Of a stretch of DNA of 64,000 bases, positions 1-64,000 are shown piece by piece. The stretch covers positions 1,488,001 to 1,552,000 of the forward strand of contig NZ_JHZX01000001.1 of the NCBI RefSeq assembly GCF_000688335.1. Direction: 5' to 3'. This DNA comes from Sediminibacter sp. Hel_I_10. GTDB taxonomy: Bacteria; Bacteroidota; Bacteroidia; Flavobacteriales; Flavobacteriaceae. The notes under the pieces were generated by a model that saw only the letters and a list, made by a program, of their open reading frames with translations, had not been told where the DNA came from and searched no databases. The first letter of the stretch is position 1, and each line of letters begins with the position of its first letter. The position numbers were made by a program, and so were the translations under genes.

Positions 1-956
1 TCTTCCATCATGGTTTTAGAAAAGTGACCAGATATAATATCGTCCATGTGTTTTTCAAAAAGTGGACGCATGATGTCTTTTAATTCTTCGGAAAGTTGAT
101 AGGCCTTAATTTTTGCCGGGTTAGATAATCGATCCATCATATTGGTAATGCCGCCATGTTTTAACGCCTCGGTAATGGTTTCCCAACCGTATTGAATGAG
201 TTTCGCCGCATAATCTGGCGCAATACCTTCTGCCACCATTTTATCAAAAGACAAGATAGCACCTGTTTGTAACAAGCCACACAAAATGGTTTGCTCTCCC
301 ATTAAATCTGATTTGACCTCTGCAATAAAAGAAGATTGTAAAACTCCCGCTCTATGCCCTCCAGTTGCTGCAGCATAAGCCTTGGCCTGATCCCATCCTT
401 TTTGTTCAGGATCATTTTCTGGATGTACAGCAATTAAAGTTGGCACGCCAAAACCACGTTTATACTCTTCGCGCACCTCTGTTCCAGGGCATTTTGGAGC
501 CACCATGATCACAGTCAAATCCTCACGTACTTTTGTGCCTTCCTCAACAATGTTAAATCCGTGCGAATAACTCAATGTAGCGCCTTTTTTCATTAATGGC
601 ATCACGGCTTTTACCACCATAGAATGCTGTTTATCTGGCGTAAGATTTAATACCACATCGGCAGTAGGGATCAACTCTTCATAAGTGCCCACCTTAAAAT
701 CATTAGAGGTCGCATTGTTATAAGAATCACGTTTTTCATCGATAGCCGCTTGACGCAATGCATAAGAGATGTCAAGTCCTGAGTCTCTCATGTTTAAACC
801 TTGATTTAAACCTTGAGCGCCACAACCAACAATCACAATTTTCTTTCCTTTTAAAGCATCTACTCCATCTTCAAACTCTGAAGCTTCCATAAAACGACAT
901 TTGCCCAATTGCTCTAATTGTGCTCTTAATGATAAACTGTTGAAATAATTTGACAT
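1..956 (-). CDS. ilvC: Ketol-acid reductoisomerase (partial, C-terminus outside window)
   Basis: Reading the minus strand from the ATG at 956 gives an open frame to the window edge, about 318 codons. The N-terminus reads [20 protein letters not shown], followed by [19 protein letters not shown], a Rossmann NADPH-binding loop (GxGxxG variant) typical of class II IlvC. The family catalyses the NADPH- and Mg-dependent isomeroreduction of acetolactate or acetohydroxybutyrate, the second common step of valine and isoleucine synthesis. Class II enzymes are about 490 residues, so roughly a third of the protein lies to the left of position 1. It is the last visible gene of the minus-strand run ilvD-ilvB-ilvN-ilvC, 92 nt after ilvN, so co-transcription is likely. 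Identification is firm; only the 3' end is missing. Confidence 0.96.
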
Positions 957-1048
957 GATTTTATTTTTTCTGAATGATTTTATTAAGCGAAACTTCGGAA
1001 ATTTTAATCCTCGTCTGCGCTTCTATGAATTTGTTTTATGAACCTAAA

Positions 1049-1585
1049 TTAAGCTGAAAATGACTCCTTAAGCATTGCCGAAATCTTCATTTCATCTTTG
1101 GTTACTGCAATACGGCCCGAACGGGTAAATTGCATGATCCCGAAAGCGCTTATCTCCCTATACAAAAGATCTATTTCCTCTTTTCTACCAGATTTTTCAA
1201 TAACAAAAAACTCTTTGTTAACCGTTACAATGCGAGCACTACTATCTTTTATGATATTTTGAATTTGACGCTCATCAAACAACAAACCTGATCTAATCTT
1301 GAACATACAGGATTCTAAATAAATAATATCCTCCTCGTTATGGTAAAAGGCTTTAATGACCTCTACCTGTTTTTCTATCTGTCCGATAATTTTTTTCATA
1401 CGTTCTTCGGAAAGTTTCACAACAATGGTCCATTTGGAGACCTGTTCAATTTCTGAAACCGAAGAATTTATACTTTCGATATTGATGTGACGTCTTTGAA
1501 AGATCGCTGAAATACGGTTTAATAACCCAATGTTGTTTTCTGTATAAATAGAAACGGTATATAATTGCTCTTGTGCTTCACTCAT
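1049..1585 (-). CDS. ilvN: Acetolactate synthase small (regulatory) subunit
   Basis: 178 residues with an N-terminal ACT domain at about residues 8-80 (YTVSIYTENNIGLLNRISAI), the fold that binds valine in IlvN/IlvH and gives feedback inhibition of the catalytic subunit. The C-terminal half (from about residue 90) matches the second ACT-like domain that stabilises and activates the large subunit. It lies 50 nt downstream of ilvB on the same strand, the usual large-small order. The length is normal for the long form of the family. Nothing unusual was seen. Confidence 0.95.
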   Translation of the reverse strand: MSEAQEQLYTVSIYTENNIGLLNRISAIFQRRHINIESINSSVSEIEQVSKWTIVVKLSEERMKKIIGQIEKQVEVIKAFYHNEEDIIYLESCMFKIRSGLLFDERQIQNIIKDSSARIVTVNKEFFVIEKSGRKEEIDLLYREISAFGIMQFTRSGRIAVTKDEMKISAMLKESFSA

Positions 1586-1635
1586 CTGTTTTCTGCTTTT
1601 ACTTCAATCTATGTGTAATCGATCTTTGCTTTAAC

Positions 1636-3372
1636 TTATTCCAATCGCATTTCAGAGACACTTGCTCCAGTTGGAATCATTGGAAAAACATTACCCTCTT
1701 TTTCTACTCTCACTTCTAAAAAGTAAGGACCATCGTGATCGATCATTGTTTTGATCGCCGATTTCAGATCCTTCCGATCGGTCACTTTATTTGCTTCAAT
1801 ATGATATCCTTTCGCAATGGCTACAAAATCTGGATTGACCATTTCAGTAGAAGCATATCGTCTTTCAAAAAACAACTGCTGCCATTGGCGTACCATTCCG
1901 AGGAATTCGTTATTCAAAACCACAATTTTTACAGGCGTTTTCTGCTGAAATATAGTGCCCAATTCTTGTATGGTCATTTGATAACCACCATCTCCAATAA
2001 TGGCGATCACTTCACGACCTGGAGCTGCCATTTTTGCACCAATTGCAGCGGGCAGTGCAAAGCCCATAGTACCCAATCCACCAGAAGTGATATTACTTTT
2101 AGTAACATTAAAATTGGCGTATCGGCATGCTACCATTTGGTGCTGACCTACATCACTCACAATGGCGGCCTCTCCTTTGGTTTGTATATTTATTTCTTTT
2201 AAGACCTCTCCCATGGTAAGCCCTTCTTTGGTGGGATGTAAATCGCCTTTAATTACTTTTTCAAACTCAATGGCATACAAATCTTTGAATTTTTGATGCC
2301 ATTCAGAGTGGGAATTGGTATTCAATAAAGGCAAAATGGCTTTAAGACTCTCTTTTGAATTCCCGAGAACCGCGATATCTGTTTTTACGTTTTTATCCAC
2401 CTCGGCTGGATCTATTTCAAAATGAATGATTTTAGCTTGTTTGGCGTAAGATGCTAAATTACCAGTAACCCTATCGTCAAATCGCATCCCGATGGCAATA
2501 AGCACATCACATTCATTAGTGAGTACATTTGGCGCATAATTACCATGCATCCCCACCATACCAACATTTAAAGGGTGTGACGTGGGGATGGCTGACGCTC
2601 CTAATATGGTCCAAGCCGATGGAATGCCTGCTTTTTCAATAACTGCTTTAAACTCTTCTTCTGCTTCGCCAAGAATCACACCTTGTCCCCAAACAATCAG
2701 TGGTTTTTTGGCACTATTGATCAATTTGGCAGCAGCTTCTAGATCGGCTGTATTAGTTTTTGGCACAGGCTTATAACTTCTAATTCCTGTACACTTTTCA
2801 TATGTAAAATCAAATTGTTCAAACTGAGCATCTTTAGTAATGTCTACCAAAACGGGACCCGGTCTTCCGCTTTTCGCGATATAAAAAGCCTTTGCCAACA
2901 CTTCTGGTATTTCTGAAGCTTTTGTTATTTGATGGTTCCATTTGGTCACAGGTGTAGAGATGCCTACGATATCTGTTTCTTGAAATGCATCACTTCCCAA
3001 TAAATGAGAGCCTACTTGGCCTGTAATGCAAACCATAGGTGTACTATCTATTTGCGCATCGGCAATACCGGTTATCAAATTGGTAGCTCCAGGACCCGAA
3101 GTTGCAATGGCTACACCCACTTTTCCTGAAATACGAGCATACCCTTGTGCGGCATGGGTAGCCCCTTGTTCATGACGCGTCAACACGTGATGGATTTGAT
3201 CTTGGTACTTATACAACTCATCATAGACAGGCATGATGGCACCACCAGGATATCCGTAAATAATGTCTACCCCTTCTGCTAAAAGACATCTAATAATGGC
3301 TTCGCTACCAGACATACGCTCTGTTACCTTTGTGTTGTTAGTTTCTGGTTTTATAGTTTGTGCTTCTTTCAT
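1636..3372 (-). CDS. ilvB: Acetolactate synthase large (catalytic) subunit
   Basis: 578 residues, a thiamine-diphosphate enzyme. The N-terminal pyrimidine-binding domain carries GYPGGAIMPVYDELY (about 40-54) and the catalytic glutamate in HEQGATHAAQGYAR (E68). The C-terminal TPP/Mg-binding motif starts at GDGG (460-463) and ends near VVLNN. The enzyme condenses two pyruvates, or pyruvate plus 2-ketobutyrate, in the first common step of branched-chain amino acid synthesis. A non-conserved leader of about 20 residues precedes SGSEAIIRCLL, so translation could begin at Met20; I kept the first ATG. It sits between ilvD and ilvN in one minus-strand operon. Confidence 0.96.
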   Translation of the reverse strand: MKEAQTIKPETNNTKVTERMSGSEAIIRCLLAEGVDIIYGYPGGAIMPVYDELYKYQDQIHHVLTRHEQGATHAAQGYARISGKVGVAIATSGPGATNLITGIADAQIDSTPMVCITGQVGSHLLGSDAFQETDIVGISTPVTKWNHQITKASEIPEVLAKAFYIAKSGRPGPVLVDITKDAQFEQFDFTYEKCTGIRSYKPVPKTNTADLEAAAKLINSAKKPLIVWGQGVILGEAEEEFKAVIEKAGIPSAWTILGASAIPTSHPLNVGMVGMHGNYAPNVLTNECDVLIAIGMRFDDRVTGNLASYAKQAKIIHFEIDPAEVDKNVKTDIAVLGNSKESLKAILPLLNTNSHSEWHQKFKDLYAIEFEKVIKGDLHPTKEGLTMGEVLKEINIQTKGEAAIVSDVGQHQMVACRYANFNVTKSNITSGGLGTMGFALPAAIGAKMAAPGREVIAIIGDGGYQMTIQELGTIFQQKTPVKIVVLNNEFLGMVRQWQQLFFERRYASTEMVNPDFVAIAKGYHIEANKVTDRKDLKSAIKTMIDHDGPYFLEVRVEKEGNVFPMIPTGASVSEMRLE

Positions 3373-3465
3373 ACGCTATACCCCTAATACTTGGGAATCT
3401 CATTTTTTCACCAACTCCAAAACGGTAGCCAGTTTTAGTTACTATATTTCTTCTTTAGAAATCAA

Positions 3466-5145
3466 TTAAAACTCATCGGTAACACAGCCCATTGAGGCGG
3501 AAGACACCGTTTTAGCATACTTATATAATACACCACGTTTAAATTTTAATTCTGGAGCTTTCCACTGCGCTCTTCTTTGGTTGAGTTCTTCTTCTGAAAC
3601 ATCTACCTTAATCGTATTGGTTTCAGCATCAATAATGATGATATCACCATCTTTAATTAGTGCAATGTTTCCCCCTTCTTGTGCTTCTGGAGTGATATGC
3701 CCTACAACAAAACCATGCGTTCCTCCTGAGAATCTGCCGTCTGTAATTAAGGCTACCTCTTTACCAAGGCCTGCACCCATAATGGCCGCCGTTGGTTTTA
3801 ACATCTCAGGCATTCCCGGGCCTCCTTTAGGACCTTCATACCTAATAACCACGACATCACCTTTCTCTACTTTACCATCACGAATACCGTCATTGGCTGC
3901 ATATTCCCCTTCAAATACTTTTGCTTTTCCTTGAAATTTCAAGCCTTCTTTTCCAGTAATTTTAGCGACACTGCCTTCGGTTGCTAAATTTCCGTAGAGC
4001 ATTCTAAGATGTCCAGAAACCTTAATGGGCTGTTCAATAGACTTGATGATATCTTGCCCTTCGGCTAAATCAGCAACATCCAATAGATTTTCAGCAAGTG
4101 TCTTTCCGGTTACGGTTAAACAATCGCCATGAATCAATCCTTTTTTCAGTAAATATTTAAGAACTGCAGGAATCCCTCCAACAGCATGCACATCTTCCAT
4201 AAGGTATTTTCCACTTGGTTTCAAATCCGCTAAAAACGGCGTATTGTCACTAATATCCTGAAAATCTTTAAGTGTAAAATCTATTTGTGCTGCTCTTGCA
4301 ATTGCTAAAAAATGAAGTACAGCATTTGTAGAGCCACCCAGTATGGTAACCAATCTTACAGCATTTTCAAGTGATTTTCTGGTAATGATATCTGAAGGCT
4401 TGATGTCTTTCTCCAATAATAATCGTAGCGCTTCTCCGGCTCTAACAGATTCTTCTTGCTTAGCATCGCTTAACGCAGGATTAGAAGAGTTAAAGGGCAA
4501 GGTCATCCCCAAGGCTTCTATAGCCGAAGCCATGGTATTAGCAGTGTACATGCCCCCACAGGCTCCTGCACCCGGACAGGCTTTCTCTACTATATTTTGA
4601 TACTCTGTTTCACTCATGGTTCCAGCCACCTTGCTTCCCCAGGCTTCAAAAGCAGAAACAACATCTAGCTTTTTCCCTTCGTGGCAACCTGAGTCTATGG
4701 TGCCACCGTAAACTAAAATGGACGGACGATTTAAACGAATCATCGCCATCAATGCCCCAGGCATATTTTTATCACATCCTACTACCGTAACTAATCCGTC
4801 GTAACTCATGGCTTGAACCACGGTTTCCATAGAATCGGCTATAATATCTCTTGAAGGCAGTGAATAACGCATGCCGGGTGTTCCCATAGAAATGCCATCA
4901 CTAACTCCAATAGTATTAAAAATCAAACCAACAATATCTTCATTGGTTGTGCCTTTTTTAACCAGTTTCGCTAGATCATTTAAGTGCATGTTACAGGGAT
5001 TTCCTTCATAGCCTGTACTAGCAATACCAACAATGGGCTTATAAAAATCTGCTTTGGTTAAACCAATGGCGTGCAACATGGCCTGAGCTGCCGGTTGCGT
5101 GGGATCTTGAGTTACGGTTTTACTGTATTTATTGAGTTCGTTCAT
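3466..5145 (-). CDS. ilvD: Dihydroxy-acid dehydratase
   Basis: 559 residues, IlvD/Edd family. Three cysteines fit the Fe-S cluster ligands: C51 in GNPCNMH, C124 in GCDKNMPG and C196 in [14 protein letters not shown]. The C-terminal part has the conserved [12 protein letters not shown] and [11 protein letters not shown] segments. It dehydrates dihydroxyisovalerate and dihydroxymethylvalerate to the 2-keto acids. It is the first gene of the ilv run, with 93 nt to ilvB. The promoter should lie in the spacer to its right, where a 15-bp palindrome sits 58 bp before the start codon and could be an operator. Confidence 0.96.
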
Positions 5146-5202
5146 TATAAATTCTGAAAGACTTTAATGTATTTATAACGAATGTACTTGTTTATAATAG
5201 GT

Positions 5203-5217
5203 CATGTTGGCAACATG
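5203..5217. promoter_or_regulatory. 15-bp palindrome upstream of ilvD, possible operator
   Basis: CATGTTGGCAACATG has two perfect 7-bp arms around one central base and lies 58 bp upstream of the ilvD start codon. Its size, symmetry and position suit a dimeric repressor or Lrp-type binding site for the ilv operon. No regulator is encoded next to it, so the role is inferred from position alone. Confidence 0.4.
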
Positions 5218-5435
5218 TAAATGCTGCGCTAAACCCAACCGTAGTTTGATATAGGTATTTTACTGAAATTCAAAAACTTAACACTTATTTAATATGATGT
5301 TCAAATGGGTGTCATTTTTTAGAAATGTCCTCTTAAAAATAATTTCTATGTATTAAGACCCTACTCAAAAGAAGAAATTATATCAAAACCCGATTCTATG
5401 CGTTTATAAGGGAAGCCAAAATTTTATTGTTCAAT

Positions 5436-5455
5436 AAGGAGTAGATCTACTCCTT
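5436..5455. repeat. 20-bp perfect palindrome
   Basis: AAGGAGTAGATCTACTCCTT is its own reverse complement over all 20 bases. It lies 110 bp beyond the stop of the minus-strand PAS gene. As RNA it would fold poorly without a loop, and no uninterrupted T-tract follows on either strand, so it is a weak terminator candidate. It may be a protein-binding site. Function unknown. Confidence 0.45.
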
Positions 5456-5564
5456 CATTAAAAAATCATCTATAGAAATAGCTATAAAGATTATATTCAA
5501 TTCTGAAGTTTATTTTATTCATTTCCGAAGATAACTAAGTTAAAGCATCAAGGCTTTGCTTAAT

Positions 5565-6131
5565 TTATCCTATGCTTTTTTCTATTGCTAAAAAATGAGT
5601 CACCTTTTCATTATATAAAGGAATAATTTTGACTTCACATTCATAAGGGGATTTGTCTTTTCGGTAATTTGTTAATACTTCTTTAAAAGGTTTTATTCCT
5701 GTAAGCCCTTTTCTTATGCGGTTTTTTGTTTGTTCTGAAGTATCATTGCCTTGCAAGAAGTATGGTTTTTTGTTAACTGCAAATGCTTTAGAATATCCTG
5801 TCATTTTACTAAACCCATCATTTACCCAAATGATATTTTGTTCTGAATCTGTAATAATTAATGCTTCAAAATCCTGATTTTTGAAAATAACATCAATTTC
5901 ATTTTTCCAATGATTTTGTTTTGCAAATGTTTTTACAATTTTAATATCATTTTCTATTTTTAGATCCTCACGTATTTTGAAAAAATGATGACTAAAGATA
6001 TCCCAACTTAGCAAAGGCATAGGAATAGCTTCAGAGGGTTTCATTTTAGTTTGAACTTGAGTGTATTCCTCTTCAGATAAATCCGACAAATACACACCCA
6101 AACACATCATATTAGACATATTATACTTCAT
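5565..6131 (-). CDS. PAS domain protein, LOV-like without the photoactive cysteine
   Basis: 188 residues. A single PAS fold occupies about residues 85-185, with LIITDSEQNIIWVNDGFSKM (91-110) as the classic first strands. The segment PYFLQGNDTSEQTKNRIRKG (123-142) matches the flavin-binding LOV consensus NCRFLQG, but the cysteine that forms the flavin photoadduct is replaced by proline (P123). The N-terminal 80 residues are not recognised; no output kinase, HTH or GGDEF domain is present. It may bind flavin or another ligand as a stand-alone sensor, possibly partnering another protein. The gene is monocistronic and has its own TAnnTTTG promoter. Function uncertain. Confidence 0.8.
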   Translation of the reverse strand: MKYNMSNMMCLGVYLSDLSEEEYTQVQTKMKPSEAIPMPLLSWDIFSHHFFKIREDLKIENDIKIVKTFAKQNHWKNEIDVIFKNQDFEALIITDSEQNIIWVNDGFSKMTGYSKAFAVNKKPYFLQGNDTSEQTKNRIRKGLTGIKPFKEVLTNYRKDKSPYECEVKIIPLYNEKVTHFLAIEKSIG

Positions 6132-6174
6132 GGTTTTTGTTTTTATTTAGATATACATTATCTAATACAACACC

Positions 6175-6204
6175 CAAATATAAGTTAGTCTGTAAATTAA
6201 TCAG
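6175..6204 (-). promoter_or_regulatory. Putative Bacteroidota promoter of the PAS gene
   Basis: On the minus strand TATATTTG (6182-6175) matches the TAnnTTTG -7 box, and CTG (6204-6202) lies exactly 19 nt upstream, one base from the TTG -33 element. The predicted transcript starts near 6171 and gives a leader of about 40 nt to the ATG at 6131. Confidence 0.55.
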
Positions 6205-6323
6205 AATAATCTGTCATAAAACTATGGCAAAAGAAATGCTGCTAATTAGCTTAAGCCATAGGTTTTTTGAGATTTACACCCCCATAAATACCATATAAGT
6301 ATCTCTTTCGAAGATTCTAAATT

Positions 6324-7790
6324 CTAAACTCTCGGCAAATCGCCTTCATCCTTCTGAGGTAAGTTAGAACTTCCCATCAAATAGCTGTCTACATGATAAG
6401 CCGCTTCACGGCCTTCGGAAATAGCCCATACAATAAGAGATTGCCCGCGTCGCATATCTCCCGCGGTAAAGATGCCCTTAACGTTTGTAGCATAATCTTT
6501 AGTTGTGGCCTTGATGTTGGTTCTAAAATCCATCTCTAAACCAAATTGCTCGGCCAAGGTTTTTTCGGCTCCTGTAAAACCGAGGGCCAACAATACCATA
6601 TCACAGTCCCAATGTTTTTCGGTATTAGGAAGTTCTTTTAACTCAGGACGCTCGCCCTCTCTAAAAATCCATTCTACCTCAACGGTTTTTAACCCTGTAA
6701 GATGTCCGTTTTTATCCCCTAAAAATTCTTTGGTAGACACACTAAAAAATCGCTCTACGCCTTCTTTATGGGATGATGTCGTTTTTAAGCGCATTGGCCA
6801 GTACGGCCAAGGCTGATTTGCTGGTCTGCCTTCGGTAGGTTTGCTTAAAATTTCAAAATTGATAACCGATTCGGCCCCATGACGGTTGGACGTCCCTATA
6901 CAGTCTGAACCAGTGTCACCTCCACCAATGACAATGACCTTTTTATCTTTAGCAGAAATCACTTTATCAAATTCAATAAGCCCATCGACGTACTGGTTAT
7001 TGAGTTTTAAAAACTCCATGGCTTGGTGCACGCCTTTGAGATGACTTCCCTTAACAGGGATAGGTCGTCTTACTGTAGCACCACCACATAGCACCACCGC
7101 ATCAAAATCTGCTTTTATAGTTTCGACGCTCATACTTTTTCCTACTTCAGCGTTTGTTTTAAAGGTTATGCCCTCAGCTTCTAACACCTTCAATCGTCTA
7201 TCGATAACATGCTTTTCCATCTTAAAGTCAGGAATGCCATATCTTAAGAGTCCGCCAACTTTAGCATCACGTTCAAACACCGTAATGTGATGGCCAGCAC
7301 GATTTAATTGTTGAGCTGCAGCAAGACCTGCCGGACCAGAGCCAATTACGGCTACCTTTTTTCCAGTTCTCGTTTTTGGCGGATGTGCAGTAATCCATCC
7401 TTCTTCAAATGCCCGTTCAACAATATTCTTTTCGATATTTTCAATAGACACAGGGTCTTCATTAATCCCTAAAACACAAGCCTCTTCGCAAGGTGCAGGG
7501 CATAATCGTCCCGTAAATTCTGGAAAATTATTAGTAGCATGTAAAATTTGCGCTGCCTCTTTCCAACGCCCTTTGTACACCTTATCATTAAACTCTGGAA
7601 TAAGATTTCCTAAGGGACAACCACTATGGCAAAACGGAATCCCGCAATCCATACACCGTGCACCCTGATCTTTTAATTTGCTCTCTTCTAGCGGAATTGT
7701 AAATTCCTTATAGTTTTTTACACGCTGCTCAACCGCTACGTAAGGCTCATCAGCACGCTCATATTCTAAAAATCCTGTTGTTTTTCCCAT
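6324..7790 (-). CDS. gltD: Glutamate synthase (NADPH) small subunit
   Basis: 488 residues. An N-terminal Fe-S region with CMDCGIPFCHSGCPLGN and the later CPAPCEEAC cluster supplies ligands for 4Fe-4S centres. A GSGPAGLAAAQQL FAD-binding loop and a second GGGDTGSDC nucleotide-binding loop follow, as in the GltD/DPYD-N family. It passes electrons from NAD(P)H through FAD and Fe-S clusters to GltB, which turns 2-oxoglutarate and glutamine into two glutamates. It lies 33 nt downstream of gltB on the same strand. Length and motifs are normal. Confidence 0.96.
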   Translation of the reverse strand: MGKTTGFLEYERADEPYVAVEQRVKNYKEFTIPLEESKLKDQGARCMDCGIPFCHSGCPLGNLIPEFNDKVYKGRWKEAAQILHATNNFPEFTGRLCPAPCEEACVLGINEDPVSIENIEKNIVERAFEEGWITAHPPKTRTGKKVAVIGSGPAGLAAAQQLNRAGHHITVFERDAKVGGLLRYGIPDFKMEKHVIDRRLKVLEAEGITFKTNAEVGKSMSVETIKADFDAVVLCGGATVRRPIPVKGSHLKGVHQAMEFLKLNNQYVDGLIEFDKVISAKDKKVIVIGGGDTGSDCIGTSNRHGAESVINFEILSKPTEGRPANQPWPYWPMRLKTTSSHKEGVERFFSVSTKEFLGDKNGHLTGLKTVEVEWIFREGERPELKELPNTEKHWDCDMVLLALGFTGAEKTLAEQFGLEMDFRTNIKATTKDYATNVKGIFTAGDMRRGQSLIVWAISEGREAAYHVDSYLMGSSNLPQKDEGDLPRV

Positions 7791-7823
7791 ATTATTTTCC
7801 GTGAAAACGAAAATCTCTTTTCA

Positions 7824-10800
7824 TTAAACAATTACTTTTTTTTCTTCTTCCAATCGTATTAACGCTTGCTTGTATTCTTCTGGAAGTACCTTTACAAATT
7901 TTGGCAATTCCTTCTGCCAATTCTCTAACAAACGTTGCGCCAACGGACTTAAGGTAGCATTATAATGATTTTCTATTAAGGCTTTTAATTCTGAAACATC
8001 CTCTGGCACTTCCACCGGATCTATATTTAAGCCTTCAGTATTGCAGTTTTTTTCAAAAGTCCCTTTCGGGTTATAAACGTAAGCAATACCACCACTCATT
8101 CCTGCTCCGAAATTTCGGCCAACTTCACCCAATATAACGGCCCTACCACCGGTCATGTATTCACAGCCATGATCGCCAATGCCTTCTACAACTGCATGTG
8201 CACCAGAATTTCGAACACAAAAACGTTCTCCAGCCTTTCCGTTAATATAAGCTTCTCCTGAAGTGGCGCCGTATAAGGCTACGTTGCCAATAATGATATT
8301 ATCCTCAGGAACGATGGTTGCCTCCTCTGGCACCTGAACAATAAGCTTGGCGCCAGATAGCCCTTTTCCGAAGTAATCATTAGAATTTCCATTAATCGCA
8401 AACGTTAAGCCCTTGGTTGCGAATGCCCCAAAACTCTGACCGGCAGATCCTGTGAAATTTATTTTTAAGGTATTATCTGGTAATCCTTGCGCTCCATAGA
8501 TTTTAGAAATCTCATTACTTAGTATGGCACCGAAGGCACGATCTCTATTGGTGATTTTTGATTCTAATACCGTTTTCTCTTTTCTGAACAGCGCAGGATG
8601 TGCTCTACGAATGATTTTAAAATCTAAAGCCTTCTCTAGATCATGATCCTGAGACTGCGTATTGTATAATTTTGTTCCTTTTGGAACAGGTACTTGATGT
8701 AAAATTGGTGAGAGGTCTAAACCTAAGGTCTTATAATGTTGAATCGTTTTATTTCGGTTCAATTTTTGAACTTGGCCCACCATTTCATCTACCGTTCTAA
8801 AACCGAGTTGTGCCATGATTTCGCGGAGCTCTTGAGCAATAAAATACATGAAATTGACCACGTGCTCTGGCTTACCTTCAAACTTTTTACGCAGTTCTGG
8901 GTTTTGGGTGGCAATGCCTACAGGACATGTATTAAGATGACAAACGCGCATCATAATACACCCAGAAGCTACTAGGGGTGCGGTTGCAAAACCAAATTCC
9001 TCGGCTCCCAACAAACAGGCGATGGCGACATCCCGCCCTGTTTTCATTTGTCCGTCACACTCCAACACCACACGATTTCTAAGATCATTCATCACTAGCG
9101 TTTGTTGTGCCTCGGCAAGTCCAAGCTCCCATGGTAAACCAGCGTGTTTCAATGAGGTTAACGGCGAGGCACCAGTACCACCATCATGACCCGAAATAAG
9201 AATGACATCTCCTTTAGCTTTAGCCACTCCAGCCGCAACGGTGCCTACACCTACTTCGGAAACGAGCTTCACATTAATTCTTGCGTCTCTATTGGCCGAT
9301 TTTAGATCATAGATGAGTTGCGATAAATCTTCAATAGAATAAATATCGTGATGTGGAGGAGGTGAAATGAGCCCCACATATGGTGTGGAGTTTCTTGTCT
9401 TCGCAATATCAGGGTTTACTTTAGGGCCCGGCAATTGACCGCCCTCTCCAGGTTTGGCCCCTTGGGCCATTTTTATTTGAATTTCTGAAGCATTGGTCAA
9501 ATAATTAGACGTTACACCAAAACGCCCCGAAGCAACTTGTTTAATTGCTGAATTTCTCCAATCTCCATTAGCATGCTTGTAAAAGCGATCTTCATCTTCG
9601 CCGCCTTCACCAGAATTACTTTTACCTCCAATACGGTTCATCGCTATGGCCAAGTTTTCATGAGCCTCTTTACTGATAGAGCCGTAAGACATCGCGCCTG
9701 TTTTAAATCTCTTGACAATTTTAGTCCAAGGCTCCACTTCTTCAATGGCAATAGGATCATAATTGGTAAACTCAAATAACCCACGTATGGTCATGAGTTG
9801 CTTGGTTTGTTCATTAACCAACTCTGAATACTCTTGATAGGTTTTATGCTTGTTGCCACGCACCGCTTCTTGTAATTTGGCAACGGTCAAAGGGTTAAAG
9901 GCATGCTTTTCGCCATGGCGTCTCCATTTGTATTGTCCGCCATAATCCAAATTCAAATCTGCCTCAACACTATCGGTTTTATAGGCTTTTCTATGTCGTT
10001 TTGAAACCTCCTTTTCAATTTCTCGCAAACCAATACCTTGAAGCCTTGTGACTGTATTTGGAAAATACGCATTGACTACGGTAGTATTTAACCCAACACA
10101 CTCAAATAATTGAGAGCCTCGGTATGAGTTTAAGGTTGAGATTCCAATTTTGTTCATAACCTTCAGAATACCCATTCCAATGGCCTTATTGTAATTTTTA
10201 ATTGCCGTAAGGTAATCAACGCCCTGAATTTCATTTTCAGCAACTTGATCGTAAACAATTTCGTTGACGATGTATGGGTTAATCGCACTTGCTCCATATC
10301 CAAAAAGTAGTGCAAAATGATGTACTTCACGAGGTTCGGCCGACTCGATTATCAAACTGACCTTGGCACGTTTGCCTATTTTATACAGTTCATGATTTAC
10401 GTAAGAGCAAGCCATTAATGCCGGTATTGGCGCCATTTTTTCGTTTACGCCTCGATCAGATAAAATGATAATATTTCCGCCGTTATCAATAGCTTTAGAG
10501 GCTTGTTTCACAAGATTGAGCAAAGCGTTCTCCAACTCATTCAAACCCTTGTCCACTTCATACAAGATAGGGATCGTAGTGACCACAAAATGTGGGTTAC
10601 TCTTGTAATTCTTAATTTTATCCAAATCATGTTTAGAGATCACAGGATTCTGAATTTTAAGCTTTCGGCATTGTGCCTCATTGATATCGAACAGATTGAA
10701 ATCTTCTCCCAAAGTAAGACTGATATCGGTAATCAACTTCTCCCGAATACCATCTAAAGGCGGGTTAGTGACTTGAGCAAATAACTGTTTGAAATAATTG

Positions 10801-12329
10801 TAAATCAGTTGCGGTTGATCTGACAATACCGCAATTGGTGTATCATTTCCCATAGAACCAATAGGATCCTTGGCATTTTGAGCCATTGGGTTGATCAATA
10901 TATTAAGGTCTTCTTGAGTGTAACCAAAAACTATTTGACGTTTTGCCAAAGGATCTTCGTCATGCTCAATCGGGCCTTCTTTTGCAGCAATATTGGAGAG
11001 ATGTACTAAGTTTTCATCTAACCATTTTTTATAAGGGTGTTTAGAAACAATAGCTGCTTTAACTTCTTCATCGTCAATAATGCGTCCTTGATTCATATCA
11101 ACCAAGAACATTTTTCCTGGCTCGAGGCGGCCGTGACATTCAATGTTTTTAGGATCTATATCTATAACGCCCGTTTCCGAAGACATGATTACAAACCCAT
11201 CTTTAGTGACGGAGTACCTTGAAGGACGTAACCCATTTCTATCCAATACAGCTCCTATATAATCCCCATCGGTAAAAGGAATGGATGCTGGGCCATCCCA
11301 AGGCTCCATCACACAAGAGTTATATTCATAAAAGGCGCGTTTCTCCTCAGACATGTCCGGATTTCGCTCCCAAGCTTCTGGCACAAGCATCATCATCACT
11401 TCTGGCAAAGAACGGCCGGTCATTAATAATAATTCGACCACCATATCCATAGATGCAGAATCTGATTTCCCGGGAAGTACAATGGGAAAAATGCTCTTAA
11501 TCTCATCCCCAAACCAATCGCTTTGCATTAATTCTTGTCGAGACAATACACGAGACACATTACCTCTAAGCGTATTTATTTCTCCATTATGGCACATGTA
11601 CCGAAATGGCTGAGCCAAATCCCAAGTTGGGAAGGTATTTGTTGAAAATCGTTGATGTACCAGAGCTAATCTGGTGACCAAGGTTGGATCTTGTAAATCG
11701 GTATAATACAGTTTAATATCTTCGGGAATTAAAAGCCCTTTGAAAATAATGGTTTTTGTAGAAAGACTCGGCAAATAGAAATACCCACTTTCTGATAATT
11801 TGGAGTTAATGATGAGATGTTCCGTCTGTTTTCTAGCGGTAAATAACTTTAGATTAAAATCGAAATCGGTTTGCTCCGGATTGGATTTCCCTATAAAGAC
11901 CTGCTTTATAAACGGTTCGGTTTCTGCGGCAATTTTCCCGATGACCGATGAGTCTACAGGCACATCACGCCAACCCAAAACCTGAAGCCCTTGCCTCTTC
12001 ATATTAGCTTCAAATTGATCAATACAGTACTGCCGCTGGTTTTCTCGTCTTGGCAAAAACACATTGCTCACAGCATAGGCTCCAGCTTCGGGCAATTGAA
12101 AATCACAATTTTTAACAAAAAAGACGTGAGGAATATCAATAAGAATACCAGCACCATCTCCGGTTTTTCCATCAGAACTCACGGCACCACGATGTTCTAA
12201 CTTTTCTAGGATTTCAAGTGCCTTGTGAATGATACCATTAGAGGTGTTTCCTTTTAAACTGCATATAAATCCTGCGCCACAATTATCGTGTTCAAATTCT
12301 GGCCAATAAAGTCCTTGTTGTTTTAGCAT
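7824..12329 (-). CDS. gltB: Glutamate synthase large subunit
   Basis: About 1501 residues from the ATG at 12329. The open frame extends 20 codons further to 12389, but the natural start gives a 16-residue propeptide before the N-terminal nucleophile in HDNCGAGFIC (Cys17), which fits the family's autoprocessing. Domains in order are the class II glutaminase (to about 430), a central domain, the FMN-binding synthase barrel with TSNYLTNASEIQIKMAQGAK and CHLNTCPVG (3Fe-4S ligands), and the C-terminal GXGXG beta-helix. With GltD it forms the GOGAT half of ammonia assimilation. It is divergent from glnK-amt, which suggests joint nitrogen control from the intervening 399 bp. Confidence 0.96.
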   Translation of the reverse strand: MLKQQGLYWPEFEHDNCGAGFICSLKGNTSNGIIHKALEILEKLEHRGAVSSDGKTGDGAGILIDIPHVFFVKNCDFQLPEAGAYAVSNVFLPRRENQRQYCIDQFEANMKRQGLQVLGWRDVPVDSSVIGKIAAETEPFIKQVFIGKSNPEQTDFDFNLKLFTARKQTEHLIINSKLSESGYFYLPSLSTKTIIFKGLLIPEDIKLYYTDLQDPTLVTRLALVHQRFSTNTFPTWDLAQPFRYMCHNGEINTLRGNVSRVLSRQELMQSDWFGDEIKSIFPIVLPGKSDSASMDMVVELLLMTGRSLPEVMMMLVPEAWERNPDMSEEKRAFYEYNSCVMEPWDGPASIPFTDGDYIGAVLDRNGLRPSRYSVTKDGFVIMSSETGVIDIDPKNIECHGRLEPGKMFLVDMNQGRIIDDEEVKAAIVSKHPYKKWLDENLVHLSNIAAKEGPIEHDEDPLAKRQIVFGYTQEDLNILINPMAQNAKDPIGSMGNDTPIAVLSDQPQLIYNYFKQLFAQVTNPPLDGIREKLITDISLTLGEDFNLFDINEAQCRKLKIQNPVISKHDLDKIKNYKSNPHFVVTTIPILYEVDKGLNELENALLNLVKQASKAIDNGGNIIILSDRGVNEKMAPIPALMACSYVNHELYKIGKRAKVSLIIESAEPREVHHFALLFGYGASAINPYIVNEIVYDQVAENEIQGVDYLTAIKNYNKAIGMGILKVMNKIGISTLNSYRGSQLFECVGLNTTVVNAYFPNTVTRLQGIGLREIEKEVSKRHRKAYKTDSVEADLNLDYGGQYKWRRHGEKHAFNPLTVAKLQEAVRGNKHKTYQEYSELVNEQTKQLMTIRGLFEFTNYDPIAIEEVEPWTKIVKRFKTGAMSYGSISKEAHENLAIAMNRIGGKSNSGEGGEDEDRFYKHANGDWRNSAIKQVASGRFGVTSNYLTNASEIQIKMAQGAKPGEGGQLPGPKVNPDIAKTRNSTPYVGLISPPPHHDIYSIEDLSQLIYDLKSANRDARINVKLVSEVGVGTVAAGVAKAKGDVILISGHDGGTGASPLTSLKHAGLPWELGLAEAQQTLVMNDLRNRVVLECDGQMKTGRDVAIACLLGAEEFGFATAPLVASGCIMMRVCHLNTCPVGIATQNPELRKKFEGKPEHVVNFMYFIAQELREIMAQLGFRTVDEMVGQVQKLNRNKTIQHYKTLGLDLSPILHQVPVPKGTKLYNTQSQDHDLEKALDFKIIRRAHPALFRKEKTVLESKITNRDRAFGAILSNEISKIYGAQGLPDNTLKINFTGSAGQSFGAFATKGLTFAINGNSNDYFGKGLSGAKLIVQVPEEATIVPEDNIIIGNVALYGATSGEAYINGKAGERFCVRNSGAHAVVEGIGDHGCEYMTGGRAVILGEVGRNFGAGMSGGIAYVYNPKGTFEKNCNTEGLNIDPVEVPEDVSELKALIENHYNATLSPLAQRLLENWQKELPKFVKVLPEEYKQALIRLEEEKKVIV

Positions 12330-12420
12330 GTATTTTTGGAATTGTGTTTTTTTGAAATAGATCAACTCTCTAAGATACAACCAAAGCATTAATTAATAAA
12401 ACCCTATCGTGAGATTTTCG

Positions 12421-12494
12421 GTTTTTGCATTTTGAAGGATTTAAGATTCATTATCCTCATTTTTAAGGGCTTGTTTTGTGAAAAATGCAAAAAC
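12421..12494. repeat. 13-bp inverted repeat in the gltB-glnK control region
   Basis: GTTTTTGCATTTT (12421-12433) and its exact reverse complement (12482-12494) are 48 bp apart, 92-165 bp upstream of the gltB start. A second pair, CTTGTTTT/AAAACAAG (12470-12477/12490-12497), partly overlaps. Spaced half-sites of this kind can bind a looping regulator. No regulator gene adjoins, so the role is inferred. Confidence 0.45.
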
Positions 12495-12688
12495 AAGTGT
12501 TCAAGTTATCCCATGTCATCAAAAACAAAAAACCACTTCAACCTCAGCTTAAATTATGAAATCCTTAAAATTCGATACTATTTTTTTCAACTTTGAAATT
12601 AAGATGACCGTAATTCAAGCATTTCATAAAAATGACCATAGCATGCTCAAAACCCGTCGTTTAAAAGCATAAAATCCTACTTATTCTT

Positions 12689-12696
12689 TATTTTTG
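12689..12696 (+). promoter_or_regulatory. -7 box of the glnK-amt promoter
   Basis: TATTTTTG matches TAnnTTTG exactly and lies 32 bp before the glnK ATG, so the leader would be about 28 nt. No clear TTG sits 19 nt upstream, which suggests that an activator is needed. Confidence 0.5.
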
Positions 12697-12728
12697 AGAA
12701 TTACATTTTTCTGAAATTAAGCATTGCG

Positions 12729-13067
12729 ATGAAAAAAATTGAGGCGATCATTAGAAAATCTAAATTCTCTGAAGTAAAAGAAGCCTTGCACAATGTGGGC
12801 GTAAATTTCTTTTCTTATTGGGATGTCACGGGTTTAGGTAACGAACAGGAGGGCCACGTGTACCGGGGCGTTTCTTACAGCACTAGTGACATCCAACGTC
12901 GCTACTTATCGATAGTTGTTAATGATGATTTTGCAGACGCCACCATAAAAGCCATTTTAGATGCTGGAGCTACCGGCGACGTTGGCGATGGTAAGATCTT
13001 TATATCAACCATTGACGGAGCCTACAGAATTCGCACTAAGGAAAAAGGCAATAACACTTTAAATTAA
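12729..13067 (+). CDS. glnK: P-II nitrogen regulatory protein
   Basis: 112 residues. MKKIEAIIRKSKFSEVKEAL is the standard P-II start. The T-loop retains tyrosines at Y45 and Y50, equivalent to Tyr46 and the uridylylated Tyr51 of Escherichia coli GlnB. GDVGDGKIFI (about 88-97) is the B-loop signature that binds ATP and 2-oxoglutarate. P-II trimers sense energy and nitrogen state and block AmtB. The gene lies 4 nt before amt, the typical glnK-amtB pair. The T-loop is about one residue shorter than in E. coli. Whether Tyr50 is modified is unknown, since no GlnD-like gene is in the window. Confidence 0.95.
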   Translation: MKKIEAIIRKSKFSEVKEALHNVGVNFFSYWDVTGLGNEQEGHVYRGVSYSTSDIQRRYLSIVVNDDFADATIKAILDAGATGDVGDGKIFISTIDGAYRIRTKEKGNNTLN

Positions 13068-13071
13068 GACT

Positions 13072-14313
13072 ATGGAATTGTTGACGATCAACAACGTATG
13101 GATGATGATTTGCACAGCACTCGTGTTCTTTATGCACTTAGGCTTTGCTTTTTTGGAAATTGGCTTAACTCGTCAAAAAAATACGCTCAACATTCTATTT
13201 AAAAATATTTTTATCATCACCATTGGCCTACTGCTTTATTGTTTGGTAGGCTTTAATTTAATGTATCCCGGTTTTGAGGCAGATGCTTCTGGCGTTTTTG
13301 GCTTTGCGGGTTTTGGATTATATGCACCCACAACAACGGAGGGTGCTCTTGATCTCACTTATAATTCTGGTTATACCTATTGGACCGATTTTCTTTTTCA
13401 AGGCATGTTTGCGGCTACCGCAGCTACAATTGTTTCTGGTGCTGTTGCGGAGCGTATGAAGATTGGCCCCTTTATGATATTTACAATTCTATACGTTGGT
13501 TTCATATACCCAATCGCCGGATCTTGGAAATGGGGAGGAGGCTTTTTGCAAACCATGGACACCCCATTTTATGACTTTGCAGGATCTACACTCGTTCACT
13601 CGGTGGGCGGTTGGGCTGCTTTGGTAGCCGTTTGCCTTTTAGGTTCAAGAATAGGAAAGTTCAAAAACGGAAAAGTGCAAGCCATCCCAGGGCACAACAT
13701 TCCACTGGCCACTGCAGGCGTATTGATTTTATGGTTGGGTTGGTTTGGATTTAATGGCGGCTCAGTGCTTTCTGCAGATCCTGCCGCAACCTCTTTGGTA
13801 TTAGTGACCACCTCATTGGCAGCAGCAGCAGGCGGAGTTGTTTGTGCGCTGGTCACCATGTTACGCTATAAAAATTTAGATTTAACCATGTTTCTTAACG
13901 GAATATTAGGCGGATTAGTGGCAATCACAGCCGGAGCCGACCAAATGTCTCCTACAGATGCCATTGCCATTGGCGCCATTGGCGGGGCCATTATCGTTTT
14001 TGCCGTGGCCTTTATAGACAAACTAAAACTAGACGACCCTGTTGGTGCTATCGCCGTACACTTAATTTGCGGGATTTGGGGAACTTTAGCGGTTGGTATC
14101 TTCGGAAACTTAGCGGGTACGAGCCAATTCTTAAGTCAATTAATCGGGATTGGATGCTATGCTATGTTCTGTAGCATTTCCGCATTTATCATCATATTCA
14201 CCTTGAAGAAAACTGTAGGCATACGTGTTTCTGAAAAAGAAGAATTTGAAGGGTTGGACGCTCATGAACACGGGATGAATGCCTACCCTGACTTTAGGTT
14301 AAATGAACATTAA
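13072..14313 (+). CDS. amt: Ammonium transporter
   Basis: 413 residues with about 11 hydrophobic segments. The twin pore histidines are visible: H176 in STLVHSVGGW and H330 in AIAVHLICGIWG. The family conducts ammonium across the inner membrane as trimers. Unlike many Gram-negative Amt proteins there is no obvious cleavable signal peptide; the first helix begins near residue 8. It follows glnK by 4 nt, and P-II docking to the cytoplasmic face is the expected control. A strong terminator follows at 14354-14388. Confidence 0.95.
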   Translation: MELLTINNVWMMICTALVFFMHLGFAFLEIGLTRQKNTLNILFKNIFIITIGLLLYCLVGFNLMYPGFEADASGVFGFAGFGLYAPTTTEGALDLTYNSGYTYWTDFLFQGMFAATAATIVSGAVAERMKIGPFMIFTILYVGFIYPIAGSWKWGGGFLQTMDTPFYDFAGSTLVHSVGGWAALVAVCLLGSRIGKFKNGKVQAIPGHNIPLATAGVLILWLGWFGFNGGSVLSADPAATSLVLVTTSLAAAAGGVVCALVTMLRYKNLDLTMFLNGILGGLVAITAGADQMSPTDAIAIGAIGGAIIVFAVAFIDKLKLDDPVGAIAVHLICGIWGTLAVGIFGNLAGTSQFLSQLIGIGCYAMFCSISAFIIIFTLKKTVGIRVSEKEEFEGLDAHEHGMNAYPDFRLNEH

Positions 14314-14353
14314 TAGCTGTTTTTAAATTTTGTATTTGTTTTTAATTAGTTAG

Positions 14354-14388
14354 AAAAGCCTTTGGTGTAAAACCCAAAGGCTTTTTTT
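14354..14388 (+). terminator. Rho-independent terminator after amt
   Basis: The 12-bp stem AAAAGCCTTTGG / CCAAAGGCTTTT with an 8-nt loop is followed by an unbroken run of T. It closes the glnK-amt unit 40 bp after the stop codon. Confidence 0.88.
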
Positions 14389-14424
14389 GTTTCACTTCCC
14401 TTTTTCTAATTTCAATTTTATACG

Positions 14425-14432
14425 TACTTTTG
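14425..14432 (+). promoter_or_regulatory. -7 box of the metK leader transcript
   Basis: TACTTTTG matches TAnnTTTG exactly. The predicted transcription start, near 14436-14440, falls just before the first base-paired nucleotide of the riboswitch at 14445. The -33 region is T-rich without a clear TTG. Confidence 0.55.
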
Positions 14433-14444
14433 ACCACAATAACA

Positions 14445-14540
14445 AAGAGGAAAAATTTGATCTGATTGCAACCTCTTCCAGTTTAGAGATGTCTTATTAC
14501 GGGATCTCTAGTAAAACTGGGAATTAAATGCTAAAGCAGT
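14445..14540 (+). promoter_or_regulatory. SAM-II type riboswitch with an enlarged loop, upstream of metK
   Basis: Stem P1 is AAGAGG (14445-14450) pairing with CCTCTT (14472-14477). The loop between them contains GATCTGATTGCAA, close to the SAM-II loop consensus. The 3' part TTAAATGCTAAAGCAG (14524-14539) matches the conserved SAM-II tail with GCTAAA. Pseudoknot pairs are visible: CTG (14462-14464) with CAG (14537-14539) and GC (14468-14469) with GC (14530-14531), leaving TAAA for ligand contacts. An extra hairpin, CCAGTTTAGAGAT (14478-14490) with ATCTCT and AAACTGG (14504-14520), is inserted where compact SAM-II RNAs have a short linker. It should sense S-adenosylmethionine and lower metK expression. 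This is manual folding; a covariance search would settle it. Confidence 0.8.
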
Positions 14541-14672
14541 AATTATTATACTTCTCTAGCGACACAGACCAAGAAGGAATTTGTTTAACAAATCCTAGCC
14601 TTTCTCAAGGAAAGACATTGGAAGCCATCAGAACAAATTTCAAAACTGAAATTAATTATTTAAAGTATTTTT

Positions 14673-15926
14673 ATGTCGTATTTATTTACTTCGGAAAGTG
14701 TATCCGAAGGTCACCCAGATAAAGTTGCAGACCAAATTAGCGACGCCCTCATTGATCATTTTCTAGCCTTTGATAGCGAATCTAGGGTAGCTTGTGAAAC
14801 CTTAGTGACTACAGGACAAGTTGTTCTTGCTGGTGAAGTAAAATCAAACATCTATTTAGATGTACAGAAGATTGCCAGAGACACCATCAACAATATTGGC
14901 TATACCAAAGGGGCTTATATGTTCGACGGCAATTCTTGTGGTGTCTTATCTGCAATCCATGAACAATCTGAAGACATCAATCGTGGTGTAGATCGCGCTA
15001 GCAAAGATGAGCAAGGTGCAGGAGACCAAGGGATGATGTTTGGTTATGCTACAAGCGAAACTGAGAACTATATGCCTTTGGCTTTAGATCTTTCTCACAG
15101 CATATTAAAAGAATTAGCAGCATTAAGACGCGAAAATAAAGAAATCACCTATTTGCGTCCAGACTCTAAAAGTCAAGTGACTATTGAGTATAGTGATGAC
15201 AATGTACCGCAACGTATTGAAGCTATCGTTGTATCTACTCAGCATGATGATTTTGATAATGACGAGGAGATGCTGGCCAAAATAAGAAAAGACATCATCG
15301 AGATTTTAATACCACGTGTAGTTGCTAAATTACCTGAAGATCTACAACAACTATTTAATGATGATATTACCTACCACATCAACCCTACAGGGAAGTTTGT
15401 GATTGGTGGTCCTCATGGCGATACTGGACTTACGGGTCGAAAAATCATCGTAGATACCTATGGTGGAAAAGGTGCCCACGGTGGTGGTGCATTCTCTGGA
15501 AAAGATCCGAGCAAAGTAGACCGAAGTGCCGCTTATGCCACAAGACATATTGCTAAAAACATGGTTGCCGCCGGTGTTTGTGATGAAATTTTAGTACAAG
15601 TAAGCTATGCTATTGGCGTTGTAGAACCAACCTCAATTTATGTGGACACTTATGGGACTTGCCCGTTCAACATGACGGATGGTGAGATTGCTAAAAAAAT
15701 AAAAAGTATTTTTGATATGAGACCGGCAGCTATTGAGTCTCGTCTTAAATTGCGTCAACCCATGTATAGCGAAACCGCTGCTTATGGTCATATGGGTAGA
15801 ACACCAGAAACCGTAACCAAGACCTTCCAACAACCCAATGGAGAACCTATTACTCTTGATGTAGAATTATTTACTTGGGAGAAATTAGACTACGTAGACA
15901 AGGTTAAAGATGCTTTTGGCATATAA
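14673..15926 (+). CDS. metK: S-adenosylmethionine synthase
   Basis: 417 residues. The N-terminus [20 protein letters not shown] holds the catalytic histidine H14 and metal-binding D16. [12 protein letters not shown] and [20 protein letters not shown] are the ATP and polyphosphate-loop signatures. The enzyme makes S-adenosylmethionine from ATP and methionine. The gene stands alone between terminators and lies 133 nt behind the riboswitch, so product feedback control of expression is likely. Length is slightly above the usual 380-400 residues because of a longer central segment (about 150-215). Confidence 0.97.
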
Positions 15927-15958
15927 ATCTTAATTCTCCAAAACATACTTCGTTAGAA

Positions 15959-15997
15959 AGAAACACCCCGATGGAAACATCGGGGTGTTTCTGTTTT
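15959..15997 (+). terminator. Rho-independent terminator after metK
   Basis: The 15-bp GC-rich stem AGAAACACCCCGATG / CATCGGGGTGTTTCT, with a 4-nt loop, is followed by GTTTTAT. It lies 33 bp after the metK stop. Confidence 0.85.
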
Positions 15998-16112
15998 ATC
16001 TTACTAAATAATCAATACTATATTGATGATTCCGAACAAATTACCTAAATTTCACGCAACCAATTAAGGATTTAAACATCTAATACGTAACAACTAACAT
16101 TAAATCCAACTT

Positions 16113-17927
16113 ATGAAACTCTTAAAATCGTTCGCCTTAATTTCGGTTCTTATTCTGAATTTTTCCTGTAATGACGATGAAGTTGCCAATCCAATTAGTC
16201 AACAAAATTCAGGTCCAGACCATATAGCCTTCTCTCAAAATTTTGGAAGTGACATCAATCGTGATTTCTTGGGAACCATTATGGATGTTAATGGTAGTCC
16301 GATTTCAAATGTAAACATCACTATCGGCAACTCGAACGCCATAACAGATAACAATGGTATATTTATTATACGTGACGCTGAGGTCAAGCAACGACTTGCT
16401 TATATAAAAGCTGAGAAAACAGGCTTTATCAATGCGTCACGCTCTGTCGTTCCGACTGACGGAACCAATAAAATTAAAATTGTAATGTTACCTGAAACTG
16501 TTGTCGCAACGGTAAACAGCGGAATCGCTGAGGAGGTTAGCCTAAGTAATGGCGCTTCCGTTTTTCTCCCAGGTAATTATATTGAAACAGACGGAAGTTT
16601 ATATTCGGGGAGCGTGGATGTTATTATGCACCACCTCGCTCCATCTGATGAATCAACTCAAGAACAAATGCCTGGTATGCTCTACGCAGCAAATGCCCAA
16701 AACGAGGAGCGTATGCTACAAACTTTTGGAATGTTAGCCGTTGAACTGCGTGGTTCGGGAGGTGAAGATTTGAATTTAGCTAATAACACAACAGCAGAAA
16801 TCAAACTACCTTTAGATGCAAGTTTGGTGTCCAGTGCCCCAACAACAATTCCCCTTTGGTATTTTGATGAAGTTAACGGCTATTGGATTGAGGATGGCGA
16901 GGCTTCTTTGGTGGATGACACTTATGTTGGTAACGTAAATCATTTTTCATTTTGGAATGCTGATACTCCTTTTGAATCCGTGAATCTATGCGTAACAGTA
17001 GTTAACGAAATGAATGACCCCATTCCTAATTTAAGATTATTTTTATCAAGCGATTATGTAAGCGGCCAAGGCTTTACTTACACAGACAATCTAGGGCAGG
17101 CCTGCGGATCATTTCCTATTAACTCAAATGGACAAATAAAAATCTCGACGCCATTTAATACAACTTGTTTAACTTCTATTTTACAAATTTCTGATATTGG
17201 TCCTTTCACTTCAGATTCAGCGATAGAATTTGTATTAGCAGATTACATATTTGAAAATGAAAACATAATAGGAAGTTATAACGATTGTAATGGTGACTTA
17301 GTAAATAATGGTTATGTAGTATTGCGTTATGAAAATTGGAATTTCTATGATTTAGTCACAGACGGTAATTTTGAAATAGACTTTATTAGATGCTCGGATC
17401 AACTAAATTTTTCTGTTGAAGCCATAGATTATGACAACTTACAGTCGAGCGGCGTGATAAATTATTCCTTAGATACCCCAATCACTAATATAGGGTTTCT
17501 GCAATCGTGTAATAATATCAATGAGCAAATAATTTATGAGATTGATGGAAATCAAGAATTGATTTTACCTCCATTTGATGTCAGATTTATGGATAACAAC
17601 CCAGAAGTTAATAACAATGCCACTATTGAAATTCAAGATGATTTATCAAGTTTTCAAAACTGCTTCTGGTTGCGAGGTATCATTCAAAATAATCCTATTG
17701 TAGGTGAGCATTTTTCAAGCGACAGTTATAATACTGAAGGATTTTATTTTGTTGAAGGTTGTCCCGCAGCTATATCAAATCCACAAGATTCAGAAATGAC
17801 TTTCAATATAATTCAATTGGGTCCCGCTGGAGATTTTCTCGATATGGATATTAGCGGGGACTATGTAGATTTTAACGGTGTCTCTCATACATTTAGCGCA
17901 ACAATACACGTATTAAGAGACGAATAA
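16113..17927 (+). CDS. Surface or periplasmic lipoprotein with carboxypeptidase-regulatory-like domain
   Basis: 604 residues with a lipoprotein signal peptide and lipobox ending in C19 (LILNFSC). An aspartate-rich CNDDE follows; similar acidic stretches after the lipid cysteine act as export signals in Bacteroidota surface lipoproteins. A beta-sandwich CarboxypepD_reg-like domain is at about 50-115 (GTIMDVNGSPISNVNITIGN). The next segment (about 120-275) resembles the region found in many Flavobacteriaceae proteins with this domain, including IPLWYFDEVNGYWIEDG. The remaining 320 residues are beta-rich, contain repeated cysteines and are not recognised. It stands alone between the metK terminator and the convergent GLPGLI genes. 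No enzymatic motif was seen. Confidence 0.85.
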   Translation: MKLLKSFALISVLILNFSCNDDEVANPISQQNSGPDHIAFSQNFGSDINRDFLGTIMDVNGSPISNVNITIGNSNAITDNNGIFIIRDAEVKQRLAYIKAEKTGFINASRSVVPTDGTNKIKIVMLPETVVATVNSGIAEEVSLSNGASVFLPGNYIETDGSLYSGSVDVIMHHLAPSDESTQEQMPGMLYAANAQNEERMLQTFGMLAVELRGSGGEDLNLANNTTAEIKLPLDASLVSSAPTTIPLWYFDEVNGYWIEDGEASLVDDTYVGNVNHFSFWNADTPFESVNLCVTVVNEMNDPIPNLRLFLSSDYVSGQGFTYTDNLGQACGSFPINSNGQIKISTPFNTTCLTSILQISDIGPFTSDSAIEFVLADYIFENENIIGSYNDCNGDLVNNGYVVLRYENWNFYDLVTDGNFEIDFIRCSDQLNFSVEAIDYDNLQSSGVINYSLDTPITNIGFLQSCNNINEQIIYEIDGNQELILPPFDVRFMDNNPEVNNNATIEIQDDLSSFQNCFWLRGIIQNNPIVGEHFSSDSYNTEGFYFVEGCPAAISNPQDSEMTFNIIQLGPAGDFLDMDISGDYVDFNGVSHTFSATIHVLRDE

Positions 17928-17992
17928 AAATTTTTAAGAATAGCTGATGAGATTTTAAGGGAGTTTTTATTACTGCTAATAAGGTCAGCAAT

Positions 17993-18847
17993 TTATCTGC
18001 TTCCTCTCCCTCCCATACGTTGCGCTCTAAACTCTTTCATTTTCTCAACAATGGTTTCTTGGTAAGCCGCTTTTGTAATGGCTTTACCTTTATTTGGCGC
18101 CTCAATCTCTATTTTATCTTCTGGATTGAGCACAAGTTTAGTGCATAACATGGTAGTGTCTCCTGCACTAACCTCAAGAATTAATCCTGGAAGGCCCCAA
18201 TATTCTGAAGGTCCGTGCCCAACAGGAATCTGTGGTGTATACCAAGCAGTTACATCAGTCATCGCTAGAGTATTTTCCGCAGCATTTGAATCTGAAGTTT
18301 CAGCATTATTCGTCCTCAATTTATCCCAAGAGAAAGAGTACCAGGTCAATTGGTTAGAAGGTATAGATGCTGAGGCTTTAAAACACATGTAGTTTCCTAT
18401 TTGTTTGCTTTCGGTTTCCATGACCCATGTTATGGGTTGCAAGCTATCGGTTACTAAAAAACGTTTTCCGTAGAATTCTTGATCTTGAATTTGGGTATTG
18501 GTTTTTACATTTTTGTATTGATCTCCAGGAGTAAAATTTTTACCCCAAGAATCAGTAGCTCCAGACATGGCATCAAGTTTATCATCTTCAACAAACATGG
18601 ATTCTGTTCTATTGAAAGTTAAGGTGTAGGTTTTCACAAGCCTATTTTTTAAACGTGCCTTTACCTGCTTCTTTTGCTCTTCGCTTAATCGATCTCCCCA
18701 TCGTCCAAGATCTAATGAAGATTTTGACATGTAAGAAGCCTGACCTTGAAAATCATTTTTTTGAAGATTTGTTAGTGGTTTTGGATTCATAAACCCAAAA
18801 AAACTTATCGAGAAGAGAGCTGCGGTAACTAATAATAGTGATTTCAT
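17993..18847 (-). CDS. GLPGLI family protein A
   Basis: 284 residues with an N-terminal signal peptide (about 1-20). The family hallmark GLPGLILE is at 218-225, preceded by AWYTPQIPVGHGP. Other shared blocks are DFQGQASYMSK, LTFNRTES and YKNVKTNTQ. The mature protein has exactly two cysteines, C155 in NYMCFKA and C235 in MLCTK, at places matched in the two paralogs nearby. GLPGLI proteins are a Bacteroidota family of unknown biochemical function, secreted or periplasmic. It ends in a basic, glycine-rich tail (AQRMGGRGSR). It lies downstream of the beta-barrel gene after a terminator, so it is probably its own unit. Confidence 0.9.
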   Translation of the reverse strand: MKSLLLVTAALFSISFFGFMNPKPLTNLQKNDFQGQASYMSKSSLDLGRWGDRLSEEQKKQVKARLKNRLVKTYTLTFNRTESMFVEDDKLDAMSGATDSWGKNFTPGDQYKNVKTNTQIQDQEFYGKRFLVTDSLQPITWVMETESKQIGNYMCFKASASIPSNQLTWYSFSWDKLRTNNAETSDSNAAENTLAMTDVTAWYTPQIPVGHGPSEYWGLPGLILEVSAGDTTMLCTKLVLNPEDKIEIEAPNKGKAITKAAYQETIVEKMKEFRAQRMGGRGSR

Positions 18848-18869
18848 GAAATTAAGAGTTCAATATAAT

Positions 18870-18895
18870 GTTTGATAAAGTTAACTAATAATTAA
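18870..18895. promoter_or_regulatory. Degenerate 10-bp-phased GTTAAC-like sites upstream of GLPGLI A
   Basis: GTTTGA (18870), GTTAAC (18880) and AATTAA (18890) are spaced exactly 10 bp apart, like the perfect array at 24107-24136. Only the middle one is exact. The sites lie 23-48 bp before the start codon. AT-rich DNA can give this by chance, so support is weak. Confidence 0.25.
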
Positions 18896-18992
18896 ACAAA
18901 ATCAATTACTCCTATTCTTAATAATTCAATATCAGTCTATAAATCCGCTTTCAATAACTAAAATACACACAACAAGGGTTGCGTTATATCAT

Positions 18993-19024
18993 AAAAAAAG
19001 CCCTTCTAAATCGTTGAGAAGGGC
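18993..19024 (-). terminator. Rho-independent terminator after the beta-barrel gene
   Basis: On the minus strand GCCCTTCT pairs with AGAAGGGC across a 9-nt loop and is followed by seven T residues. It lies 28 bp past the stop of the beta-barrel gene and separates it from GLPGLI A. Confidence 0.85.
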
Positions 19025-19051
19025 AAGCTCTTAAAATTGTTTTGCTGAGCT

Positions 19052-21802
19052 TTAAAGTGTATATATCAAACGAAATGTTACAATTCTAGGCAGTATAAAC
19101 GTCTCTGAACTGAATACAGAAATATTAGTTGCACCATTACTAACATTAGAATCTATATTTAAGATGTTGGCAGCCTTAATTTCGTACTCCAACTTCGCAT
19201 CTTGATCCTTTCTATATGACAAGGAGGCATCCCAAGTTTGAAACGACTGTGATGGTCCCGAGCCTCTGTCTTGATTGGTATAGGTGTAATCTGTTCTAAG
19301 TGTAAAAGATTTAAATATGTAAGCATCAAATTCCACCGAAGGCGCATTGGTCTTAAATGTTGTAGAATTAGTACCCTGATCGTTATTAGTTACGGAGTAT
19401 CTATATTTTAGACTCACATTTGGCGCTTCTCTAAAATTGGTGCGCAATTCTGGAGTGTAACTCTGCGTAAAGCTCTCATTAACCGTTTGCCTGTCTTGCA
19501 CAAACTGATTGTTTTTACTATAATTAAAACTCACGTTTAAACCTGCTCTAATCTTTTTGAATGTTCTTTGAACGCGACCAAAAGCGGTTAAACTCTCATC
19601 TGCAAAACTTGAATTAAAAAATGTACTGGTACTAATAATATTATCAAAGCTTGTTCTATTTCTAATTTGATCTATATTCTTATTATAATTTACCACGGCG
19701 TAAACGTTGGTATAATTAAACAGATTAAAACTAAAATAATTTAACCTCAAATTATGGGATAATGCATTTTGCAATTCTGGGTTACCGGCTTGAAGACTAT
19801 TGTAATTATTAAACACTAAACCTTCCGCTAATTTGGTAACATCTGTAAAAGAATTGGTCATGTTGTAGCGGAAGGTGAGATTCTCACTTTTTTTGAATTG
19901 AATTCTGGTTTCGAAATCAGGTAACACTCTAAAGAAATTATCTTCATAGGTTTCACCAAATTGGGTATTTTTATTTCCGTAGGCATGAACAGAAACCCCT
20001 GGAGTAATGGTGAATTTTCCTGTCTTGAGTCTATAGTGTAGTCCCAAATAAATATCACTAAAGTTATATTCGGTGTCATTAGAATCTAAGCCATCATTAA
20101 TGGTCGGTTCAGGATTAAAGACACTACCATCATCTAAAAACTGGAAGATGTTTGAGTTAAATTTTTGATTGCTTAAAATGGTTCCTAAAGTAAGGTTGAT
20201 GTTACTCTTTTGATTTAAAATATTATAGTAATCTAATTTCGCATCCAATTGATTGGATTTTATGCGTCGATCTTGATTAATATTATAAACGTTCTGCGTT
20301 CTGTCAAACCCTATGGCATCTGCGGTATTGTCAAAGGCATCTTCGTTTGGAATGTCATCATTACCAAAGCCATTTTCATTATTGGTTGGATCATTAACCA
20401 ATAAAGCATTGTAGAACGGGTCTTCATCTTTAATAAGGTGCTGCGCCTCAAAAGCAAAAATATTAGTCTCATTAAGTGTGTAATAATAATTTAAACTTTG
20501 ATTGATACTAAAAGGTTTTACTGCATCGATTTGATTGGTATTGCCCACAACAGAAGACAATAAATTTTGTGCTTCGCGATCATCAGAGATTCTTCCCAAT
20601 ATATCGTAATTCAATTGGTTATTGGCGTTTGGCTTATAGGCAGCACTCAGTTTTGCTAATCCCTGATTTGTAGATTCCCTTCCGGTTTGTATGGTACGTT
20701 CATCTGGTATTCCTAAATCTGAATCAATATAACTTACAAAACGCTCTTCTCTAGTAAGTAGTCTAGAACTATTATAAATCAAAAAACCACTAATATCTAA
20801 TGCTTTATTTGGAGAATAACTAAAGTTTGCGGCGCTCAACTTTGTGGTAACCTCTTGAGCACTGGCCACATTAGAAAGCCCATTAAGTCCATTATCTCCT
20901 AAATTAATAGACGTGCCACTACTTTGGCTAGGTGGCCTAAAGCCGCCACCAAAGTTTCTGATATCTCTATTGGTTAAGGCCACCTCACCTATATTGTTCA
21001 TATCGCCAATAAGGTTAATGCTATATTTTGGGCTGTAATAAAACAGTTTTGGCTGCACCAAATAATAACCGTCATTGTTGGCAATACCAGAGCCCGCCGT
21101 AACATCTCCAAACCAAAAATTCTTTTTACCTTCTTTTAGTTTGATATTTATGGCGACATTATCCTGATTATTGGTCACACTACTCATTTGACCTACTTCG
21201 GAATAATTACGCAACACCTGAATTTTATCTACCGCATTAGAAGGAATGTTCTTAGTTGCTAATTTAGAATCCCCATCAAAAAAATCTTTACCATCTACCA
21301 TCAATTTAGTGACCACCTTACCTTCAACTTCAATTTGGCCATCGGCATTGATTTCTACACCAGGCAATTTTTTTAAAACGTCCTCTAATTTACGTTCCGT
21401 TCCGTCTTTAAAGGAATCGGCATTATAAACTAAAGTGTCTCCTTTTATCGTCACGGGCATTTCGTAAGTCAATTCAACTTCTGCCAATGAGTTATCACTT
21501 TGCAGCGTATAATCTTGCTCTATACTGGTCTCCTTAGTGCTTAAGGTTTCCGAAGCAGACTTCATCCCGATGTAACTTACTTGCACCGTGTAAGTCGTGT
21601 TTTTTTCTAGGTTCAATTTAAATTGACCTTTATCATTGGTGATGGCATAAGAGGCCATAGCTTTGGTTTGGGCATTAATTGCAATGACGTTTGCCAGTTC
21701 TAAAGGCTCGCCAATACTGTCTTTAACTACCCCATTAACGGTGATTTGAGCACTACAAATACTTGTTACAAAAAGTAACGTTAGGAATATAATCTGTTTC
21801 AT
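19052..21802 (-). CDS. Outer-membrane beta-barrel protein, TonB-receptor-like, with carboxypeptidase-regulatory N-domain
   Basis: 916 residues. A signal peptide (1-18) is followed by a CarboxypepD_reg/CNA-B-like domain (about 20-105, ITVNGVVKDSIGEPLELANV) and a plug-like segment (about 115-225) with LEDVLKKLPGVEINADG and VMVDGKDF-type motifs. A long beta-barrel with alternating aromatic strands follows, ending in RIVTFRLIYTL. This is the OMP_b-brl_3 type commonly named outer membrane beta-barrel protein. No substrate can be read from sequence. It lies between GLPGLI A and GLPGLI B on the same strand, 75 bp after the latter. Co-occurrence suggests that the barrel and the GLPGLI proteins work together. 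Confidence 0.9.
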   Translation of the reverse strand: MKQIIFLTLLFVTSICSAQITVNGVVKDSIGEPLELANVIAINAQTKAMASYAITNDKGQFKLNLEKNTTYTVQVSYIGMKSASETLSTKETSIEQDYTLQSDNSLAEVELTYEMPVTIKGDTLVYNADSFKDGTERKLEDVLKKLPGVEINADGQIEVEGKVVTKLMVDGKDFFDGDSKLATKNIPSNAVDKIQVLRNYSEVGQMSSVTNNQDNVAINIKLKEGKKNFWFGDVTAGSGIANNDGYYLVQPKLFYYSPKYSINLIGDMNNIGEVALTNRDIRNFGGGFRPPSQSSGTSINLGDNGLNGLSNVASAQEVTTKLSAANFSYSPNKALDISGFLIYNSSRLLTREERFVSYIDSDLGIPDERTIQTGRESTNQGLAKLSAAYKPNANNQLNYDILGRISDDREAQNLLSSVVGNTNQIDAVKPFSINQSLNYYYTLNETNIFAFEAQHLIKDEDPFYNALLVNDPTNNENGFGNDDIPNEDAFDNTADAIGFDRTQNVYNINQDRRIKSNQLDAKLDYYNILNQKSNINLTLGTILSNQKFNSNIFQFLDDGSVFNPEPTINDGLDSNDTEYNFSDIYLGLHYRLKTGKFTITPGVSVHAYGNKNTQFGETYEDNFFRVLPDFETRIQFKKSENLTFRYNMTNSFTDVTKLAEGLVFNNYNSLQAGNPELQNALSHNLRLNYFSFNLFNYTNVYAVVNYNKNIDQIRNRTSFDNIISTSTFFNSSFADESLTAFGRVQRTFKKIRAGLNVSFNYSKNNQFVQDRQTVNESFTQSYTPELRTNFREAPNVSLKYRYSVTNNDQGTNSTTFKTNAPSVEFDAYIFKSFTLRTDYTYTNQDRGSGPSQSFQTWDASLSYRKDQDAKLEYEIKAANILNIDSNVSNGATNISVFSSETFILPRIVTFRLIYTL

Positions 21803-21877
21803 TGAATTGATTTCTCTGGTTAGTGAGTAGAAAATTGATGATGCTTGGTTGATTTCTAGAATTTCTTTTTTTGAAGA

Positions 21878-22750
21878 TTAATCTCTTCTGCCCCGTCCTC
21901 TACCGCCATACATTTGGCGCATTTCCTCTATTTTATCTTTCATAATGGTATTGTACTCCTCTCGTGAAACCACCTCTCCTTTTTCTGGCTTCTCAATTTT
22001 TTGCTTGTCCTGCGGATTCATAACAATTTTTGTACAAAGCATAACGGTTTTATCTGCTGTTACTTCTAAAATTAAACCGGGCAAACCATGATATTCTCCA
22101 GGTCCATTATTAACCGGGATTTGCGGTGTGTACCAAGCCGTAACGATAATGAATTCTGGTACTTCAACCTCATCAAAAGGATCTGCGGTTTTAGTAGTAT
22201 CTGCAGTTTCTTTAGATTCCTTCTTTTCGTCATCTTTATTTTTTCGACGCATTTTTGTAAAATCCATCTCATCTACTTTTTTTGTCGTGGTTGCCTTAAA
22301 GCAAGTATATTGTCCAATTTGTTTGGTTTCGTTTTCCAGCTTCCATTCTAATTTTGGAAGAGAATCCTTGACGAGAAATTGCTTTCCGAAGAACTCTTGC
22401 TCTTGTAAAATGACGTTCTCCTTGATATTTTTGTACTGGGGACCTCCTGTAAAACTGCTCATCATACCTCCCCAACGGCTGCCGCCTGCTCCAGGAGCTT
22501 CTAATTTGTCTTCTTCCTTATAAGTAGATTCACTGCGGTTAAAGTTGAGCACGTACACTTTTTCTAACATGCTCTTCATGCGCTCTGCAATCATTTTCTT
22601 TTGCTGTTCGCTCATTTGACCGCCACCCCAATCTCCCATATCAACGGTAGTCTTCGTTTGATAAATGGCTTGGCCCTGAAAGTCTTGTGCAGTTACTATA
22701 GACGTTATACAAAAAAGGACTGAAAAAATGGTAAGTGTAAGAGTTCTCAT
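21878..22750 (-). CDS. GLPGLI family protein B
   Basis: 290 residues with a signal peptide ending near residue 21. GLPGLILEV is at 222-230, after TAWYTPQIPVNNGPGEYH. It shares FQGQAIYQTKT, LNFNRSES and PQYKNIKENV blocks with its two neighbours, so the three are paralogs. The mature part has two cysteines, C150 (QYTCFKA) and C239 (MLCTK). A charged insertion (about 165-195, rich in Lys, Glu and Asp) is absent from the others, and the tail is Gly/Arg-rich (GGRGRGRRD). It lies 105 bp downstream of GLPGLI C and 75 bp upstream of the barrel gene. Biochemical role unknown. Confidence 0.9.
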   Translation of the reverse strand: MRTLTLTIFSVLFCITSIVTAQDFQGQAIYQTKTTVDMGDWGGGQMSEQQKKMIAERMKSMLEKVYVLNFNRSESTYKEEDKLEAPGAGGSRWGGMMSSFTGGPQYKNIKENVILQEQEFFGKQFLVKDSLPKLEWKLENETKQIGQYTCFKATTTKKVDEMDFTKMRRKNKDDEKKESKETADTTKTADPFDEVEVPEFIIVTAWYTPQIPVNNGPGEYHGLPGLILEVTADKTVMLCTKIVMNPQDKQKIEKPEKGEVVSREEYNTIMKDKIEEMRQMYGGRGRGRRD

Positions 22751-22855
22751 AGGTTTTGGAAATAAATTAGACTATAAAATTAACCGATTATAGTCTGTTA
22801 GACCCAAAAGCCATGTAATAGTTAAGCCTGTAAACGTTAAACTATTCCTAAAAAC

Positions 22856-23680
22856 TCAGTCTCCAAATGAAATGATCTTCATCTCACCGTTTCGGCTTCT
22901 TGATTTTAGATCTTCCATTTGCTCTTCCATCTTCTTATTTACTATAGCATCATACTCACTTTGGCTCACTTCCTTACCTCTTGAAGGTTCCTTAACCTCT
23001 ACCTTTTTTTCGGGATTGAGCACAATCTTACTACAGATTAAGGTTAATTCACCGTCATTTATCTCAAGGATGAGTCCTGGTAATCCTTGGAAATCCTCAG
23101 GGCCATGACTTAAGGGGATTTGGGGCGTGTACCAAGCCGTAGTTGTTTTTTCTTTTTCAACATCCTCTAATTTGCCATCATCTGTAAAAGTTTTATCGGT
23201 GTAGTTCTTTGTAAATTCAGCCTTAAAGCAAGTATAGTTGCCAATATTCTTAGTTTCATTTACCAATTTCCACTCAATGGGGTTTATACTATCCTTTATT
23301 AAAAAGGCCTTGCCAAAAATCTCATTAGCGCTTGTGTAGCGTTGCTCCTTAATATTTTTATAGCGAACATCAGAACCATTAGACATTGTCACTGTGATAC
23401 CACCCGCAGATGGCTTTGGTGTAGAAAGCACCTCTTCCTGTTTGTAAAGAGATTCCTCTCTATTGAAACTTAAAAAATAGGTTTTTTGAGATTGTTTTTT
23501 GATTTGCTCATAGATTTGCTTTTTCATGGCATCGTTTAAATTGTCACCTTCCATTTTCATTTCTATTTTTCGATGGGATTTATAAGTCGCGATCCCTGAA
23601 AATTCTTGAGCATTTAGCGTACAGCAAATTGATACTATTGCCACTAAAAATAGTTTTGATATAAAGTTCATTATATTCAT
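22856..23680 (-). CDS. GLPGLI family protein C
   Basis: 274 residues with a signal peptide ending near residue 24 (ICCTLNAQ). GLPGLILE is at 199-206 after TAWYTPQIPLSHGP. The mature part has two cysteines, C151 (NYTCFKA) and C216 (LICSK), aligned with those of the two neighbours. It lacks the Gly/Arg-rich tail of A and B. Its start overlaps the end of the preceding small gene by 4 nt (ATGA type), so the two are translationally coupled. Function unknown. Confidence 0.9.
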   Translation of the reverse strand: MNIMNFISKLFLVAIVSICCTLNAQEFSGIATYKSHRKIEMKMEGDNLNDAMKKQIYEQIKKQSQKTYFLSFNREESLYKQEEVLSTPKPSAGGITVTMSNGSDVRYKNIKEQRYTSANEIFGKAFLIKDSINPIEWKLVNETKNIGNYTCFKAEFTKNYTDKTFTDDGKLEDVEKEKTTTAWYTPQIPLSHGPEDFQGLPGLILEINDGELTLICSKIVLNPEKKVEVKEPSRGKEVSQSEYDAIVNKKMEEQMEDLKSRSRNGEMKIISFGD

Positions 23681-24048
23681 TTTTTAGAATTATAAAAATT
23701 AATAGCAGCTGTTCTTACTTTTTCGACCGATTTAAGAAACCCCACTCTATCGCTAGTATTCCCCTTGACTTTATAAGTCAAGGATCTATTGACGTCTTTG
23801 CTTATTTTCTCTCCATTGCAAATAATTTCAAAAGAGATCTGTTCGTCATTATCAGACATATCCATAAACTCCTCAATATCTTCCATCTTAATTGAGTTTT
23901 CCAATTCTTCCTTAGAATCGACCGTTATGGATATTTTCAAATCAGATACCGTTGCTTTAGATTGCGATTTGTTTTCTTCTGGGTTGTTTGACTGTGAAAA
24001 GCCAAGCGTCGCTACGGATAGCATAAGCATTGTAACTAGATGTTTCAT
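23677..24048 (-). CDS. Small exported protein of unknown function, first gene of the GLPGLI operon
   Basis: 123 residues with a clear signal peptide (MKHLVTMLMLSVATLGFSQ). The mature part is acidic in the middle (MEDIEEFMDMSDNDEQ) and has one cysteine in IICNGEKI. It ends in a basic helix with KSVEKVRTAAINFYN. I do not recognise a family. Its stop overlaps the start of GLPGLI C by 4 nt, and it is the gene nearest the divergent promoter region. It is therefore expected to be expressed with the GLPGLI proteins in the periplasm. Confidence 0.78.
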   Translation of the reverse strand: MKHLVTMLMLSVATLGFSQSNNPEENKSQSKATVSDLKISITVDSKEELENSIKMEDIEEFMDMSDNDEQISFEIICNGEKISKDVNRSLTYKVKGNTSDRVGFLKSVEKVRTAAINFYNSKK

Positions 24049-24076
24049 TTTTATTTGTTTTAAGTTGAATACATTA

Positions 24077-24084
24077 CAAACTTA
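24077..24084 (-). promoter_or_regulatory. -7 box of the GLPGLI operon
   Basis: On the minus strand TAAGTTTG matches TAnnTTTG exactly, 28 bp before the start codon at 24048. No TTG is at the -33 position; the GTTAAC array begins 23 bp upstream instead, the arrangement of an activator-dependent promoter. Confidence 0.55.
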
Positions 24085-24106
24085 AACCGAGAGGAGCAGT
24101 TACTTA

Positions 24107-24136
24107 GTTAACCAACGTTAACGTGTGTTAACCAAT
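24107..24136. promoter_or_regulatory. Triple 10-bp direct repeat (GTTAAC array), predicted operator
   Basis: Three units follow head to tail: GTTAACCAAC (24107), GTTAACGTGT (24117), GTTAACCAAT (24127). The hexamer is invariant and the period is exactly 10 bp, close to one DNA turn. OmpR/PhoB-type regulators bind tandem repeats of 10-11 bp, and such a regulator is encoded at 25638. The array lies 22 bp from the -7 box of the GLPGLI operon on one side and 24 bp from that of the kinase gene on the other, so it could activate both arms. Confidence 0.7.
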
Positions 24137-24160
24137 AGTTTAAATTACAATCAATACGCT

Positions 24161-24168
24161 TACTTTTG
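24161..24168 (+). promoter_or_regulatory. -7 box of the histidine kinase gene, possibly leaderless
   Basis: TACTTTTG matches TAnnTTTG exactly and ends only 4 bp before the ATG at 24173. In Bacteroidota this box is centred near -7, so transcription would start at or next to the start codon. Confidence 0.5.
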
Positions 24169-24172
24169 AACT

Positions 24173-25645
24173 ATGGACAATAAGCTCTATCAAAGAATCC
24201 TATATTTTATTATCGTGACCATTGCGCTCACCTTGACGGTGCAACTCTATTGGAACTATAAAAACTATCAAAAAAATCTTCAAAATTTTCAAAATGAAGT
24301 CCAAATTAGCTTAGACAATGCCCTGGACCTCTATTATGCTGAACTTACCAAAAAGAACCACATGACCTTTATAGATCTTGAGGCTACAGACAATAGCATT
24401 GAAAACCTAGAAGGCTTAATGGACAAATTGGAAATGGACTCGGTATACCGAGAGTTTCAGGCAAGCTATTCTAAAGATGTTGACTCTATCACCCAGATTG
24501 TAAAAACGGAAACCGGGGAACAAGCTCTAACCTTTTCAAACAACTCCAATAAAATCTCCAGTCTTAAAGTGATACGTGGTAAAAAAGCGGCAGACAGCAT
24601 CAAGTTGCTTAAGAATATCACGTCTATTTATATATCTATTCAAGACGATTCTCTAAAGCTTAGCGATCTTTCTCCGCTTATCGAAAAAGAACTGCAACGT
24701 AAACAACTGAGCATTCCGTTTGCCTTGAAATATAACGGTACAGACAGTATCAAACTCAATTTTAACCAAAAGATTGTTGAACCAAACTTCTTCCAAACAG
24801 AAGCCAAATCAAAATTTTTAAAGTCTAATGAATCGTTACTCCTATTTTACCCAAATGCTACCAATATTGTGCTTCAGCAAGGGCTTGCAGGCTTGCTCAT
24901 TTCCGTAGTATTACTGTTGGGAATTATGGCATGCCTCATTTATTTATTAAAAGTCATTAAAAATCAACGGCAACTTTCTGAATTAAAAAATGACCTCATC
25001 AGTAACATTACACATGAGTTTAAAACACCCATCTCCACCATTGGCGCTGCTTTAGAAGGCATTCAAAATTTTAACGCCATTGACGATAAACTAAAGACTA
25101 AAAACTATCTGGATATTTCGACCTTACAGTTATCCAAACTCAACAACATGGTTGAAAAATTATTGGAAACCGCCACCTTAGACAGTGAACATTTAGAGCT
25201 TCATAAAGAAATAGTTGATATTTCGGAATTAGTATTGACCATAGCCCAGAAACATCAATTTCAAAATAATTCTAAAACCCTAAGCACGTCTATTGAGACT
25301 GTTTGTAAGGCAAAAGTTGACTTGTTTCATTTTGAAAACGCCATTAACAACCTTCTAGATAATGCTTATAAATATGGCGGCAAGCACATCAGCGTTACCC
25401 TAAAGCAGATTAAAAATTTTGTTGAGATTAGCATTGCCGATGATGGCAACACACTCACCAAGCAAAATCAAGATCTTGTTTTTGAGAAGTTTTACCGCGT
25501 CCCAAAAGGTAACACCCATGATGTTAAAGGGTTTGGTATAGGTTTATATTACACCAAGAACATTATCGAAAAACATAACGGCAAAATTATTTTAGAGTTA
25601 AAGCCACAGCAAACTACATTTAAAATCCATCTCCCAAATGACTGA
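24173..25645 (+). CDS. Two-component sensor histidine kinase
   Basis: 490 residues. TM1 is at about 8-26 and TM2 at about 233-261, enclosing a periplasmic sensor domain of about 205 residues that I do not recognise. The H-box ISNITHEFKTPISTI places the phosphoacceptor at H281. The ATPase domain shows the N-box NAINNLLDNAYKYGG, the G1 motif ADDGN and the G2 motif GFGIGLYYTKNI. No HAMP domain is evident. The start is fixed by the membrane segment immediately after MDNKLYQR. It overlaps the response regulator gene by 8 nt. The divergent neighbours are all exported envelope proteins, so it probably senses an envelope signal and controls them. Confidence 0.95.
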   Translation: MDNKLYQRILYFIIVTIALTLTVQLYWNYKNYQKNLQNFQNEVQISLDNALDLYYAELTKKNHMTFIDLEATDNSIENLEGLMDKLEMDSVYREFQASYSKDVDSITQIVKTETGEQALTFSNNSNKISSLKVIRGKKAADSIKLLKNITSIYISIQDDSLKLSDLSPLIEKELQRKQLSIPFALKYNGTDSIKLNFNQKIVEPNFFQTEAKSKFLKSNESLLLFYPNATNIVLQQGLAGLLISVVLLLGIMACLIYLLKVIKNQRQLSELKNDLISNITHEFKTPISTIGAALEGIQNFNAIDDKLKTKNYLDISTLQLSKLNNMVEKLLETATLDSEHLELHKEIVDISELVLTIAQKHQFQNNSKTLSTSIETVCKAKVDLFHFENAINNLLDNAYKYGGKHISVTLKQIKNFVEISIADDGNTLTKQNQDLVFEKFYRVPKGNTHDVKGFGIGLYYTKNIIEKHNGKIILELKPQQTTFKIHLPND

Positions 25646-26318
25646 ACCCATTACCATACTGCTTGCCGAAGATGAGCCCGCTTTGGGACAAATCATAAAG
25701 GAAAGTTTAGAAACCAGAAATTTCAAGGTCTTACTTTGCGAAGATGGAGAAAAGGCCTTTAAAGTGTATACCGCTGAGCAACCCGAATTGCTGGTTTTAG
25801 ACGTGATGATGCCAAAAAAAGACGGCTTCACTTTAGCCAAAGACATTAGAGCTATTGATGACACCATCCCCATTATTTTCTTGACCGCTAAATCACAAAC
25901 CCAAGATGTGGTTGAAGGTTTTAGTATTGGCGGTGATGACTATCTCAAAAAACCTTTTAGTATGGAGGAGCTCATTGTTAGAATCAACAATTTACTCCAT
26001 CGTAAATCGACTCAAAAGGCTTCGGAAATTTTAACGGTGGGGCAATTTCGTTTTGATTTCCCTAAGCAACAACTTCATTTTAAAGAGGAGACACAACAGT
26101 TGACCCACAGAGAAGCACATTTATTATTTCATTTGGTAAAGAACAAAAATCAAGTGCTAGATCGCTCTCTTATTTTAAATAAACTTTGGGGAACCGATGA
26201 TTTTTTCTCTGCCCGAAGTATGGATGTGTTTATCACAAAACTTCGCAAAAAATTGAAACAAGACGAGGCCGTACAGATTTTAAATGTTCGTGGCTTTGGC
26301 TATAAGCTGGTTTGTTAG
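25638..26318 (+). CDS. OmpR/PhoB-family response regulator
   Basis: 226 residues. The receiver domain (about 5-118) has the acidic pair ED (11-12), phosphoacceptor D55 in VLDVMMP, T83 in FLTAK and K105 in LKKPF. The C-terminal winged-helix domain (about 130-226) has LTHREAHLLFHLVKN and SMDVFITKLRKKL, with VRGFGYKLVC at the end. It overlaps the kinase gene by 8 nt, so the two form a cognate pair. The tandem 10-bp repeats at 24107-24136 are its likely binding site. Confidence 0.95.
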   Translation: MTEPITILLAEDEPALGQIIKESLETRNFKVLLCEDGEKAFKVYTAEQPELLVLDVMMPKKDGFTLAKDIRAIDDTIPIIFLTAKSQTQDVVEGFSIGGDDYLKKPFSMEELIVRINNLLHRKSTQKASEILTVGQFRFDFPKQQLHFKEETQQLTHREAHLLFHLVKNKNQVLDRSLILNKLWGTDDFFSARSMDVFITKLRKKLKQDEAVQILNVRGFGYKLVC

Positions 26319-26456
26319 TTCACTACTAAGCAACCTTCCTCTTAGGATCATCATAACAGTCTTTTTTCAGAATTGTAATAGAATGAGCAACGCCTCGTTA
26401 TCTAAAAAGGTAATACGTTTCATTTTTCGTACTTTTCCGAAGCCTAATTTGTCATC

Positions 26457-27239
26457 ATGCAATTTCTAAAATTTCTTTGTATCATTTGCTCAATGTCTTG
26501 TTTTGCACAACAAAGCATGACCGCCGTTTTAACAGACTCCGTTCAAGTAGAAGCAGACCAAATTGTTGCCATCGATAATTTTGACACGATGTATTACACC
26601 ATCAATTCTGCTATACATAAAAAGCCGAAAAACAATCCTGCCCTGAACTACAGTAACGTACAGTTGGGAGTTCCTACGGCAGTAAATGCCTTTAACCCAT
26701 TAAAAATAAATGTATTTTATCAGGATTTCAATACCGTGGTTATACTTGACAACCGCTTTGCAGAAATTTTTAAAATAGACTTCAATACCAAGCAACCCTA
26801 TAAAAACGTGACCCACGTGTCTACGGGGTATGACAATACGATTTGGATCTTTAACCAAGATCTTCAGCAATTAGAACTTTACGATTATAAAGCCGATAAA
26901 ATAAAAGCCACTACCCTTCCCGTTCAATCCAACGTATTAGATCTCAAAAGCGATTATAATTATTGTTGGATGCTCACCGAAAACTATTTATATCAATACA
27001 CCTATTTTGGAAGTCTTGTTTCAAAAATAAAAAACAAAGGCTTTAAAAGCATTGCAGTAACAAATGAGAATTTGGTAATTGAGACAGAAACCGGCCTGCT
27101 CTATAAGCCCACAAATAGTGAAACACTCATTACCATAGCAACAAAAGGAATGTTGATAAAACAGTTTTTATTGACCAATGAAACCTTGTATATTTACGAC
27201 CGTAATACGCTTCGCAAATACCAATTAAAAATCAAGTAA
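26457..27239 (+). CDS. Exported propeller-like protein of unknown function
   Basis: 260 residues with a signal peptide (MQFLKFLCIICSMSCFAQ). The mature part has regularly spaced segments such as FNTVVILDNRFAEIFKIDF, YDNTIWIFNQDLQQLELYDY and YNYCWMLTENYLYQYTYFG. Their spacing resembles beta-propeller blades, perhaps four or five. There is no catalytic motif. It ends 3 nt before the deoxynucleoside kinase, so the two are probably co-transcribed although a functional link is not obvious. The start is placed at the ATG that gives the signal peptide. Confidence 0.75.
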   Translation: MQFLKFLCIICSMSCFAQQSMTAVLTDSVQVEADQIVAIDNFDTMYYTINSAIHKKPKNNPALNYSNVQLGVPTAVNAFNPLKINVFYQDFNTVVILDNRFAEIFKIDFNTKQPYKNVTHVSTGYDNTIWIFNQDLQQLELYDYKADKIKATTLPVQSNVLDLKSDYNYCWMLTENYLYQYTYFGSLVSKIKNKGFKSIAVTNENLVIETETGLLYKPTNSETLITIATKGMLIKQFLLTNETLYIYDRNTLRKYQLKIK

Positions 27240-27242
27240 GAT

Positions 27243-27857
27243 ATGCACGTCGCCGTCGCAGGAAACATAGGTGCTGGCAAGACCACACTCACTAAATTAT
27301 TAGCCAAACATTATCGCTGGGAACCCCAATTAGAAGATGTGGTTGACAACCCTTATCTAGATGATTTTTACAACCAAATGGAGCGTTGGAGTTTTAACCT
27401 TCAAGTTTATTTTCTCAATAGCAGATTTCGGCAAGTAGCACAAATTAGAGAGAGTGGCAAAGACATCATTCAAGATAGAACCATCTACGAAGATGCACAC
27501 ATATTTGCGCCCAATCTTCATGCCATGGGATTGATGACCAATCGGGATTATGAAAACTATCGCTCACTTTTTGACCTTATGGAATCTTTTGTGGAGGGTC
27601 CAGATCTCTTGATTTACTTGCGCAGCTCCATTCAAAATTTAGTGGCACAAATACACAGACGCGGTCGTGAGTATGAAAACTCCATAAGTATAGATTATCT
27701 CAGCAGATTGAACGAACGCTACGAAGCATGGATTCACGGCTATTCTAAAGGAAACTTACTTATCATTGATGTTGATCAATTAGATTTTGTGATGAATCCT
27801 GAAGACTTAGGTGGCATCATCAATAAAATTGATGCTCAAATAAATGGTCTCTTTTAA
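27243..27857 (+). CDS. Deoxynucleoside kinase
   Basis: 204 residues, dNK/dGK family. The P-loop GNIGAGKTT is at 7-15, directly after the first strand. IIQDRTIYEDAHIFA corresponds to the DRS-type motif that contacts substrate, and QIHRRGREYE is the arginine-rich lid. It phosphorylates deoxynucleosides for dNTP salvage; substrate preference (dA/dG or dT/dC) cannot be told from the sequence. It lies 3 nt after the propeller-like gene. Confidence 0.93.
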   Translation: MHVAVAGNIGAGKTTLTKLLAKHYRWEPQLEDVVDNPYLDDFYNQMERWSFNLQVYFLNSRFRQVAQIRESGKDIIQDRTIYEDAHIFAPNLHAMGLMTNRDYENYRSLFDLMESFVEGPDLLIYLRSSIQNLVAQIHRRGREYENSISIDYLSRLNERYEAWIHGYSKGNLLIIDVDQLDFVMNPEDLGGIINKIDAQINGLF

Positions 27858-27910
27858 ATCTTAGCATTTAGCTAACACAACTCCTTTTTTTATTTTATTA
27901 TTTTACGATT

Positions 27911-29938
27911 ATGAAATTGTACAATACCAAATTTTATCATCGTGACCTCTCTTGGCTTCGGTTTAACCATCGTGTGCTACAAGAAGCGGCAGATCATAGA
28001 AATCCATTATACGAACGTATTAAGTTCTTAGCCATATTCTCATCAAATCTTGATGAATTTTTTAGGGTGCGTGTCTCTGATATTCGCCAAATCAAAAAAA
28101 TAGAAAAACCGCTTAGAAAGAAACTGATTACCAAACCCAATAAGGTTTTAAAGGAAATCAAAATTCAAGTCGATCAATTGCAGGAGGCTTTTGGCGCTAT
28201 TTTTAAGGATGGGATTATTCCCGACCTTAAAAAACAAGACATCCACTTGATCGATTATCATGATTTTAGTGAGGAGCAAGAAGCCATTGCAACCACCTAT
28301 TTTGAAGACACCTTAAAACCAAAAATAGATTTAAAAAACACATATCACGATAATAGTGATACCATTTTTATAGAGAACGAAGCGTCCTATTTGACCACCA
28401 TGTCTGGAGAGACCCTTCATCTCGTGAAAATTCCAGATGATGAACCGCGTTTTTTTACATTTCCTTCGGAAAACGGACACCACTACATCACCTTTATCGA
28501 TGATATTCTAAAATTTGGTTTGGCCAAAATACATCCAGATGACGAGGTAAGATATTATGCCCTGAAAATCTCAAGGGATGCCGAGCTTTATATTGAAGAT
28601 GAATTTTCGGGCAATTTGATGAAGAAAATCAAAGAGTCACTTCCCAAAAGAGATAAAGGGCAACCCACACGTGTGTTGATTGACAAGAGGATGCCAGAAT
28701 CGTTTCAAACGCTTCTAAAAAGAGCTTTAGACGTTTATAATATCGATTTGGTTTTGGGTGGACGCCACCATAATTTCAAGGATTTCTTTTCGTTTCCCAA
28801 CCCTTCCAAAAATGAGGGACTTACCTTTAAGCCCCTTCCTCAATTAGCGCATCCAGTTCTCTCCAAAACAAAAAATATATTTAAAACCATTGCAGCTAAA
28901 GATCAACTCCTTCACTTTCCGTATCAATCTTTTGAGCCGGTGATTGACCTTGTAGAAACTGCAGCGCAAGACCCAACGGTCACCACCATAAAGATGACCA
29001 TGTATAGGCTGGCCAGCGAGTCTCGGCTAAACACGGCCATAGCTCAAGCCGCAAAAAACGGAAAAAAGGTCATTATTTTCATAGAAGTAAAAGCACGTTT
29101 TGATGAAAAAAACAACATCAAATGGGGCACCATCTTTAAAGAAAACGGCGCTCAAGTCATCTATAGTTACGCCGATATTAAGGTACATTCAAAGGTTCTT
29201 TATATTGAACGTGAAGAGGACAATGTCTCCAAAAGTTATGCTTACATCAGCACCGGTAACTTTAATGAAAAAACAGCAAAGCTTTATGCCGATTATGGTT
29301 TGATGACTGCCAATAAAAAAATCACTAAAGACCTCAATAAAGTGTTTATGGTATTGGAGGGCATCACCATCGTACCAAAAACAAAACGCTTATTAGTTTC
29401 ACCTTATACCACTAGACAAGCTCTAGAGCGTCTGATAAATCAGGAGATTGAGCATGCCAAGGCCGGTAAAGATGCCTTTATCATCTTAAAAATGAACAGT
29501 CTCCAAGACCATGAGTTGATTGAAAAACTTTATGAAGCTAGTAACGCCGGAGTAAACGTTCGTTTAATTGTAAGAGGCATGTGCAGCTTAGTTGCCGGTA
29601 TTAAAAATCAAAGTGAAAATATTTACATCACCAGTATTTTAGATCGTTTTCTTGAACATGGACGCGTGTATATTTTTGGGAACGACGGTGATGAGCAAAT
29701 GTATATTGGATCTGCAGATTGGATGACCCGTAACCTCAATCACCGTATTGAGGTGCTTACACCCATTTTAGACAAAGATATCCATCAAACGCTTCGCGAA
29801 CTTATAGAGATTCAACTTTCAGATACTGTTAAAGCTCGCGTGATTGATGCTGAACAACAAAACAATTACGTAGAGAGTTCCGAAGAAAAAATTAGAGCGC
29901 AATACGCCACTTATGATTATTTTTTGAAAAATGAATAA
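27911..29938 (+). CDS. ppk1: Polyphosphate kinase 1
   Basis: 675 residues. The N-terminal domain begins YHRDLSWLRFNHRVLQEA, the standard PPK1 start. The two phospholipase-D-like catalytic domains show H426 in KVHSKVL, STGNFNEKTAKLYADYGLMT, and H583 in DRFLEHGRVYIFGN. The enzyme reversibly polymerises the gamma phosphate of ATP into polyphosphate through a phosphohistidine intermediate (the His426 region). It follows the deoxynucleoside kinase by 53 nt. Its converging neighbour is an App1-type phosphatase and two pyrophosphatases lie close by. Confidence 0.96.
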   Translation: MKLYNTKFYHRDLSWLRFNHRVLQEAADHRNPLYERIKFLAIFSSNLDEFFRVRVSDIRQIKKIEKPLRKKLITKPNKVLKEIKIQVDQLQEAFGAIFKDGIIPDLKKQDIHLIDYHDFSEEQEAIATTYFEDTLKPKIDLKNTYHDNSDTIFIENEASYLTTMSGETLHLVKIPDDEPRFFTFPSENGHHYITFIDDILKFGLAKIHPDDEVRYYALKISRDAELYIEDEFSGNLMKKIKESLPKRDKGQPTRVLIDKRMPESFQTLLKRALDVYNIDLVLGGRHHNFKDFFSFPNPSKNEGLTFKPLPQLAHPVLSKTKNIFKTIAAKDQLLHFPYQSFEPVIDLVETAAQDPTVTTIKMTMYRLASESRLNTAIAQAAKNGKKVIIFIEVKARFDEKNNIKWGTIFKENGAQVIYSYADIKVHSKVLYIEREEDNVSKSYAYISTGNFNEKTAKLYADYGLMTANKKITKDLNKVFMVLEGITIVPKTKRLLVSPYTTRQALERLINQEIEHAKAGKDAFIILKMNSLQDHELIEKLYEASNAGVNVRLIVRGMCSLVAGIKNQSENIYITSILDRFLEHGRVYIFGNDGDEQMYIGSADWMTRNLNHRIEVLTPILDKDIHQTLRELIEIQLSDTVKARVIDAEQQNNYVESSEEKIRAQYATYDYFLKNE

Positions 29939-29983
29939 TCCAGCTATGGTAAGACTACAATATTGAAAGAGAAAAGCAGACGC

Positions 29984-30988
29984 TTATTTAATAAAACCAT
30001 TCTCACGTGCGTGCTCAATGGCCTCATGACTACTTTCTACCAATAAAACGGGAACTTGCTCATAATCTTTGAATAGACCACTCACCCGCAGCATTTTCTT
30101 TTTATGTTTCACGCTGCGCAAATAAATGGCTAAAATACGATCAGGATGGTTCTCCGCAATTTCAATATAAATATCGGCATCATGCTCTCCACTATCACCA
30201 ATTAAAATAAATGGGAGCTTGGGATAGGTTTTTAAAAGGTTGATGATTTCCTTTTGCTTTTGCGGCTTCTCGTCCTTATTTTTTCGTTGTAAAAAACTTC
30301 CGAGACTTCTTAATAAAATTGGTCCCTTAGGAAAACGATTCTGTTTTAAGAATAACTCCAAATACCGGTATAGGTTCCAAGGGCTATGGCTTACATAAAA
30401 AATGGGGTTGGCATTTTCTCCAGAAACCCCTCGGTGTAGAAGGTGGTAAAATGCTGCAGCACCATCTAATGGCAATCTACTCTTAGCATTTTTAAATATG
30501 GAATTGTAAATGACCCGCCATTTTAAAGTAGATACAACACCTGTGTGCAAAATGGTATCATCAATGTCACTGGCTACACCAAACTGCGCATCATCTGAAG
30601 GAATTAGCAATTCTCCAGGAAAACGATTGTTATTTATAATCGTACGCTCAATAGTAACATCGTCATAAGAGAGTTCAAACGGCACCCAACCTTCTTCGTT
30701 GCTCAGCGCTCTCAAATTCTCTAAGCTTTCCTCTACTCTAAAGTAACCCTCATCATCTGTAGTGGCCTTTATAAAGCGATTATTGGGCAACTTAATCTTT
30801 ATGGCCACATGCTTAATCTCATCAGTTTCAAAACGCTTCCACGCGTTCACAGCAAGATGGAGGATGTTTTGAGATTCTAAATCTATGGACTCATCTTCAA
30901 GCGCACGGCCTCGCGCATAAAAATGCTCATTAGTACCATAACTTTGAAAGGCAATTATTTGTAAAGGATCTTTTTTGAACCACGCCAT
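29984..30988 (-). CDS. App1-like phosphatase domain protein (DUF2183)
   Basis: About 334 residues from the ATG at 30988; a TTG three codons upstream is less likely. The HAD-like active site DIDDT is at about 141-145 of this protein, in ASDIDDTILHTGV. FYVSHSPWNLYRYLELFL and FILIGDSGEHDADIYIEIA are typical of the App1/DUF2183 family, whose yeast member is a phosphatidate phosphatase. An N-terminal beta domain precedes it. No signal peptide was seen, so it is probably cytoplasmic. The substrate in bacteria is unknown. It converges with ppk1. Confidence 0.88.
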   Translation of the reverse strand: MAWFKKDPLQIIAFQSYGTNEHFYARGRALEDESIDLESQNILHLAVNAWKRFETDEIKHVAIKIKLPNNRFIKATTDDEGYFRVEESLENLRALSNEEGWVPFELSYDDVTIERTIINNNRFPGELLIPSDDAQFGVASDIDDTILHTGVVSTLKWRVIYNSIFKNAKSRLPLDGAAAFYHLLHRGVSGENANPIFYVSHSPWNLYRYLELFLKQNRFPKGPILLRSLGSFLQRKNKDEKPQKQKEIINLLKTYPKLPFILIGDSGEHDADIYIEIAENHPDRILAIYLRSVKHKKKMLRVSGLFKDYEQVPVLLVESSHEAIEHARENGFIK

Positions 30989-31019
30989 CTGTAACAATGA
31001 TTAAGAAATTAAAAGTAAC

Positions 31020-31066
31020 AAAAAGCCACCAATTTCTTGAGCAATGCTCAGGAAATTGGTGGCTTT
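31020..31066 (-). terminator. Terminator after the membrane pyrophosphatase gene
   Basis: A 15-bp stem AAAGCCACCAATTTC / GAAATTGGTGGCTTT continues after one mismatch into TGAGC/GCTCA around an AAT loop. On the minus strand it is followed by five T residues. It lies 21 bp past the stop. Confidence 0.85.
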
Positions 31067-31086
31067 ACACCTTATGAGTTAAGATT

Positions 31087-33492
31087 TTATTTTTTTTGCT
31101 TTTCTGCTCTCGCGTAAGTTCTAGACTGTTCAGTCACTTCTTCTAAAGTTCCTTCAAATCGCTTTTCTACAACAACCTTTTTATCATTCTCGATTTTGGT
31201 AGTGGTGACTTTTGCAGTAGCCACTTCTGCCATATCGCCATTTTTACCAGTCTCTATTGAAATTTCCCTAATCACTTCTACCTCGCTATTTTCAAGAGCC
31301 ATCCCTTCTTCTGTAGCATGACCGCCCAATATTGGAGCAATGACCAAACCAATTAAACAGGTCAATTTAATTAAAATATTCATTGATGGGCCTGATGTAT
31401 CTTTAAATGGATCTCCAACCGTATCTCCAGTAACCGCAGCTTTATGGGCATCTGATCCTTTATAGGTCATTTCGCCATTGATCATCACCCCAGCTTCAAA
31501 GGATTTTTTAGCATTATCCCAGGCACCTCCAGCGTTATTCTGAAAAATAGCCCAAAGCACACCACTTACCGTAACACCTGCCATATAGCCGCCTAACATT
31601 TCAGCAATTTCTTGATGATCCATACCAAATACCATTGGAAGAAACGTAATCACTAAAGGGAAACCAATGGTCAATAGTCCCGGTAACATCATTTCCTTCA
31701 AAGAAGCCTTAGTTGAAATTTCAACACATTTATCGTATTGCGGTTTTCCTGTACCTTCCATAATTCCCGGGATTTCTTTGAACTGGCGACGTACTTCATA
31801 CACCATTTCCATCGCTGCTTTACCAACGGCATTCATTGCCAAAGCTGAAAACACAACTGGAATCATACCTCCCACAAAAAGCATTGCCAACACAGGTGCC
31901 TTAAAGATGTTAATCCCATCAATCCCTGTAAAGGTGACGTAAGCTGCAAATAAAGCTAAAGAGGTTAAGGCTGCAGAAGCAATTGCAAAGCCTTTTCCGG
32001 TAGCCGCTGTTGTATTACCTACTGAATCTAAAATATCGGTACGCTCTCTAACAATGGGATCTTGCTCGCTCATTTCTGCAATACCTCCTGCGTTATCTGA
32101 AATAGGACCAAAAGCATCAATAGCCAATTGCATTGCTGTAGTTGCCATCATTGCCGAAGCTGCTAATGCTACCCCATAGAAGCCTGCAAACGCGTAAGAT
32201 GCCCAAATAGCACCCGCAAATAATAAGACCGATGGAAACGTAGAAATCATACCTGTTGCCAAACCAGCAATAATATTTGTTCCTGCGCCTGTACTTGATT
32301 TTTGGACGATTGCTAAAATTGGTTTTTTACCTAAACCTGTATAATATTCTGTAATAGAGGAAATCAATCCGCCAACTACCAGACCTACCAGTGTAGCATA
32401 AAATACACGCATTGAAGAAATTTCAACTAGGTTCGCTTTTCCGAAGAAATCCATTTGCATGGTTTCTGGTAACATCCACTTACATAAGGCGAAACAAGAC
32501 ACTGCAACTAACACGATAGATGTCCAGTTACCAATATTTAAAGCACCCATCACTTGGGCTTCTTTCGCATCGTTATTTTTTATTTTTACCAACATGGTGC
32601 CAATAACCGAAATAATAATTCCGACGCCAGCAATGGCCATTGGTAGTAAAATTGGACCAATACCCCCAAATCCAAATTCGGTAATATCTCCTCCCATATC
32701 TTTAATTACATAATTACCTAGTACCATTGCAGCCAAAACGGTAGCAACATAAGATCCAAAAAGATCGGCACCCATACCAGCAACATCTCCTACGTTATCA
32801 CCCACGTTATCTGCAATAGTTGCAGGGTTACGAGGATCATCTTCAGGAATACCTGCTTCTACTTTACCTACCAAATCTGCACCAACATCGGCGGCTTTGG
32901 TATAAATACCACCACCAACTCTAGCAAAAAGTGCAATACTTTCTGCACCCAGAGAGAATCCTGCAAGTGTTTCTAGAACAACCGTCATATCCATGGTATT
33001 GGTCCAAGTACTATCCATAAAAAAGTAAAAGAACCCAATAAAAAAGGCTGTTAAGCCCAAAACTGCTAAACCTGCAACGCCAAGCCCCATGACGGTACCG
33101 CCACCAAACGAAATTTTTAAAGCTTGAGGCAAACTCGTACGCGCCGCCTGTGTGGTACGAACATTGGTTTTAGTAGCGATTTTCATTCCGATATTACCTG
33201 CAAAAGCAGAGAAAAATGCGCCGAATATAAATGCTACCACAATTAATATATGTGTGGTTGGAACTACAAAAGATACAATAGCCAATAACACACTTACAAT
33301 CACCACAAAAATAGCAAGAAGCTTATATTCTGCATTGAGAAACGCCAGAGCGCCTTCATAAATGTGTTCTGAAATTTCTTTCATTTTACCATCTCCAGCA
33401 TGTTGTTTCATGACCCATGATTGTTTGATGATCATGTAAATCAGCCCTAAGACTGCCATTGCGATTGGCATATAAATCATTAATGATTCCAT
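31087..33492 (-). CDS. hppA: K+-dependent membrane pyrophosphatase (Na+ or H+ pump)
   Basis: 801 residues, polytopic, about 16 helices. [11 protein letters not shown] plus the Asp-rich [20 protein letters not shown] form the pyrophosphate site. [10 protein letters not shown] carries alanine rather than lysine at the position that separates K+-dependent from K+-independent enzymes, so potassium dependence is inferred. Whether it pumps Na+ or H+ cannot be decided by eye. An unusual hydrophilic extension of about 77 residues follows the last helix (after LVIAPILGG), rich in Glu, Lys and Val. It lies beside soluble pyrophosphatase and ppk1. A separate terminator on either side suggests a single-gene unit. 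Confidence 0.95.
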
Positions 33493-33553
33493 AAAGATTT
33501 TGTATTTATTTTGTTAATTTGATGGGTAAAAGTAGTGAAATACATCAAAACTG

Positions 33554-33588
33554 AAAAAAGCTCGATGCATTAAATGCACCGAGCTTTT
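33554..33588 (-). terminator. Terminator after the soluble pyrophosphatase gene
   Basis: The stem AAAAGCTCG / CGAGCTTTT (33556-33564 / 33580-33588) has an inner TGCAT/ATGCA continuation. On the minus strand it ends in TTTTTT. It separates ppa from hppA. Confidence 0.82.
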
Positions 33589-33612
33589 GATTTTAGATGT
33601 GAAATCCGATTT

Positions 33613-34140
33613 TTAGATCTTAAAACTGTTGTTTTTCTTGTGTTCGCTATTGTTGTAACGCGCTACACATTCGTCGTAAATCTCCACAGCTTCCTCAGCA
33701 TTTCCCCAGCCACCAACATCAACTTTCTTTTTTTCTAAATCTTTATAGACTTGAAAAAAGTGCTCAATCTCTTTTAAGCGATGTGGATTAAGATCTGAGA
33801 TATCATGGTTATTGCTCCAGATAGGATCTGAAACTGGTACACAAATGATTTTTTCATCTGGTCCTTTTTCATCGGTCATATGAAACACACCAATTGGCCT
33901 TACTTCCATAACCACCATTGGGTAAGTTGGTTCTGCCCCCAAGACTAAAACGTCTAATGGGTCTTTATCTAAAGCTAAGGTTTCTGGAATAAATCCATAA
34001 TCACCAGGATACATCATTGATGAAAATAACATGCGGTCAAAACGTATTTTGTGCAGATCAAAATCATACTCATATTTATTTCTGCTTCCTTTAGGTATCT
34101 CAATCAATACATCAAAGGTCAATTGTACTTTCTTTGTCAT
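33613..34140 (-). CDS. ppa: Inorganic pyrophosphatase, family I
   Basis: 175 residues from the ATG at 34140. A longer frame reaches 34215, but its first codon, a TTG, coincides with the -33 element of a good promoter, so the extension is upstream of the transcript. Active-site segments are IEIPKGSRNKYEYD, MYPGDYGFIPET and DKDPLDVLVLG, with the usual Asp cluster that binds Mg2+. It hydrolyses pyrophosphate from biosynthetic reactions. The neighbouring membrane pyrophosphatase acts on the same substrate but conserves its energy. Confidence 0.95.
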   Translation of the reverse strand: MTKKVQLTFDVLIEIPKGSRNKYEYDFDLHKIRFDRMLFSSMMYPGDYGFIPETLALDKDPLDVLVLGAEPTYPMVVMEVRPIGVFHMTDEKGPDEKIICVPVSDPIWSNNHDISDLNPHRLKEIEHFFQVYKDLEKKKVDVGGWGNAEEAVEIYDECVARYNNSEHKKNNSFKI

Positions 34141-34184
34141 GGTAAAATCTATATGTTGTTCTAATAGTCTCGCTTTGAGGGGTG

Positions 34185-34215
34185 CAAATATAAAGGATTG
34201 TTTGGGTTTGAACAA
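34185..34215 (-). promoter_or_regulatory. Promoter of ppa
   Basis: On the minus strand TTG (34215-34213) and TATATTTG (34192-34185) are separated by 20 bp, close to the Bacteroidota consensus. The start would be near 34181, giving a leader of about 40 nt and fixing the ATG at 34140 as the start codon. Confidence 0.65.
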
Positions 34216-34262
34216 TTAAAAATTGATTTGAGTTTATCATCAAAATTCACGAACTTTAGAAG

Positions 34263-34706
34263 ATGAATCTTAATGAGATAAAAATATTGGGTTTAATCAT
34301 AGGGTTCGCTTTTTTTAATTACCATACTATGAACGCTCAAGATCTCAAAAAACACCAATGGGAAGACAGGCTTATTCTAGTATTCGCCAAGACTTCAGAA
34401 AACCTCGAATTTCAGAAACAATTAAATGAGCTTAAAGCTCATGAAGACGGCTTAAAAGACCGTAAACTTATCGTCTACAGAATAACGCCACAATCATACG
34501 CAACCGGATTTTCGAAAAACACACCATGGTCTCAAAATGCAACGCTTTTTACTGATTTTATGAAAAGCAATGACCGCTTTAAAATACTACTCATTGGACT
34601 AGACGGCGGTATTAAACTCAAAGCTTCAAAAATAGTTGCTGCAGGAACACTTTTTGAAACTATAGATGCCATGCCAATGAGACGCGCCGAGCTGGGAGAC
34701 GACTAA
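34263..34706 (+). CDS. Exported DUF4174 protein
   Basis: 147 residues with an N-terminal hydrophobic signal (about 1-24, ending HTMNAQ). The mature part starts KKHQWEDRLILVFA and ends LDGGIKLKASKIV...IDAMPMRRAE, which fits the thioredoxin-like DUF4174 family. No CxxC pair is present. Function is not established. It converges with the DUF5686 gene with only 5 bp between stop codons, and no terminator is seen there. Confidence 0.82.
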   Translation: MNLNEIKILGLIIGFAFFNYHTMNAQDLKKHQWEDRLILVFAKTSENLEFQKQLNELKAHEDGLKDRKLIVYRITPQSYATGFSKNTPWSQNATLFTDFMKSNDRFKILLIGLDGGIKLKASKIVAAGTLFETIDAMPMRRAELGDD

Positions 34707-34711
34707 ATGCT

Positions 34712-37222
34712 TTAAAAACTAAATCCAAAACTACCCGTCACTCCAAAAGGTCTTGCCATTGGACGGTCTAAATAATTGCCTCGGAAGTTAAAGTCAATTC
34801 TCAGGATTTTAAAAATATTGCCAACCCCAACACTATACTCATAGTAAATTTCTTCATTTGGTGCTACTAATGGCGTCTCTACTGGATTTCCAGTTCTATT
34901 CAACTCAATATTCTCATCTGAGATTTCTCCCCAAACACCTCTTAAACCAACGATAGCTCGAAGATTATATTTTTTTAGAAACGGAATTCTTGAAAAGATA
35001 CGACCGTTAAAATTATGTTCTATATGCATAGAACTATAGGTATCGGTCACAAATTCATAAAAATCCAGCTGTGGGAACGTATTGTATATGGAGAAGTAAG
35101 ACTGGTTACCAGGTACCACACTCAAAAGCCCTAAAGGTACCGCACCAAAAGTTTTACCTACCTCTAAGGTTGTGGTTAACCTCCCAAAACCTCCCAATTG
35201 CCAAGGTTGGGTATAAGAGAACTGAAGCTTAGTATAATCAAAATCACTATCAAAAATACTCTTATCGCCTCTTGTAACCTGTGCAAAAAGACTGGCAAAT
35301 CCATCATTGGCCACTCGTCGTTCTACCCCATAACCCGTCATTTTTCGGTTCGGAAAATAAGAAAATGATAAAGCTGTTTCGTATTGAGTAATTAAGGTAG
35401 ATATGCCGGTTGGCGATTCTGGATCATTATAGGCCAAGCTAAACGTTGGTGATGCAGACTCTAGAGTTCTAAATGTACCACTGGTGCGCACCACAAAGTT
35501 TTTAGAGGGTTCCATTTCTAAAGCTACCGTGGTGAGATTGACGTTTGTCAACTTATCATTGGTACTTGTACCCACTACTGCCGAAGAGGCTAAGCTCCTG
35601 CCCAAAACATCGGTTGAGGCCGTAAGGTTAGCTCCTATTTGTTCTACATCACGACGATTTCCGCCGGAGACAATAAGACGCATCCTTTTATCTAAGAGCC
35701 ATTTTCCTGAAATACCGTATTTAAACTTGTCATCCCTAAAGCCATAAGCTAAGAATCCTTCAATACGCCAAAGATCGTTTGGCCCAAAATAAGTTCTTCC
35801 ACCACCACGAACACGCACGCCTTCCACTTCATTGTAACCAAAAACAGAAAAAACAGGACCAATGTCTAAATTGACACTGGGCACCTCAACGTAGCCAGAG
35901 GCAAGAATGCTTCCAACATTATAAAGCCTTTGAAATTTTTTAACCGTCTTTAAGGTATCTAGCATTTTATAAACGCCTTTCTCGTCTTTATTTAAAGACT
36001 CCATCCGGTTTTTCTCCCAGAAATCGTCTTCACGATTGTAAGCGTCCTCATTATAGCTATATACCTGCTGACTGTAAAATGAGTCGTCTTTAGGAATATC
36101 AAATTCGTAATTATCGTAAAGGGTCGTCCGTTTTCCGTAGACACCACGAGACGATTCTTTTTTATTTAAAGCAAAATCAGAGAGCATGTAATCGCGCTTC
36201 AATAAAAACACCGAGTCATTGAGTACTTCAAACTCCTGTTCAATATAAATTTCTTTGACCCAGTTGATATTGGCGCTTTTAGAAGCCTGCAGATTAATAT
36301 TCTTTATGGCATAGGTAGAGTCATTAACCCAAAAATCGCCCTTAAAAGTGAGCTCATTTTTTCGCCTTGGATAATAGATAATGTTATAGCACCATTTATT
36401 ATCAATATAGGCACTATCTGATAAAACGTAGTTATAGGTATTAACGCCTGTTTTAGATAACGGACTCACAAAACTTTTATCAAAGAATTTGAGGTAATTA
36501 TCGTAAATATCAAAATCGGCATAAAGATCATCCACAAAATCAATGATGATTTGGTTGTTGCTAAAGCCCGAGTTTTTATTTCCCTTTAAATCTTCTTTCT
36601 CCTCATTTAAATTATTGTCCCCATAAACTTTGCTCACCGCTTCATTAATGAAAATGGGCAAGTAGGTTTTTCCTGTAATGTTTGAGGTATCCACTTCTTT
36701 AAAAACAAACTCCATACCTTTAAATAACTTGCTTTTTATCAAGGCACTGTCAATGGTATTTAAATCAAACTCCACCTTCTCGTACTTATCATACTGGTAT
36801 TGGTCAAATTGGCGAAGTCCGTTTTGACGCTTTCGAGCCCAAATTTTCTGAAGAATGGCAATAGCAGGATTTTCGGAAGCTTTTTTGGACTGTTTTCCTG
36901 TAACAATAACCACCTCGTTTAAAGCTGAAGCTTCTTCCTTTAGAACAAATCTCAAATCGTAATTCACCTTTTTCTCCAAAGGAATTTCTTTGATTTCATA
37001 CCCCAAGAAAGAAATCACCAAAGCATTCCAAGTATTATCAGACTCAAGATAAAACCGGCCCTCCTCATTGGTAATGGTGCCCTCAGTAGAACCTTTAAAC
37101 AAAACGTTGGCAAAAGCCACTGGCTGGTCTAGTTCATCAAAAACATAACCGCTCACCTTGGTTTGTGACCAAGTGGCACATATTCCGAGGAAAAAAAATA
37201 GATATTGGAGCGTTGTTTTCAT
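34712..37222 (-). CDS. DUF5686-type outer-membrane protein with carboxypeptidase-regulatory domain
   Basis: 836 residues. Signal peptide (1-19), then a CarboxypepD_reg-like domain (about 22-110, KVSGYVFDELDQPVAFANV), then a central region with YDKYEKVEFDLNTIDSALI typical of DUF5686. Its C-terminal half is a predicted beta-barrel with alternating aromatic strands and the last strand ending in FGVTGSFGFSF, a terminal Phe typical of outer-membrane barrels. It is probably integral to the outer membrane. The role is unknown; no plug or TonB box is evident. Confidence 0.87.
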   Translation of the reverse strand: MKTTLQYLFFFLGICATWSQTKVSGYVFDELDQPVAFANVLFKGSTEGTITNEEGRFYLESDNTWNALVISFLGYEIKEIPLEKKVNYDLRFVLKEEASALNEVVIVTGKQSKKASENPAIAILQKIWARKRQNGLRQFDQYQYDKYEKVEFDLNTIDSALIKSKLFKGMEFVFKEVDTSNITGKTYLPIFINEAVSKVYGDNNLNEEKEDLKGNKNSGFSNNQIIIDFVDDLYADFDIYDNYLKFFDKSFVSPLSKTGVNTYNYVLSDSAYIDNKWCYNIIYYPRRKNELTFKGDFWVNDSTYAIKNINLQASKSANINWVKEIYIEQEFEVLNDSVFLLKRDYMLSDFALNKKESSRGVYGKRTTLYDNYEFDIPKDDSFYSQQVYSYNEDAYNREDDFWEKNRMESLNKDEKGVYKMLDTLKTVKKFQRLYNVGSILASGYVEVPSVNLDIGPVFSVFGYNEVEGVRVRGGGRTYFGPNDLWRIEGFLAYGFRDDKFKYGISGKWLLDKRMRLIVSGGNRRDVEQIGANLTASTDVLGRSLASSAVVGTSTNDKLTNVNLTTVALEMEPSKNFVVRTSGTFRTLESASPTFSLAYNDPESPTGISTLITQYETALSFSYFPNRKMTGYGVERRVANDGFASLFAQVTRGDKSIFDSDFDYTKLQFSYTQPWQLGGFGRLTTTLEVGKTFGAVPLGLLSVVPGNQSYFSIYNTFPQLDFYEFVTDTYSSMHIEHNFNGRIFSRIPFLKKYNLRAIVGLRGVWGEISDENIELNRTGNPVETPLVAPNEEIYYEYSVGVGNIFKILRIDFNFRGNYLDRPMARPFGVTGSFGFSF

Positions 37223-37316
37223 CTATTGCTACTATTGATTTTCGATACTTAGACGACACATTACATTGAAACTTATTTTTTATGAAATCAATCTCAAAAA
37301 CCAGTATGTCCTATGC

Positions 37317-37373
37317 AAAAAAAACTTCATCTACTATCGTGCTAAATCGGTTTGCCGATAGAAGATGAAGTTT
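37317..37373 (-). terminator. Terminator after pdhB
   Basis: On the minus strand a long stem AAACTTCATCT / AGATGAAGTTT continues after an A-A mismatch as CTATCG/CGATAG. It is followed by eight T residues (37324-37317). Confidence 0.85.
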
Positions 37374-37395
37374 ATATAACGCAGATACTGCGATT

Positions 37396-38373
37396 TTATT
37401 TGTAGAGTACTTTTTTGACTGCCTTGATGACTTCATCTTTATTTGGCAACCACTCTTCTAACAATACAGGCGAGTACGGTGCTGGCGTATCAGCAGTATT
37501 TATTTTTACAACAGGCGCATCTAAATAATCAAATATTTCAGATTGTACCATATAGGTGATATCCGTAGAGATATTTCCAAAGGGCCAAGCCTCTTCAAGA
37601 ACTACCAAACGATTTGTTTTTTTAACAGATTTTAAAATGGCTTCGCGATCCATAGGGCGAACCGTTCTAAGATCTATGATTTCACAAGAGATTCCTTCTT
37701 TTTCCAATTCATCGGCAGCTTTGTAAGCTTCCTTAATGATTTTTCCAAAAGACACGATAGTAACATCTGTACCCTCTCTTACAATCTCTGCAACACCCAA
37801 AGGAATTGTGTACTCTCCTTCTGGCACTTCTCCTTTATCTCCATACATCTGCTCACTTTCCATAAAAATCACAGGATCATCATCTCTAATGGCAGATTTT
37901 AAAAGTCCCTTAGCATCGTAAGGGTTTGAAGGCACTACAACTTTTAATCCTGGCGTATTTGCAAACCAACTCTCAAAAGCTTGTGAGTGCGTTGCAGCCA
38001 ATTGACCTGCTGAAGCTGTTGGTCCACGAAAAACGATAGGACATTTAAACTGTCCGCCAGACATTTGGCGAATTTTAGCAGCGTTATTTATAATTTGATC
38101 TATCCCAACTAAAGAAAAGTTGAACGTCATGTATTCTACAATAGGTCGGTTTCCCGTCATGGTTGAACCTATAGCGATCCCGGCAAAACCAAGTTCGGCA
38201 ATAGGCGTATCAATAACGCGTTTAGCGCCAAACTCGTCCAACATGCCTTTGGAAGCCTTATAGGCTCCGTTATATTCTGCTACTTCCTCACCCATCAAAT
38301 ATACGCTCTCATCGCGGCGCATCTCTTCACTCATGGCTTCACAAATAGCTTCTCTAAATTGAATCGTCTTCAT
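37396..38373 (-). CDS. pdhB: Pyruvate dehydrogenase E1 component, beta subunit
   Basis: 325 residues, transketolase-like pyrimidine and C-terminal domains. MKTIQFREAICEAMSEEM, then LMGEEVAEYNGAYKASKGML with the TPP-contacting glutamates, then EYMTFNFSLVGIDQIINNAA and RGPTASAGQLAATHSQAFE. Together with an alpha subunit it decarboxylates pyruvate and acetylates E2. No alpha subunit or E2 gene is next to it, so pdhA must be elsewhere. A terminator follows, and a -7-like box precedes it, so it is a single-gene unit. Confidence 0.93.
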   Translation of the reverse strand: MKTIQFREAICEAMSEEMRRDESVYLMGEEVAEYNGAYKASKGMLDEFGAKRVIDTPIAELGFAGIAIGSTMTGNRPIVEYMTFNFSLVGIDQIINNAAKIRQMSGGQFKCPIVFRGPTASAGQLAATHSQAFESWFANTPGLKVVVPSNPYDAKGLLKSAIRDDDPVIFMESEQMYGDKGEVPEGEYTIPLGVAEIVREGTDVTIVSFGKIIKEAYKAADELEKEGISCEIIDLRTVRPMDREAILKSVKKTNRLVVLEEAWPFGNISTDITYMVQSEIFDYLDAPVVKINTADTPAPYSPVLLEEWLPNKDEVIKAVKKVLYK

Positions 38374-38395
38374 TATTGCTTTTTTTTACGAGTAG

Positions 38396-38403
38396 CAAAA
38401 ATA
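38396..38403 (-). promoter_or_regulatory. -7 box candidate for pdhB
   Basis: On the minus strand TATTTTTG fits TAnnTTTG, 23 bp before the pdhB start. No TTG stands 19 bp upstream. Confidence 0.4.
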
Positions 38404-38549
38404 AGAATTATAGATTATAATTTGACATAAAAAACGCGGGATCGCCTTGAATTATGATATCGTTAAAAAGAATGTCTAAAAAGGCGGTCACATTTTCTTT
38501 TCTTCGGAAAATTCAACAATCATAAAACCTTTTGTATACTTTTAACTAA

Positions 38550-39662
38550 ATGCTACCTACTATGCAGAAAATCTATGCTTTTTTGATTGGTTTTTGTATC
38601 CTCTTTTTTTCAGGATATAGTCAAGAAAACCCACTGTGCCCTGTTCTCAAAATTTTTGTGACCATTTCAAACGCCGATAATGTACCGACGGTAACCTCTA
38701 ATGATGACGGCACAGTTACATTAATCCATCCTGAGCAGTACATCACGGATATTTTTGCAAATCATATTATTTATGATTTTTATCAAACCTATCCAGGCGA
38801 AAGTTTTGAAACACAATTTACGCTCGGGGTGAAATCTAAAGATCTCATCGTGGATCTTGTTAATAGCGTCCCTAGCGATATCATGTCCTTTAGCGATGGG
38901 TATTTAAACCTTAACCAACTCCCAATATCGAGTAGTATTGGTGCAGAAATCATAACCTTTCTGGACAATAAGCAGTTTGAAATATTGAGTGTCATGAATG
39001 ATTATGACGGTTCTGATTGCCCTGGCAATTGTCCTTTTATTAATACTCCTGATGATTTTGACTTAGAAATAGCTTTTAATTATGATGAAGACAACGACAT
39101 TCTATATGCCCAAAGCACAGATATAACGCCATGTGGAAATAGTTTTTCATTGGCATTTAAAGGTGGAAATCCTATAGACGATTTCCCTGACTTGGATACC
39201 ACCTTACAAACTTGGGAATCTACACCTGGGCAAACCACATCAAGCAGTTATGATTTGCCTTGTCATAATATTGAACTAACGCTTTTTAACATCTTCGGAC
39301 TCGGCTGCTCAGAATACAACTACGGAAACATTAGAGTGTTAATAGATAACGAGAATAATGTGATCACGTTTGGCAGACCCAATGCTATTTTTGGTTACGA
39401 TGCCGTCCGGTTTTCTGAAGCTAATCTTTCTACCAAAACAGCTCCTTTTACTAAAATGTATCCCTATCTTAAAGACGGTAGCACTTTCTTAGAACTTTCA
39501 AATTATGAAAATCATTCCGTAGCTGTTAAAATTCTGAATCTATCAGGTCAGATTGTGGTCGCTGAAAAGCAGTTTGAACCGCATTCAATTGACGTTTCTG
39601 CTTTGTCTAACGGACTATATCTCATTAAAGTTAGATGTAGACAATCAGCAAAAAGTGTTTAA
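38550..39662 (+). CDS. Secreted protein with type IX sorting domain
   Basis: 370 residues; the start may be the second ATG at 38562, giving the signal peptide MQKIYAFLIGFCILFFSGYS. The mature region is beta-rich and cysteine-bearing with no known catalytic motif. The last 75 residues (YPYLKDGSTFLELSNYE, ILNLSGQIVVAEKQF, IDVSALSNGLYLIKVR) are a type A C-terminal sorting domain, which directs cargo through the type IX secretion system. SprA, a part of that system, is encoded at the right end of the window. The exported product is therefore expected at the cell surface or outside. Identity of the cargo domain is unknown. Confidence 0.83.
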   Translation: MLPTMQKIYAFLIGFCILFFSGYSQENPLCPVLKIFVTISNADNVPTVTSNDDGTVTLIHPEQYITDIFANHIIYDFYQTYPGESFETQFTLGVKSKDLIVDLVNSVPSDIMSFSDGYLNLNQLPISSSIGAEIITFLDNKQFEILSVMNDYDGSDCPGNCPFINTPDDFDLEIAFNYDEDNDILYAQSTDITPCGNSFSLAFKGGNPIDDFPDLDTTLQTWESTPGQTTSSSYDLPCHNIELTLFNIFGLGCSEYNYGNIRVLIDNENNVITFGRPNAIFGYDAVRFSEANLSTKTAPFTKMYPYLKDGSTFLELSNYENHSVAVKILNLSGQIVVAEKQFEPHSIDVSALSNGLYLIKVRCRQSAKSV

Positions 39663-39797
39663 ATTTTTAAAGAATTAACATTAAAGCCCTCGTAAACCTC
39701 AATTTTCACAAAAATTTATTATGCACGCATAGTAAAATCGATTTTTTATAATTATCTTCGTGCTTAGATTTACGCAAACGTTATAAAACAATCAAGT

Positions 39798-40544
39798 ATG
39801 AAAATATTAGTATGTATTAGTCACGTTCCTGATACGACTTCAAAAATCAATTTTACCGATGATAATACAAAGTTTGACACCAACGGTGTTCAATTTGTAA
39901 TCAACCCTAATGATGAGTTTGGGTTAACACGTGCCATGTGGTTCAAAGAAAAACAAGGCGCTAGTGTTGATGTGGTAAATGTTGGTGGTGCAGAAACAGA
40001 ACCCACCTTACGTAAAGCATTAGCAATTGGTGCAGATGCTGCCATACGTGTTAATACTGAGGCCAAAGATGGTTTCCAAGTTGCAAAAGAATTAGCCAAG
40101 GTTGTAAAAGATGGTGGTTATGATTTAGTGATTGCAGGAAGAGAATCTATTGATTATAATGGCGGAATGGTTCCTGGAATGTTAGCTGCCTTAATTGACG
40201 CTAATTTTGTGACCAACTGTATCAGTTTAGAAGTCGATGGTAGCGATGCTAAAGCCGTTAGAGAAATTGATGGTGGTAAAGAGTCTGTTTCTACAAGCTT
40301 ACCATTGGTTATTGGTGGACAAAAAGGATTGGTTGAAGAAAGTGATCTTCGTATTCCAAATATGCGAGGCATCATGATGGCCCGTAAAAAACCTTTAAAT
40401 GTTGTTGAGCCTTCAAGTGCTGAGACTGAAACAGCCTCTGTTAAATTTGAGAAACCCGCTCCAAGAGGAGAGGTTACTCTTGTAGACGCAGACAATCTCG
40501 ACGAGTTGGTCAACTTACTTCACAACGAAGCGAAAGTTATATAA
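39798..40544 (+). CDS. etfB: Electron transfer flavoprotein, beta subunit
   Basis: 248 residues. MKILVCISHVPDTTSKINF opens the adenine-nucleotide-alpha-hydrolase-like fold, and VIAGRESIDYNGGMVPGMLA is the AMP-binding and signature region of EtfB. It forms a heterodimer with EtfA (78 nt downstream) that takes electrons from acyl-CoA dehydrogenases and hands them to the respiratory chain. TATCTTCG at 39753-39760 is a near-consensus -7 box upstream. Length is normal. Confidence 0.95.
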   Translation: MKILVCISHVPDTTSKINFTDDNTKFDTNGVQFVINPNDEFGLTRAMWFKEKQGASVDVVNVGGAETEPTLRKALAIGADAAIRVNTEAKDGFQVAKELAKVVKDGGYDLVIAGRESIDYNGGMVPGMLAALIDANFVTNCISLEVDGSDAKAVREIDGGKESVSTSLPLVIGGQKGLVEESDLRIPNMRGIMMARKKPLNVVEPSSAETETASVKFEKPAPRGEVTLVDADNLDELVNLLHNEAKVI

Positions 40545-40621
40545 ATTCAAAAAATCAAATTTCGAATTCCTACCAAATAATGGGGTTTGACACTTGTAAT
40601 TTTAATTTTTAAAAAGATATT

Positions 40622-41584
40622 ATGTCAGTTTTAGTATATACAGAATCAGAAAAAGGCAAATTTAAAAAAACAGCATTTGAGGTAGCTTCATACGCAAAGG
40701 CTGTAGCCGATCAAATGGGGACTACAGTTACTGCTGTTGCGGTCAATGCAGACGACACTTCCGAATTAGGTAATTATGGAGTTGATAAAGTTCTAAATGT
40801 CAATTCTGGCGATTTAGAAAAATTCAACGCTAATAATTATGCCAATGTGCTTAAGCAAGCTGCAGAAAAAGAAAGTTCAAAAGTAGTGATCTTAAGTTCT
40901 AGTGCCGATAGTAAGTATTTAGCACCCATGCTAGCGGTTAATTTGCACGCAGGTTATGCATCTAATGTTGTAGATGCACCTTCTAGCACCTCACCGTTTA
41001 CAGTAAAAAGAACAGCATTTACAAATAAGGCCTTTAATATGACCACTATTGATACCGAAATAAAAATAGTAGGTGTTTCTAAAAATGCCTTCGGATTAAA
41101 AGAAAAAACGGCAGATGCTGCTGCTGAAGATTTTTCGCCTTCTATTCCAGAATCTGGAGTACATGTAGAAAGTGTTGACAAAGCTACCGACAAAGTGACT
41201 ATAGCCGATGCTGAAATCGTAGTCTCTGCAGGACGCGGTTTAAAAGGTCCTGAAAACTGGGGAATGATTGAAGAATTAGCAGGAGTTCTTGGAGCTGCAA
41301 CTGCGTGCTCTAAGCCTGTTTCTGATTTAGGGTGGAGACCTCACGGAGAACACGTAGGACAAACAGGAAAACCTGTAGCATCCAATCTATATATTGCCAT
41401 AGGGATTTCTGGAGCCATTCAACATTTAGCAGGAATCAACGCCTCTAAAGTAAAAGTAGTCATCAATACAGATCCAGAAGCACCCTTCTTTAAGGCTGCT
41501 GATTATGGTGTAGTTGGAGATGCTTTTGAAGTGGTACCAGCACTAATTGAAAAATTAAAAGCTTTTAAGGCGCAAAACGCCTAA
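40622..41584 (+). CDS. etfA: Electron transfer flavoprotein, alpha subunit
   Basis: 320 residues. The C-terminal FAD-binding domain (about 195-320) shows VVSAGRGLKGPENWGMIEEL, GWRPHGEHVGQTGK and LYIAIGISGAIQHLAGINAS. The N-terminal domain is the Rossmann-like half paired with EtfB. It follows etfB by 78 nt in the same operon. No oddities. Confidence 0.95.
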   Translation: MSVLVYTESEKGKFKKTAFEVASYAKAVADQMGTTVTAVAVNADDTSELGNYGVDKVLNVNSGDLEKFNANNYANVLKQAAEKESSKVVILSSSADSKYLAPMLAVNLHAGYASNVVDAPSSTSPFTVKRTAFTNKAFNMTTIDTEIKIVGVSKNAFGLKEKTADAAAEDFSPSIPESGVHVESVDKATDKVTIADAEIVVSAGRGLKGPENWGMIEELAGVLGAATACSKPVSDLGWRPHGEHVGQTGKPVASNLYIAIGISGAIQHLAGINASKVKVVINTDPEAPFFKAADYGVVGDAFEVVPALIEKLKAFKAQNA

Positions 41585-41612
41585 TTTTTTTATAAATTGT
41601 AGCTTTAAAGGG

Positions 41613-41677
41613 CTGTTTAAATTACTATTTTATCCAATATCTGTTTTGTTGAGTTGGTAAAGTCCTAATTTAAACAG
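41613..41677. repeat. 12-bp inverted repeat between etfA and the nuclease-family gene
   Basis: CTGTTTAAATTA (41613-41624) and TAATTTAAACAG (41666-41677) are exact reverse complements 41 bp apart. The right arm ends 20 bp before the next start codon. No T-tract follows, so a regulatory role is more likely than termination. Chance cannot be excluded in AT-rich DNA. Confidence 0.4.
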
Positions 41678-41697
41678 TTCTTTGCGTTTTATAAAGT

Positions 41698-42306
41698 ATG
41701 AGCTTAGTTAGACTAAACATAAAAGGCATTTCGTATAGCCAAACTCAAAATGGCGCTTATGCCTTAATTTTAAATGAAGTAGATGGTGACCGTAAACTTC
41801 CTATAGTTATCGGTGCCTTCGAAGCTCAATCTATAGCCATTGCTCTTGAGAAGGAAATTAGGCCTCCTAGACCTTTAACTCACGATCTTTTTAAAAATTT
41901 CTCAGACCGTTTTGATATTGTAGTCAAACAAGTCATCATTCATAAATTGGTAGATGGTGTGTTTTATTCAAGTCTTATTTGTGAGCGCGATAAAATTGAA
42001 GAAATTATCGATGCCAGAACTAGCGATGCCATTGCACTAGCATTACGTTTTAAGGCTCCTATTTTTACGTATAAAAATATTCTTGATAAAGCCGGGATTT
42101 ATTTAAAAGTGAATCCTAAAAAAGAACAAGAGGACGAAGATTCGATTCTTGTGGATGAATTGGTGGTTGAAGAAATTGAAACCGGAAGCCAAGAAAATTA
42201 CAAGGACAAATCACTTCAAGATTTGAATGCATTGTTGGACGAAGCTGTTGCCAATGAGGACTACGAAAAGGCCGCCAAAATAAGAGACGAAATCTCCAAA
42301 CGCTAA
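41698..42306 (+). CDS. Bifunctional nuclease family protein with UVR motif
   Basis: 202 residues. The N-terminal DUF151 domain (about 1-135) shows LPIVIGAFEAQSIAIALE and DARTSDAIALALRFKAPI, the bifunctional nuclease signature. The C-terminus (about 170-200) is a UvrB/UvrC motif: LNALLDEAVANEDYEKAAKI. Plant and mycobacterial DUF151 proteins have been reported to cleave RNA and DNA; the activity here is inferred. It lies 12 nt upstream of the nucleoside transporter, so nucleic-acid degradation and nucleoside uptake may be linked. Confidence 0.9.
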   Translation: MSLVRLNIKGISYSQTQNGAYALILNEVDGDRKLPIVIGAFEAQSIAIALEKEIRPPRPLTHDLFKNFSDRFDIVVKQVIIHKLVDGVFYSSLICERDKIEEIIDARTSDAIALALRFKAPIFTYKNILDKAGIYLKVNPKKEQEDEDSILVDELVVEEIETGSQENYKDKSLQDLNALLDEAVANEDYEKAAKIRDEISKR

Positions 42307-42318
42307 CACATTATTACA

Positions 42319-44088
42319 ATGAAACAATTTTTACTAGCTGTTACAGCTATTTTTTTTGTGTCAATGGTCGGTTTTGGTCAAGACCTCGAAAAGAAATGGC
42401 AGATAGAGGCAGTAAAAAATAATTCGGGAGTTGGTCTCTATAACATTAATGACGTTGATTCTTTTCAACTTAAGGATGGTAGTTTTAACTACAGCATCCA
42501 TTCGCTAGATAGTTTAGGCAATTTCTCGGGAAATTATATTAGACAAAACAACTTGCTTGTTCTTTATTATGACACTCCAGAAGAAGACACAGCGCGTTTT
42601 CGCATCACCACCCTTACAGACTCCACGTTAATACTAGCTAATAAAGACTTTAGTTTCGGTTTAAAAGACACCACTAAAATGTCTTCAGCAGTCGCTCAAG
42701 ACCTTACAGGTCCTTCTGCAGAACTAGTGGGCATTGTGCCGAGCCAAGGCTTTTCATTTAATAGTTTATGGCGCGGTCTTTTAGGGATGTTCTCTCTCAT
42801 TTGTATTGCATTTCTATTTAGCAGCAATCGTAAAGGTATCAATTGGAAAACAGTTGGACTGGGCTTAGCATTTCAGCTAGTCATTTCCATTGGCGTACTT
42901 CGAGTTGAATTTGTAAAAGATATTTTTGAAGTCATCGGACAAGGTTTTATTGCCATTCTTGGATTTACACAAGCAGGCAGCGAGTTTCTATTTGGGGGCA
43001 TGCTAGATGTCAAAAGCTTCGGCTTTATCTTTGCTTTTCAAGTCTTGCCTACAATCATATTCTTTTCTGCACTCACTTCTGTGTTGTTTTATCTAGGAGT
43101 CATTCAAAAGGTAGTACAAGGTATGGGTTGGCTTTTATCTAAGGTTTTAGGAATCTCTGGACCCGAAAGCTTAAGTGTTGCAGGTAATATCTTTTTAGGC
43201 CAAACAGAAGCACCGCTTTTGATTAAAGCCTATCTAGAGCGCATGAATAAATCTGAAATACTGTTGGTCATGATTGGCGGTATGGCAACCGTTGCAGGTG
43301 CCGTTTTAGCAGCTTACATTGGGTTTTTAGGTGGAGAAGATTTGGAGTTACAGTTGTTCTATGCTAAACATTTATTGGCAGCTTCTGTGATGGCCGCTCC
43401 TGGCGCTATCGTTATTTCTAAAATTCTTTATCCTCAAACTGAAAAAATAGATACAGACATTCATGTATCCCAAGAAAAAATAGGCTCTAATCTTTTAGAA
43501 TCTATTGCTAATGGCACAACAGAAGGGCTTCGTCTAGCCGTTAATGTGGGGGCAATGCTTCTAGTTTTTGTAGCATTTATTGCCATGTTTAATGGAATTT
43601 TGGGAGGTATCGCAGGGTTTGATGGTTTTACTATAAATGCATTAAACATCGATTGGCATTTTACATCGCTAAATACCATTATTGCTCAAAACACACCATA
43701 CGATTCACTCTCACTAGAATTTATTTTAGGCTATCTTTTTGCCCCCCTCATGTGGCTCATCGGGATTGCTTCAGAAGATATGGCACTTATGGGGCAGCTG
43801 TTGGGTATCAAATTAGCCGCTAGTGAATTTATTGGGTACATTCAATTGGCCGACTTGAAAAATGTGGCCAATGCCACGCATTTAAAGTACGAGAAGTCTG
43901 TAATTATGGCCACATACATGCTTTGCGGTTTCGCTAATTTTGCCTCTATTGGTATTCAGATTGGAGGTATTGGCTCTCTTGCCCCCGGTCAGCGCGCTAC
44001 CTTGTCTAAATTTGGAATTAAAGCCCTTATAGGTGGTACTATTGCTTCATTGATTTCGGCTACTATTGCGGGAATGATCATTGGATAA
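42319..44088 (+). CDS. Concentrative nucleoside transporter (NupC-type) with N-terminal exported domain
   Basis: 589 residues. Residues 1-20 are a signal peptide. Residues 21-130 form a soluble beta-rich, lipocalin-like domain (QDLEKKWQIEAV, GNYIRQNNLLVLYYDT). From about 150 the CNT transporter begins, with QAGSEFLFGGM, VLFYLGVIQKVVQGM, GNIFLGQTEAPLLIKAYL and CGFANFASIGIQIGGIG as family signatures. NupC-type carriers import nucleosides with Na+ or H+. The periplasmic fusion is uncommon outside Bacteroidota. The gene is 12 nt after the nuclease-family gene. Confidence 0.9.
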   Translation: MKQFLLAVTAIFFVSMVGFGQDLEKKWQIEAVKNNSGVGLYNINDVDSFQLKDGSFNYSIHSLDSLGNFSGNYIRQNNLLVLYYDTPEEDTARFRITTLTDSTLILANKDFSFGLKDTTKMSSAVAQDLTGPSAELVGIVPSQGFSFNSLWRGLLGMFSLICIAFLFSSNRKGINWKTVGLGLAFQLVISIGVLRVEFVKDIFEVIGQGFIAILGFTQAGSEFLFGGMLDVKSFGFIFAFQVLPTIIFFSALTSVLFYLGVIQKVVQGMGWLLSKVLGISGPESLSVAGNIFLGQTEAPLLIKAYLERMNKSEILLVMIGGMATVAGAVLAAYIGFLGGEDLELQLFYAKHLLAASVMAAPGAIVISKILYPQTEKIDTDIHVSQEKIGSNLLESIANGTTEGLRLAVNVGAMLLVFVAFIAMFNGILGGIAGFDGFTINALNIDWHFTSLNTIIAQNTPYDSLSLEFILGYLFAPLMWLIGIASEDMALMGQLLGIKLAASEFIGYIQLADLKNVANATHLKYEKSVIMATYMLCGFANFASIGIQIGGIGSLAPGQRATLSKFGIKALIGGTIASLISATIAGMIIG

Positions 44089-44287
44089 AGCATCTCGTTT
44101 TACGTTCTATTTCTGAAGTTAAAACTTAAGATATTACCATGATATCATGTCCGTTGATAACTTTTGAAATCTCCTATTCAAAAAATGAAGCTGCTCCTCA
44201 CTGTTTTCTTTAAATTCGTTTTTCAACTGAAATTACATCAGTCATAATTTTATAATTTTTAAAGTTCCGTTTTGGCGGAAATTAAAC

Positions 44288-45112
44288 ATGAAACAATACC
44301 ACGACTTAGTAAAGCACGTTCTAGATCAAGGCAATGATAAAGGTGACCGCACAGGAACCGGAACCAAAAGTGTATTTGGTTATCAAATGCGTTTTGATTT
44401 ATCAGAAGGGTTCCCTATGGTGACCACTAAAAAACTGCATTTAAAATCTATTGTTTATGAGTTGCTTTGGTTTTTAAAAGGCGATACCAACATCGATTAT
44501 CTTACGGAAAATGGGGTCCGCATTTGGAACGAATGGGCAGATGAAAATGGCGATCTTGGTCCTGTTTACGGACATCAATGGCGCAACTGGAATAGCGAAG
44601 ATATTGACCAAATCAAAGAAGTTGTTGAAACCCTAAAGAAAAACCCAAACAGCAGAAGAATGCTGGTTTCTGCCTGGAATCCATCAGTTTTACCCGACAC
44701 CTCTAAATCCTTTAGTGAGAACGTGGCCAACGGAAAAGCAGCCTTGCCACCTTGCCACGCCTTTTTTCAATTTTACGTCGCTAACGGGAAATTATCTTGC
44801 CAACTGTATCAACGAAGCGCAGATATCTTTTTGGGCGTACCGTTTAATATCGCGTCTTACGCCCTATTTACGATGATGATGGCTCAGGTTTGTGGCTACG
44901 AAGCGGGTGATTTTATACACACCTTTGGCGATGCCCATATTTACAGCAACCATTTAGAACAATTAGAGCTTCAATTGTCTCGTGATTTGAGGCCATTACC
45001 AAAAATGAAACTCAATCCAAACGTAAAAAATATTTTCGATTTTAAGTTTGAGGATTTTACACTGGAAGATTACAACCCGCATCCACACATAAAGGGAGCA
45101 GTGGCAATTTAA
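44288..45112 (+). CDS. thyA: Thymidylate synthase
   Basis: 274 residues. The catalytic cysteine is C156 in [13 protein letters not shown]. Other signatures are [28 protein letters not shown] and [10 protein letters not shown]. It methylates dUMP with methylene-tetrahydrofolate, producing dihydrofolate that the DHFR encoded 1.5 kb downstream would recycle. A small hairpin (TTCCG/CGGAA, 44265-44280) lies just before the start codon and might affect translation. Confidence 0.96.
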
Positions 45113-45122
45113 TATCGATCTT

Positions 45123-46001
45123 ATGAACGGAAAACTTCCTTTATTTTTATTTTTGTTAGTTTCTAATATTTATTGTCAGAATCAAACACAGGAATCATCA
45201 GTAAAAGAGTTACAAGAAAATGAGAAAATTCGGAAAAGTCGATTTTTGATTTATCCAGGTTGCGAAAATCAAGATGATTTATATGAATGCTACTCAGATA
45301 AATTACAAGATTTTTTATCTCAAAACCTTAGAAATAAAACAAAATCATTCATAGTAGAAAATTCTGTAAGTGATACAATTGTTTTCCTTGCGAATATAAA
45401 ATATAATAAAATAGGTAAGGTAGATTTTGAAGAATCAAAAATAACAGCTTTTATAAAGGAAGTGAATGGTTCTATCGATTCGTTAAAGTACATACTTCCT
45501 TCTGTCGTACCCGCAATGAATAGTGAAGGACATCCAATCGAGAATTCAGTTGCATATACAGTAGGTTTCATAATAAACCGAGACAAAATTTTGTTGCAAC
45601 CAATATATGGGTATCAACCAAAATTAACCTTAAAACAGCATGACTTTCTTAAAACAAAATCTGAAACTCCGCCTGTATATCCAAACTGTGAAATTTATAA
45701 AGACCAGGCTCAATTGAGAAAATGCTTTTCTGAAAACCTCACAAAGCTCATACTGGATAATTTTGATTCTAAGAAGATCAAGGAGTCTCGTTTAAAATCA
45801 GGAATCTATAATATAACAGCTTCATTTAAAATAGAGACCGACGGTTCTATTTCAAACCATAAGGTCCATGCCCCTACAAAGCTTTTAGAAATGGAAACAT
45901 TACGGATTTTAAGACGTATACCAACCATTACACCAGCTGAGGTAAATGGAAATAAAGTTATAACTCCATATTCTCTACCTATTACATTTCAGGTAAAATA
46001 A
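45123..46001 (+). CDS. Exported protein with two TonB-C-like repeats
   Basis: 292 residues with a signal peptide (about 1-18). The first repeat begins IYPGCENQDDLYECYSDKLQ (about 43-62). The second begins VYPNCEIYKDQAQLRKCFSE (about 180-199) and ends with ASFKIETDGSISNHKV and ITFQVK. The same YPGCE...C..DKL...FKID.G...LPI.F.V pattern is present in the TonB proteins at 56867 and 57785. It lacks the transmembrane anchor and proline-rich linker of TonB. It lies 10 nt after thyA but seems functionally unrelated. It may be a periplasmic adaptor or decoy; function unknown. Confidence 0.8.
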   Translation: MNGKLPLFLFLLVSNIYCQNQTQESSVKELQENEKIRKSRFLIYPGCENQDDLYECYSDKLQDFLSQNLRNKTKSFIVENSVSDTIVFLANIKYNKIGKVDFEESKITAFIKEVNGSIDSLKYILPSVVPAMNSEGHPIENSVAYTVGFIINRDKILLQPIYGYQPKLTLKQHDFLKTKSETPPVYPNCEIYKDQAQLRKCFSENLTKLILDNFDSKKIKESRLKSGIYNITASFKIETDGSISNHKVHAPTKLLEMETLRILRRIPTITPAEVNGNKVITPYSLPITFQVK

Positions 46002-46038
46002 AAAGAGCCCAAAAAGGCTCTTTTTATTTTACCTGAAA
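45987..46038. terminator. Bidirectional terminator, 23-bp perfect stem
   Basis: Arms 45987-46009 and 46016-46038 are perfect reverse complements around CAAAAA. The core is AAAAAGAGCC / GGCTCTTTTT with T-runs on both strands, so it can end both the TonB-C-like gene and the convergent CBM48-like gene (stop at 46050). The left arm begins inside the coding sequence and includes the TAA stop codon. Confidence 0.85.
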
Positions 46039-46049
46039 CACGCGTTTCT

Positions 46050-46352
46050 TTACAGACTCAACACACTATTCTCTGCACCGGCAAAATCATTCCAAGCGTA
46101 AGCATCTGCTTGATCATCGTTGATGTAAGTTGTGCCGTCAACCAAATATCTAAATTCGTAAGCGTTGTCTTTTTCTAAATCGACAGTGCCTTTGAAAGTT
46201 CCGTTCTTCAATTTTTTCAATTGAACAGCTTTCTTCTCGTTCCAATCATTGAAACTTCCAACTACTGCTACTTTTTTAGCTTCTTCAGCAGGCACAGCAA
46301 ATGTGACCTTACATAGTGGCTTGCTCTTTAAGTATTTTTTTGTAATCGCCAT
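46050..46352 (-). CDS. Small CBM48/AMPK glycogen-binding-like domain protein
   Basis: 100 residues from the ATG at 46352. The longer frame to 46424 begins with TTG upstream of the promoter and is rejected. The whole protein is an early-set/CBM48 immunoglobulin-like domain: VTFAVPAEEAKKVAVVGSFN, DWNEKKAVQLKKLKNG and YEFRYLVDGTTYINDD. Such domains in AMPK and branching enzymes bind alpha-glucans. It has no catalytic part and no signal peptide, so it is a cytoplasmic single-domain protein. Its partner is unknown. Confidence 0.87.
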   Translation of the reverse strand: MAITKKYLKSKPLCKVTFAVPAEEAKKVAVVGSFNDWNEKKAVQLKKLKNGTFKGTVDLEKDNAYEFRYLVDGTTYINDDQADAYAWNDFAGAENSVLSL

Positions 46353-46378
46353 AATCGTATATGAATTAATTTCTTCGA

Positions 46379-46408
46379 CAAATGTATAAAAGAAATATGC
46401 TCGTTCAA
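46379..46408 (-). promoter_or_regulatory. Promoter of the CBM48-like gene
   Basis: On the minus strand TTG (46408-46406) and TACATTTG (46386-46379) are separated by exactly 19 bp, the full Bacteroidota consensus. Transcription would start near 46375, downstream of the alternative TTG start. Confidence 0.7.
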
Positions 46409-46652
46409 ATATTAGTATGTTCAAAATGAAAGATTTATCAATTTCATAATATTGAACTTCCTTTGCTATAGAAAAATAAACTTTTAATAGGATTCTCTAA
46501 GATATTATCAATAAAAATTACCGCTCTTAAATATTGATAATCAGCTTTTAAACTCTATAACGTTTGCGTATAAAGGCTTTTATAGACCAACTTAATAATT
46601 ACATCGTTTGCGAAAAAAAGAGTAATTTTACTTTACGAAATTCTACAAAAAC

Positions 46653-47585
46653 ATGTTCGGAAAGAAAAAGCCCATCCCACAGATTGATAAAGAACAATTA
46701 GCACTTATAAAAAATGCTGAAAAACGAATCAAACAGAAAAAGCGATTGTACATTCATTTCGTCATTTTTTTAATTGGTGCGGTTTTCTTGATAGTCGCCA
46801 ACACTGTGTTGGGAATAGGTAAAGACCTTTTGATTTTTGGTCTTGAATGGTTTGTGATTGCCATTATCTTATGGTTCATTCTGTTCATTTATCATTTTAT
46901 AAGCGTTTTCATTACCAATAAATTTATGGGTAAAGATTGGGAGGATCAACAACGGGATTTGTTAGTGGCAAAGCAACAAGATCGAATTGATCAACTTAAA
47001 GCCGAATTTTTGAAAAAAGAGAGCAAGATCGCTAAAGAGCAGGCTTTTGATCAAATTTCAAAAACAAACGCTGCTCCTCAAAAAAAAAAATCTGAATTAA
47101 CGCTCATTGCTGCTGCAGGAGAAGACAATGCTATCGGTAAGGATAACGACCTGATCTGGCATCTGAGTGATGACCTGAAACGCTTTAAGAGTCTAACTAA
47201 TGGCCACTATATCATTATGGGGCGCAAGACCTTTGAAAGTTTTTCTAAACCATTACCAAATAGAACCCATGTAGTAATCACTAGACAAGAAGACTATCAG
47301 GTTCCAGAGGGTGTGATTGTGGTGCATAACTTAGATGATGCTATTGATGCTGCTCGACATGATCCTCAACCTTTTATTATAGGTGGTGGTGAAATTTATA
47401 AGCAATCTATTTCTAGAGCCGATAAGATTGAGCTTACCAGAGTTCATGAAAGCTTCAAGGAAGAGGCCGATGCTTTTTTCCCAGAATTAGATACCTACCT
47501 TTGGAAGGAAACCTTTAGAAAAGAGCACGGCAAGGATGACAAACACGATTATGCGTTTACGTTTTTGACTTACGAACGTCAATAA
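46653..47585 (+). CDS. 2TM domain fused to dihydrofolate reductase
   Basis: 310 residues. Residues 33-53 and 59-83 are two hydrophobic helices inside a 2TM-type domain with GKDWEDQQRDL. A charged coiled linker (about 95-145) follows, and DHFR starts at about 148: LTLIAAAGEDNAIGKDNDLI, HYIIMGRKTFESF and FIIGGGEIYKQSI are the substrate and NADPH motifs. DHFR reduces dihydrofolate to tetrahydrofolate, closing the cycle with ThyA (44288). No internal Met precedes the DHFR part, so the cytoplasmic enzyme would be membrane-tethered. The junction lies on an 11-A tract where slippage would truncate the protein. Confidence 0.9.
   Translation: MFGKKKPIPQIDKEQLALIKNAEKRIKQKKRLYIHFVIFLIGAVFLIVANTVLGIGKDLLIFGLEWFVIAIILWFILFIYHFISVFITNKFMGKDWEDQQRDLLVAKQQDRIDQLKAEFLKKESKIAKEQAFDQISKTNAAPQKKKSELTLIAAAGEDNAIGKDNDLIWHLSDDLKRFKSLTNGHYIIMGRKTFESFSKPLPNRTHVVITRQEDYQVPEGVIVVHNLDDAIDAARHDPQPFIIGGGEIYKQSISRADKIELTRVHESFKEEADAFFPELDTYLWKETFRKEHGKDDKHDYAFTFLTYERQ
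47080..47090 (+). repeat. A11 homopolymer at the 2TM-DHFR junction
   Basis: Eleven consecutive A lie within codons 143-146. Adding or losing one A brings a stop codon into frame within a few codons (TGA or TAA), so slippage would give a 2TM-only product. It could also be a sequencing or assembly indel site. Confidence 0.7.
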
Positions 47586-47609
47586 ATTGCCTTACAATAA
47601 ATTTATGAC

Positions 47610-49172
47610 ATGGTAAAGTCCCTACAACTCCGTATTACGCTTCAAGAAGAACGCCAATCGGATGTCTTGATTAGAAAAGCCTCCCAGAACCTAAATGTTA
47701 AGGTCGAGGATATTTCCGCAGTAAAGATATTGCGAAAATCAATCGATGCCCGAAAAAAACAGATCATCATCAACTACAAGGTGGAGGTCTTTGTTAATGA
47801 ACCGGCCCCAGCAGATGCGTCTTACAAGTTCAATTACCAAGATGTTTCCAACGGTAAGCCCATTCATATCATTGGATTTGGTCCTGCTGGAATGTGGGCG
47901 GCCTTAAGGTGCATAGAGCTCGGTTACAAACCTATTGTTTTAGAGCGTGGCAAAAATGTAAAAGACAGACGTCGCGACTTAAAGGCCATCAACCAAGATC
48001 AAACGGTCAATGAAGATTCTAATTATTGTTTTGGTGAAGGTGGAGCAGGCACTTATAGTGATGGCAAACTTTATACCCGTAGCTTAAAGCGTGGTGATGT
48101 GCGTAAAATCTTTGAAAACCTTGTGTATCATGGCGCTACAGATCAAATTCTTATTGATGCTCACCCGCATATAGGTACAAACAAATTACCTAAGGTGGTT
48201 CAAAATATTAGGGAAACTATTTTAAAGTTTGGTGGTGAAATTCATTTTGAAACTCGTGTTGTTGATTTCGATATCAAAAATAATAGTATCAAAACCCTAC
48301 GGCTTGAGAACGGCCATGAATTAAATGTAGACAAGGTCATTTTAGCGACGGGACATTCTGCTCGAGATATATTCTATCTTCTTGACGAAAAAAACATCCA
48401 ACTCAAAGCCAAGTCTTTTGCTATGGGTGTGCGTGTAGAACACCCGCAACAAATTATAGATGGCATTCAATACAACTGTAAAGGCGAAGAGCGAGATGAG
48501 CTCCTACCGCCAGCAGCATATAGCCTAGTGGAGCAAATTAACCACAAGGGCGTATACTCTTTTTGCATGTGTCCTGGTGGCTTTATAGTTCCCGCGGCCA
48601 CAGCAAATGGTGAAGTTGTGGTTAATGGGATGTCTCCTTCTAGACGTAATAATATTTATGCAAATTCTGGAATTGTTGTAGAAATTGATGCCGATCGCGA
48701 CCTTTATAAATATGAGAATTTTGGGGCGTTAAAAGGATTGGAGTATCAAAAAGATTTAGAGCGCTTGGCTTTTACTGCTGGCGGAAGATCACAAACAGCA
48801 CCTGGACAACGGTTAACAGATTTTGTTGAAGGTAAATTATCACCTCATTTAAATGCCACTTCCTACCAACCCGGACTTAATTCTGCACCGCTGCATTCCC
48901 TATTACCTAAAATGATTGGGAGCTCACTTCGAAAGGGGTTTAAAGCTTTTGGAGAAAAAATGCACGGTTACTATACTGAAGAAGCTAATGTTATTGGTGT
49001 TGAATCCAGAACCTCTTCACCAGTCAATATTCCCAGAACTGAACGCTTAGAACATCCTGAAATCTCAAATCTTTTTCCCTGTGGTGAAGGTGGTGGATAT
49101 GCTGGAGGCATTGTTTCTGCGGCCATGGATGGTGAGCGTTGTGCTGAAGCAGCTTGCGGATTATTGGGCTAA
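47610..49172 (+). CDS. FAD-dependent oxidoreductase (COG2509-like)
   Basis: 520 residues. A short ferredoxin-like or unknown N-terminal domain (1-85) precedes the FAD-binding loop GFGPAGMWAALRCIELG (about 90-106), then YCFGEGGAGTYSDGKLYTRS and a C-terminal GGGYAGGIVSAAMDGERCAE. The architecture matches the COG2509 family of NAD(P)/FAD-dependent dehydrogenases of uncertain substrate. It lies 24 nt after the DHFR gene. Confidence 0.88.
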   Translation: MVKSLQLRITLQEERQSDVLIRKASQNLNVKVEDISAVKILRKSIDARKKQIIINYKVEVFVNEPAPADASYKFNYQDVSNGKPIHIIGFGPAGMWAALRCIELGYKPIVLERGKNVKDRRRDLKAINQDQTVNEDSNYCFGEGGAGTYSDGKLYTRSLKRGDVRKIFENLVYHGATDQILIDAHPHIGTNKLPKVVQNIRETILKFGGEIHFETRVVDFDIKNNSIKTLRLENGHELNVDKVILATGHSARDIFYLLDEKNIQLKAKSFAMGVRVEHPQQIIDGIQYNCKGEERDELLPPAAYSLVEQINHKGVYSFCMCPGGFIVPAATANGEVVVNGMSPSRRNNIYANSGIVVEIDADRDLYKYENFGALKGLEYQKDLERLAFTAGGRSQTAPGQRLTDFVEGKLSPHLNATSYQPGLNSAPLHSLLPKMIGSSLRKGFKAFGEKMHGYYTEEANVIGVESRTSSPVNIPRTERLEHPEISNLFPCGEGGGYAGGIVSAAMDGERCAEAACGLLG

Positions 49173-49258
49173 ACCGCTTCCTTACATTTAACATTAGAAT
49201 GATATCTCAAATCACTTCGGAAATGTGATTCCTTTAGAATTTCAGAAAAACAAAAAAT

Positions 49259-49819
49259 ATGCTTACCGAAAAACAAAAAATGATCGCTGGCGAACTCTAC
49301 AGGTCTCAAGATCCTGAATTGGTAAAAGAACACCAGCATGCAAAATTGCTGTTTCAAAAATTCAATGCCATGGATGATACCCTAAAAACACAACGTCAAG
49401 ACATACTCTTGGCGTTATTAGGTGCCACTGGCGAGAACCTCTGTGTTGAACCGCCATTTTATTGTGATTATGGTTACAATATCAGTATGGGCAAAAATGT
49501 TTTTATCAATTACAACTGCTGTATTCTCGATGGTTCATATGTTCGCATTGGTGATAACTGCATGCTTGGTCCAAACGTTCAAATTTATACCGCGACACAT
49601 CCTTTAGAACACAAGGCTAGAAATAGCGGTAAGGAATTCTCTAAACCCATAACTATAGGCCACAATGTATGGATTGGGGGCAATGCTACCATTTGTCCCG
49701 GAGTGACCATTGGCAATGGGGCTGTTATCGCAGCAGGAGCCGTAGTGACAAAGAACGTTTCTGATAACGTAGTGGTTGGAGGAAATCCGGCCAAAGTCAT
49801 CAAAGCAATAAATAATTAA
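49259..49819 (+). CDS. Maltose/galactoside O-acetyltransferase-like protein
   Basis: 186 residues, a left-handed beta-helix acetyltransferase. N-terminal MLTEKQKMIAGELYRSQDPE is the maltose-acetyltransferase domain. Hexapeptide repeats run from about 80 to 175 (IGDNCMLGPNVQIYTATHPL, IGHNVWIGGNATICPGVTIG), with the catalytic histidine in YTATHPLE. It transfers acetyl from acetyl-CoA to sugar hydroxyls. The physiological sugar is unknown. It is 32 nt before fabD. Confidence 0.92.
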   Translation: MLTEKQKMIAGELYRSQDPELVKEHQHAKLLFQKFNAMDDTLKTQRQDILLALLGATGENLCVEPPFYCDYGYNISMGKNVFINYNCCILDGSYVRIGDNCMLGPNVQIYTATHPLEHKARNSGKEFSKPITIGHNVWIGGNATICPGVTIGNGAVIAAGAVVTKNVSDNVVVGGNPAKVIKAINN

Positions 49820-49851
49820 TTCCTATTTTTGCAGCACTAATTAAGAACATC

Positions 49852-50736
49852 ATGAACGCATATATATTTCCAGGTCAAGGGGCACAATTTTCAGGAATGG
49901 GCCTTGACCTCTACGAGAACTCATCTTTGGCACAAGAACTTTTTGAAAAAGCCAATGATATTTTAGGATTTCACATCACAGATATCATGTTTGAAGGCTC
50001 CGCAGAGGATCTTAAACAAACAAAAGTTACCCAACCCGCAATTTTTTTACACTCCGTGATCTTAGCGAAAACACTTGGAGACACCTTCAAACCAGATATG
50101 GTTGCAGGGCACTCTCTTGGTGAATTTTCTGCTTTGGTGGCCAATGGCACTTTAAATTTTGAGGACGGATTAAAATTAGTATCTCAGCGTGCACAAGCCA
50201 TGCAAAAAGCTTGCGAAGCAAAACCTAGCACTATGGCTGCAGTCTTAGGTCTAGAAGACAGCATTGTTGAAGACGTTTGTGCGCATACAGAAGGCATAGT
50301 CGTAGCTGCCAATTACAACTGTCCTGGACAACTAGTAATTTCAGGAGAAGTTGAAGCTGTAGAAAAAGCATGTGAAGCTTTAAAAGCAAAAGGGGCAAGA
50401 CGTGCTTTAATTTTACCCGTTGGCGGAGCCTTTCACTCTCCTTTAATGCAACCTGCTCAAGCAGAGTTAGCAGCTGCCATTGAAAACACTCACTTTTCAA
50501 AACCAAATTGTCCTATTTATCAAAACGTAACGGCATCAGCGGTTATTAATGAAATGGAGATAAAGGCCAATTTGATCTCACAATTAACGGCGCCAGTAAG
50601 ATGGACGCAATCTGTACAACAAATGGTAGCCGATGGGGCACTTCATTTTACAGAGGTAGGTCCAGGTAAAGTGTTACAGGGTCTCGTGAAGAAAATCCAC
50701 AATGGGGCTGAAACTGCTTCTACAACCTTTAACTAA
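49852..50736 (+). CDS. fabD: Malonyl-CoA:ACP transacylase
   Basis: 294 residues. FPGQGAQFSGMGLDL opens the protein. The nucleophile is S88 in VAGHSLGEFSALVANG, and the catalytic histidine is H195 in GGAFHSPLM. It loads malonyl groups onto acyl carrier protein for fatty acid synthesis. It is followed by lspA after 14 nt, so a fabD-lspA operon is likely. The usual fab cluster genes are not nearby. Confidence 0.95.
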   Translation: MNAYIFPGQGAQFSGMGLDLYENSSLAQELFEKANDILGFHITDIMFEGSAEDLKQTKVTQPAIFLHSVILAKTLGDTFKPDMVAGHSLGEFSALVANGTLNFEDGLKLVSQRAQAMQKACEAKPSTMAAVLGLEDSIVEDVCAHTEGIVVAANYNCPGQLVISGEVEAVEKACEALKAKGARRALILPVGGAFHSPLMQPAQAELAAAIENTHFSKPNCPIYQNVTASAVINEMEIKANLISQLTAPVRWTQSVQQMVADGALHFTEVGPGKVLQGLVKKIHNGAETASTTFN

Positions 50737-50750
50737 GAAGTACACATCTC

Positions 50751-51248
50751 ATGAAGTTATCCCGTACGGCAAGTATCTTACTCCTTATTATCCTTAATAT
50801 TGCCATTGATCAAATTTCGAAAGTTATTGTAAGAGCAACGATTTCTCCTGGTGAGCGCATCAAGGTGATTGATGATATTTTTTTAATGATGAATGTTGAA
50901 AATGAAGGTGCTTTTCTAGGAATGGGAAGCGATATGAATGCTACACTAAAATTGATTTTTTTATTGGTGCTTCCTGTTTTAGTTTTAGGCTATCTTGTAT
51001 ACTACATCAATACGAACAAATCACTTGATAAACTTAGCTTGATTGCACTTAGCTGTATCGCTGGAGGCGGAATCGCTAATGTTTTTGACCGAATAGCCTT
51101 TGGCTCTGTAACTGATTTTTTCTACCTAGACTTTGGAGGAATGTTCCATACCGGAATTTTCAATGTCGCGGACATGTCTGTCACCTTTGGAATGATCGTG
51201 CTGCTATACACCAGCTTTTTTGCTAAAAAGAAAACAGTAAACGCATAA
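50751..51248 (+). CDS. lspA: Lipoprotein signal peptidase (signal peptidase II)
   Basis: 165 residues with four hydrophobic helices. The two catalytic aspartates lie in GGIANVFDRIAFG and FNVADMSVTFG. NEGAFLGMG, the conserved Asn/Gly loop, is also present. The enzyme removes signal peptides of prolipoproteins at the inner membrane; lipoproteins encoded in this window at 16113 and 56516 would be substrates. A hairpin terminator follows directly. Confidence 0.95.
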   Translation: MKLSRTASILLLIILNIAIDQISKVIVRATISPGERIKVIDDIFLMMNVENEGAFLGMGSDMNATLKLIFLLVLPVLVLGYLVYYINTNKSLDKLSLIALSCIAGGGIANVFDRIAFGSVTDFFYLDFGGMFHTGIFNVADMSVTFGMIVLLYTSFFAKKKTVNA

Positions 51249-51249
51249 A

Positions 51250-51272
51250 AAAAACCTCAAAAAGAGGTTTTT
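51250..51272 (+). terminator. Terminator after lspA
   Basis: The stem AAAAACCTC / GAGGTTTTT with an AAAAA loop begins 1 bp after the stop codon. It can also act on the minus strand, for the small gene at 51292-51483. Confidence 0.8.
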
Positions 51273-51291
51273 CAATGTATGGATTTTCAGT

Positions 51292-51483
51292 TTATTTTGC
51301 GAGATTACAATCTTCGCAATCCTTAACTTCTCCGTAGTAAGTTTCTCGGTACTTATGAAGCGTTTTGTAAGGAATACTCATAAATTGCTTCTTAATGTAA
51401 GTCACATTAGTCATGAACGATCCCATCTTTCTTGTAAATCGTCCTTCGGGTTGTGTTTCTCTTTTAATGCTTATCAGTTTCAT
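51292..51483 (-). CDS. Small conserved-looking hypothetical protein with C-terminal CxxC
   Basis: 63 residues. It is basic in the middle and ends EVKDCEDCNLAK, a CxxC pair at the C-terminus that might bind metal or form a disulfide. There is no membrane helix. It ends next to a terminator-like hairpin and stands alone. The compact frame, ATG start and coherent sequence favour a real gene, and I recall similar small proteins in Flavobacteriaceae, but no database check was made. Function unknown. Confidence 0.65.
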   Translation of the reverse strand: MKLISIKRETQPEGRFTRKMGSFMTNVTYIKKQFMSIPYKTLHKYRETYYGEVKDCEDCNLAK

Positions 51484-51645
51484 TGTTTATCCGTTATCAT
51501 GAAATACAAAGAAACGAAGATTCTCGATAAAATACAAATTACAAGGGTTAATTGCTTGTTAAGCTTCTCGATTATAGAGAATAATGCAATAAATATATAT
51601 TTTTTGTGATAAATCTATAATTAAAGAGGGGTAAAATTAGGAACT

Positions 51646-52929
51646 TCAAATTTTATTTTTGTAGATTTTTCCGTCTTTCATCACAAAAACAACGTTTTCC
51701 ATAGTAGCAATGTTCACCGTAGGATCCTCGTTTACAGCAATAATATCTGCCACGAAACCCTCTTTTATCTGGCCTATTTGATCTTCCATTTTTAAGATCA
51801 TGGCATTTGTAAGAGTTGCACTTTGTATGGCCTCGATAGCAGGCATACCTGCTTCAACCATAAACCCAAATTCCTTTCCATTTTCGCCGTGAAAAAAGAC
51901 ACCAGCGTCTGTCCCAAAGGCTATTCCCACTCCCATTTTATAAGCTTTCCCAAAGGTATCTTGAATTTTAGGTCCAATATGTAATGCTTTTGCAACAATC
52001 ATCTCTGGATAGTAGTTGGGGATTTTCGCTTTTTCAGTAACAGCTTTTCCTGCGGTAATGGTTGGTACTAAATAGACATCATATTCTTTCATGAGTGCCA
52101 TAGTTTCTTCGCTCATCAAGGTGCCGTGCTCAATGGTTTTTACACCTCCCTTTATGGCGCGTTGCATGCCTTCGTCTCCATGAGCATGTGCTGCAACGTG
52201 AAAACCGTAGTCTTTTGCCGTCTCACAGATTGCTTTTATTTCCTCTATAGAAAACTGAGGATTTTGTCCACTTTTAGCAACACTTAAAACCCCGCCCGTA
52301 GCTGTAATTTTAATTAAATCGGCTCCGTTTTTATAACGCTGTCTCACTGCTTTTTTAGCATCATCCACGCCATTAACCACGCCTTCTTTAGGGCCAGGAT
52401 CTCCCATTAACGCTCTACTTGCTCCATTGGTAGGATCTGCGTGACCACCAGTTGTAGCAAGCGATTTTTCTGCGGTAAAAATTCTTGGTCCTTCTACTTT
52501 TCCTGCATTGATTGCATTTCTTAAAGACACGTTCACACCTGTCCCTCCTAAATCTCGAACTGTTGTAAAGCCACTCAAGAGCGTTTCTTTGGCAAAATGG
52601 AGCGAATTGAAGGCAACATCTGCATCATTTAAGGTGTACTCCTCAAGATAAGATCCTGGATTGGTTTCACTTTCAATGTGAACGTGCATGTCAATTAAGC
52701 CAGGCATTACCGTTTTAGATCTTAGGTCAATTATGGTGTCTTCAGAAGATGTGGCTTCAATATAACCATTTTCAACTGCAACAATTTTATCTTCTACAAT
52801 GACAATGGTCTTTTCATTTAGAATTTTACCACTTTTGGTGTCTACCACCTTTCCGCAATGCAAATAAATGCTTTGTCCAACTGCTGAAAATGTTAGCAAG
52901 AGGACTAAAAATTGAATACAGGTTTTCAT
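51646..52929 (-). CDS. Exported amidohydrolase family protein
   Basis: 427 residues with a signal peptide (about 1-20, ending SAVGQS). The metal motif HVHIE in PGLIDMHVHIESETNPGS marks the amidohydrolase superfamily; GADLIKITATGG and FHVAAHAHGDEGMQRAIKGG supply the carbamylated lysine region and further metal-binding histidines, and FGTDAGVF the final aspartate. This resembles imidazolonepropionase-like or Xaa-Pro dipeptidase (prolidase-like) members. The substrate is unclear. It is 10 nt downstream of galE in the same operon. Confidence 0.9.
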   Translation of the reverse strand: MKTCIQFLVLLLTFSAVGQSIYLHCGKVVDTKSGKILNEKTIVIVEDKIVAVENGYIEATSSEDTIIDLRSKTVMPGLIDMHVHIESETNPGSYLEEYTLNDADVAFNSLHFAKETLLSGFTTVRDLGGTGVNVSLRNAINAGKVEGPRIFTAEKSLATTGGHADPTNGASRALMGDPGPKEGVVNGVDDAKKAVRQRYKNGADLIKITATGGVLSVAKSGQNPQFSIEEIKAICETAKDYGFHVAAHAHGDEGMQRAIKGGVKTIEHGTLMSEETMALMKEYDVYLVPTITAGKAVTEKAKIPNYYPEMIVAKALHIGPKIQDTFGKAYKMGVGIAFGTDAGVFFHGENGKEFGFMVEAGMPAIEAIQSATLTNAMILKMEDQIGQIKEGFVADIIAVNEDPTVNIATMENVVFVMKDGKIYKNKI

Positions 52930-52939
52930 TATGTTGGTT

Positions 52940-53962
52940 TTATAGATTTCTAATCTTTTTCTCCCAATCCCATGCAGACTTCATGGCATCGTCAAGTGTA
53001 GATTCTGCTTTCCAACCCAGATCGCTATTTGCTTTATGAGTATCGGCATAAGCAGAAATCACATCTCCTTCACGCTTAGGAGCAAATTGATAATTGAGTG
53101 ATTGGTTTGACACACGCTCAAAAGATTGAATTACCTCTAACACAGAGCTTCCTACGCCTGTACCAATATTGAAGGTTTCAAAATTAGAACTGTTCTTATT
53201 TGCGATAAGTCTCTTTAGTGCTACAACATGAGCCTTGGCCAAGTCAACTACGTGAATGTAGTCTCTTATACATGTACCGTCTGGTGTTGGATAATCGTCT
53301 CCAAACACAGACAAGCTCTCTCGAAGACCTGCTGCTGTTTGCGTAATAAAGGGTACTAAATTTTGAGGTACACCTATGGGCAACTCACCAATCTTAGCCG
53401 AAGTATGTGCGCCTATAGGGTTAAAATATCTTAAGGCAATAGCCTTTAATTCATTTTCTACCTTACAAACATCCTTTATGATCTCTTCCCCTATTTGCTT
53501 CGTGTTTCCATAAGGAGATTCGGCTGGTTTTATTGGTGCACTTTCAGTAATTGGCATTTTATCGGCCTGACCGTAAACCGTACACGATGAACTAAAAATG
53601 ATGTTTGAAGTTTGCAGTCCTAGAACCGCTTTCAAAATATAAACGAGGGTATTTAGGTTATTCTCGTAGTAATGTAAAGGTTTTTGAACGCTTTCACCAA
53701 CTGCTTTGCTTGCTGCAAAATGAATGACCCCTGAAATATCATCATGCCTTTGAAAAAAATCGATCAAAGCCCTTTGATCTTTCATATCAAGTTTCTCGAA
53801 AATTGGCGCTTTACCTGTTATGGCTGTTATGCCGTCAATAACCTTTAGAGATGAATTAGATAAATCGTCAATAATGACCACCTCAAAGCCTTCATTTTGA
53901 AGTTCTACCACGGTATGTGACCCAATAAAACCAAGACCACCAGTAACAAGAATTTTTTTCAT
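52940..53962 (-). CDS. galE: UDP-glucose 4-epimerase
   Basis: 340 residues, extended SDR family. The NAD-binding loop GGLGFIGSHTVVEL is at about 8-21; the catalytic YxxxK motif is in SPYGNTKQIGEEI. It interconverts UDP-glucose and UDP-galactose. It lies 6 nt after a DegT-type aminotransferase and is followed by an exported amidohydrolase. With divergent waaA it suggests supply of sugars for surface polysaccharide. Confidence 0.93.
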   Translation of the reverse strand: MKKILVTGGLGFIGSHTVVELQNEGFEVVIIDDLSNSSLKVIDGITAITGKAPIFEKLDMKDQRALIDFFQRHDDISGVIHFAASKAVGESVQKPLHYYENNLNTLVYILKAVLGLQTSNIIFSSSCTVYGQADKMPITESAPIKPAESPYGNTKQIGEEIIKDVCKVENELKAIALRYFNPIGAHTSAKIGELPIGVPQNLVPFITQTAAGLRESLSVFGDDYPTPDGTCIRDYIHVVDLAKAHVVALKRLIANKNSSNFETFNIGTGVGSSVLEVIQSFERVSNQSLNYQFAPKREGDVISAYADTHKANSDLGWKAESTLDDAMKSAWDWEKKIRNL

Positions 53963-53968
53963 TTTAAT

Positions 53969-55123
53969 TTAAGCGTTTACGAAACTGATTACCGTTGTGG
54001 TAATAAATTCAATTTGATCGTCGTCTAGTTCGGTATGCATTGGTAAAGAGATGACCTCTTTTGCCAATTGATTGGTAACCGGGAAATCGGCTTCATTATA
54101 CCGTGAATCTTTATAAGCCTTTTGCAGATGTAAAGGAATAGGATAATATACCCCGCAAGGAATTCCATTTTCGTTTAAATGCTTCACTAAACCGTCGCGA
54201 GTTCCATTTAAAATGCGCAGCGTATATTGATGAAATACATGACAGTCACAAGTATCACAAATACCAGAACACACATCACGACCAATTGGGATTACGATAT
54301 GCTCCTGATCTTTAAAAGCCTTATTATATGCTCTCGCCGCATCTTGACGTCGCTTATTGTAAGTATTGAGCTGCTTAAGTTTAATATCTAAAATTGCTGC
54401 TTGAACAGAATCTAATCTCGAGTTCACTCCTACCACATCATGATGATAGCGCTCATACATACCATGGTTTACAATGCCACGAATGGTATGTGCCAGATCA
54501 TCATCATTGGTAAAGATGGCGCCGCCATCTCCATAACAGCCTAAATTTTTTGATGGGAAAAAAGAGGTAGAAGCGACGTGACCTATAGTACCCGATTTTG
54601 CTTTTTTGCCATCACTATAAGTGTAATTTGCACCTATGCCTTGGGCATTATCTTCTATAACATACAGATCATGTTCTTCTGCTATTTCCATTATGGCTTC
54701 CATATTGGCACAGAGTCCAAAGAGATGTACAGGAACAATCGCTTTTGTTTTTGGAGTGATGGCTTTCTTGATGGCTTCAATGTCGATATTAAAGGTAGTC
54801 TCATTAACATCTACAAGAACAGGTGTTAACTGCAACAGTGCAATGACCTCTACGGTTGCTGCAAAGGTAAAATCTGCAGTAATTACTTCATCACCTGGCT
54901 TGAGTCCAAGACCCATCATGGCAATTTGCAAAGCATCGGTTCCATTCGCACATGGAATTACATGTTTTACGCCAAGATATTGCTCTAAATTTTTTTGAAA
55001 CTCATGAACCTTTGGCCCGTTTATGTATGCTGTGGAATCTAAAACCTCCAGAACAGAGGCATCTACAGCGTCTTTTATTTGGTTATATTGACCTTTGAGG
55101 TCAACCATTTGAATTTTTTTCAT
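53969..55123 (-). CDS. DegT/DnrJ/EryC1/StrS-type sugar aminotransferase
   Basis: 384 residues from the ATG at 55123; the frame reaches 55156 but the first 11 residues are not conserved. PLP-dependent fold type I: VIPCANGTDALQIAMMGLGL, VIEDNAQGIGANY and SFFPSKNLGCYGDGGAIFTN with the PLP-binding lysine. Members transaminate keto sugars for lipopolysaccharide or glycan synthesis. Its C-terminal half contains a cysteine group, CSGICDTCDCHVF, not universal in the family. It is 6 nt upstream of galE. Confidence 0.93.
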   Translation of the reverse strand: MKKIQMVDLKGQYNQIKDAVDASVLEVLDSTAYINGPKVHEFQKNLEQYLGVKHVIPCANGTDALQIAMMGLGLKPGDEVITADFTFAATVEVIALLQLTPVLVDVNETTFNIDIEAIKKAITPKTKAIVPVHLFGLCANMEAIMEIAEEHDLYVIEDNAQGIGANYTYSDGKKAKSGTIGHVASTSFFPSKNLGCYGDGGAIFTNDDDLAHTIRGIVNHGMYERYHHDVVGVNSRLDSVQAAILDIKLKQLNTYNKRRQDAARAYNKAFKDQEHIVIPIGRDVCSGICDTCDCHVFHQYTLRILNGTRDGLVKHLNENGIPCGVYYPIPLHLQKAYKDSRYNEADFPVTNQLAKEVISLPMHTELDDDQIEFITTTVISFVNA

Positions 55124-55209
55124 ACCCCACGAAATTACGAAAATCATCGCCACCAAGCAACGAATTTATTTCAAATACATTATTTTCGTAGAGAACTAAC
55201 TAAGACATC

Positions 55210-56436
55210 TTGTACACGTTTGGCATCTATATTTTAGGTTTTATTTTGAAAATTCTCGCAGCATTCCATCCTAAAATTAAAAAAGGGGTGCTTGGAAGAC
55301 GAGAAACCTTCTTGAAACTCAAAAATGACATTTTAATTACAGATCAAACGCTTTGGTTTCATTGCGCTTCTTTAGGCGAGTACGAACAAGGACTTCCCGT
55401 TTTTGAAGTGCTTCGAAAAGACTATCCTTCACACAAAATCATCTTAAGCTTTTTCTCTCCTTCTGGATATGAGATTCGAAAACATTCAAAAGTGGCAGAT
55501 CTTGTCGTTTACCTACCATTAGACACTAAAAAAAATGCCATAAAGTTTATAGAACTCACTCATCCTGATCTTGTTGTTTTTGTAAAATATGACATTTGGC
55601 CAAATCTTTTGAAGCAAGTGAAAGCACATCAGATTCGTGCCATTTTAATTTCAGCTCGTTTCAGAAAAACACAAGCTTATTTTAAATGCTATGGAAATCG
55701 TCTTCGTCAATCTCTTTTTGCCTTTGGGCATATTTTTGTTCAAGATGAAAAATCACATCACTTATTGAAATCTATAGGTTTTAATTCTAGCACTATTAGT
55801 GGGGACACTCGTTACGATAGAGTCTACAATCAACTGCAACAAAATAATCAATTGGATTTTATAGAAGCATTTAAAAGCTCTGCAACTTGCATTGTAATAG
55901 GGAGCAGTTGGCCAGAAGATGAATCGATTTTGATACCCTATATTAATGAACGTGCCTCTGCCCAATTAAAATTTATCATTGCCCCTCACGAAATTCATCA
56001 CAATCACATTCAAAGCCTCATTTCAAAACTTCAGGTCAAAACCATTAAGAAATCTGAAGTGGCAGAACATCACTTAGAGGATTTTAAGGTCTTAATTGTG
56101 GACAACGTAGGATTGCTGTCAAAAATATACGGTAGCGCCTCTATCGCTTATGTTGGTGGTGCGATGGGCAGTACTGGATTGCATAATATTTTGGAACCTG
56201 CTGTTTTTGGAGTCCCCATAATTATTGGTCAGAACTATGACAGATTTCCTGAAGCCAAAGCAATGATTGAGACTGCAGGTGTAACTTCGGTAAAAAATAC
56301 AGAAGAACTAAGCACTGTTTTGAACACTTTAATTACGTCATCAGATTACTGTAAGGCAGAGGGAGAAAAAAATGCCGCTTTCGTAAACAAAAATAGAGGT
56401 GCTGTAAACCAAATTACAGATTACCTTCGTAATTAA
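55210..56436 (+). CDS. waaA: 3-deoxy-D-manno-octulosonic acid transferase
   Basis: 408 residues with TTG as the start codon; a stop lies just upstream and no in-frame ATG is near. An N-terminal hydrophobic anchor (about 1-20) is followed by WFHCASLGEYEQGLPVFEVL, which contains the catalytic glutamate region, then GSSWPEDE and GGAMGSTGLHNILEPAVFGV. It attaches Kdo to lipid A precursor in the inner membrane, an essential step of lipopolysaccharide assembly. It is divergent from the sugar aminotransferase operon. Confidence 0.93.
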   Translation: MYTFGIYILGFILKILAAFHPKIKKGVLGRRETFLKLKNDILITDQTLWFHCASLGEYEQGLPVFEVLRKDYPSHKIILSFFSPSGYEIRKHSKVADLVVYLPLDTKKNAIKFIELTHPDLVVFVKYDIWPNLLKQVKAHQIRAILISARFRKTQAYFKCYGNRLRQSLFAFGHIFVQDEKSHHLLKSIGFNSSTISGDTRYDRVYNQLQQNNQLDFIEAFKSSATCIVIGSSWPEDESILIPYINERASAQLKFIIAPHEIHHNHIQSLISKLQVKTIKKSEVAEHHLEDFKVLIVDNVGLLSKIYGSASIAYVGGAMGSTGLHNILEPAVFGVPIIIGQNYDRFPEAKAMIETAGVTSVKNTEELSTVLNTLITSSDYCKAEGEKNAAFVNKNRGAVNQITDYLRN

Positions 56437-56515
56437 TAACATAATTATACAATCTGAATTGCAATTCAATTTAAGTTTATATTTTAGCCATCTATTTAAC
56501 ACTAAATTATTTATT

Positions 56516-56767
56516 ATGAAAAAACCAATTTTGAACCTTGCCTTAGCAATAGCCCTTGTCGTTTCTGTTAGTTCTTGTAGAGAAACTAAAGAAGGTGCAG
56601 ATAATGCTGCTGATGCTGTAGAAAACAGCGCGGAAGACGCTGCTGAAGCTACCGAAGGCGCTTTAGAAAAAGCTGGCAAAGCTATTGACAATGCGGTTGA
56701 AGAAACCAAAGAAGCAGGTGAAGCTGTTGAGCAAGCTGTCGATTCTATCGATGGTGAGAACAACTAA
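56516..56767 (+). CDS. Small helical lipoprotein
   Basis: 83 residues from the ATG at 56516. A longer frame begins 19 codons earlier with TTG, but the lipoprotein signal starts at MKKPILNLALAIALVVSVSS with the lipid cysteine next. The mature part is Ala/Glu/Lys-rich, with 11-residue-like periodicity (AADAVENSAEDAAEATEGAL, EETKEAGEAVEQAVDS), resembling LEA-like or apolipoprotein-like amphipathic helices. It may be a stress or envelope-spacing protein. TTG-n18-TATTTTAG upstream could be its promoter. Confidence 0.75.
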   Translation: MKKPILNLALAIALVVSVSSCRETKEGADNAADAVENSAEDAAEATEGALEKAGKAIDNAVEETKEAGEAVEQAVDSIDGENN

Positions 56768-56787
56768 ACACACCATAACTTTATAAC

Positions 56788-56817
56788 AAAAGGCCTGATA
56801 ATTTTATCAGGCCTTTT
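56788..56817 (+). terminator. Terminator after the small lipoprotein gene, probably bidirectional
   Basis: The 14-bp stem AAAAGGCCTGATAA / TTATCAGGCCTTTT with a 2-nt loop is AT-flanked on both sides. It can end the plus-strand lipoprotein gene and the minus-strand tonB at 56867. Confidence 0.85.
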
Positions 56818-56866
56818 CATTTTATGAAAAAATTGACATTGATCTAAATCAATGCTTAATTAGAAC

Positions 56867-57667
56867 TTAATCTTGTACTTTAAAGACAATAGGCAAGTTG
56901 TATAAAACCGAAACAGGCTTTTTCTGTTGCAATCCAGGTTTCATAACAGGTATTTTACCGGTCATACGCAAAGCTTCTTGCTCTAATCTCGGATGTGGAG
57001 CTCTGGTCAAGACTTCGGTGATTTTTCCAGATTTATCGATTTTAAATTGCACGTTGATACGCTGTACTCCCGAAAGGCCAAGCTCAGCCGCTAGACCGGT
57101 ATCGAATTTTCTTTGAATCAATTGAGCTAATTTATCAGACATGCATTGAACACGATCCTTGTTATTGGTCATTCCTTCACAACCTGGATAAATAGGTACC
57201 ATTTCAAGATCTCTCAAGTTGAATATTTCTGGTAGGGTCTCACCAACAGGTTCATCTTCATCTGTAAAAATAGAAGGATCAATAACAATACCAGTAGGCT
57301 GAGGTTTTGTAATTATATCTATTGGCTCTAATACAACATCATCATCTTTGATCTCGAACTTATTGGTGATCACTTGTTTTTTAACTTGCTTTACAGGTTC
57401 GACCTTCGGAATATCTGGCTCTGGAATATAATTTCTAGCGTCGAACGTGTGGTCTTCCGGAAGCAATCCCGCCAAATCTGGTTGCTTGTAGGTCTTATCC
57501 TCAAATTTCATCTCAAATAATCCGTAAGTACCCAAAAGGCAAAGAATTAATCCGATTTGAAAATACAAGGATGAGTTTTTTCGTAAATTTGCATCATGCT
57601 TTTGTGATTTTCGCACATTATCATTGCTCTGACCAGCAATGTCGTGCGTTTTTTTAAGATTTTTCAT
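56867..57667 (-). CDS. TonB-type energy transducer 1
   Basis: 266 residues. A transmembrane anchor at about 31-52 (YFQIGLILCLLGTYGLFEM) is followed by a linker with PEPDIPKVEPVKQ and a C-terminal TonB_C domain (about 160-266) with YPGCEGMTNNKDRVQCMSDK, VQFKIDKSGKITEV and LPIVFKVQD. It would couple the proton-motive force (through ExbBD encoded elsewhere) to outer-membrane receptors such as that at 19052. It shares about half of its TonB_C residues with the next gene and is separated from it by a terminator. Confidence 0.9.
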   Translation of the reverse strand: MKNLKKTHDIAGQSNDNVRKSQKHDANLRKNSSLYFQIGLILCLLGTYGLFEMKFEDKTYKQPDLAGLLPEDHTFDARNYIPEPDIPKVEPVKQVKKQVITNKFEIKDDDVVLEPIDIITKPQPTGIVIDPSIFTDEDEPVGETLPEIFNLRDLEMVPIYPGCEGMTNNKDRVQCMSDKLAQLIQRKFDTGLAAELGLSGVQRINVQFKIDKSGKITEVLTRAPHPRLEQEALRMTGKIPVMKPGLQQKKPVSVLYNLPIVFKVQD

Positions 57668-57726
57668 AATAGTTCTAATTTAAAATGTTAATGTTATGAG
57701 AAAATCACAATAAGCGTACCAAAGTA

Positions 57727-57758
57727 AAAATCCCATCTAATTTCTTAGATGGGATTTT
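57727..57758 (-). terminator. Terminator after the second tonB gene
   Basis: The perfect 14-bp stem AAAATCCCATCTAA / TTAGATGGGATTTT has a 4-nt loop. It ends in a run of four T on the minus strand, between the two tonB genes. Confidence 0.85.
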
Positions 57759-57784
57759 GAATTTATAAGATATGTAATCTAAAT

Positions 57785-58510
57785 TTAGTCTTGTACCTGA
57801 AATAAGATTGGTAAAGAATAGGGCACAATTACGGCCTTTCCTCTTTGTTTTCCAGGTTGCATTTTAGGTAATAAACCGATAACGCGCTGTGCTTCTTTTT
57901 CAAGACCTGGATGCGGAGCTCTTGCTCTAACACCAACAATATTACCTGTTTTATCAATCTTGAATATCACATTAATACGTTGTCTTCCTGAAAGCCCTAA
58001 CTCACCAGCAAGTTCTGTATTAAACTTCCGGCTTACAAATTGAGTGATTTTATCAGACATACATTGCTTTTTAGCATTATTCCCCTTTTCATTTTCACAT
58101 CCAGGGAACACAGGAACATTCTCAATTACTGAAAATGGCACCTCAATGTCTTCTTCTACCTCAGCAACTTCAACTTCCTCTACCTCAACAATCTCTTCTT
58201 CTTGACTAGTTTCGGTTGACTCAATTACCGTTTCTTCAATTTCCTTTTCATCTTCTACAATCTCAATTTCTTCGGGAACCTTTGGTGGCGGTGGTGGCGG
58301 TGGCGGTGGAATTATTTGTTGTTGGGTGATTGGAATTTCTTCATCTTCCAATTCACCTAAATCCAACTGACCAATATCAATAACTTCTTCTTCGTAAGAC
58401 CTATAATTGATTGTCAAATACGTCAAAGTCATCATCAATGCCAGACCAACAGCAAAATAGAGCGAACTATTTCTGCTAACGTCTGATTTTGTATTCTTTT
58501 TAGGTTCCAT
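57785..58510 (-). CDS. TonB-type energy transducer 2
   Basis: 241 residues. A transmembrane helix at about 15-35 (LYFAVGLALMMTLTYLTI) precedes a linker with a run of nine prolines (about 66-74) and a Glu/Val-rich stretch (IEIVEDEKEIEETVIE). The TonB_C domain follows (about 135-241): FPGCENEKGNNAKKQCMSDK, VIFKIDKTGNIVGV and LPILFQVQD. It is a classical TonB layout, with the Pro-rich part spanning the periplasm. It follows the VanZ-like gene and may be read with it. Confidence 0.92.
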   Translation of the reverse strand: MEPKKNTKSDVSRNSSLYFAVGLALMMTLTYLTINYRSYEEEVIDIGQLDLGELEDEEIPITQQQIIPPPPPPPPPKVPEEIEIVEDEKEIEETVIESTETSQEEEIVEVEEVEVAEVEEDIEVPFSVIENVPVFPGCENEKGNNAKKQCMSDKITQFVSRKFNTELAGELGLSGRQRINVIFKIDKTGNIVGVRARAPHPGLEKEAQRVIGLLPKMQPGKQRGKAVIVPYSLPILFQVQD

Positions 58511-58567
58511 GTGCTTTAAAAGGTTTTTCGAATGCTAAATTAACTAATTTTTTACCAAAAAAACAAG

Positions 58568-58960
58568 CTAAGCATTCATTTTTAAATTCATTCGTTTTCT
58601 TAAGACCAATGCTATTACAGCTAATAGAACTCCCAAAGAGTTCGCTAAAACATCATAAGCGTCTAAGGTTCTGTTCGATGTAAGAACATGTTGTAACACC
58701 TCAATAACAATGCCATAAACGATTACAAAAACAGCGGCATATAAAATTTTATGCTTTTTCTGCTTATAGCTAAAGTAGTTATAAGCTAATATGGTAAACA
58801 TGCTATAGGCTATAAAATGATAGATTTTATCATCGTAACTAGAGCCCAACTCTGGCATCCCGCCAGTATTTATTAAACTACCAATGGTAAGCGCTGTAGC
58901 GTAGCCAATCACGAGGATAAGCGACCATTTCTTAAGCACCAACAAGTTCCTTGTAGGCAT
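58568..58960 (-). CDS. VanZ-like membrane protein
   Basis: 130 residues with four predicted helices ([75 protein letters not shown]). The DKIYHFIAY and [10 protein letters not shown] segments match the VanZ/YfiM-like family. Function is unknown; the family name comes from teicoplanin resistance but most members have no resistance role. Its start overlaps gcvH by 29 nt, so translation is coupled. Confidence 0.85.
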
Positions 58961-59312
58961 CTGCAGAGAGTAAGCCGTCTATTTGAGAAGCGTCTGAAAA
59001 TTTTAATTTGATCATCCAACCTTTACCATAAGGATCTGTATTTACCAATTCTGGTTCATCCTCTAATTGTTCGTTAAATGCTGTAATTTCTCCAGCTAGT
59101 GGTAAAAATAAATCTGAAACTGTTTTAACGGCTTCAACTGTTCCGAATACTTCTTCAAGATCTAAAGTTTCATCTACTGTTTCTACTTCTACATAGACAA
59201 TATCACCTAATTCGCCTTGTGCAAAATCAGTAATACCGACAGTAGCAGTATCGCCGTCAATCATTACCCATTCGTGGTCTTTGGTGTATTTTAAATTTGA
59301 TGGTATGTTCAT
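58932..59312 (-). CDS. gcvH: Glycine cleavage system H protein
   Basis: 126 residues, full-length lipoyl-carrying protein. The lipoylated lysine is K63 in [23 protein letters not shown] opens the protein and [15 protein letters not shown] is near the end. It shuttles the aminomethyl group in glycine cleavage. The gene lies between sprA and the VanZ-like gene, an arrangement common in Flavobacteriaceae. Other gcv genes are not in the window. Confidence 0.95.
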
Positions 59313-59370
59313 CTTCTAAAGATTTTTTATGTGTTCCACAAAAGTAATTTTTTTAGCAGTGAATTACTAC

Positions 59371-62300
59371 TTAATTCCCAAAATTGTAGCGCAGGGTAAA
59401 TCCAGATCTAATCGTGGTTTGTGGAAAGGCTGTTGATATTTCGTATTCTGAAAATGTATAGTCAAAATAGAAAATAGCCGTCAAGTTTTGGGTAAAAGCG
59501 TAATCTGCAGAGTATTTAATTCCCCAAATGGTTTGTCCTTGCGTCACCTGATTATTCTCAATGTCTAAATACCGAATAATCGTTTTGTTGTTTCTTACCG
59601 AAACATCCGCCTTCATATTTAAATCACTTTTTATAACCTGCTTAGGGCCTGCAAGCTTAGACCTAATTCTAAAGTCCTTGATGCGGTAACCTAAACCTAA
59701 AATATATTCATTTCCTCTAATTTCGGTCATTAAATTGTTATCAAAACTTAAGGACAAAATCCTGTCTTTTTTCATTTCAGCTAAAATCTTAACCGAATTT
59801 TTCATTTCAAAATCCAATCTGAACAATGGGCTAAACTGTTCTTCTAAATTGATATTGCTAAAAAGCGTACTACTCTTGAAATTACCAGATTGATCTAATA
59901 CTTCATCTAAAGCTTGCTCCTCATAAGGCACTCCTGGCTGTAAATCTCCTGGTGCCAAATCAAGATTGGTTCTAAACTGATTAATGGTGTAATTTGAACG
60001 ATACCCATGGGTTACAGAAAAACGTTTGAAGCGTTTTTTAAACCACTCCATCTTCATAAAGCCGGTATATTTTAATTGCCAATTCGGGATTGGAATATCC
60101 CTAAATGCAGAGAGGCCAATCTTGTCTGGGCTTGTACCCTTGTAAGCCGATAAAAATGCTGGTAATAAAACGCGTTGACTTGTTTTGCCAAATCCCAAAG
60201 GATAGCCTTCACCATCTACATCATAATTGGTAGTTCCATAAAATTCTCGGGCCAATCTATTGGCAATCACCAAACGGTTGCTTCTAAAATCATCAAAAGC
60301 TTGTGATTGGGTTTCATCACTTTTACTAAATGCCGTACCAATTAATGCTGTGGAAATACTAAAGTTTCCGAAAGTATTTGGGTTTAGACCTCTATAATCT
60401 AAAACACCATCGGTGCCTTCTTCTCCATTAGGCAACAAATAATCTTCTACCCTAAAACTTTCGGTTGTATTACTGGCGTAAGTTCTATTTCCTGTTAAAT
60501 CAATCTTTAAATCCTCAACCAATTCAAGCTCTGCAGAAATATCTAAAATACGGTTGGTGGTTTCAGCGTATTGTTGGTTAAATTCTGGATAAACAGTTAA
60601 CCAACCATTTCTAGCAGCTAAGTCTCTAATATCACCTTGACCTCCAAATGTAAAGCCAACGGTTGGTCGCAAAGTTCCGATAAAACCAGGTGTATTAAGG
60701 TAACCTGGCAAAAAGGTCCCGTTATTTTCTGTATAGTTTATTTGAACACGTTTTACCGCTGTTGCCAATCCTACCAAACTATTTAGAGCTTGCCTGCCAG
60801 CACTATCTTTATTTTCTGCAGGATCTTGCTGATCTTGTCGTTGTGAATCAAGTTTTTGAGAGGTTTGCTTTAAATCTCTACCCGGTGTTGCACGTCTGCT
60901 TGCTGCTCGTGTTGGTGCCTTTTTCTTTTTGACTAATCCAACGTGCTTATACAGGGTTTCCATATTAAAAGCCGAGTTGATATTGTGCGTGTTGGCATTT
61001 TGTATGGAGTTCCCTAAATTATAAGTGGTAAAACCTTGGCTCGGGTCATCTAGGTTATTCAAAACTTGAAGGTTATTATTTAAATCTGAACCCTTTTGCC
61101 ATTGAAAATCTCCAGTATAAGAATAGGTTGCCCTTACAAAACTTAAGGTAGGAATCTTGTATAATGGAATCTCATAATTAATTTGTAATTGCTGACTTTG
61201 GATGTTTGGATCTCCTACGTCAAAAAAGCCGTCCCAAACATTACGAGTAGGATCCTGCCGTCCGTTAAGCTCGTCATTGATAAAATAATTACGAACAATA
61301 TTATTATTTGAAGCCGTGAAATTCATGCTCAAGGCCTTGGTGAAATTATAATTAATGGTGTATTGTGAGTTGAAATTATAATTTCTACGGAATAGTTCAT
61401 CTAAGCCAATATTACCGCCCGCCAACTCGATTTCCCTAAATTTCTGGCGGTTAAATTGCCTTACAATATCAGAATTTACAGAAAAACTTGTGGGGATCGG
61501 GTTGAAATTGAAGTCTTTTAAAATTTTCCAATACTTGCCTGTAAATAAACTGTCGTTCTTCTTAAAAGGCTCAATAGATAGTGGTACAAAATTGTAATTG
61601 TAATTGGCACCTGCTCTAATATTTTGATCCAATGATCTTGCAATCTCGAAATCGCGATGCTCTACCTGATTGTATGAATAATTAAACGTGAAGTTCTCCA
61701 CATCATAAAAACGCGGTACAGTCTCACCTGTTCTTTGTTTTCTAACTCCAATGAAATTAATACTTTTTCGCTTGGTATAATCTTCAGATTGGGTTCTAAT
61801 GGTTTCACGTTCTGCTTCAGATTCCGCTGCGTCTAATCTCGATTCTAACTTTAAATCTTGATAAAACTGATCGTATTCTGGAGTGATGAGCTCTTCACCA
61901 ACACCGTAATTAAAAGGGATTTGAAGTCCCCATTTCTTCGGAAACAACTGCCCAACATTTACATTGGTAACCACATCATACTGTTGCACATCTTCTCGAC
62001 TTCGCTCATTAGGACGCTGCTCTACAGAACCAAAACCAATGGTGCTCTTTCTTCCCGTTGCACTTATGTTTGCAAAGTCGGCAATATTACTATCTAAACC
62101 TGCCACGGCTGCCCAACCACCTTCATTATCCAAATCTGACAACCTCAACTCATTGAACCAAATTTCACCACATGCTGGCAATCCTGAAGTTCCTGGGTTT
62201 TTAACACCCACCATGAGCACTCTAATATCTCCAAAATTTGGATTTCCTTTAATAGCCACACGCTGCTGACCTAATTCTGTATAGGGCGCAAATTCATCAA

Positions 62301-64000
62301 CTTCTGTTAATTGACCGTTGTTCACATCATAGAACGTAGGATCTATATCTGCCAAGGTTCCTGCTGATATCCCTAGTGATTTGATTTGTTCTAAAACCTC
62401 CAACGGTAAATTGATCTCATTAACCTCGGGCCAAACATTTTCAGCTACAATAGAGCCAGAAGATACTTGTAATGGCACTTCTATTTGATAATAGTTCTGT
62501 GTAAAATCATTACCCATCCTAATAAAACCTACCAACTCACCATCATTCAAACTGCCAACCTCTCCTTCTTCTGCGTGAATAAACATGCGCAAATTATTAT
62601 ACTGGCGCATATCTACATTAATGTTTTTATAAACCCCTCGGTAATCTTCTGGTTCTAAATCACAAACTTCAACTTGCAAAGACTGCTCATTTTGACGAAT
62701 AATATTATTGTTATTGTTCAATTGCTCTAAAACCACACCAGGAGGCAGCACATAATTACCGTCATTATCCTGTAATCCAACCACACCTACATTTAAAGTG
62801 GTATTATCCCCATCATTATTAGGCTCATCATCCAAGGACAAACGGTAGCGTCTCCAATCACTTCTCACCAAATCTAAAGTAGCAAAACGCAATGTTGTGG
62901 TTTGTGTAAAATCAGTTAAAAACATACGCGCAAAACGCACCGATCTAATATCTGAAATTCCTCCTATAGCTTCAGTTGGCTCAGAAATCGGAATTCTAAA
63001 TTGGTAGTAAGTCACTTGATCTGTAGAACCATTTGGCAAGGTAATATCACGCGTTTTAATATCGTTGATCTGAGGATTACCTGCGCTTAAAGATAGCGGA
63101 GTGATGTCTATTTCATATTGAAAATAGCTATCAATAGTGTTCATGGTATTATCTCGGTTGATGTCTTCTACATCTGGCTGAGCGGTGGACCCACGATTGG
63201 TATCACTAAAAGTATCTGGTGAATTTCCTTCTTGACCATTATATTGCCTATAACGCTGGAAGATATCACCTTCTCTATTTAAATAATACACGTAATTATC
63301 TTTAGAGGGATCTGGACCAAACTGTGGACCAAACCGCTCTATTTCCTGAGCATCATCATAACCATCATAACCTACATCTTGGTTGGTACGCGCTTCTCCG
63401 GCCGTATCAAACGTATAAATCAAAGATTGATTTAATGGTACCACAGCACCAAAAGAAGTTGGTGTTAATCCTGATATATCTCCATTCTCAGGTAATCCGT
63501 TCTCGTATTGTTTCTTTCCATCTTTAATAACGTCTTCGGAAATATTACCCAAATTGATAAACAGTTTACCACCATTTGTTGGTGCGTCGTCATTTAAAAA
63601 CGGATCTAAAAGCCAGAATTCAATATATTCTACATTGGCCTGTTCAAAATCTGTAGAGGTAATTTGTCTTGTAATACCTGCCCAACTGTCTTGTGGATCG
63701 ACGGTATCATCTGCTGAAGTCGGGTCAAAATTGTAAGGTCCTCTTTCCGTAGGATAATAGGTTAAATCTAAACTGTTGATGACCGTAGTTTGCCCCTGTG
63801 CAATATCTATTTCAGGAAAAATTTCATCAATAAAAATACGACGTGTATATAAGTTTGACACATCGTCATCATTAATTTCATTAGGGCGCTGGCTACTGTA
63901 GAATATAGGATCTATGGTGTACCAGTTTAATAGGGCACGGTCAAACCCATTTTGCAGTCCTGGATCATCCTCATCTGGAAATCCAGCATAAGTTTTTTCT
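59371..64000 (-). CDS. sprA: SprA-family gliding motility/type IX secretion protein (partial, N-terminus outside window)
   Basis: The frame is open from the right edge at 64000 down to 59371, about 1542 codons; the in-frame ATG-like codon at 63861 is not the start. Near the edge RALLNWYTIDPIFYSSQRPN matches SprA. The rest includes YLNREGDIFQRYR, GEIWFNELRLSDLDNEGGWA and a beta-rich barrel with a terminal strand ending in TLRYNFGN. SprA is the large outer-membrane translocon of the type IX secretion system, needed for gliding and export of cargo such as that at 38550. Complete SprA proteins are about 2400 residues. It is followed by gcvH after 58 nt. Confidence 0.93.
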   Translation of the reverse strand, partial: EKTYAGFPDEDDPGLQNGFDRALLNWYTIDPIFYSSQRPNEINDDDVSNLYTRRIFIDEIFPEIDIAQGQTTVINSLDLTYYPTERGPYNFDPTSADDTVDPQDSWAGITRQITSTDFEQANVEYIEFWLLDPFLNDDAPTNGGKLFINLGNISEDVIKDGKKQYENGLPENGDISGLTPTSFGAVVPLNQSLIYTFDTAGEARTNQDVGYDGYDDAQEIERFGPQFGPDPSKDNYVYYLNREGDIFQRYRQYNGQEGNSPDTFSDTNRGSTAQPDVEDINRDNTMNTIDSYFQYEIDITPLSLSAGNPQINDIKTRDITLPNGSTDQVTYYQFRIPISEPTEAIGGISDIRSVRFARMFLTDFTQTTTLRFATLDLVRSDWRRYRLSLDDEPNNDGDNTTLNVGVVGLQDNDGNYVLPPGVVLEQLNNNNNIIRQNEQSLQVEVCDLEPEDYRGVYKNINVDMRQYNNLRMFIHAEEGEVGSLNDGELVGFIRMGNDFTQNYYQIEVPLQVSSGSIVAENVWPEVNEINLPLEVLEQIKSLGISAGTLADIDPTFYDVNNGQLTEVDEFAPYTELGQQRVAIKGNPNFGDIRVLMVGVKNPGTSGLPACGEIWFNELRLSDLDNEGGWAAVAGLDSNIADFANISATGRKSTIGFGSVEQRPNERSREDVQQYDVVTNVNVGQLFPKKWGLQIPFNYGVGEELITPEYDQFYQDLKLESRLDAAESEAERETIRTQSEDYTKRKSINFIGVRKQRTGETVPRFYDVENFTFNYSYNQVEHRDFEIARSLDQNIRAGANYNYNFVPLSIEPFKKNDSLFTGKYWKILKDFNFNPIPTSFSVNSDIVRQFNRQKFREIELAGGNIGLDELFRRNYNFNSQYTINYNFTKALSMNFTASNNNIVRNYFINDELNGRQDPTRNVWDGFFDVGDPNIQSQQLQINYEIPLYKIPTLSFVRATYSYTGDFQWQKGSDLNNNLQVLNNLDDPSQGFTTYNLGNSIQNANTHNINSAFNMETLYKHVGLVKKKKAPTRAASRRATPGRDLKQTSQKLDSQRQDQQDPAENKDSAGRQALNSLVGLATAVKRVQINYTENNGTFLPGYLNTPGFIGTLRPTVGFTFGGQGDIRDLAARNGWLTVYPEFNQQYAETTNRILDISAELELVEDLKIDLTGNRTYASNTTESFRVEDYLLPNGEEGTDGVLDYRGLNPNTFGNFSISTALIGTAFSKSDETQSQAFDDFRSNRLVIANRLAREFYGTTNYDVDGEGYPLGFGKTSQRVLLPAFLSAYKGTSPDKIGLSAFRDIPIPNWQLKYTGFMKMEWFKKRFKRFSVTHGYRSNYTINQFRTNLDLAPGDLQPGVPYEEQALDEVLDQSGNFKSSTLFSNINLEEQFSPLFRLDFEMKNSVKILAEMKKDRILSLSFDNNLMTEIRGNEYILGLGYRIKDFRIRSKLAGPKQVIKSDLNMKADVSVRNNKTIIRYLDIENNQVTQGQTIWGIKYSADYAFTQNLTAIFYFDYTFSEYEISTAFPQTTIRSGFTLRYNFGN

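Follow-up and report, generated by a model that had tools for sequence, protein, structure and literature searches.

The window, that is, the whole stretch of 64,000 nucleotides of Sediminibacter sp. Hel_I_10 DNA analysed here, holds an intergenic spacer at positions 24049-24172 from which a kinase-regulator gene pair leaves rightward and a run of small-protein, GLPGLI and barrel genes leaves leftward. On the plus strand, a sensor histidine kinase of 490 amino acids with HisKA and HATPase_c domains (24173..25645) is followed by an overlapping gene for an OmpR/PhoB-family response regulator of 226 amino acids (25638..26318), the proposed binder of the repeats described below, whose reading frame starts at 25638, where a preliminary description of this DNA had placed it. 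The regulator has the receiver and the Trans_reg_C winged helix of the OmpR/PhoB type and is encoded beside the repeat array. It is 64 to 80% identical in 34 aligned relatives, and its DNA-recognition stretch, RSMDVFI[TS]KLRKKL, is nearly invariant among the 35 regulators aligned of the 79 listed. It falls short of an RprY assignment: the NCBIfam equivalog model NF051850, the best of the 25 models listed of 98, scored 269.9 bits, below the cut-off of 370.

On the minus strand, the spacer is flanked by the gene of a small protein of 123 amino acids with a signal-like N-terminus (23677..24048), which heads the divergent run in some members of the family; it has no Pfam or NCBIfam match, and a fold search gave no convincing match (best E 0.46). 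In another locus, a small signal-bearing protein gene that by eye resembles it lies on the kinase side of the array (L154:3547-3906). Further along the minus strand lie GLPGLI family protein 1 (22856..23680), GLPGLI family protein 2 (21878..22750), an outer-membrane beta-barrel protein with a carboxypeptidase-regulatory domain (19052..21802) and GLPGLI family protein 3 (17993..18847). The three GLPGLI proteins of the window pass the TIGR01200 cut-off of 50 bits with 189, 178 and 151 bits. Whether GLPGLI 3 belongs to the unit is uncertain because its upstream region holds only a single GTTAAC (18880), and window searches, including one with the array profile, rejected this hexamer as part of an array. 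The structural model of GLPGLI 1, built on an alignment of 70 sequences, has a mean pLDDT of 87.7, and among solved structures it comes closest in fold to PNGase F-II (E 9.6e-7), followed by ependymin-related proteins (best E 2.2e-4) and the lipoprotein carrier LolA (best E 7.6e-4), with low TM-scores of 0.25 to 0.47 in the best rows; that GLPGLI 1 may be a LolA-like periplasmic carrier is a guess from this predicted fold.

The window kinase and GLPGLI 1 match the proteins of 11 genomes from other genera, which were chosen for kinase similarity, at 50-57%, against 43-51% for their own genus. The regulator displays no such gap, and partial replacement of the kinase and GLPGLI 1 by transfer is possible. 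Elsewhere, one kinase gene lies in two reading frames behind an extra DUF5041 gene (L187:1324-3518) and one kinase match contains an internal stop codon (G130:C19:154926-156392), and both are possibly decayed.

In the middle of the spacer, GTTAAC occurs three times at a phase of exactly 10 bp (24107-24112, 24117-24122 and 24127-24132, the hexamers spanning 24107-24132) and together with its flanks forms a predicted three-repeat operator at 24106..24136 on the plus strand. Direct reading of the sequence gives GTTAACCAAC at 24107-24116, GTTAACGTGT at 24117-24126 and GTTAACCAAT at 24127-24136, which confirms the tandem repeats of the preliminary description. When up to 3 mismatches are tolerated, the window contains a single copy of the triple, where dinucleotide shuffles predict 0.04 (4 of 100 shuffles held one such match), whereas lone GTTAAC words are not enriched (14 versus 16.6 expected), so that only the phased triple stands out. 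The perfect triple is a single copy in the 4.1-Mb genome, and a profile of 76 distinct arrays, the window's included, matches the window at the 24106..24136 site only (36.5 bits); a search of the genome for two repeats gave two additional sites, a number in line with the reversed control. A many-copy motif in this genome was rejected on the count of one. Tandem repeats at about one helical turn (10-11 bp) are the direct-repeat arrangement of OmpR/PhoB-type sites, and the array also lies, as such sites do, just upstream of or overlapping the -35/-33 region, here of predicted promoters. Because GTTAAC is a palindrome, any direction of the repeats would come from their flanks alone, and the possible head-to-tail cues are the conserved G[AT]GT spacer, the CGATT tail and the fixed orientation toward the target genes.

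The conservation of the array was examined in the spacers upstream of homologous kinases. One set of kinases came from 28 genomes out of 57 relatives, counting the window genome, and a second, overlapping set from named records (80 loci). Merging 4 identical duplicates among the 108 loci (window included) left 104 distinct spacers; the family is presumably Flavobacteriaceae, judging from the named relatives in the kinase set. The window kinase is 37.7 to 48.4% identical to the 107 other kinases over the best aligned piece. With 16 core bases scored, GTTAA-N5-GTTAAC-N4-GTTAA, all 16 are kept in 97 of the 104 spacers, 15 in four, and 14, 10 and 8 in one each, while among 2080 shuffled spacers, obtained by first-order resampling and not by an exact dinucleotide shuffle, the top score was 14, reached once. 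The preliminary description had named a lack of conservation in orthologous spacers as grounds for refuting its reading, and the motif comes through this check comfortably. The two spacers that score below 14 (L029 and L096) have their arrays further upstream, past an intervening gene or stretch, and were left out of the promoter counts below, which cover 102 spacers. Conservation extends outside the hexamers to G[AT]GT between repeats 2 and 3 and to CGATT after repeat 3, and alignment of the 76 distinct arrays gives the family consensus nGTTAACnAGTGTTAACGTGTGTTAACCGATT. The triple GTTAAC is a strongly conserved putative operator.

The array also travels with the kinase. The exact pattern is present in 84 of 299 family genomes (the reversed-pattern control in 1) and the kinase, at E <= 1e-60, in 92; array and kinase occur together in 83 genomes, the array only in 1, the kinase only in 9 and neither in 206. 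The 84 array genomes span 73 genera, are phylogenetically non-independent and hold 97 exact sites, so that the array is mostly single-copy. In 79 of the 83 genomes holding both, the array lies no more than 1.6 kb upstream of the kinase; two of the remaining four have contig ends, with the array adjoining GLPGLI genes (G238, locus L168; G106, locus L208), and the other two carry an imperfect array at the kinase and an exact one elsewhere (G319, loci L165 and L163; G163, loci L166 and L164). All nine kinase-only genomes have imperfect or split arrays (G132, L169; G268, L170; G100, L171; G162, L172; G061, L173; G286, L174; G091, L206; G024, L030; G032, L031). The match in the array-only genome (G197) was rejected as a real operator and taken as chance, because its spacers are non-consensus and the kinase is absent. 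In an order-wide sample of 196 genomes, the pattern was found in 10 of 30 inside the family and in 0 of 166 outside it, with four matches in one genus (g146) likewise lying between GLPGLI and kinase-regulator genes; among 23 sampled genomes from other families of the order, none gave a kinase match at E <= 1e-60. The array profile, at E <= 0.003 and under strict filters, matched 28 of 28 kinase-bearing relatives and 0 of 29 kinase-less ones, a result that is partly circular for presence because the profile was built partly from those same genomes, and less so for copy number and for absence elsewhere.

Seven weak profile matches were also fetched, of which four lie inside coding regions and were taken as chance and three are intergenic (L151, L152 and L153). 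In one genome, four extra matches (G027; C3:300561, C3:373870, C4:17098 and C14:3398) have a different GTTAA-phased sequence, nearly identical in three copies; they look like a dispersed repeat element and were not counted as operators.

On either side of the array lies a candidate promoter. The predicted -7 box of the GLPGLI-side promoter, TAAGTTTG, is at 24077..24084 on the minus strand, 22 bp left of the array, with a predicted start at about 24072, a 24-nt leader to the reading frame at 24048 and repeat 1 at about -35 to -40. The predicted -7 box of the kinase promoter, TACTTTTG, is at 24161..24168 on the plus strand, 24 bp past 24136 and 28 bp past the third hexamer, which places the predicted start at 24173 and repeat 3 at -41 to -46; the distances of 22 and 24 bp had been given in the preliminary description and stand. 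The array as a whole thus spans -35 to -60 relative to the predicted GLPGLI-side start and -41 to -66 relative to that of the kinase. Both spacings are shared by the orthologous spacers, and the window obeys both. The gap between the array and CAAAnnT, the GLPGLI-side box read off the opposite strand, is exactly 22 bp in 87 of 102 spacers (CAAAnnTA in 25), and a perfect TAnnTTTG is present on the kinase side in 97 of 102, 26-28 bp past the third hexamer in 96 of these 97. The exceptions are 15 spacers lacking the 22-bp box and 5 lacking a perfect kinase-side box, one of which (L030) is a framing artefact.

On the kinase side, the spacing continues into the gene: of the 97 spacers that have a perfect box, 89 place exactly 4 nt between the G of TAnnTTTG and the kinase ATG. 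In the promoter descriptions available for Flavobacterium johnsoniae, the G of TAnnTTTG is at -5 (PMC6847099), and therefore transcription is predicted to start at the A of the ATG, giving a leaderless kinase mRNA, a point that the preliminary description had overlooked. Leaderless messages make up 5.5% of the mRNAs with mapped starts in the corresponding passages on Flavobacterium psychrophilum (PMC9723704). The preliminary description had taken the missing TTG at -33 as a sign of activator dependence, an argument that proves weak, as 29 of 102 orthologous spacers have TTG or TTTG at -33 on the kinase side; its absence says little because the -33 motif is generally faint in F. johnsoniae promoters, according to parts of the same report (PMC6847099).

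That a single central array serves both promoters, as had been proposed, is supported by the fixed spacing and by arrays that have been split, lost or duplicated. In one locus (L169), extra DNA splits the spacer and each promoter keeps repeats: three stand at 22 bp from the box on the GLPGLI side, and two, with the CGATT tail, at 27 bp from the box on the kinase side. Within the extra DNA (L169:1168-1266) is a short inverted repeat, CCCAC...GTGGG. In four loci a separate array precedes a second GLPGLI gene (L034, L040, L162 and L173, the first two being related); all four of these arrays have the 22-bp box, and none has a kinase-side box at 26-28 bp. A locus without a divergent GLPGLI match (L041) has lost repeat 1 and the left box but retains the other two repeats, with the kinase-side box at 28 bp. 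Where repeat 3 has decayed and two repeats are left (L030), neither box has moved: measured from where the three repeats would lie, the distances are still 22 and 27 bp. Two arrays break the rule, namely the main one of L162, which has no CAAAnnT at 22 bp, and the one nearest the kinase in L173, which has no TAnnTTTG at 26-28 bp; moreover, loss does not always follow function, because L031 keeps three degenerate repeats without a divergent GLPGLI match.

Another ten exact arrays are not beside kinase, GLPGLI or winged-helix genes, and for these the first box base was allowed to be C or T. [CT]AAAnnT is found at exactly 22 bp in six of them (L156, L157, L158, L161, L164 and L202), each with a gene leaving on the box side that codes for a thioredoxin-like, aspartyl-protease, TonB-like or unknown protein, and is missing at that distance in the other four (L160, L163, L167 and L207), L167 having a box at 32 bp. 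Counting weaker sites of at least 13 of the 16 core bases gives 24 matches in 13 of 78 loci, against 5 control matches.

We consider it likely that the neighbouring OmpR/PhoB-family regulator uses the array as its operator and controls from it both its own operon and the GLPGLI operon, probably as an activator. The regulator encoded at 25638, with its kinase at 24173, would bind the 10-bp repeats cooperatively on the same face of the helix, immediately upstream of a divergent pair of sigma-A promoters, and would contact RNA polymerase at both, thereby turning on its own operon (positive autoregulation) and the GLPGLI/outer-membrane operon. At the GLPGLI-side promoter, repeat 1 would occupy the place of the -33 element. 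Transcription of the kinase would begin at the A of its ATG, directed by a -7 box whose distance from the third hexamer is 28 bp here and 26-28 bp in relatives. Conservation, spacing, kinase co-occurrence and association with both promoters are computed results; the identity of the binder, activation over repression, the leaderless start and the grouping of each gene run into one operon are inferences. The preliminary description had named the site as the autoregulatory and GLPGLI-target operator of this regulator, and conservation and kinase co-occurrence support it, the regulator being the putative binder. Activation is suggested because both spans of the array, ending at -35 on one side and at -41 on the other, are typical positions for an activator.

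The same regulator might instead bind and repress one or both promoters, a reading to which we give some weight but consider unlikely. At the GLPGLI promoter, polymerase could be blocked from repeat 1, which lies at about -35 to -40 and so reaches into the -33 region, and in the published sections on Riemerella anatipestifer, deletion of PhoP raises two and lowers three of the GLPGLI genes that are listed as direct targets (PMC9603813). However, no repeat covers either -7 box or predicted start, the array ends at -41 on the kinase side, upstream of the -33 region, and the fixed spacing between the array and the -7 boxes is as expected if the bound protein contacts polymerase.

It is less probable still that the array is bound by another protein, such as a different response regulator or a winged-helix regulator that stands alone and is anchored in the membrane. 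The site could have an additional user, because three second arrays, from three genera, adjoin a different winged-helix gene (L146:3875-3900, L155:1982-2006 and L159:2008-2032). In these loci, a gene for a Trans_reg_C-only protein with a hydrophobic C-terminal segment flanks the array on the kinase-like side, where all three have TAnnTTTA at 27-28 bp, and an aspartyl-protease-like gene diverges from it on the other side. The DNA-binding domain of this winged-helix protein is 27 and 30% identical to that of the regulator in the two of three that gave a match, and either protein might bind there because those genomes carry the kinase too. Three loci of distant winged-helix relatives (L191, L192 and L193) hold no array at 13 or more of 16 bases. 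The winged-helix family (E <= 1e-12) is found in only 4 of 299 family genomes and is absent from the window genome, whereas the kinase accompanies the array in 83 of 84 genomes, which favours the adjacent two-component regulator as the binder.

We also put forward, as a speculation that we consider unlikely, that the triple GTTAAC is a polar operator code shared by the family, with regulator genes on one side (-7 box at 26-28 bp) and envelope or secreted effectors on the other (22 bp), which would be read both by the two-component system and by a membrane-anchored one-component winged-helix protein; in the two-component version, the operator, promoter and start codon would form a rigid unit giving the leaderless kinase mRNA. 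Finally, that the repeats are a chance or structural feature of DNA without a regulator can practically be dismissed, since, even though single GTTAAC words are at chance level in the window, it is contradicted by the conservation of the spacers against shuffles, the pattern count against the reversed control, the fixed spacing and the kinase co-occurrence.

Porphyromonas gingivalis belongs to a different bacterial order from the window organism, and its regulator PGN_0753 is presumably PG0720 in strain W83. Its HaeSR system resembles the window system in being a two-component system tied to GLPGLI genes whose regulator binds its own promoter: PGN_0753, as described in portions of two reports, affects the GLPGLI genes PG1492 and PG1908 (PMC8757827, PMC3764172), and the string GTTAA is absent from the main text of both. 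Riemerella anatipestifer PhoPR is likewise a kinase with an OmpR-family regulator. In the available sections of the reports, the most conserved motif bases are TTTAACA, which on the opposite strand is TGTTAAA and close to the window's TGTTAAC, PhoP binds upstream of its own operon, and the direct targets listed for it include five GLPGLI genes (PMC9603813, PMC5399024). PhoP differs in being a global regulator with 583 peaks whose site lies at -156 to -121 of its own operon, and those sections contain no three-repeat divergent operator.

The arrangement itself has parallels. Escherichia coli ArcA, likewise of the OmpR/PhoB family, has operators in which two to five direct repeats follow one another at roughly one helical turn (11 bp between centres), and excerpts of that work call the three-repeat architecture a novel finding for the family (PMC3798270). 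The ArcA repeats are degenerate, 11 bp apart and genome-wide, whereas those of the window type are near-invariant, exactly 10 bp apart and mostly single-copy. The OmpR-family regulator CenR of Rhodobacter recognises TGA-N8-TGA sites at envelope genes, direct repeats starting 10 bp apart, but, as far as the consulted sections go, with two half-sites, another sequence and many operons (PMC9275681). No description of a triple-GTTAAC kinase/GLPGLI operator was found in the open-licence literature searched on GLPGLI, a word that occurs in only 3 of its papers, on response regulators, on Flavobacterium promoters and on related topics. The kind of operator is already known, from E. coli ArcA and Riemerella PhoP, and the window module appears new against the literature searched.

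Taken together, these data suggest that the array is very probably the docking site at which a two-component system switches on itself and a set of cell-envelope proteins. The operator would link GLPGLI proteins, which are without an assigned function, to one dedicated sensor in nearly one third of the sampled family genomes. The geometry of the promoter pair is rigid and can be checked, the operator could serve as a reporter in the search for the signal, and the predicted leaderless kinase mRNA provides a second testable point.
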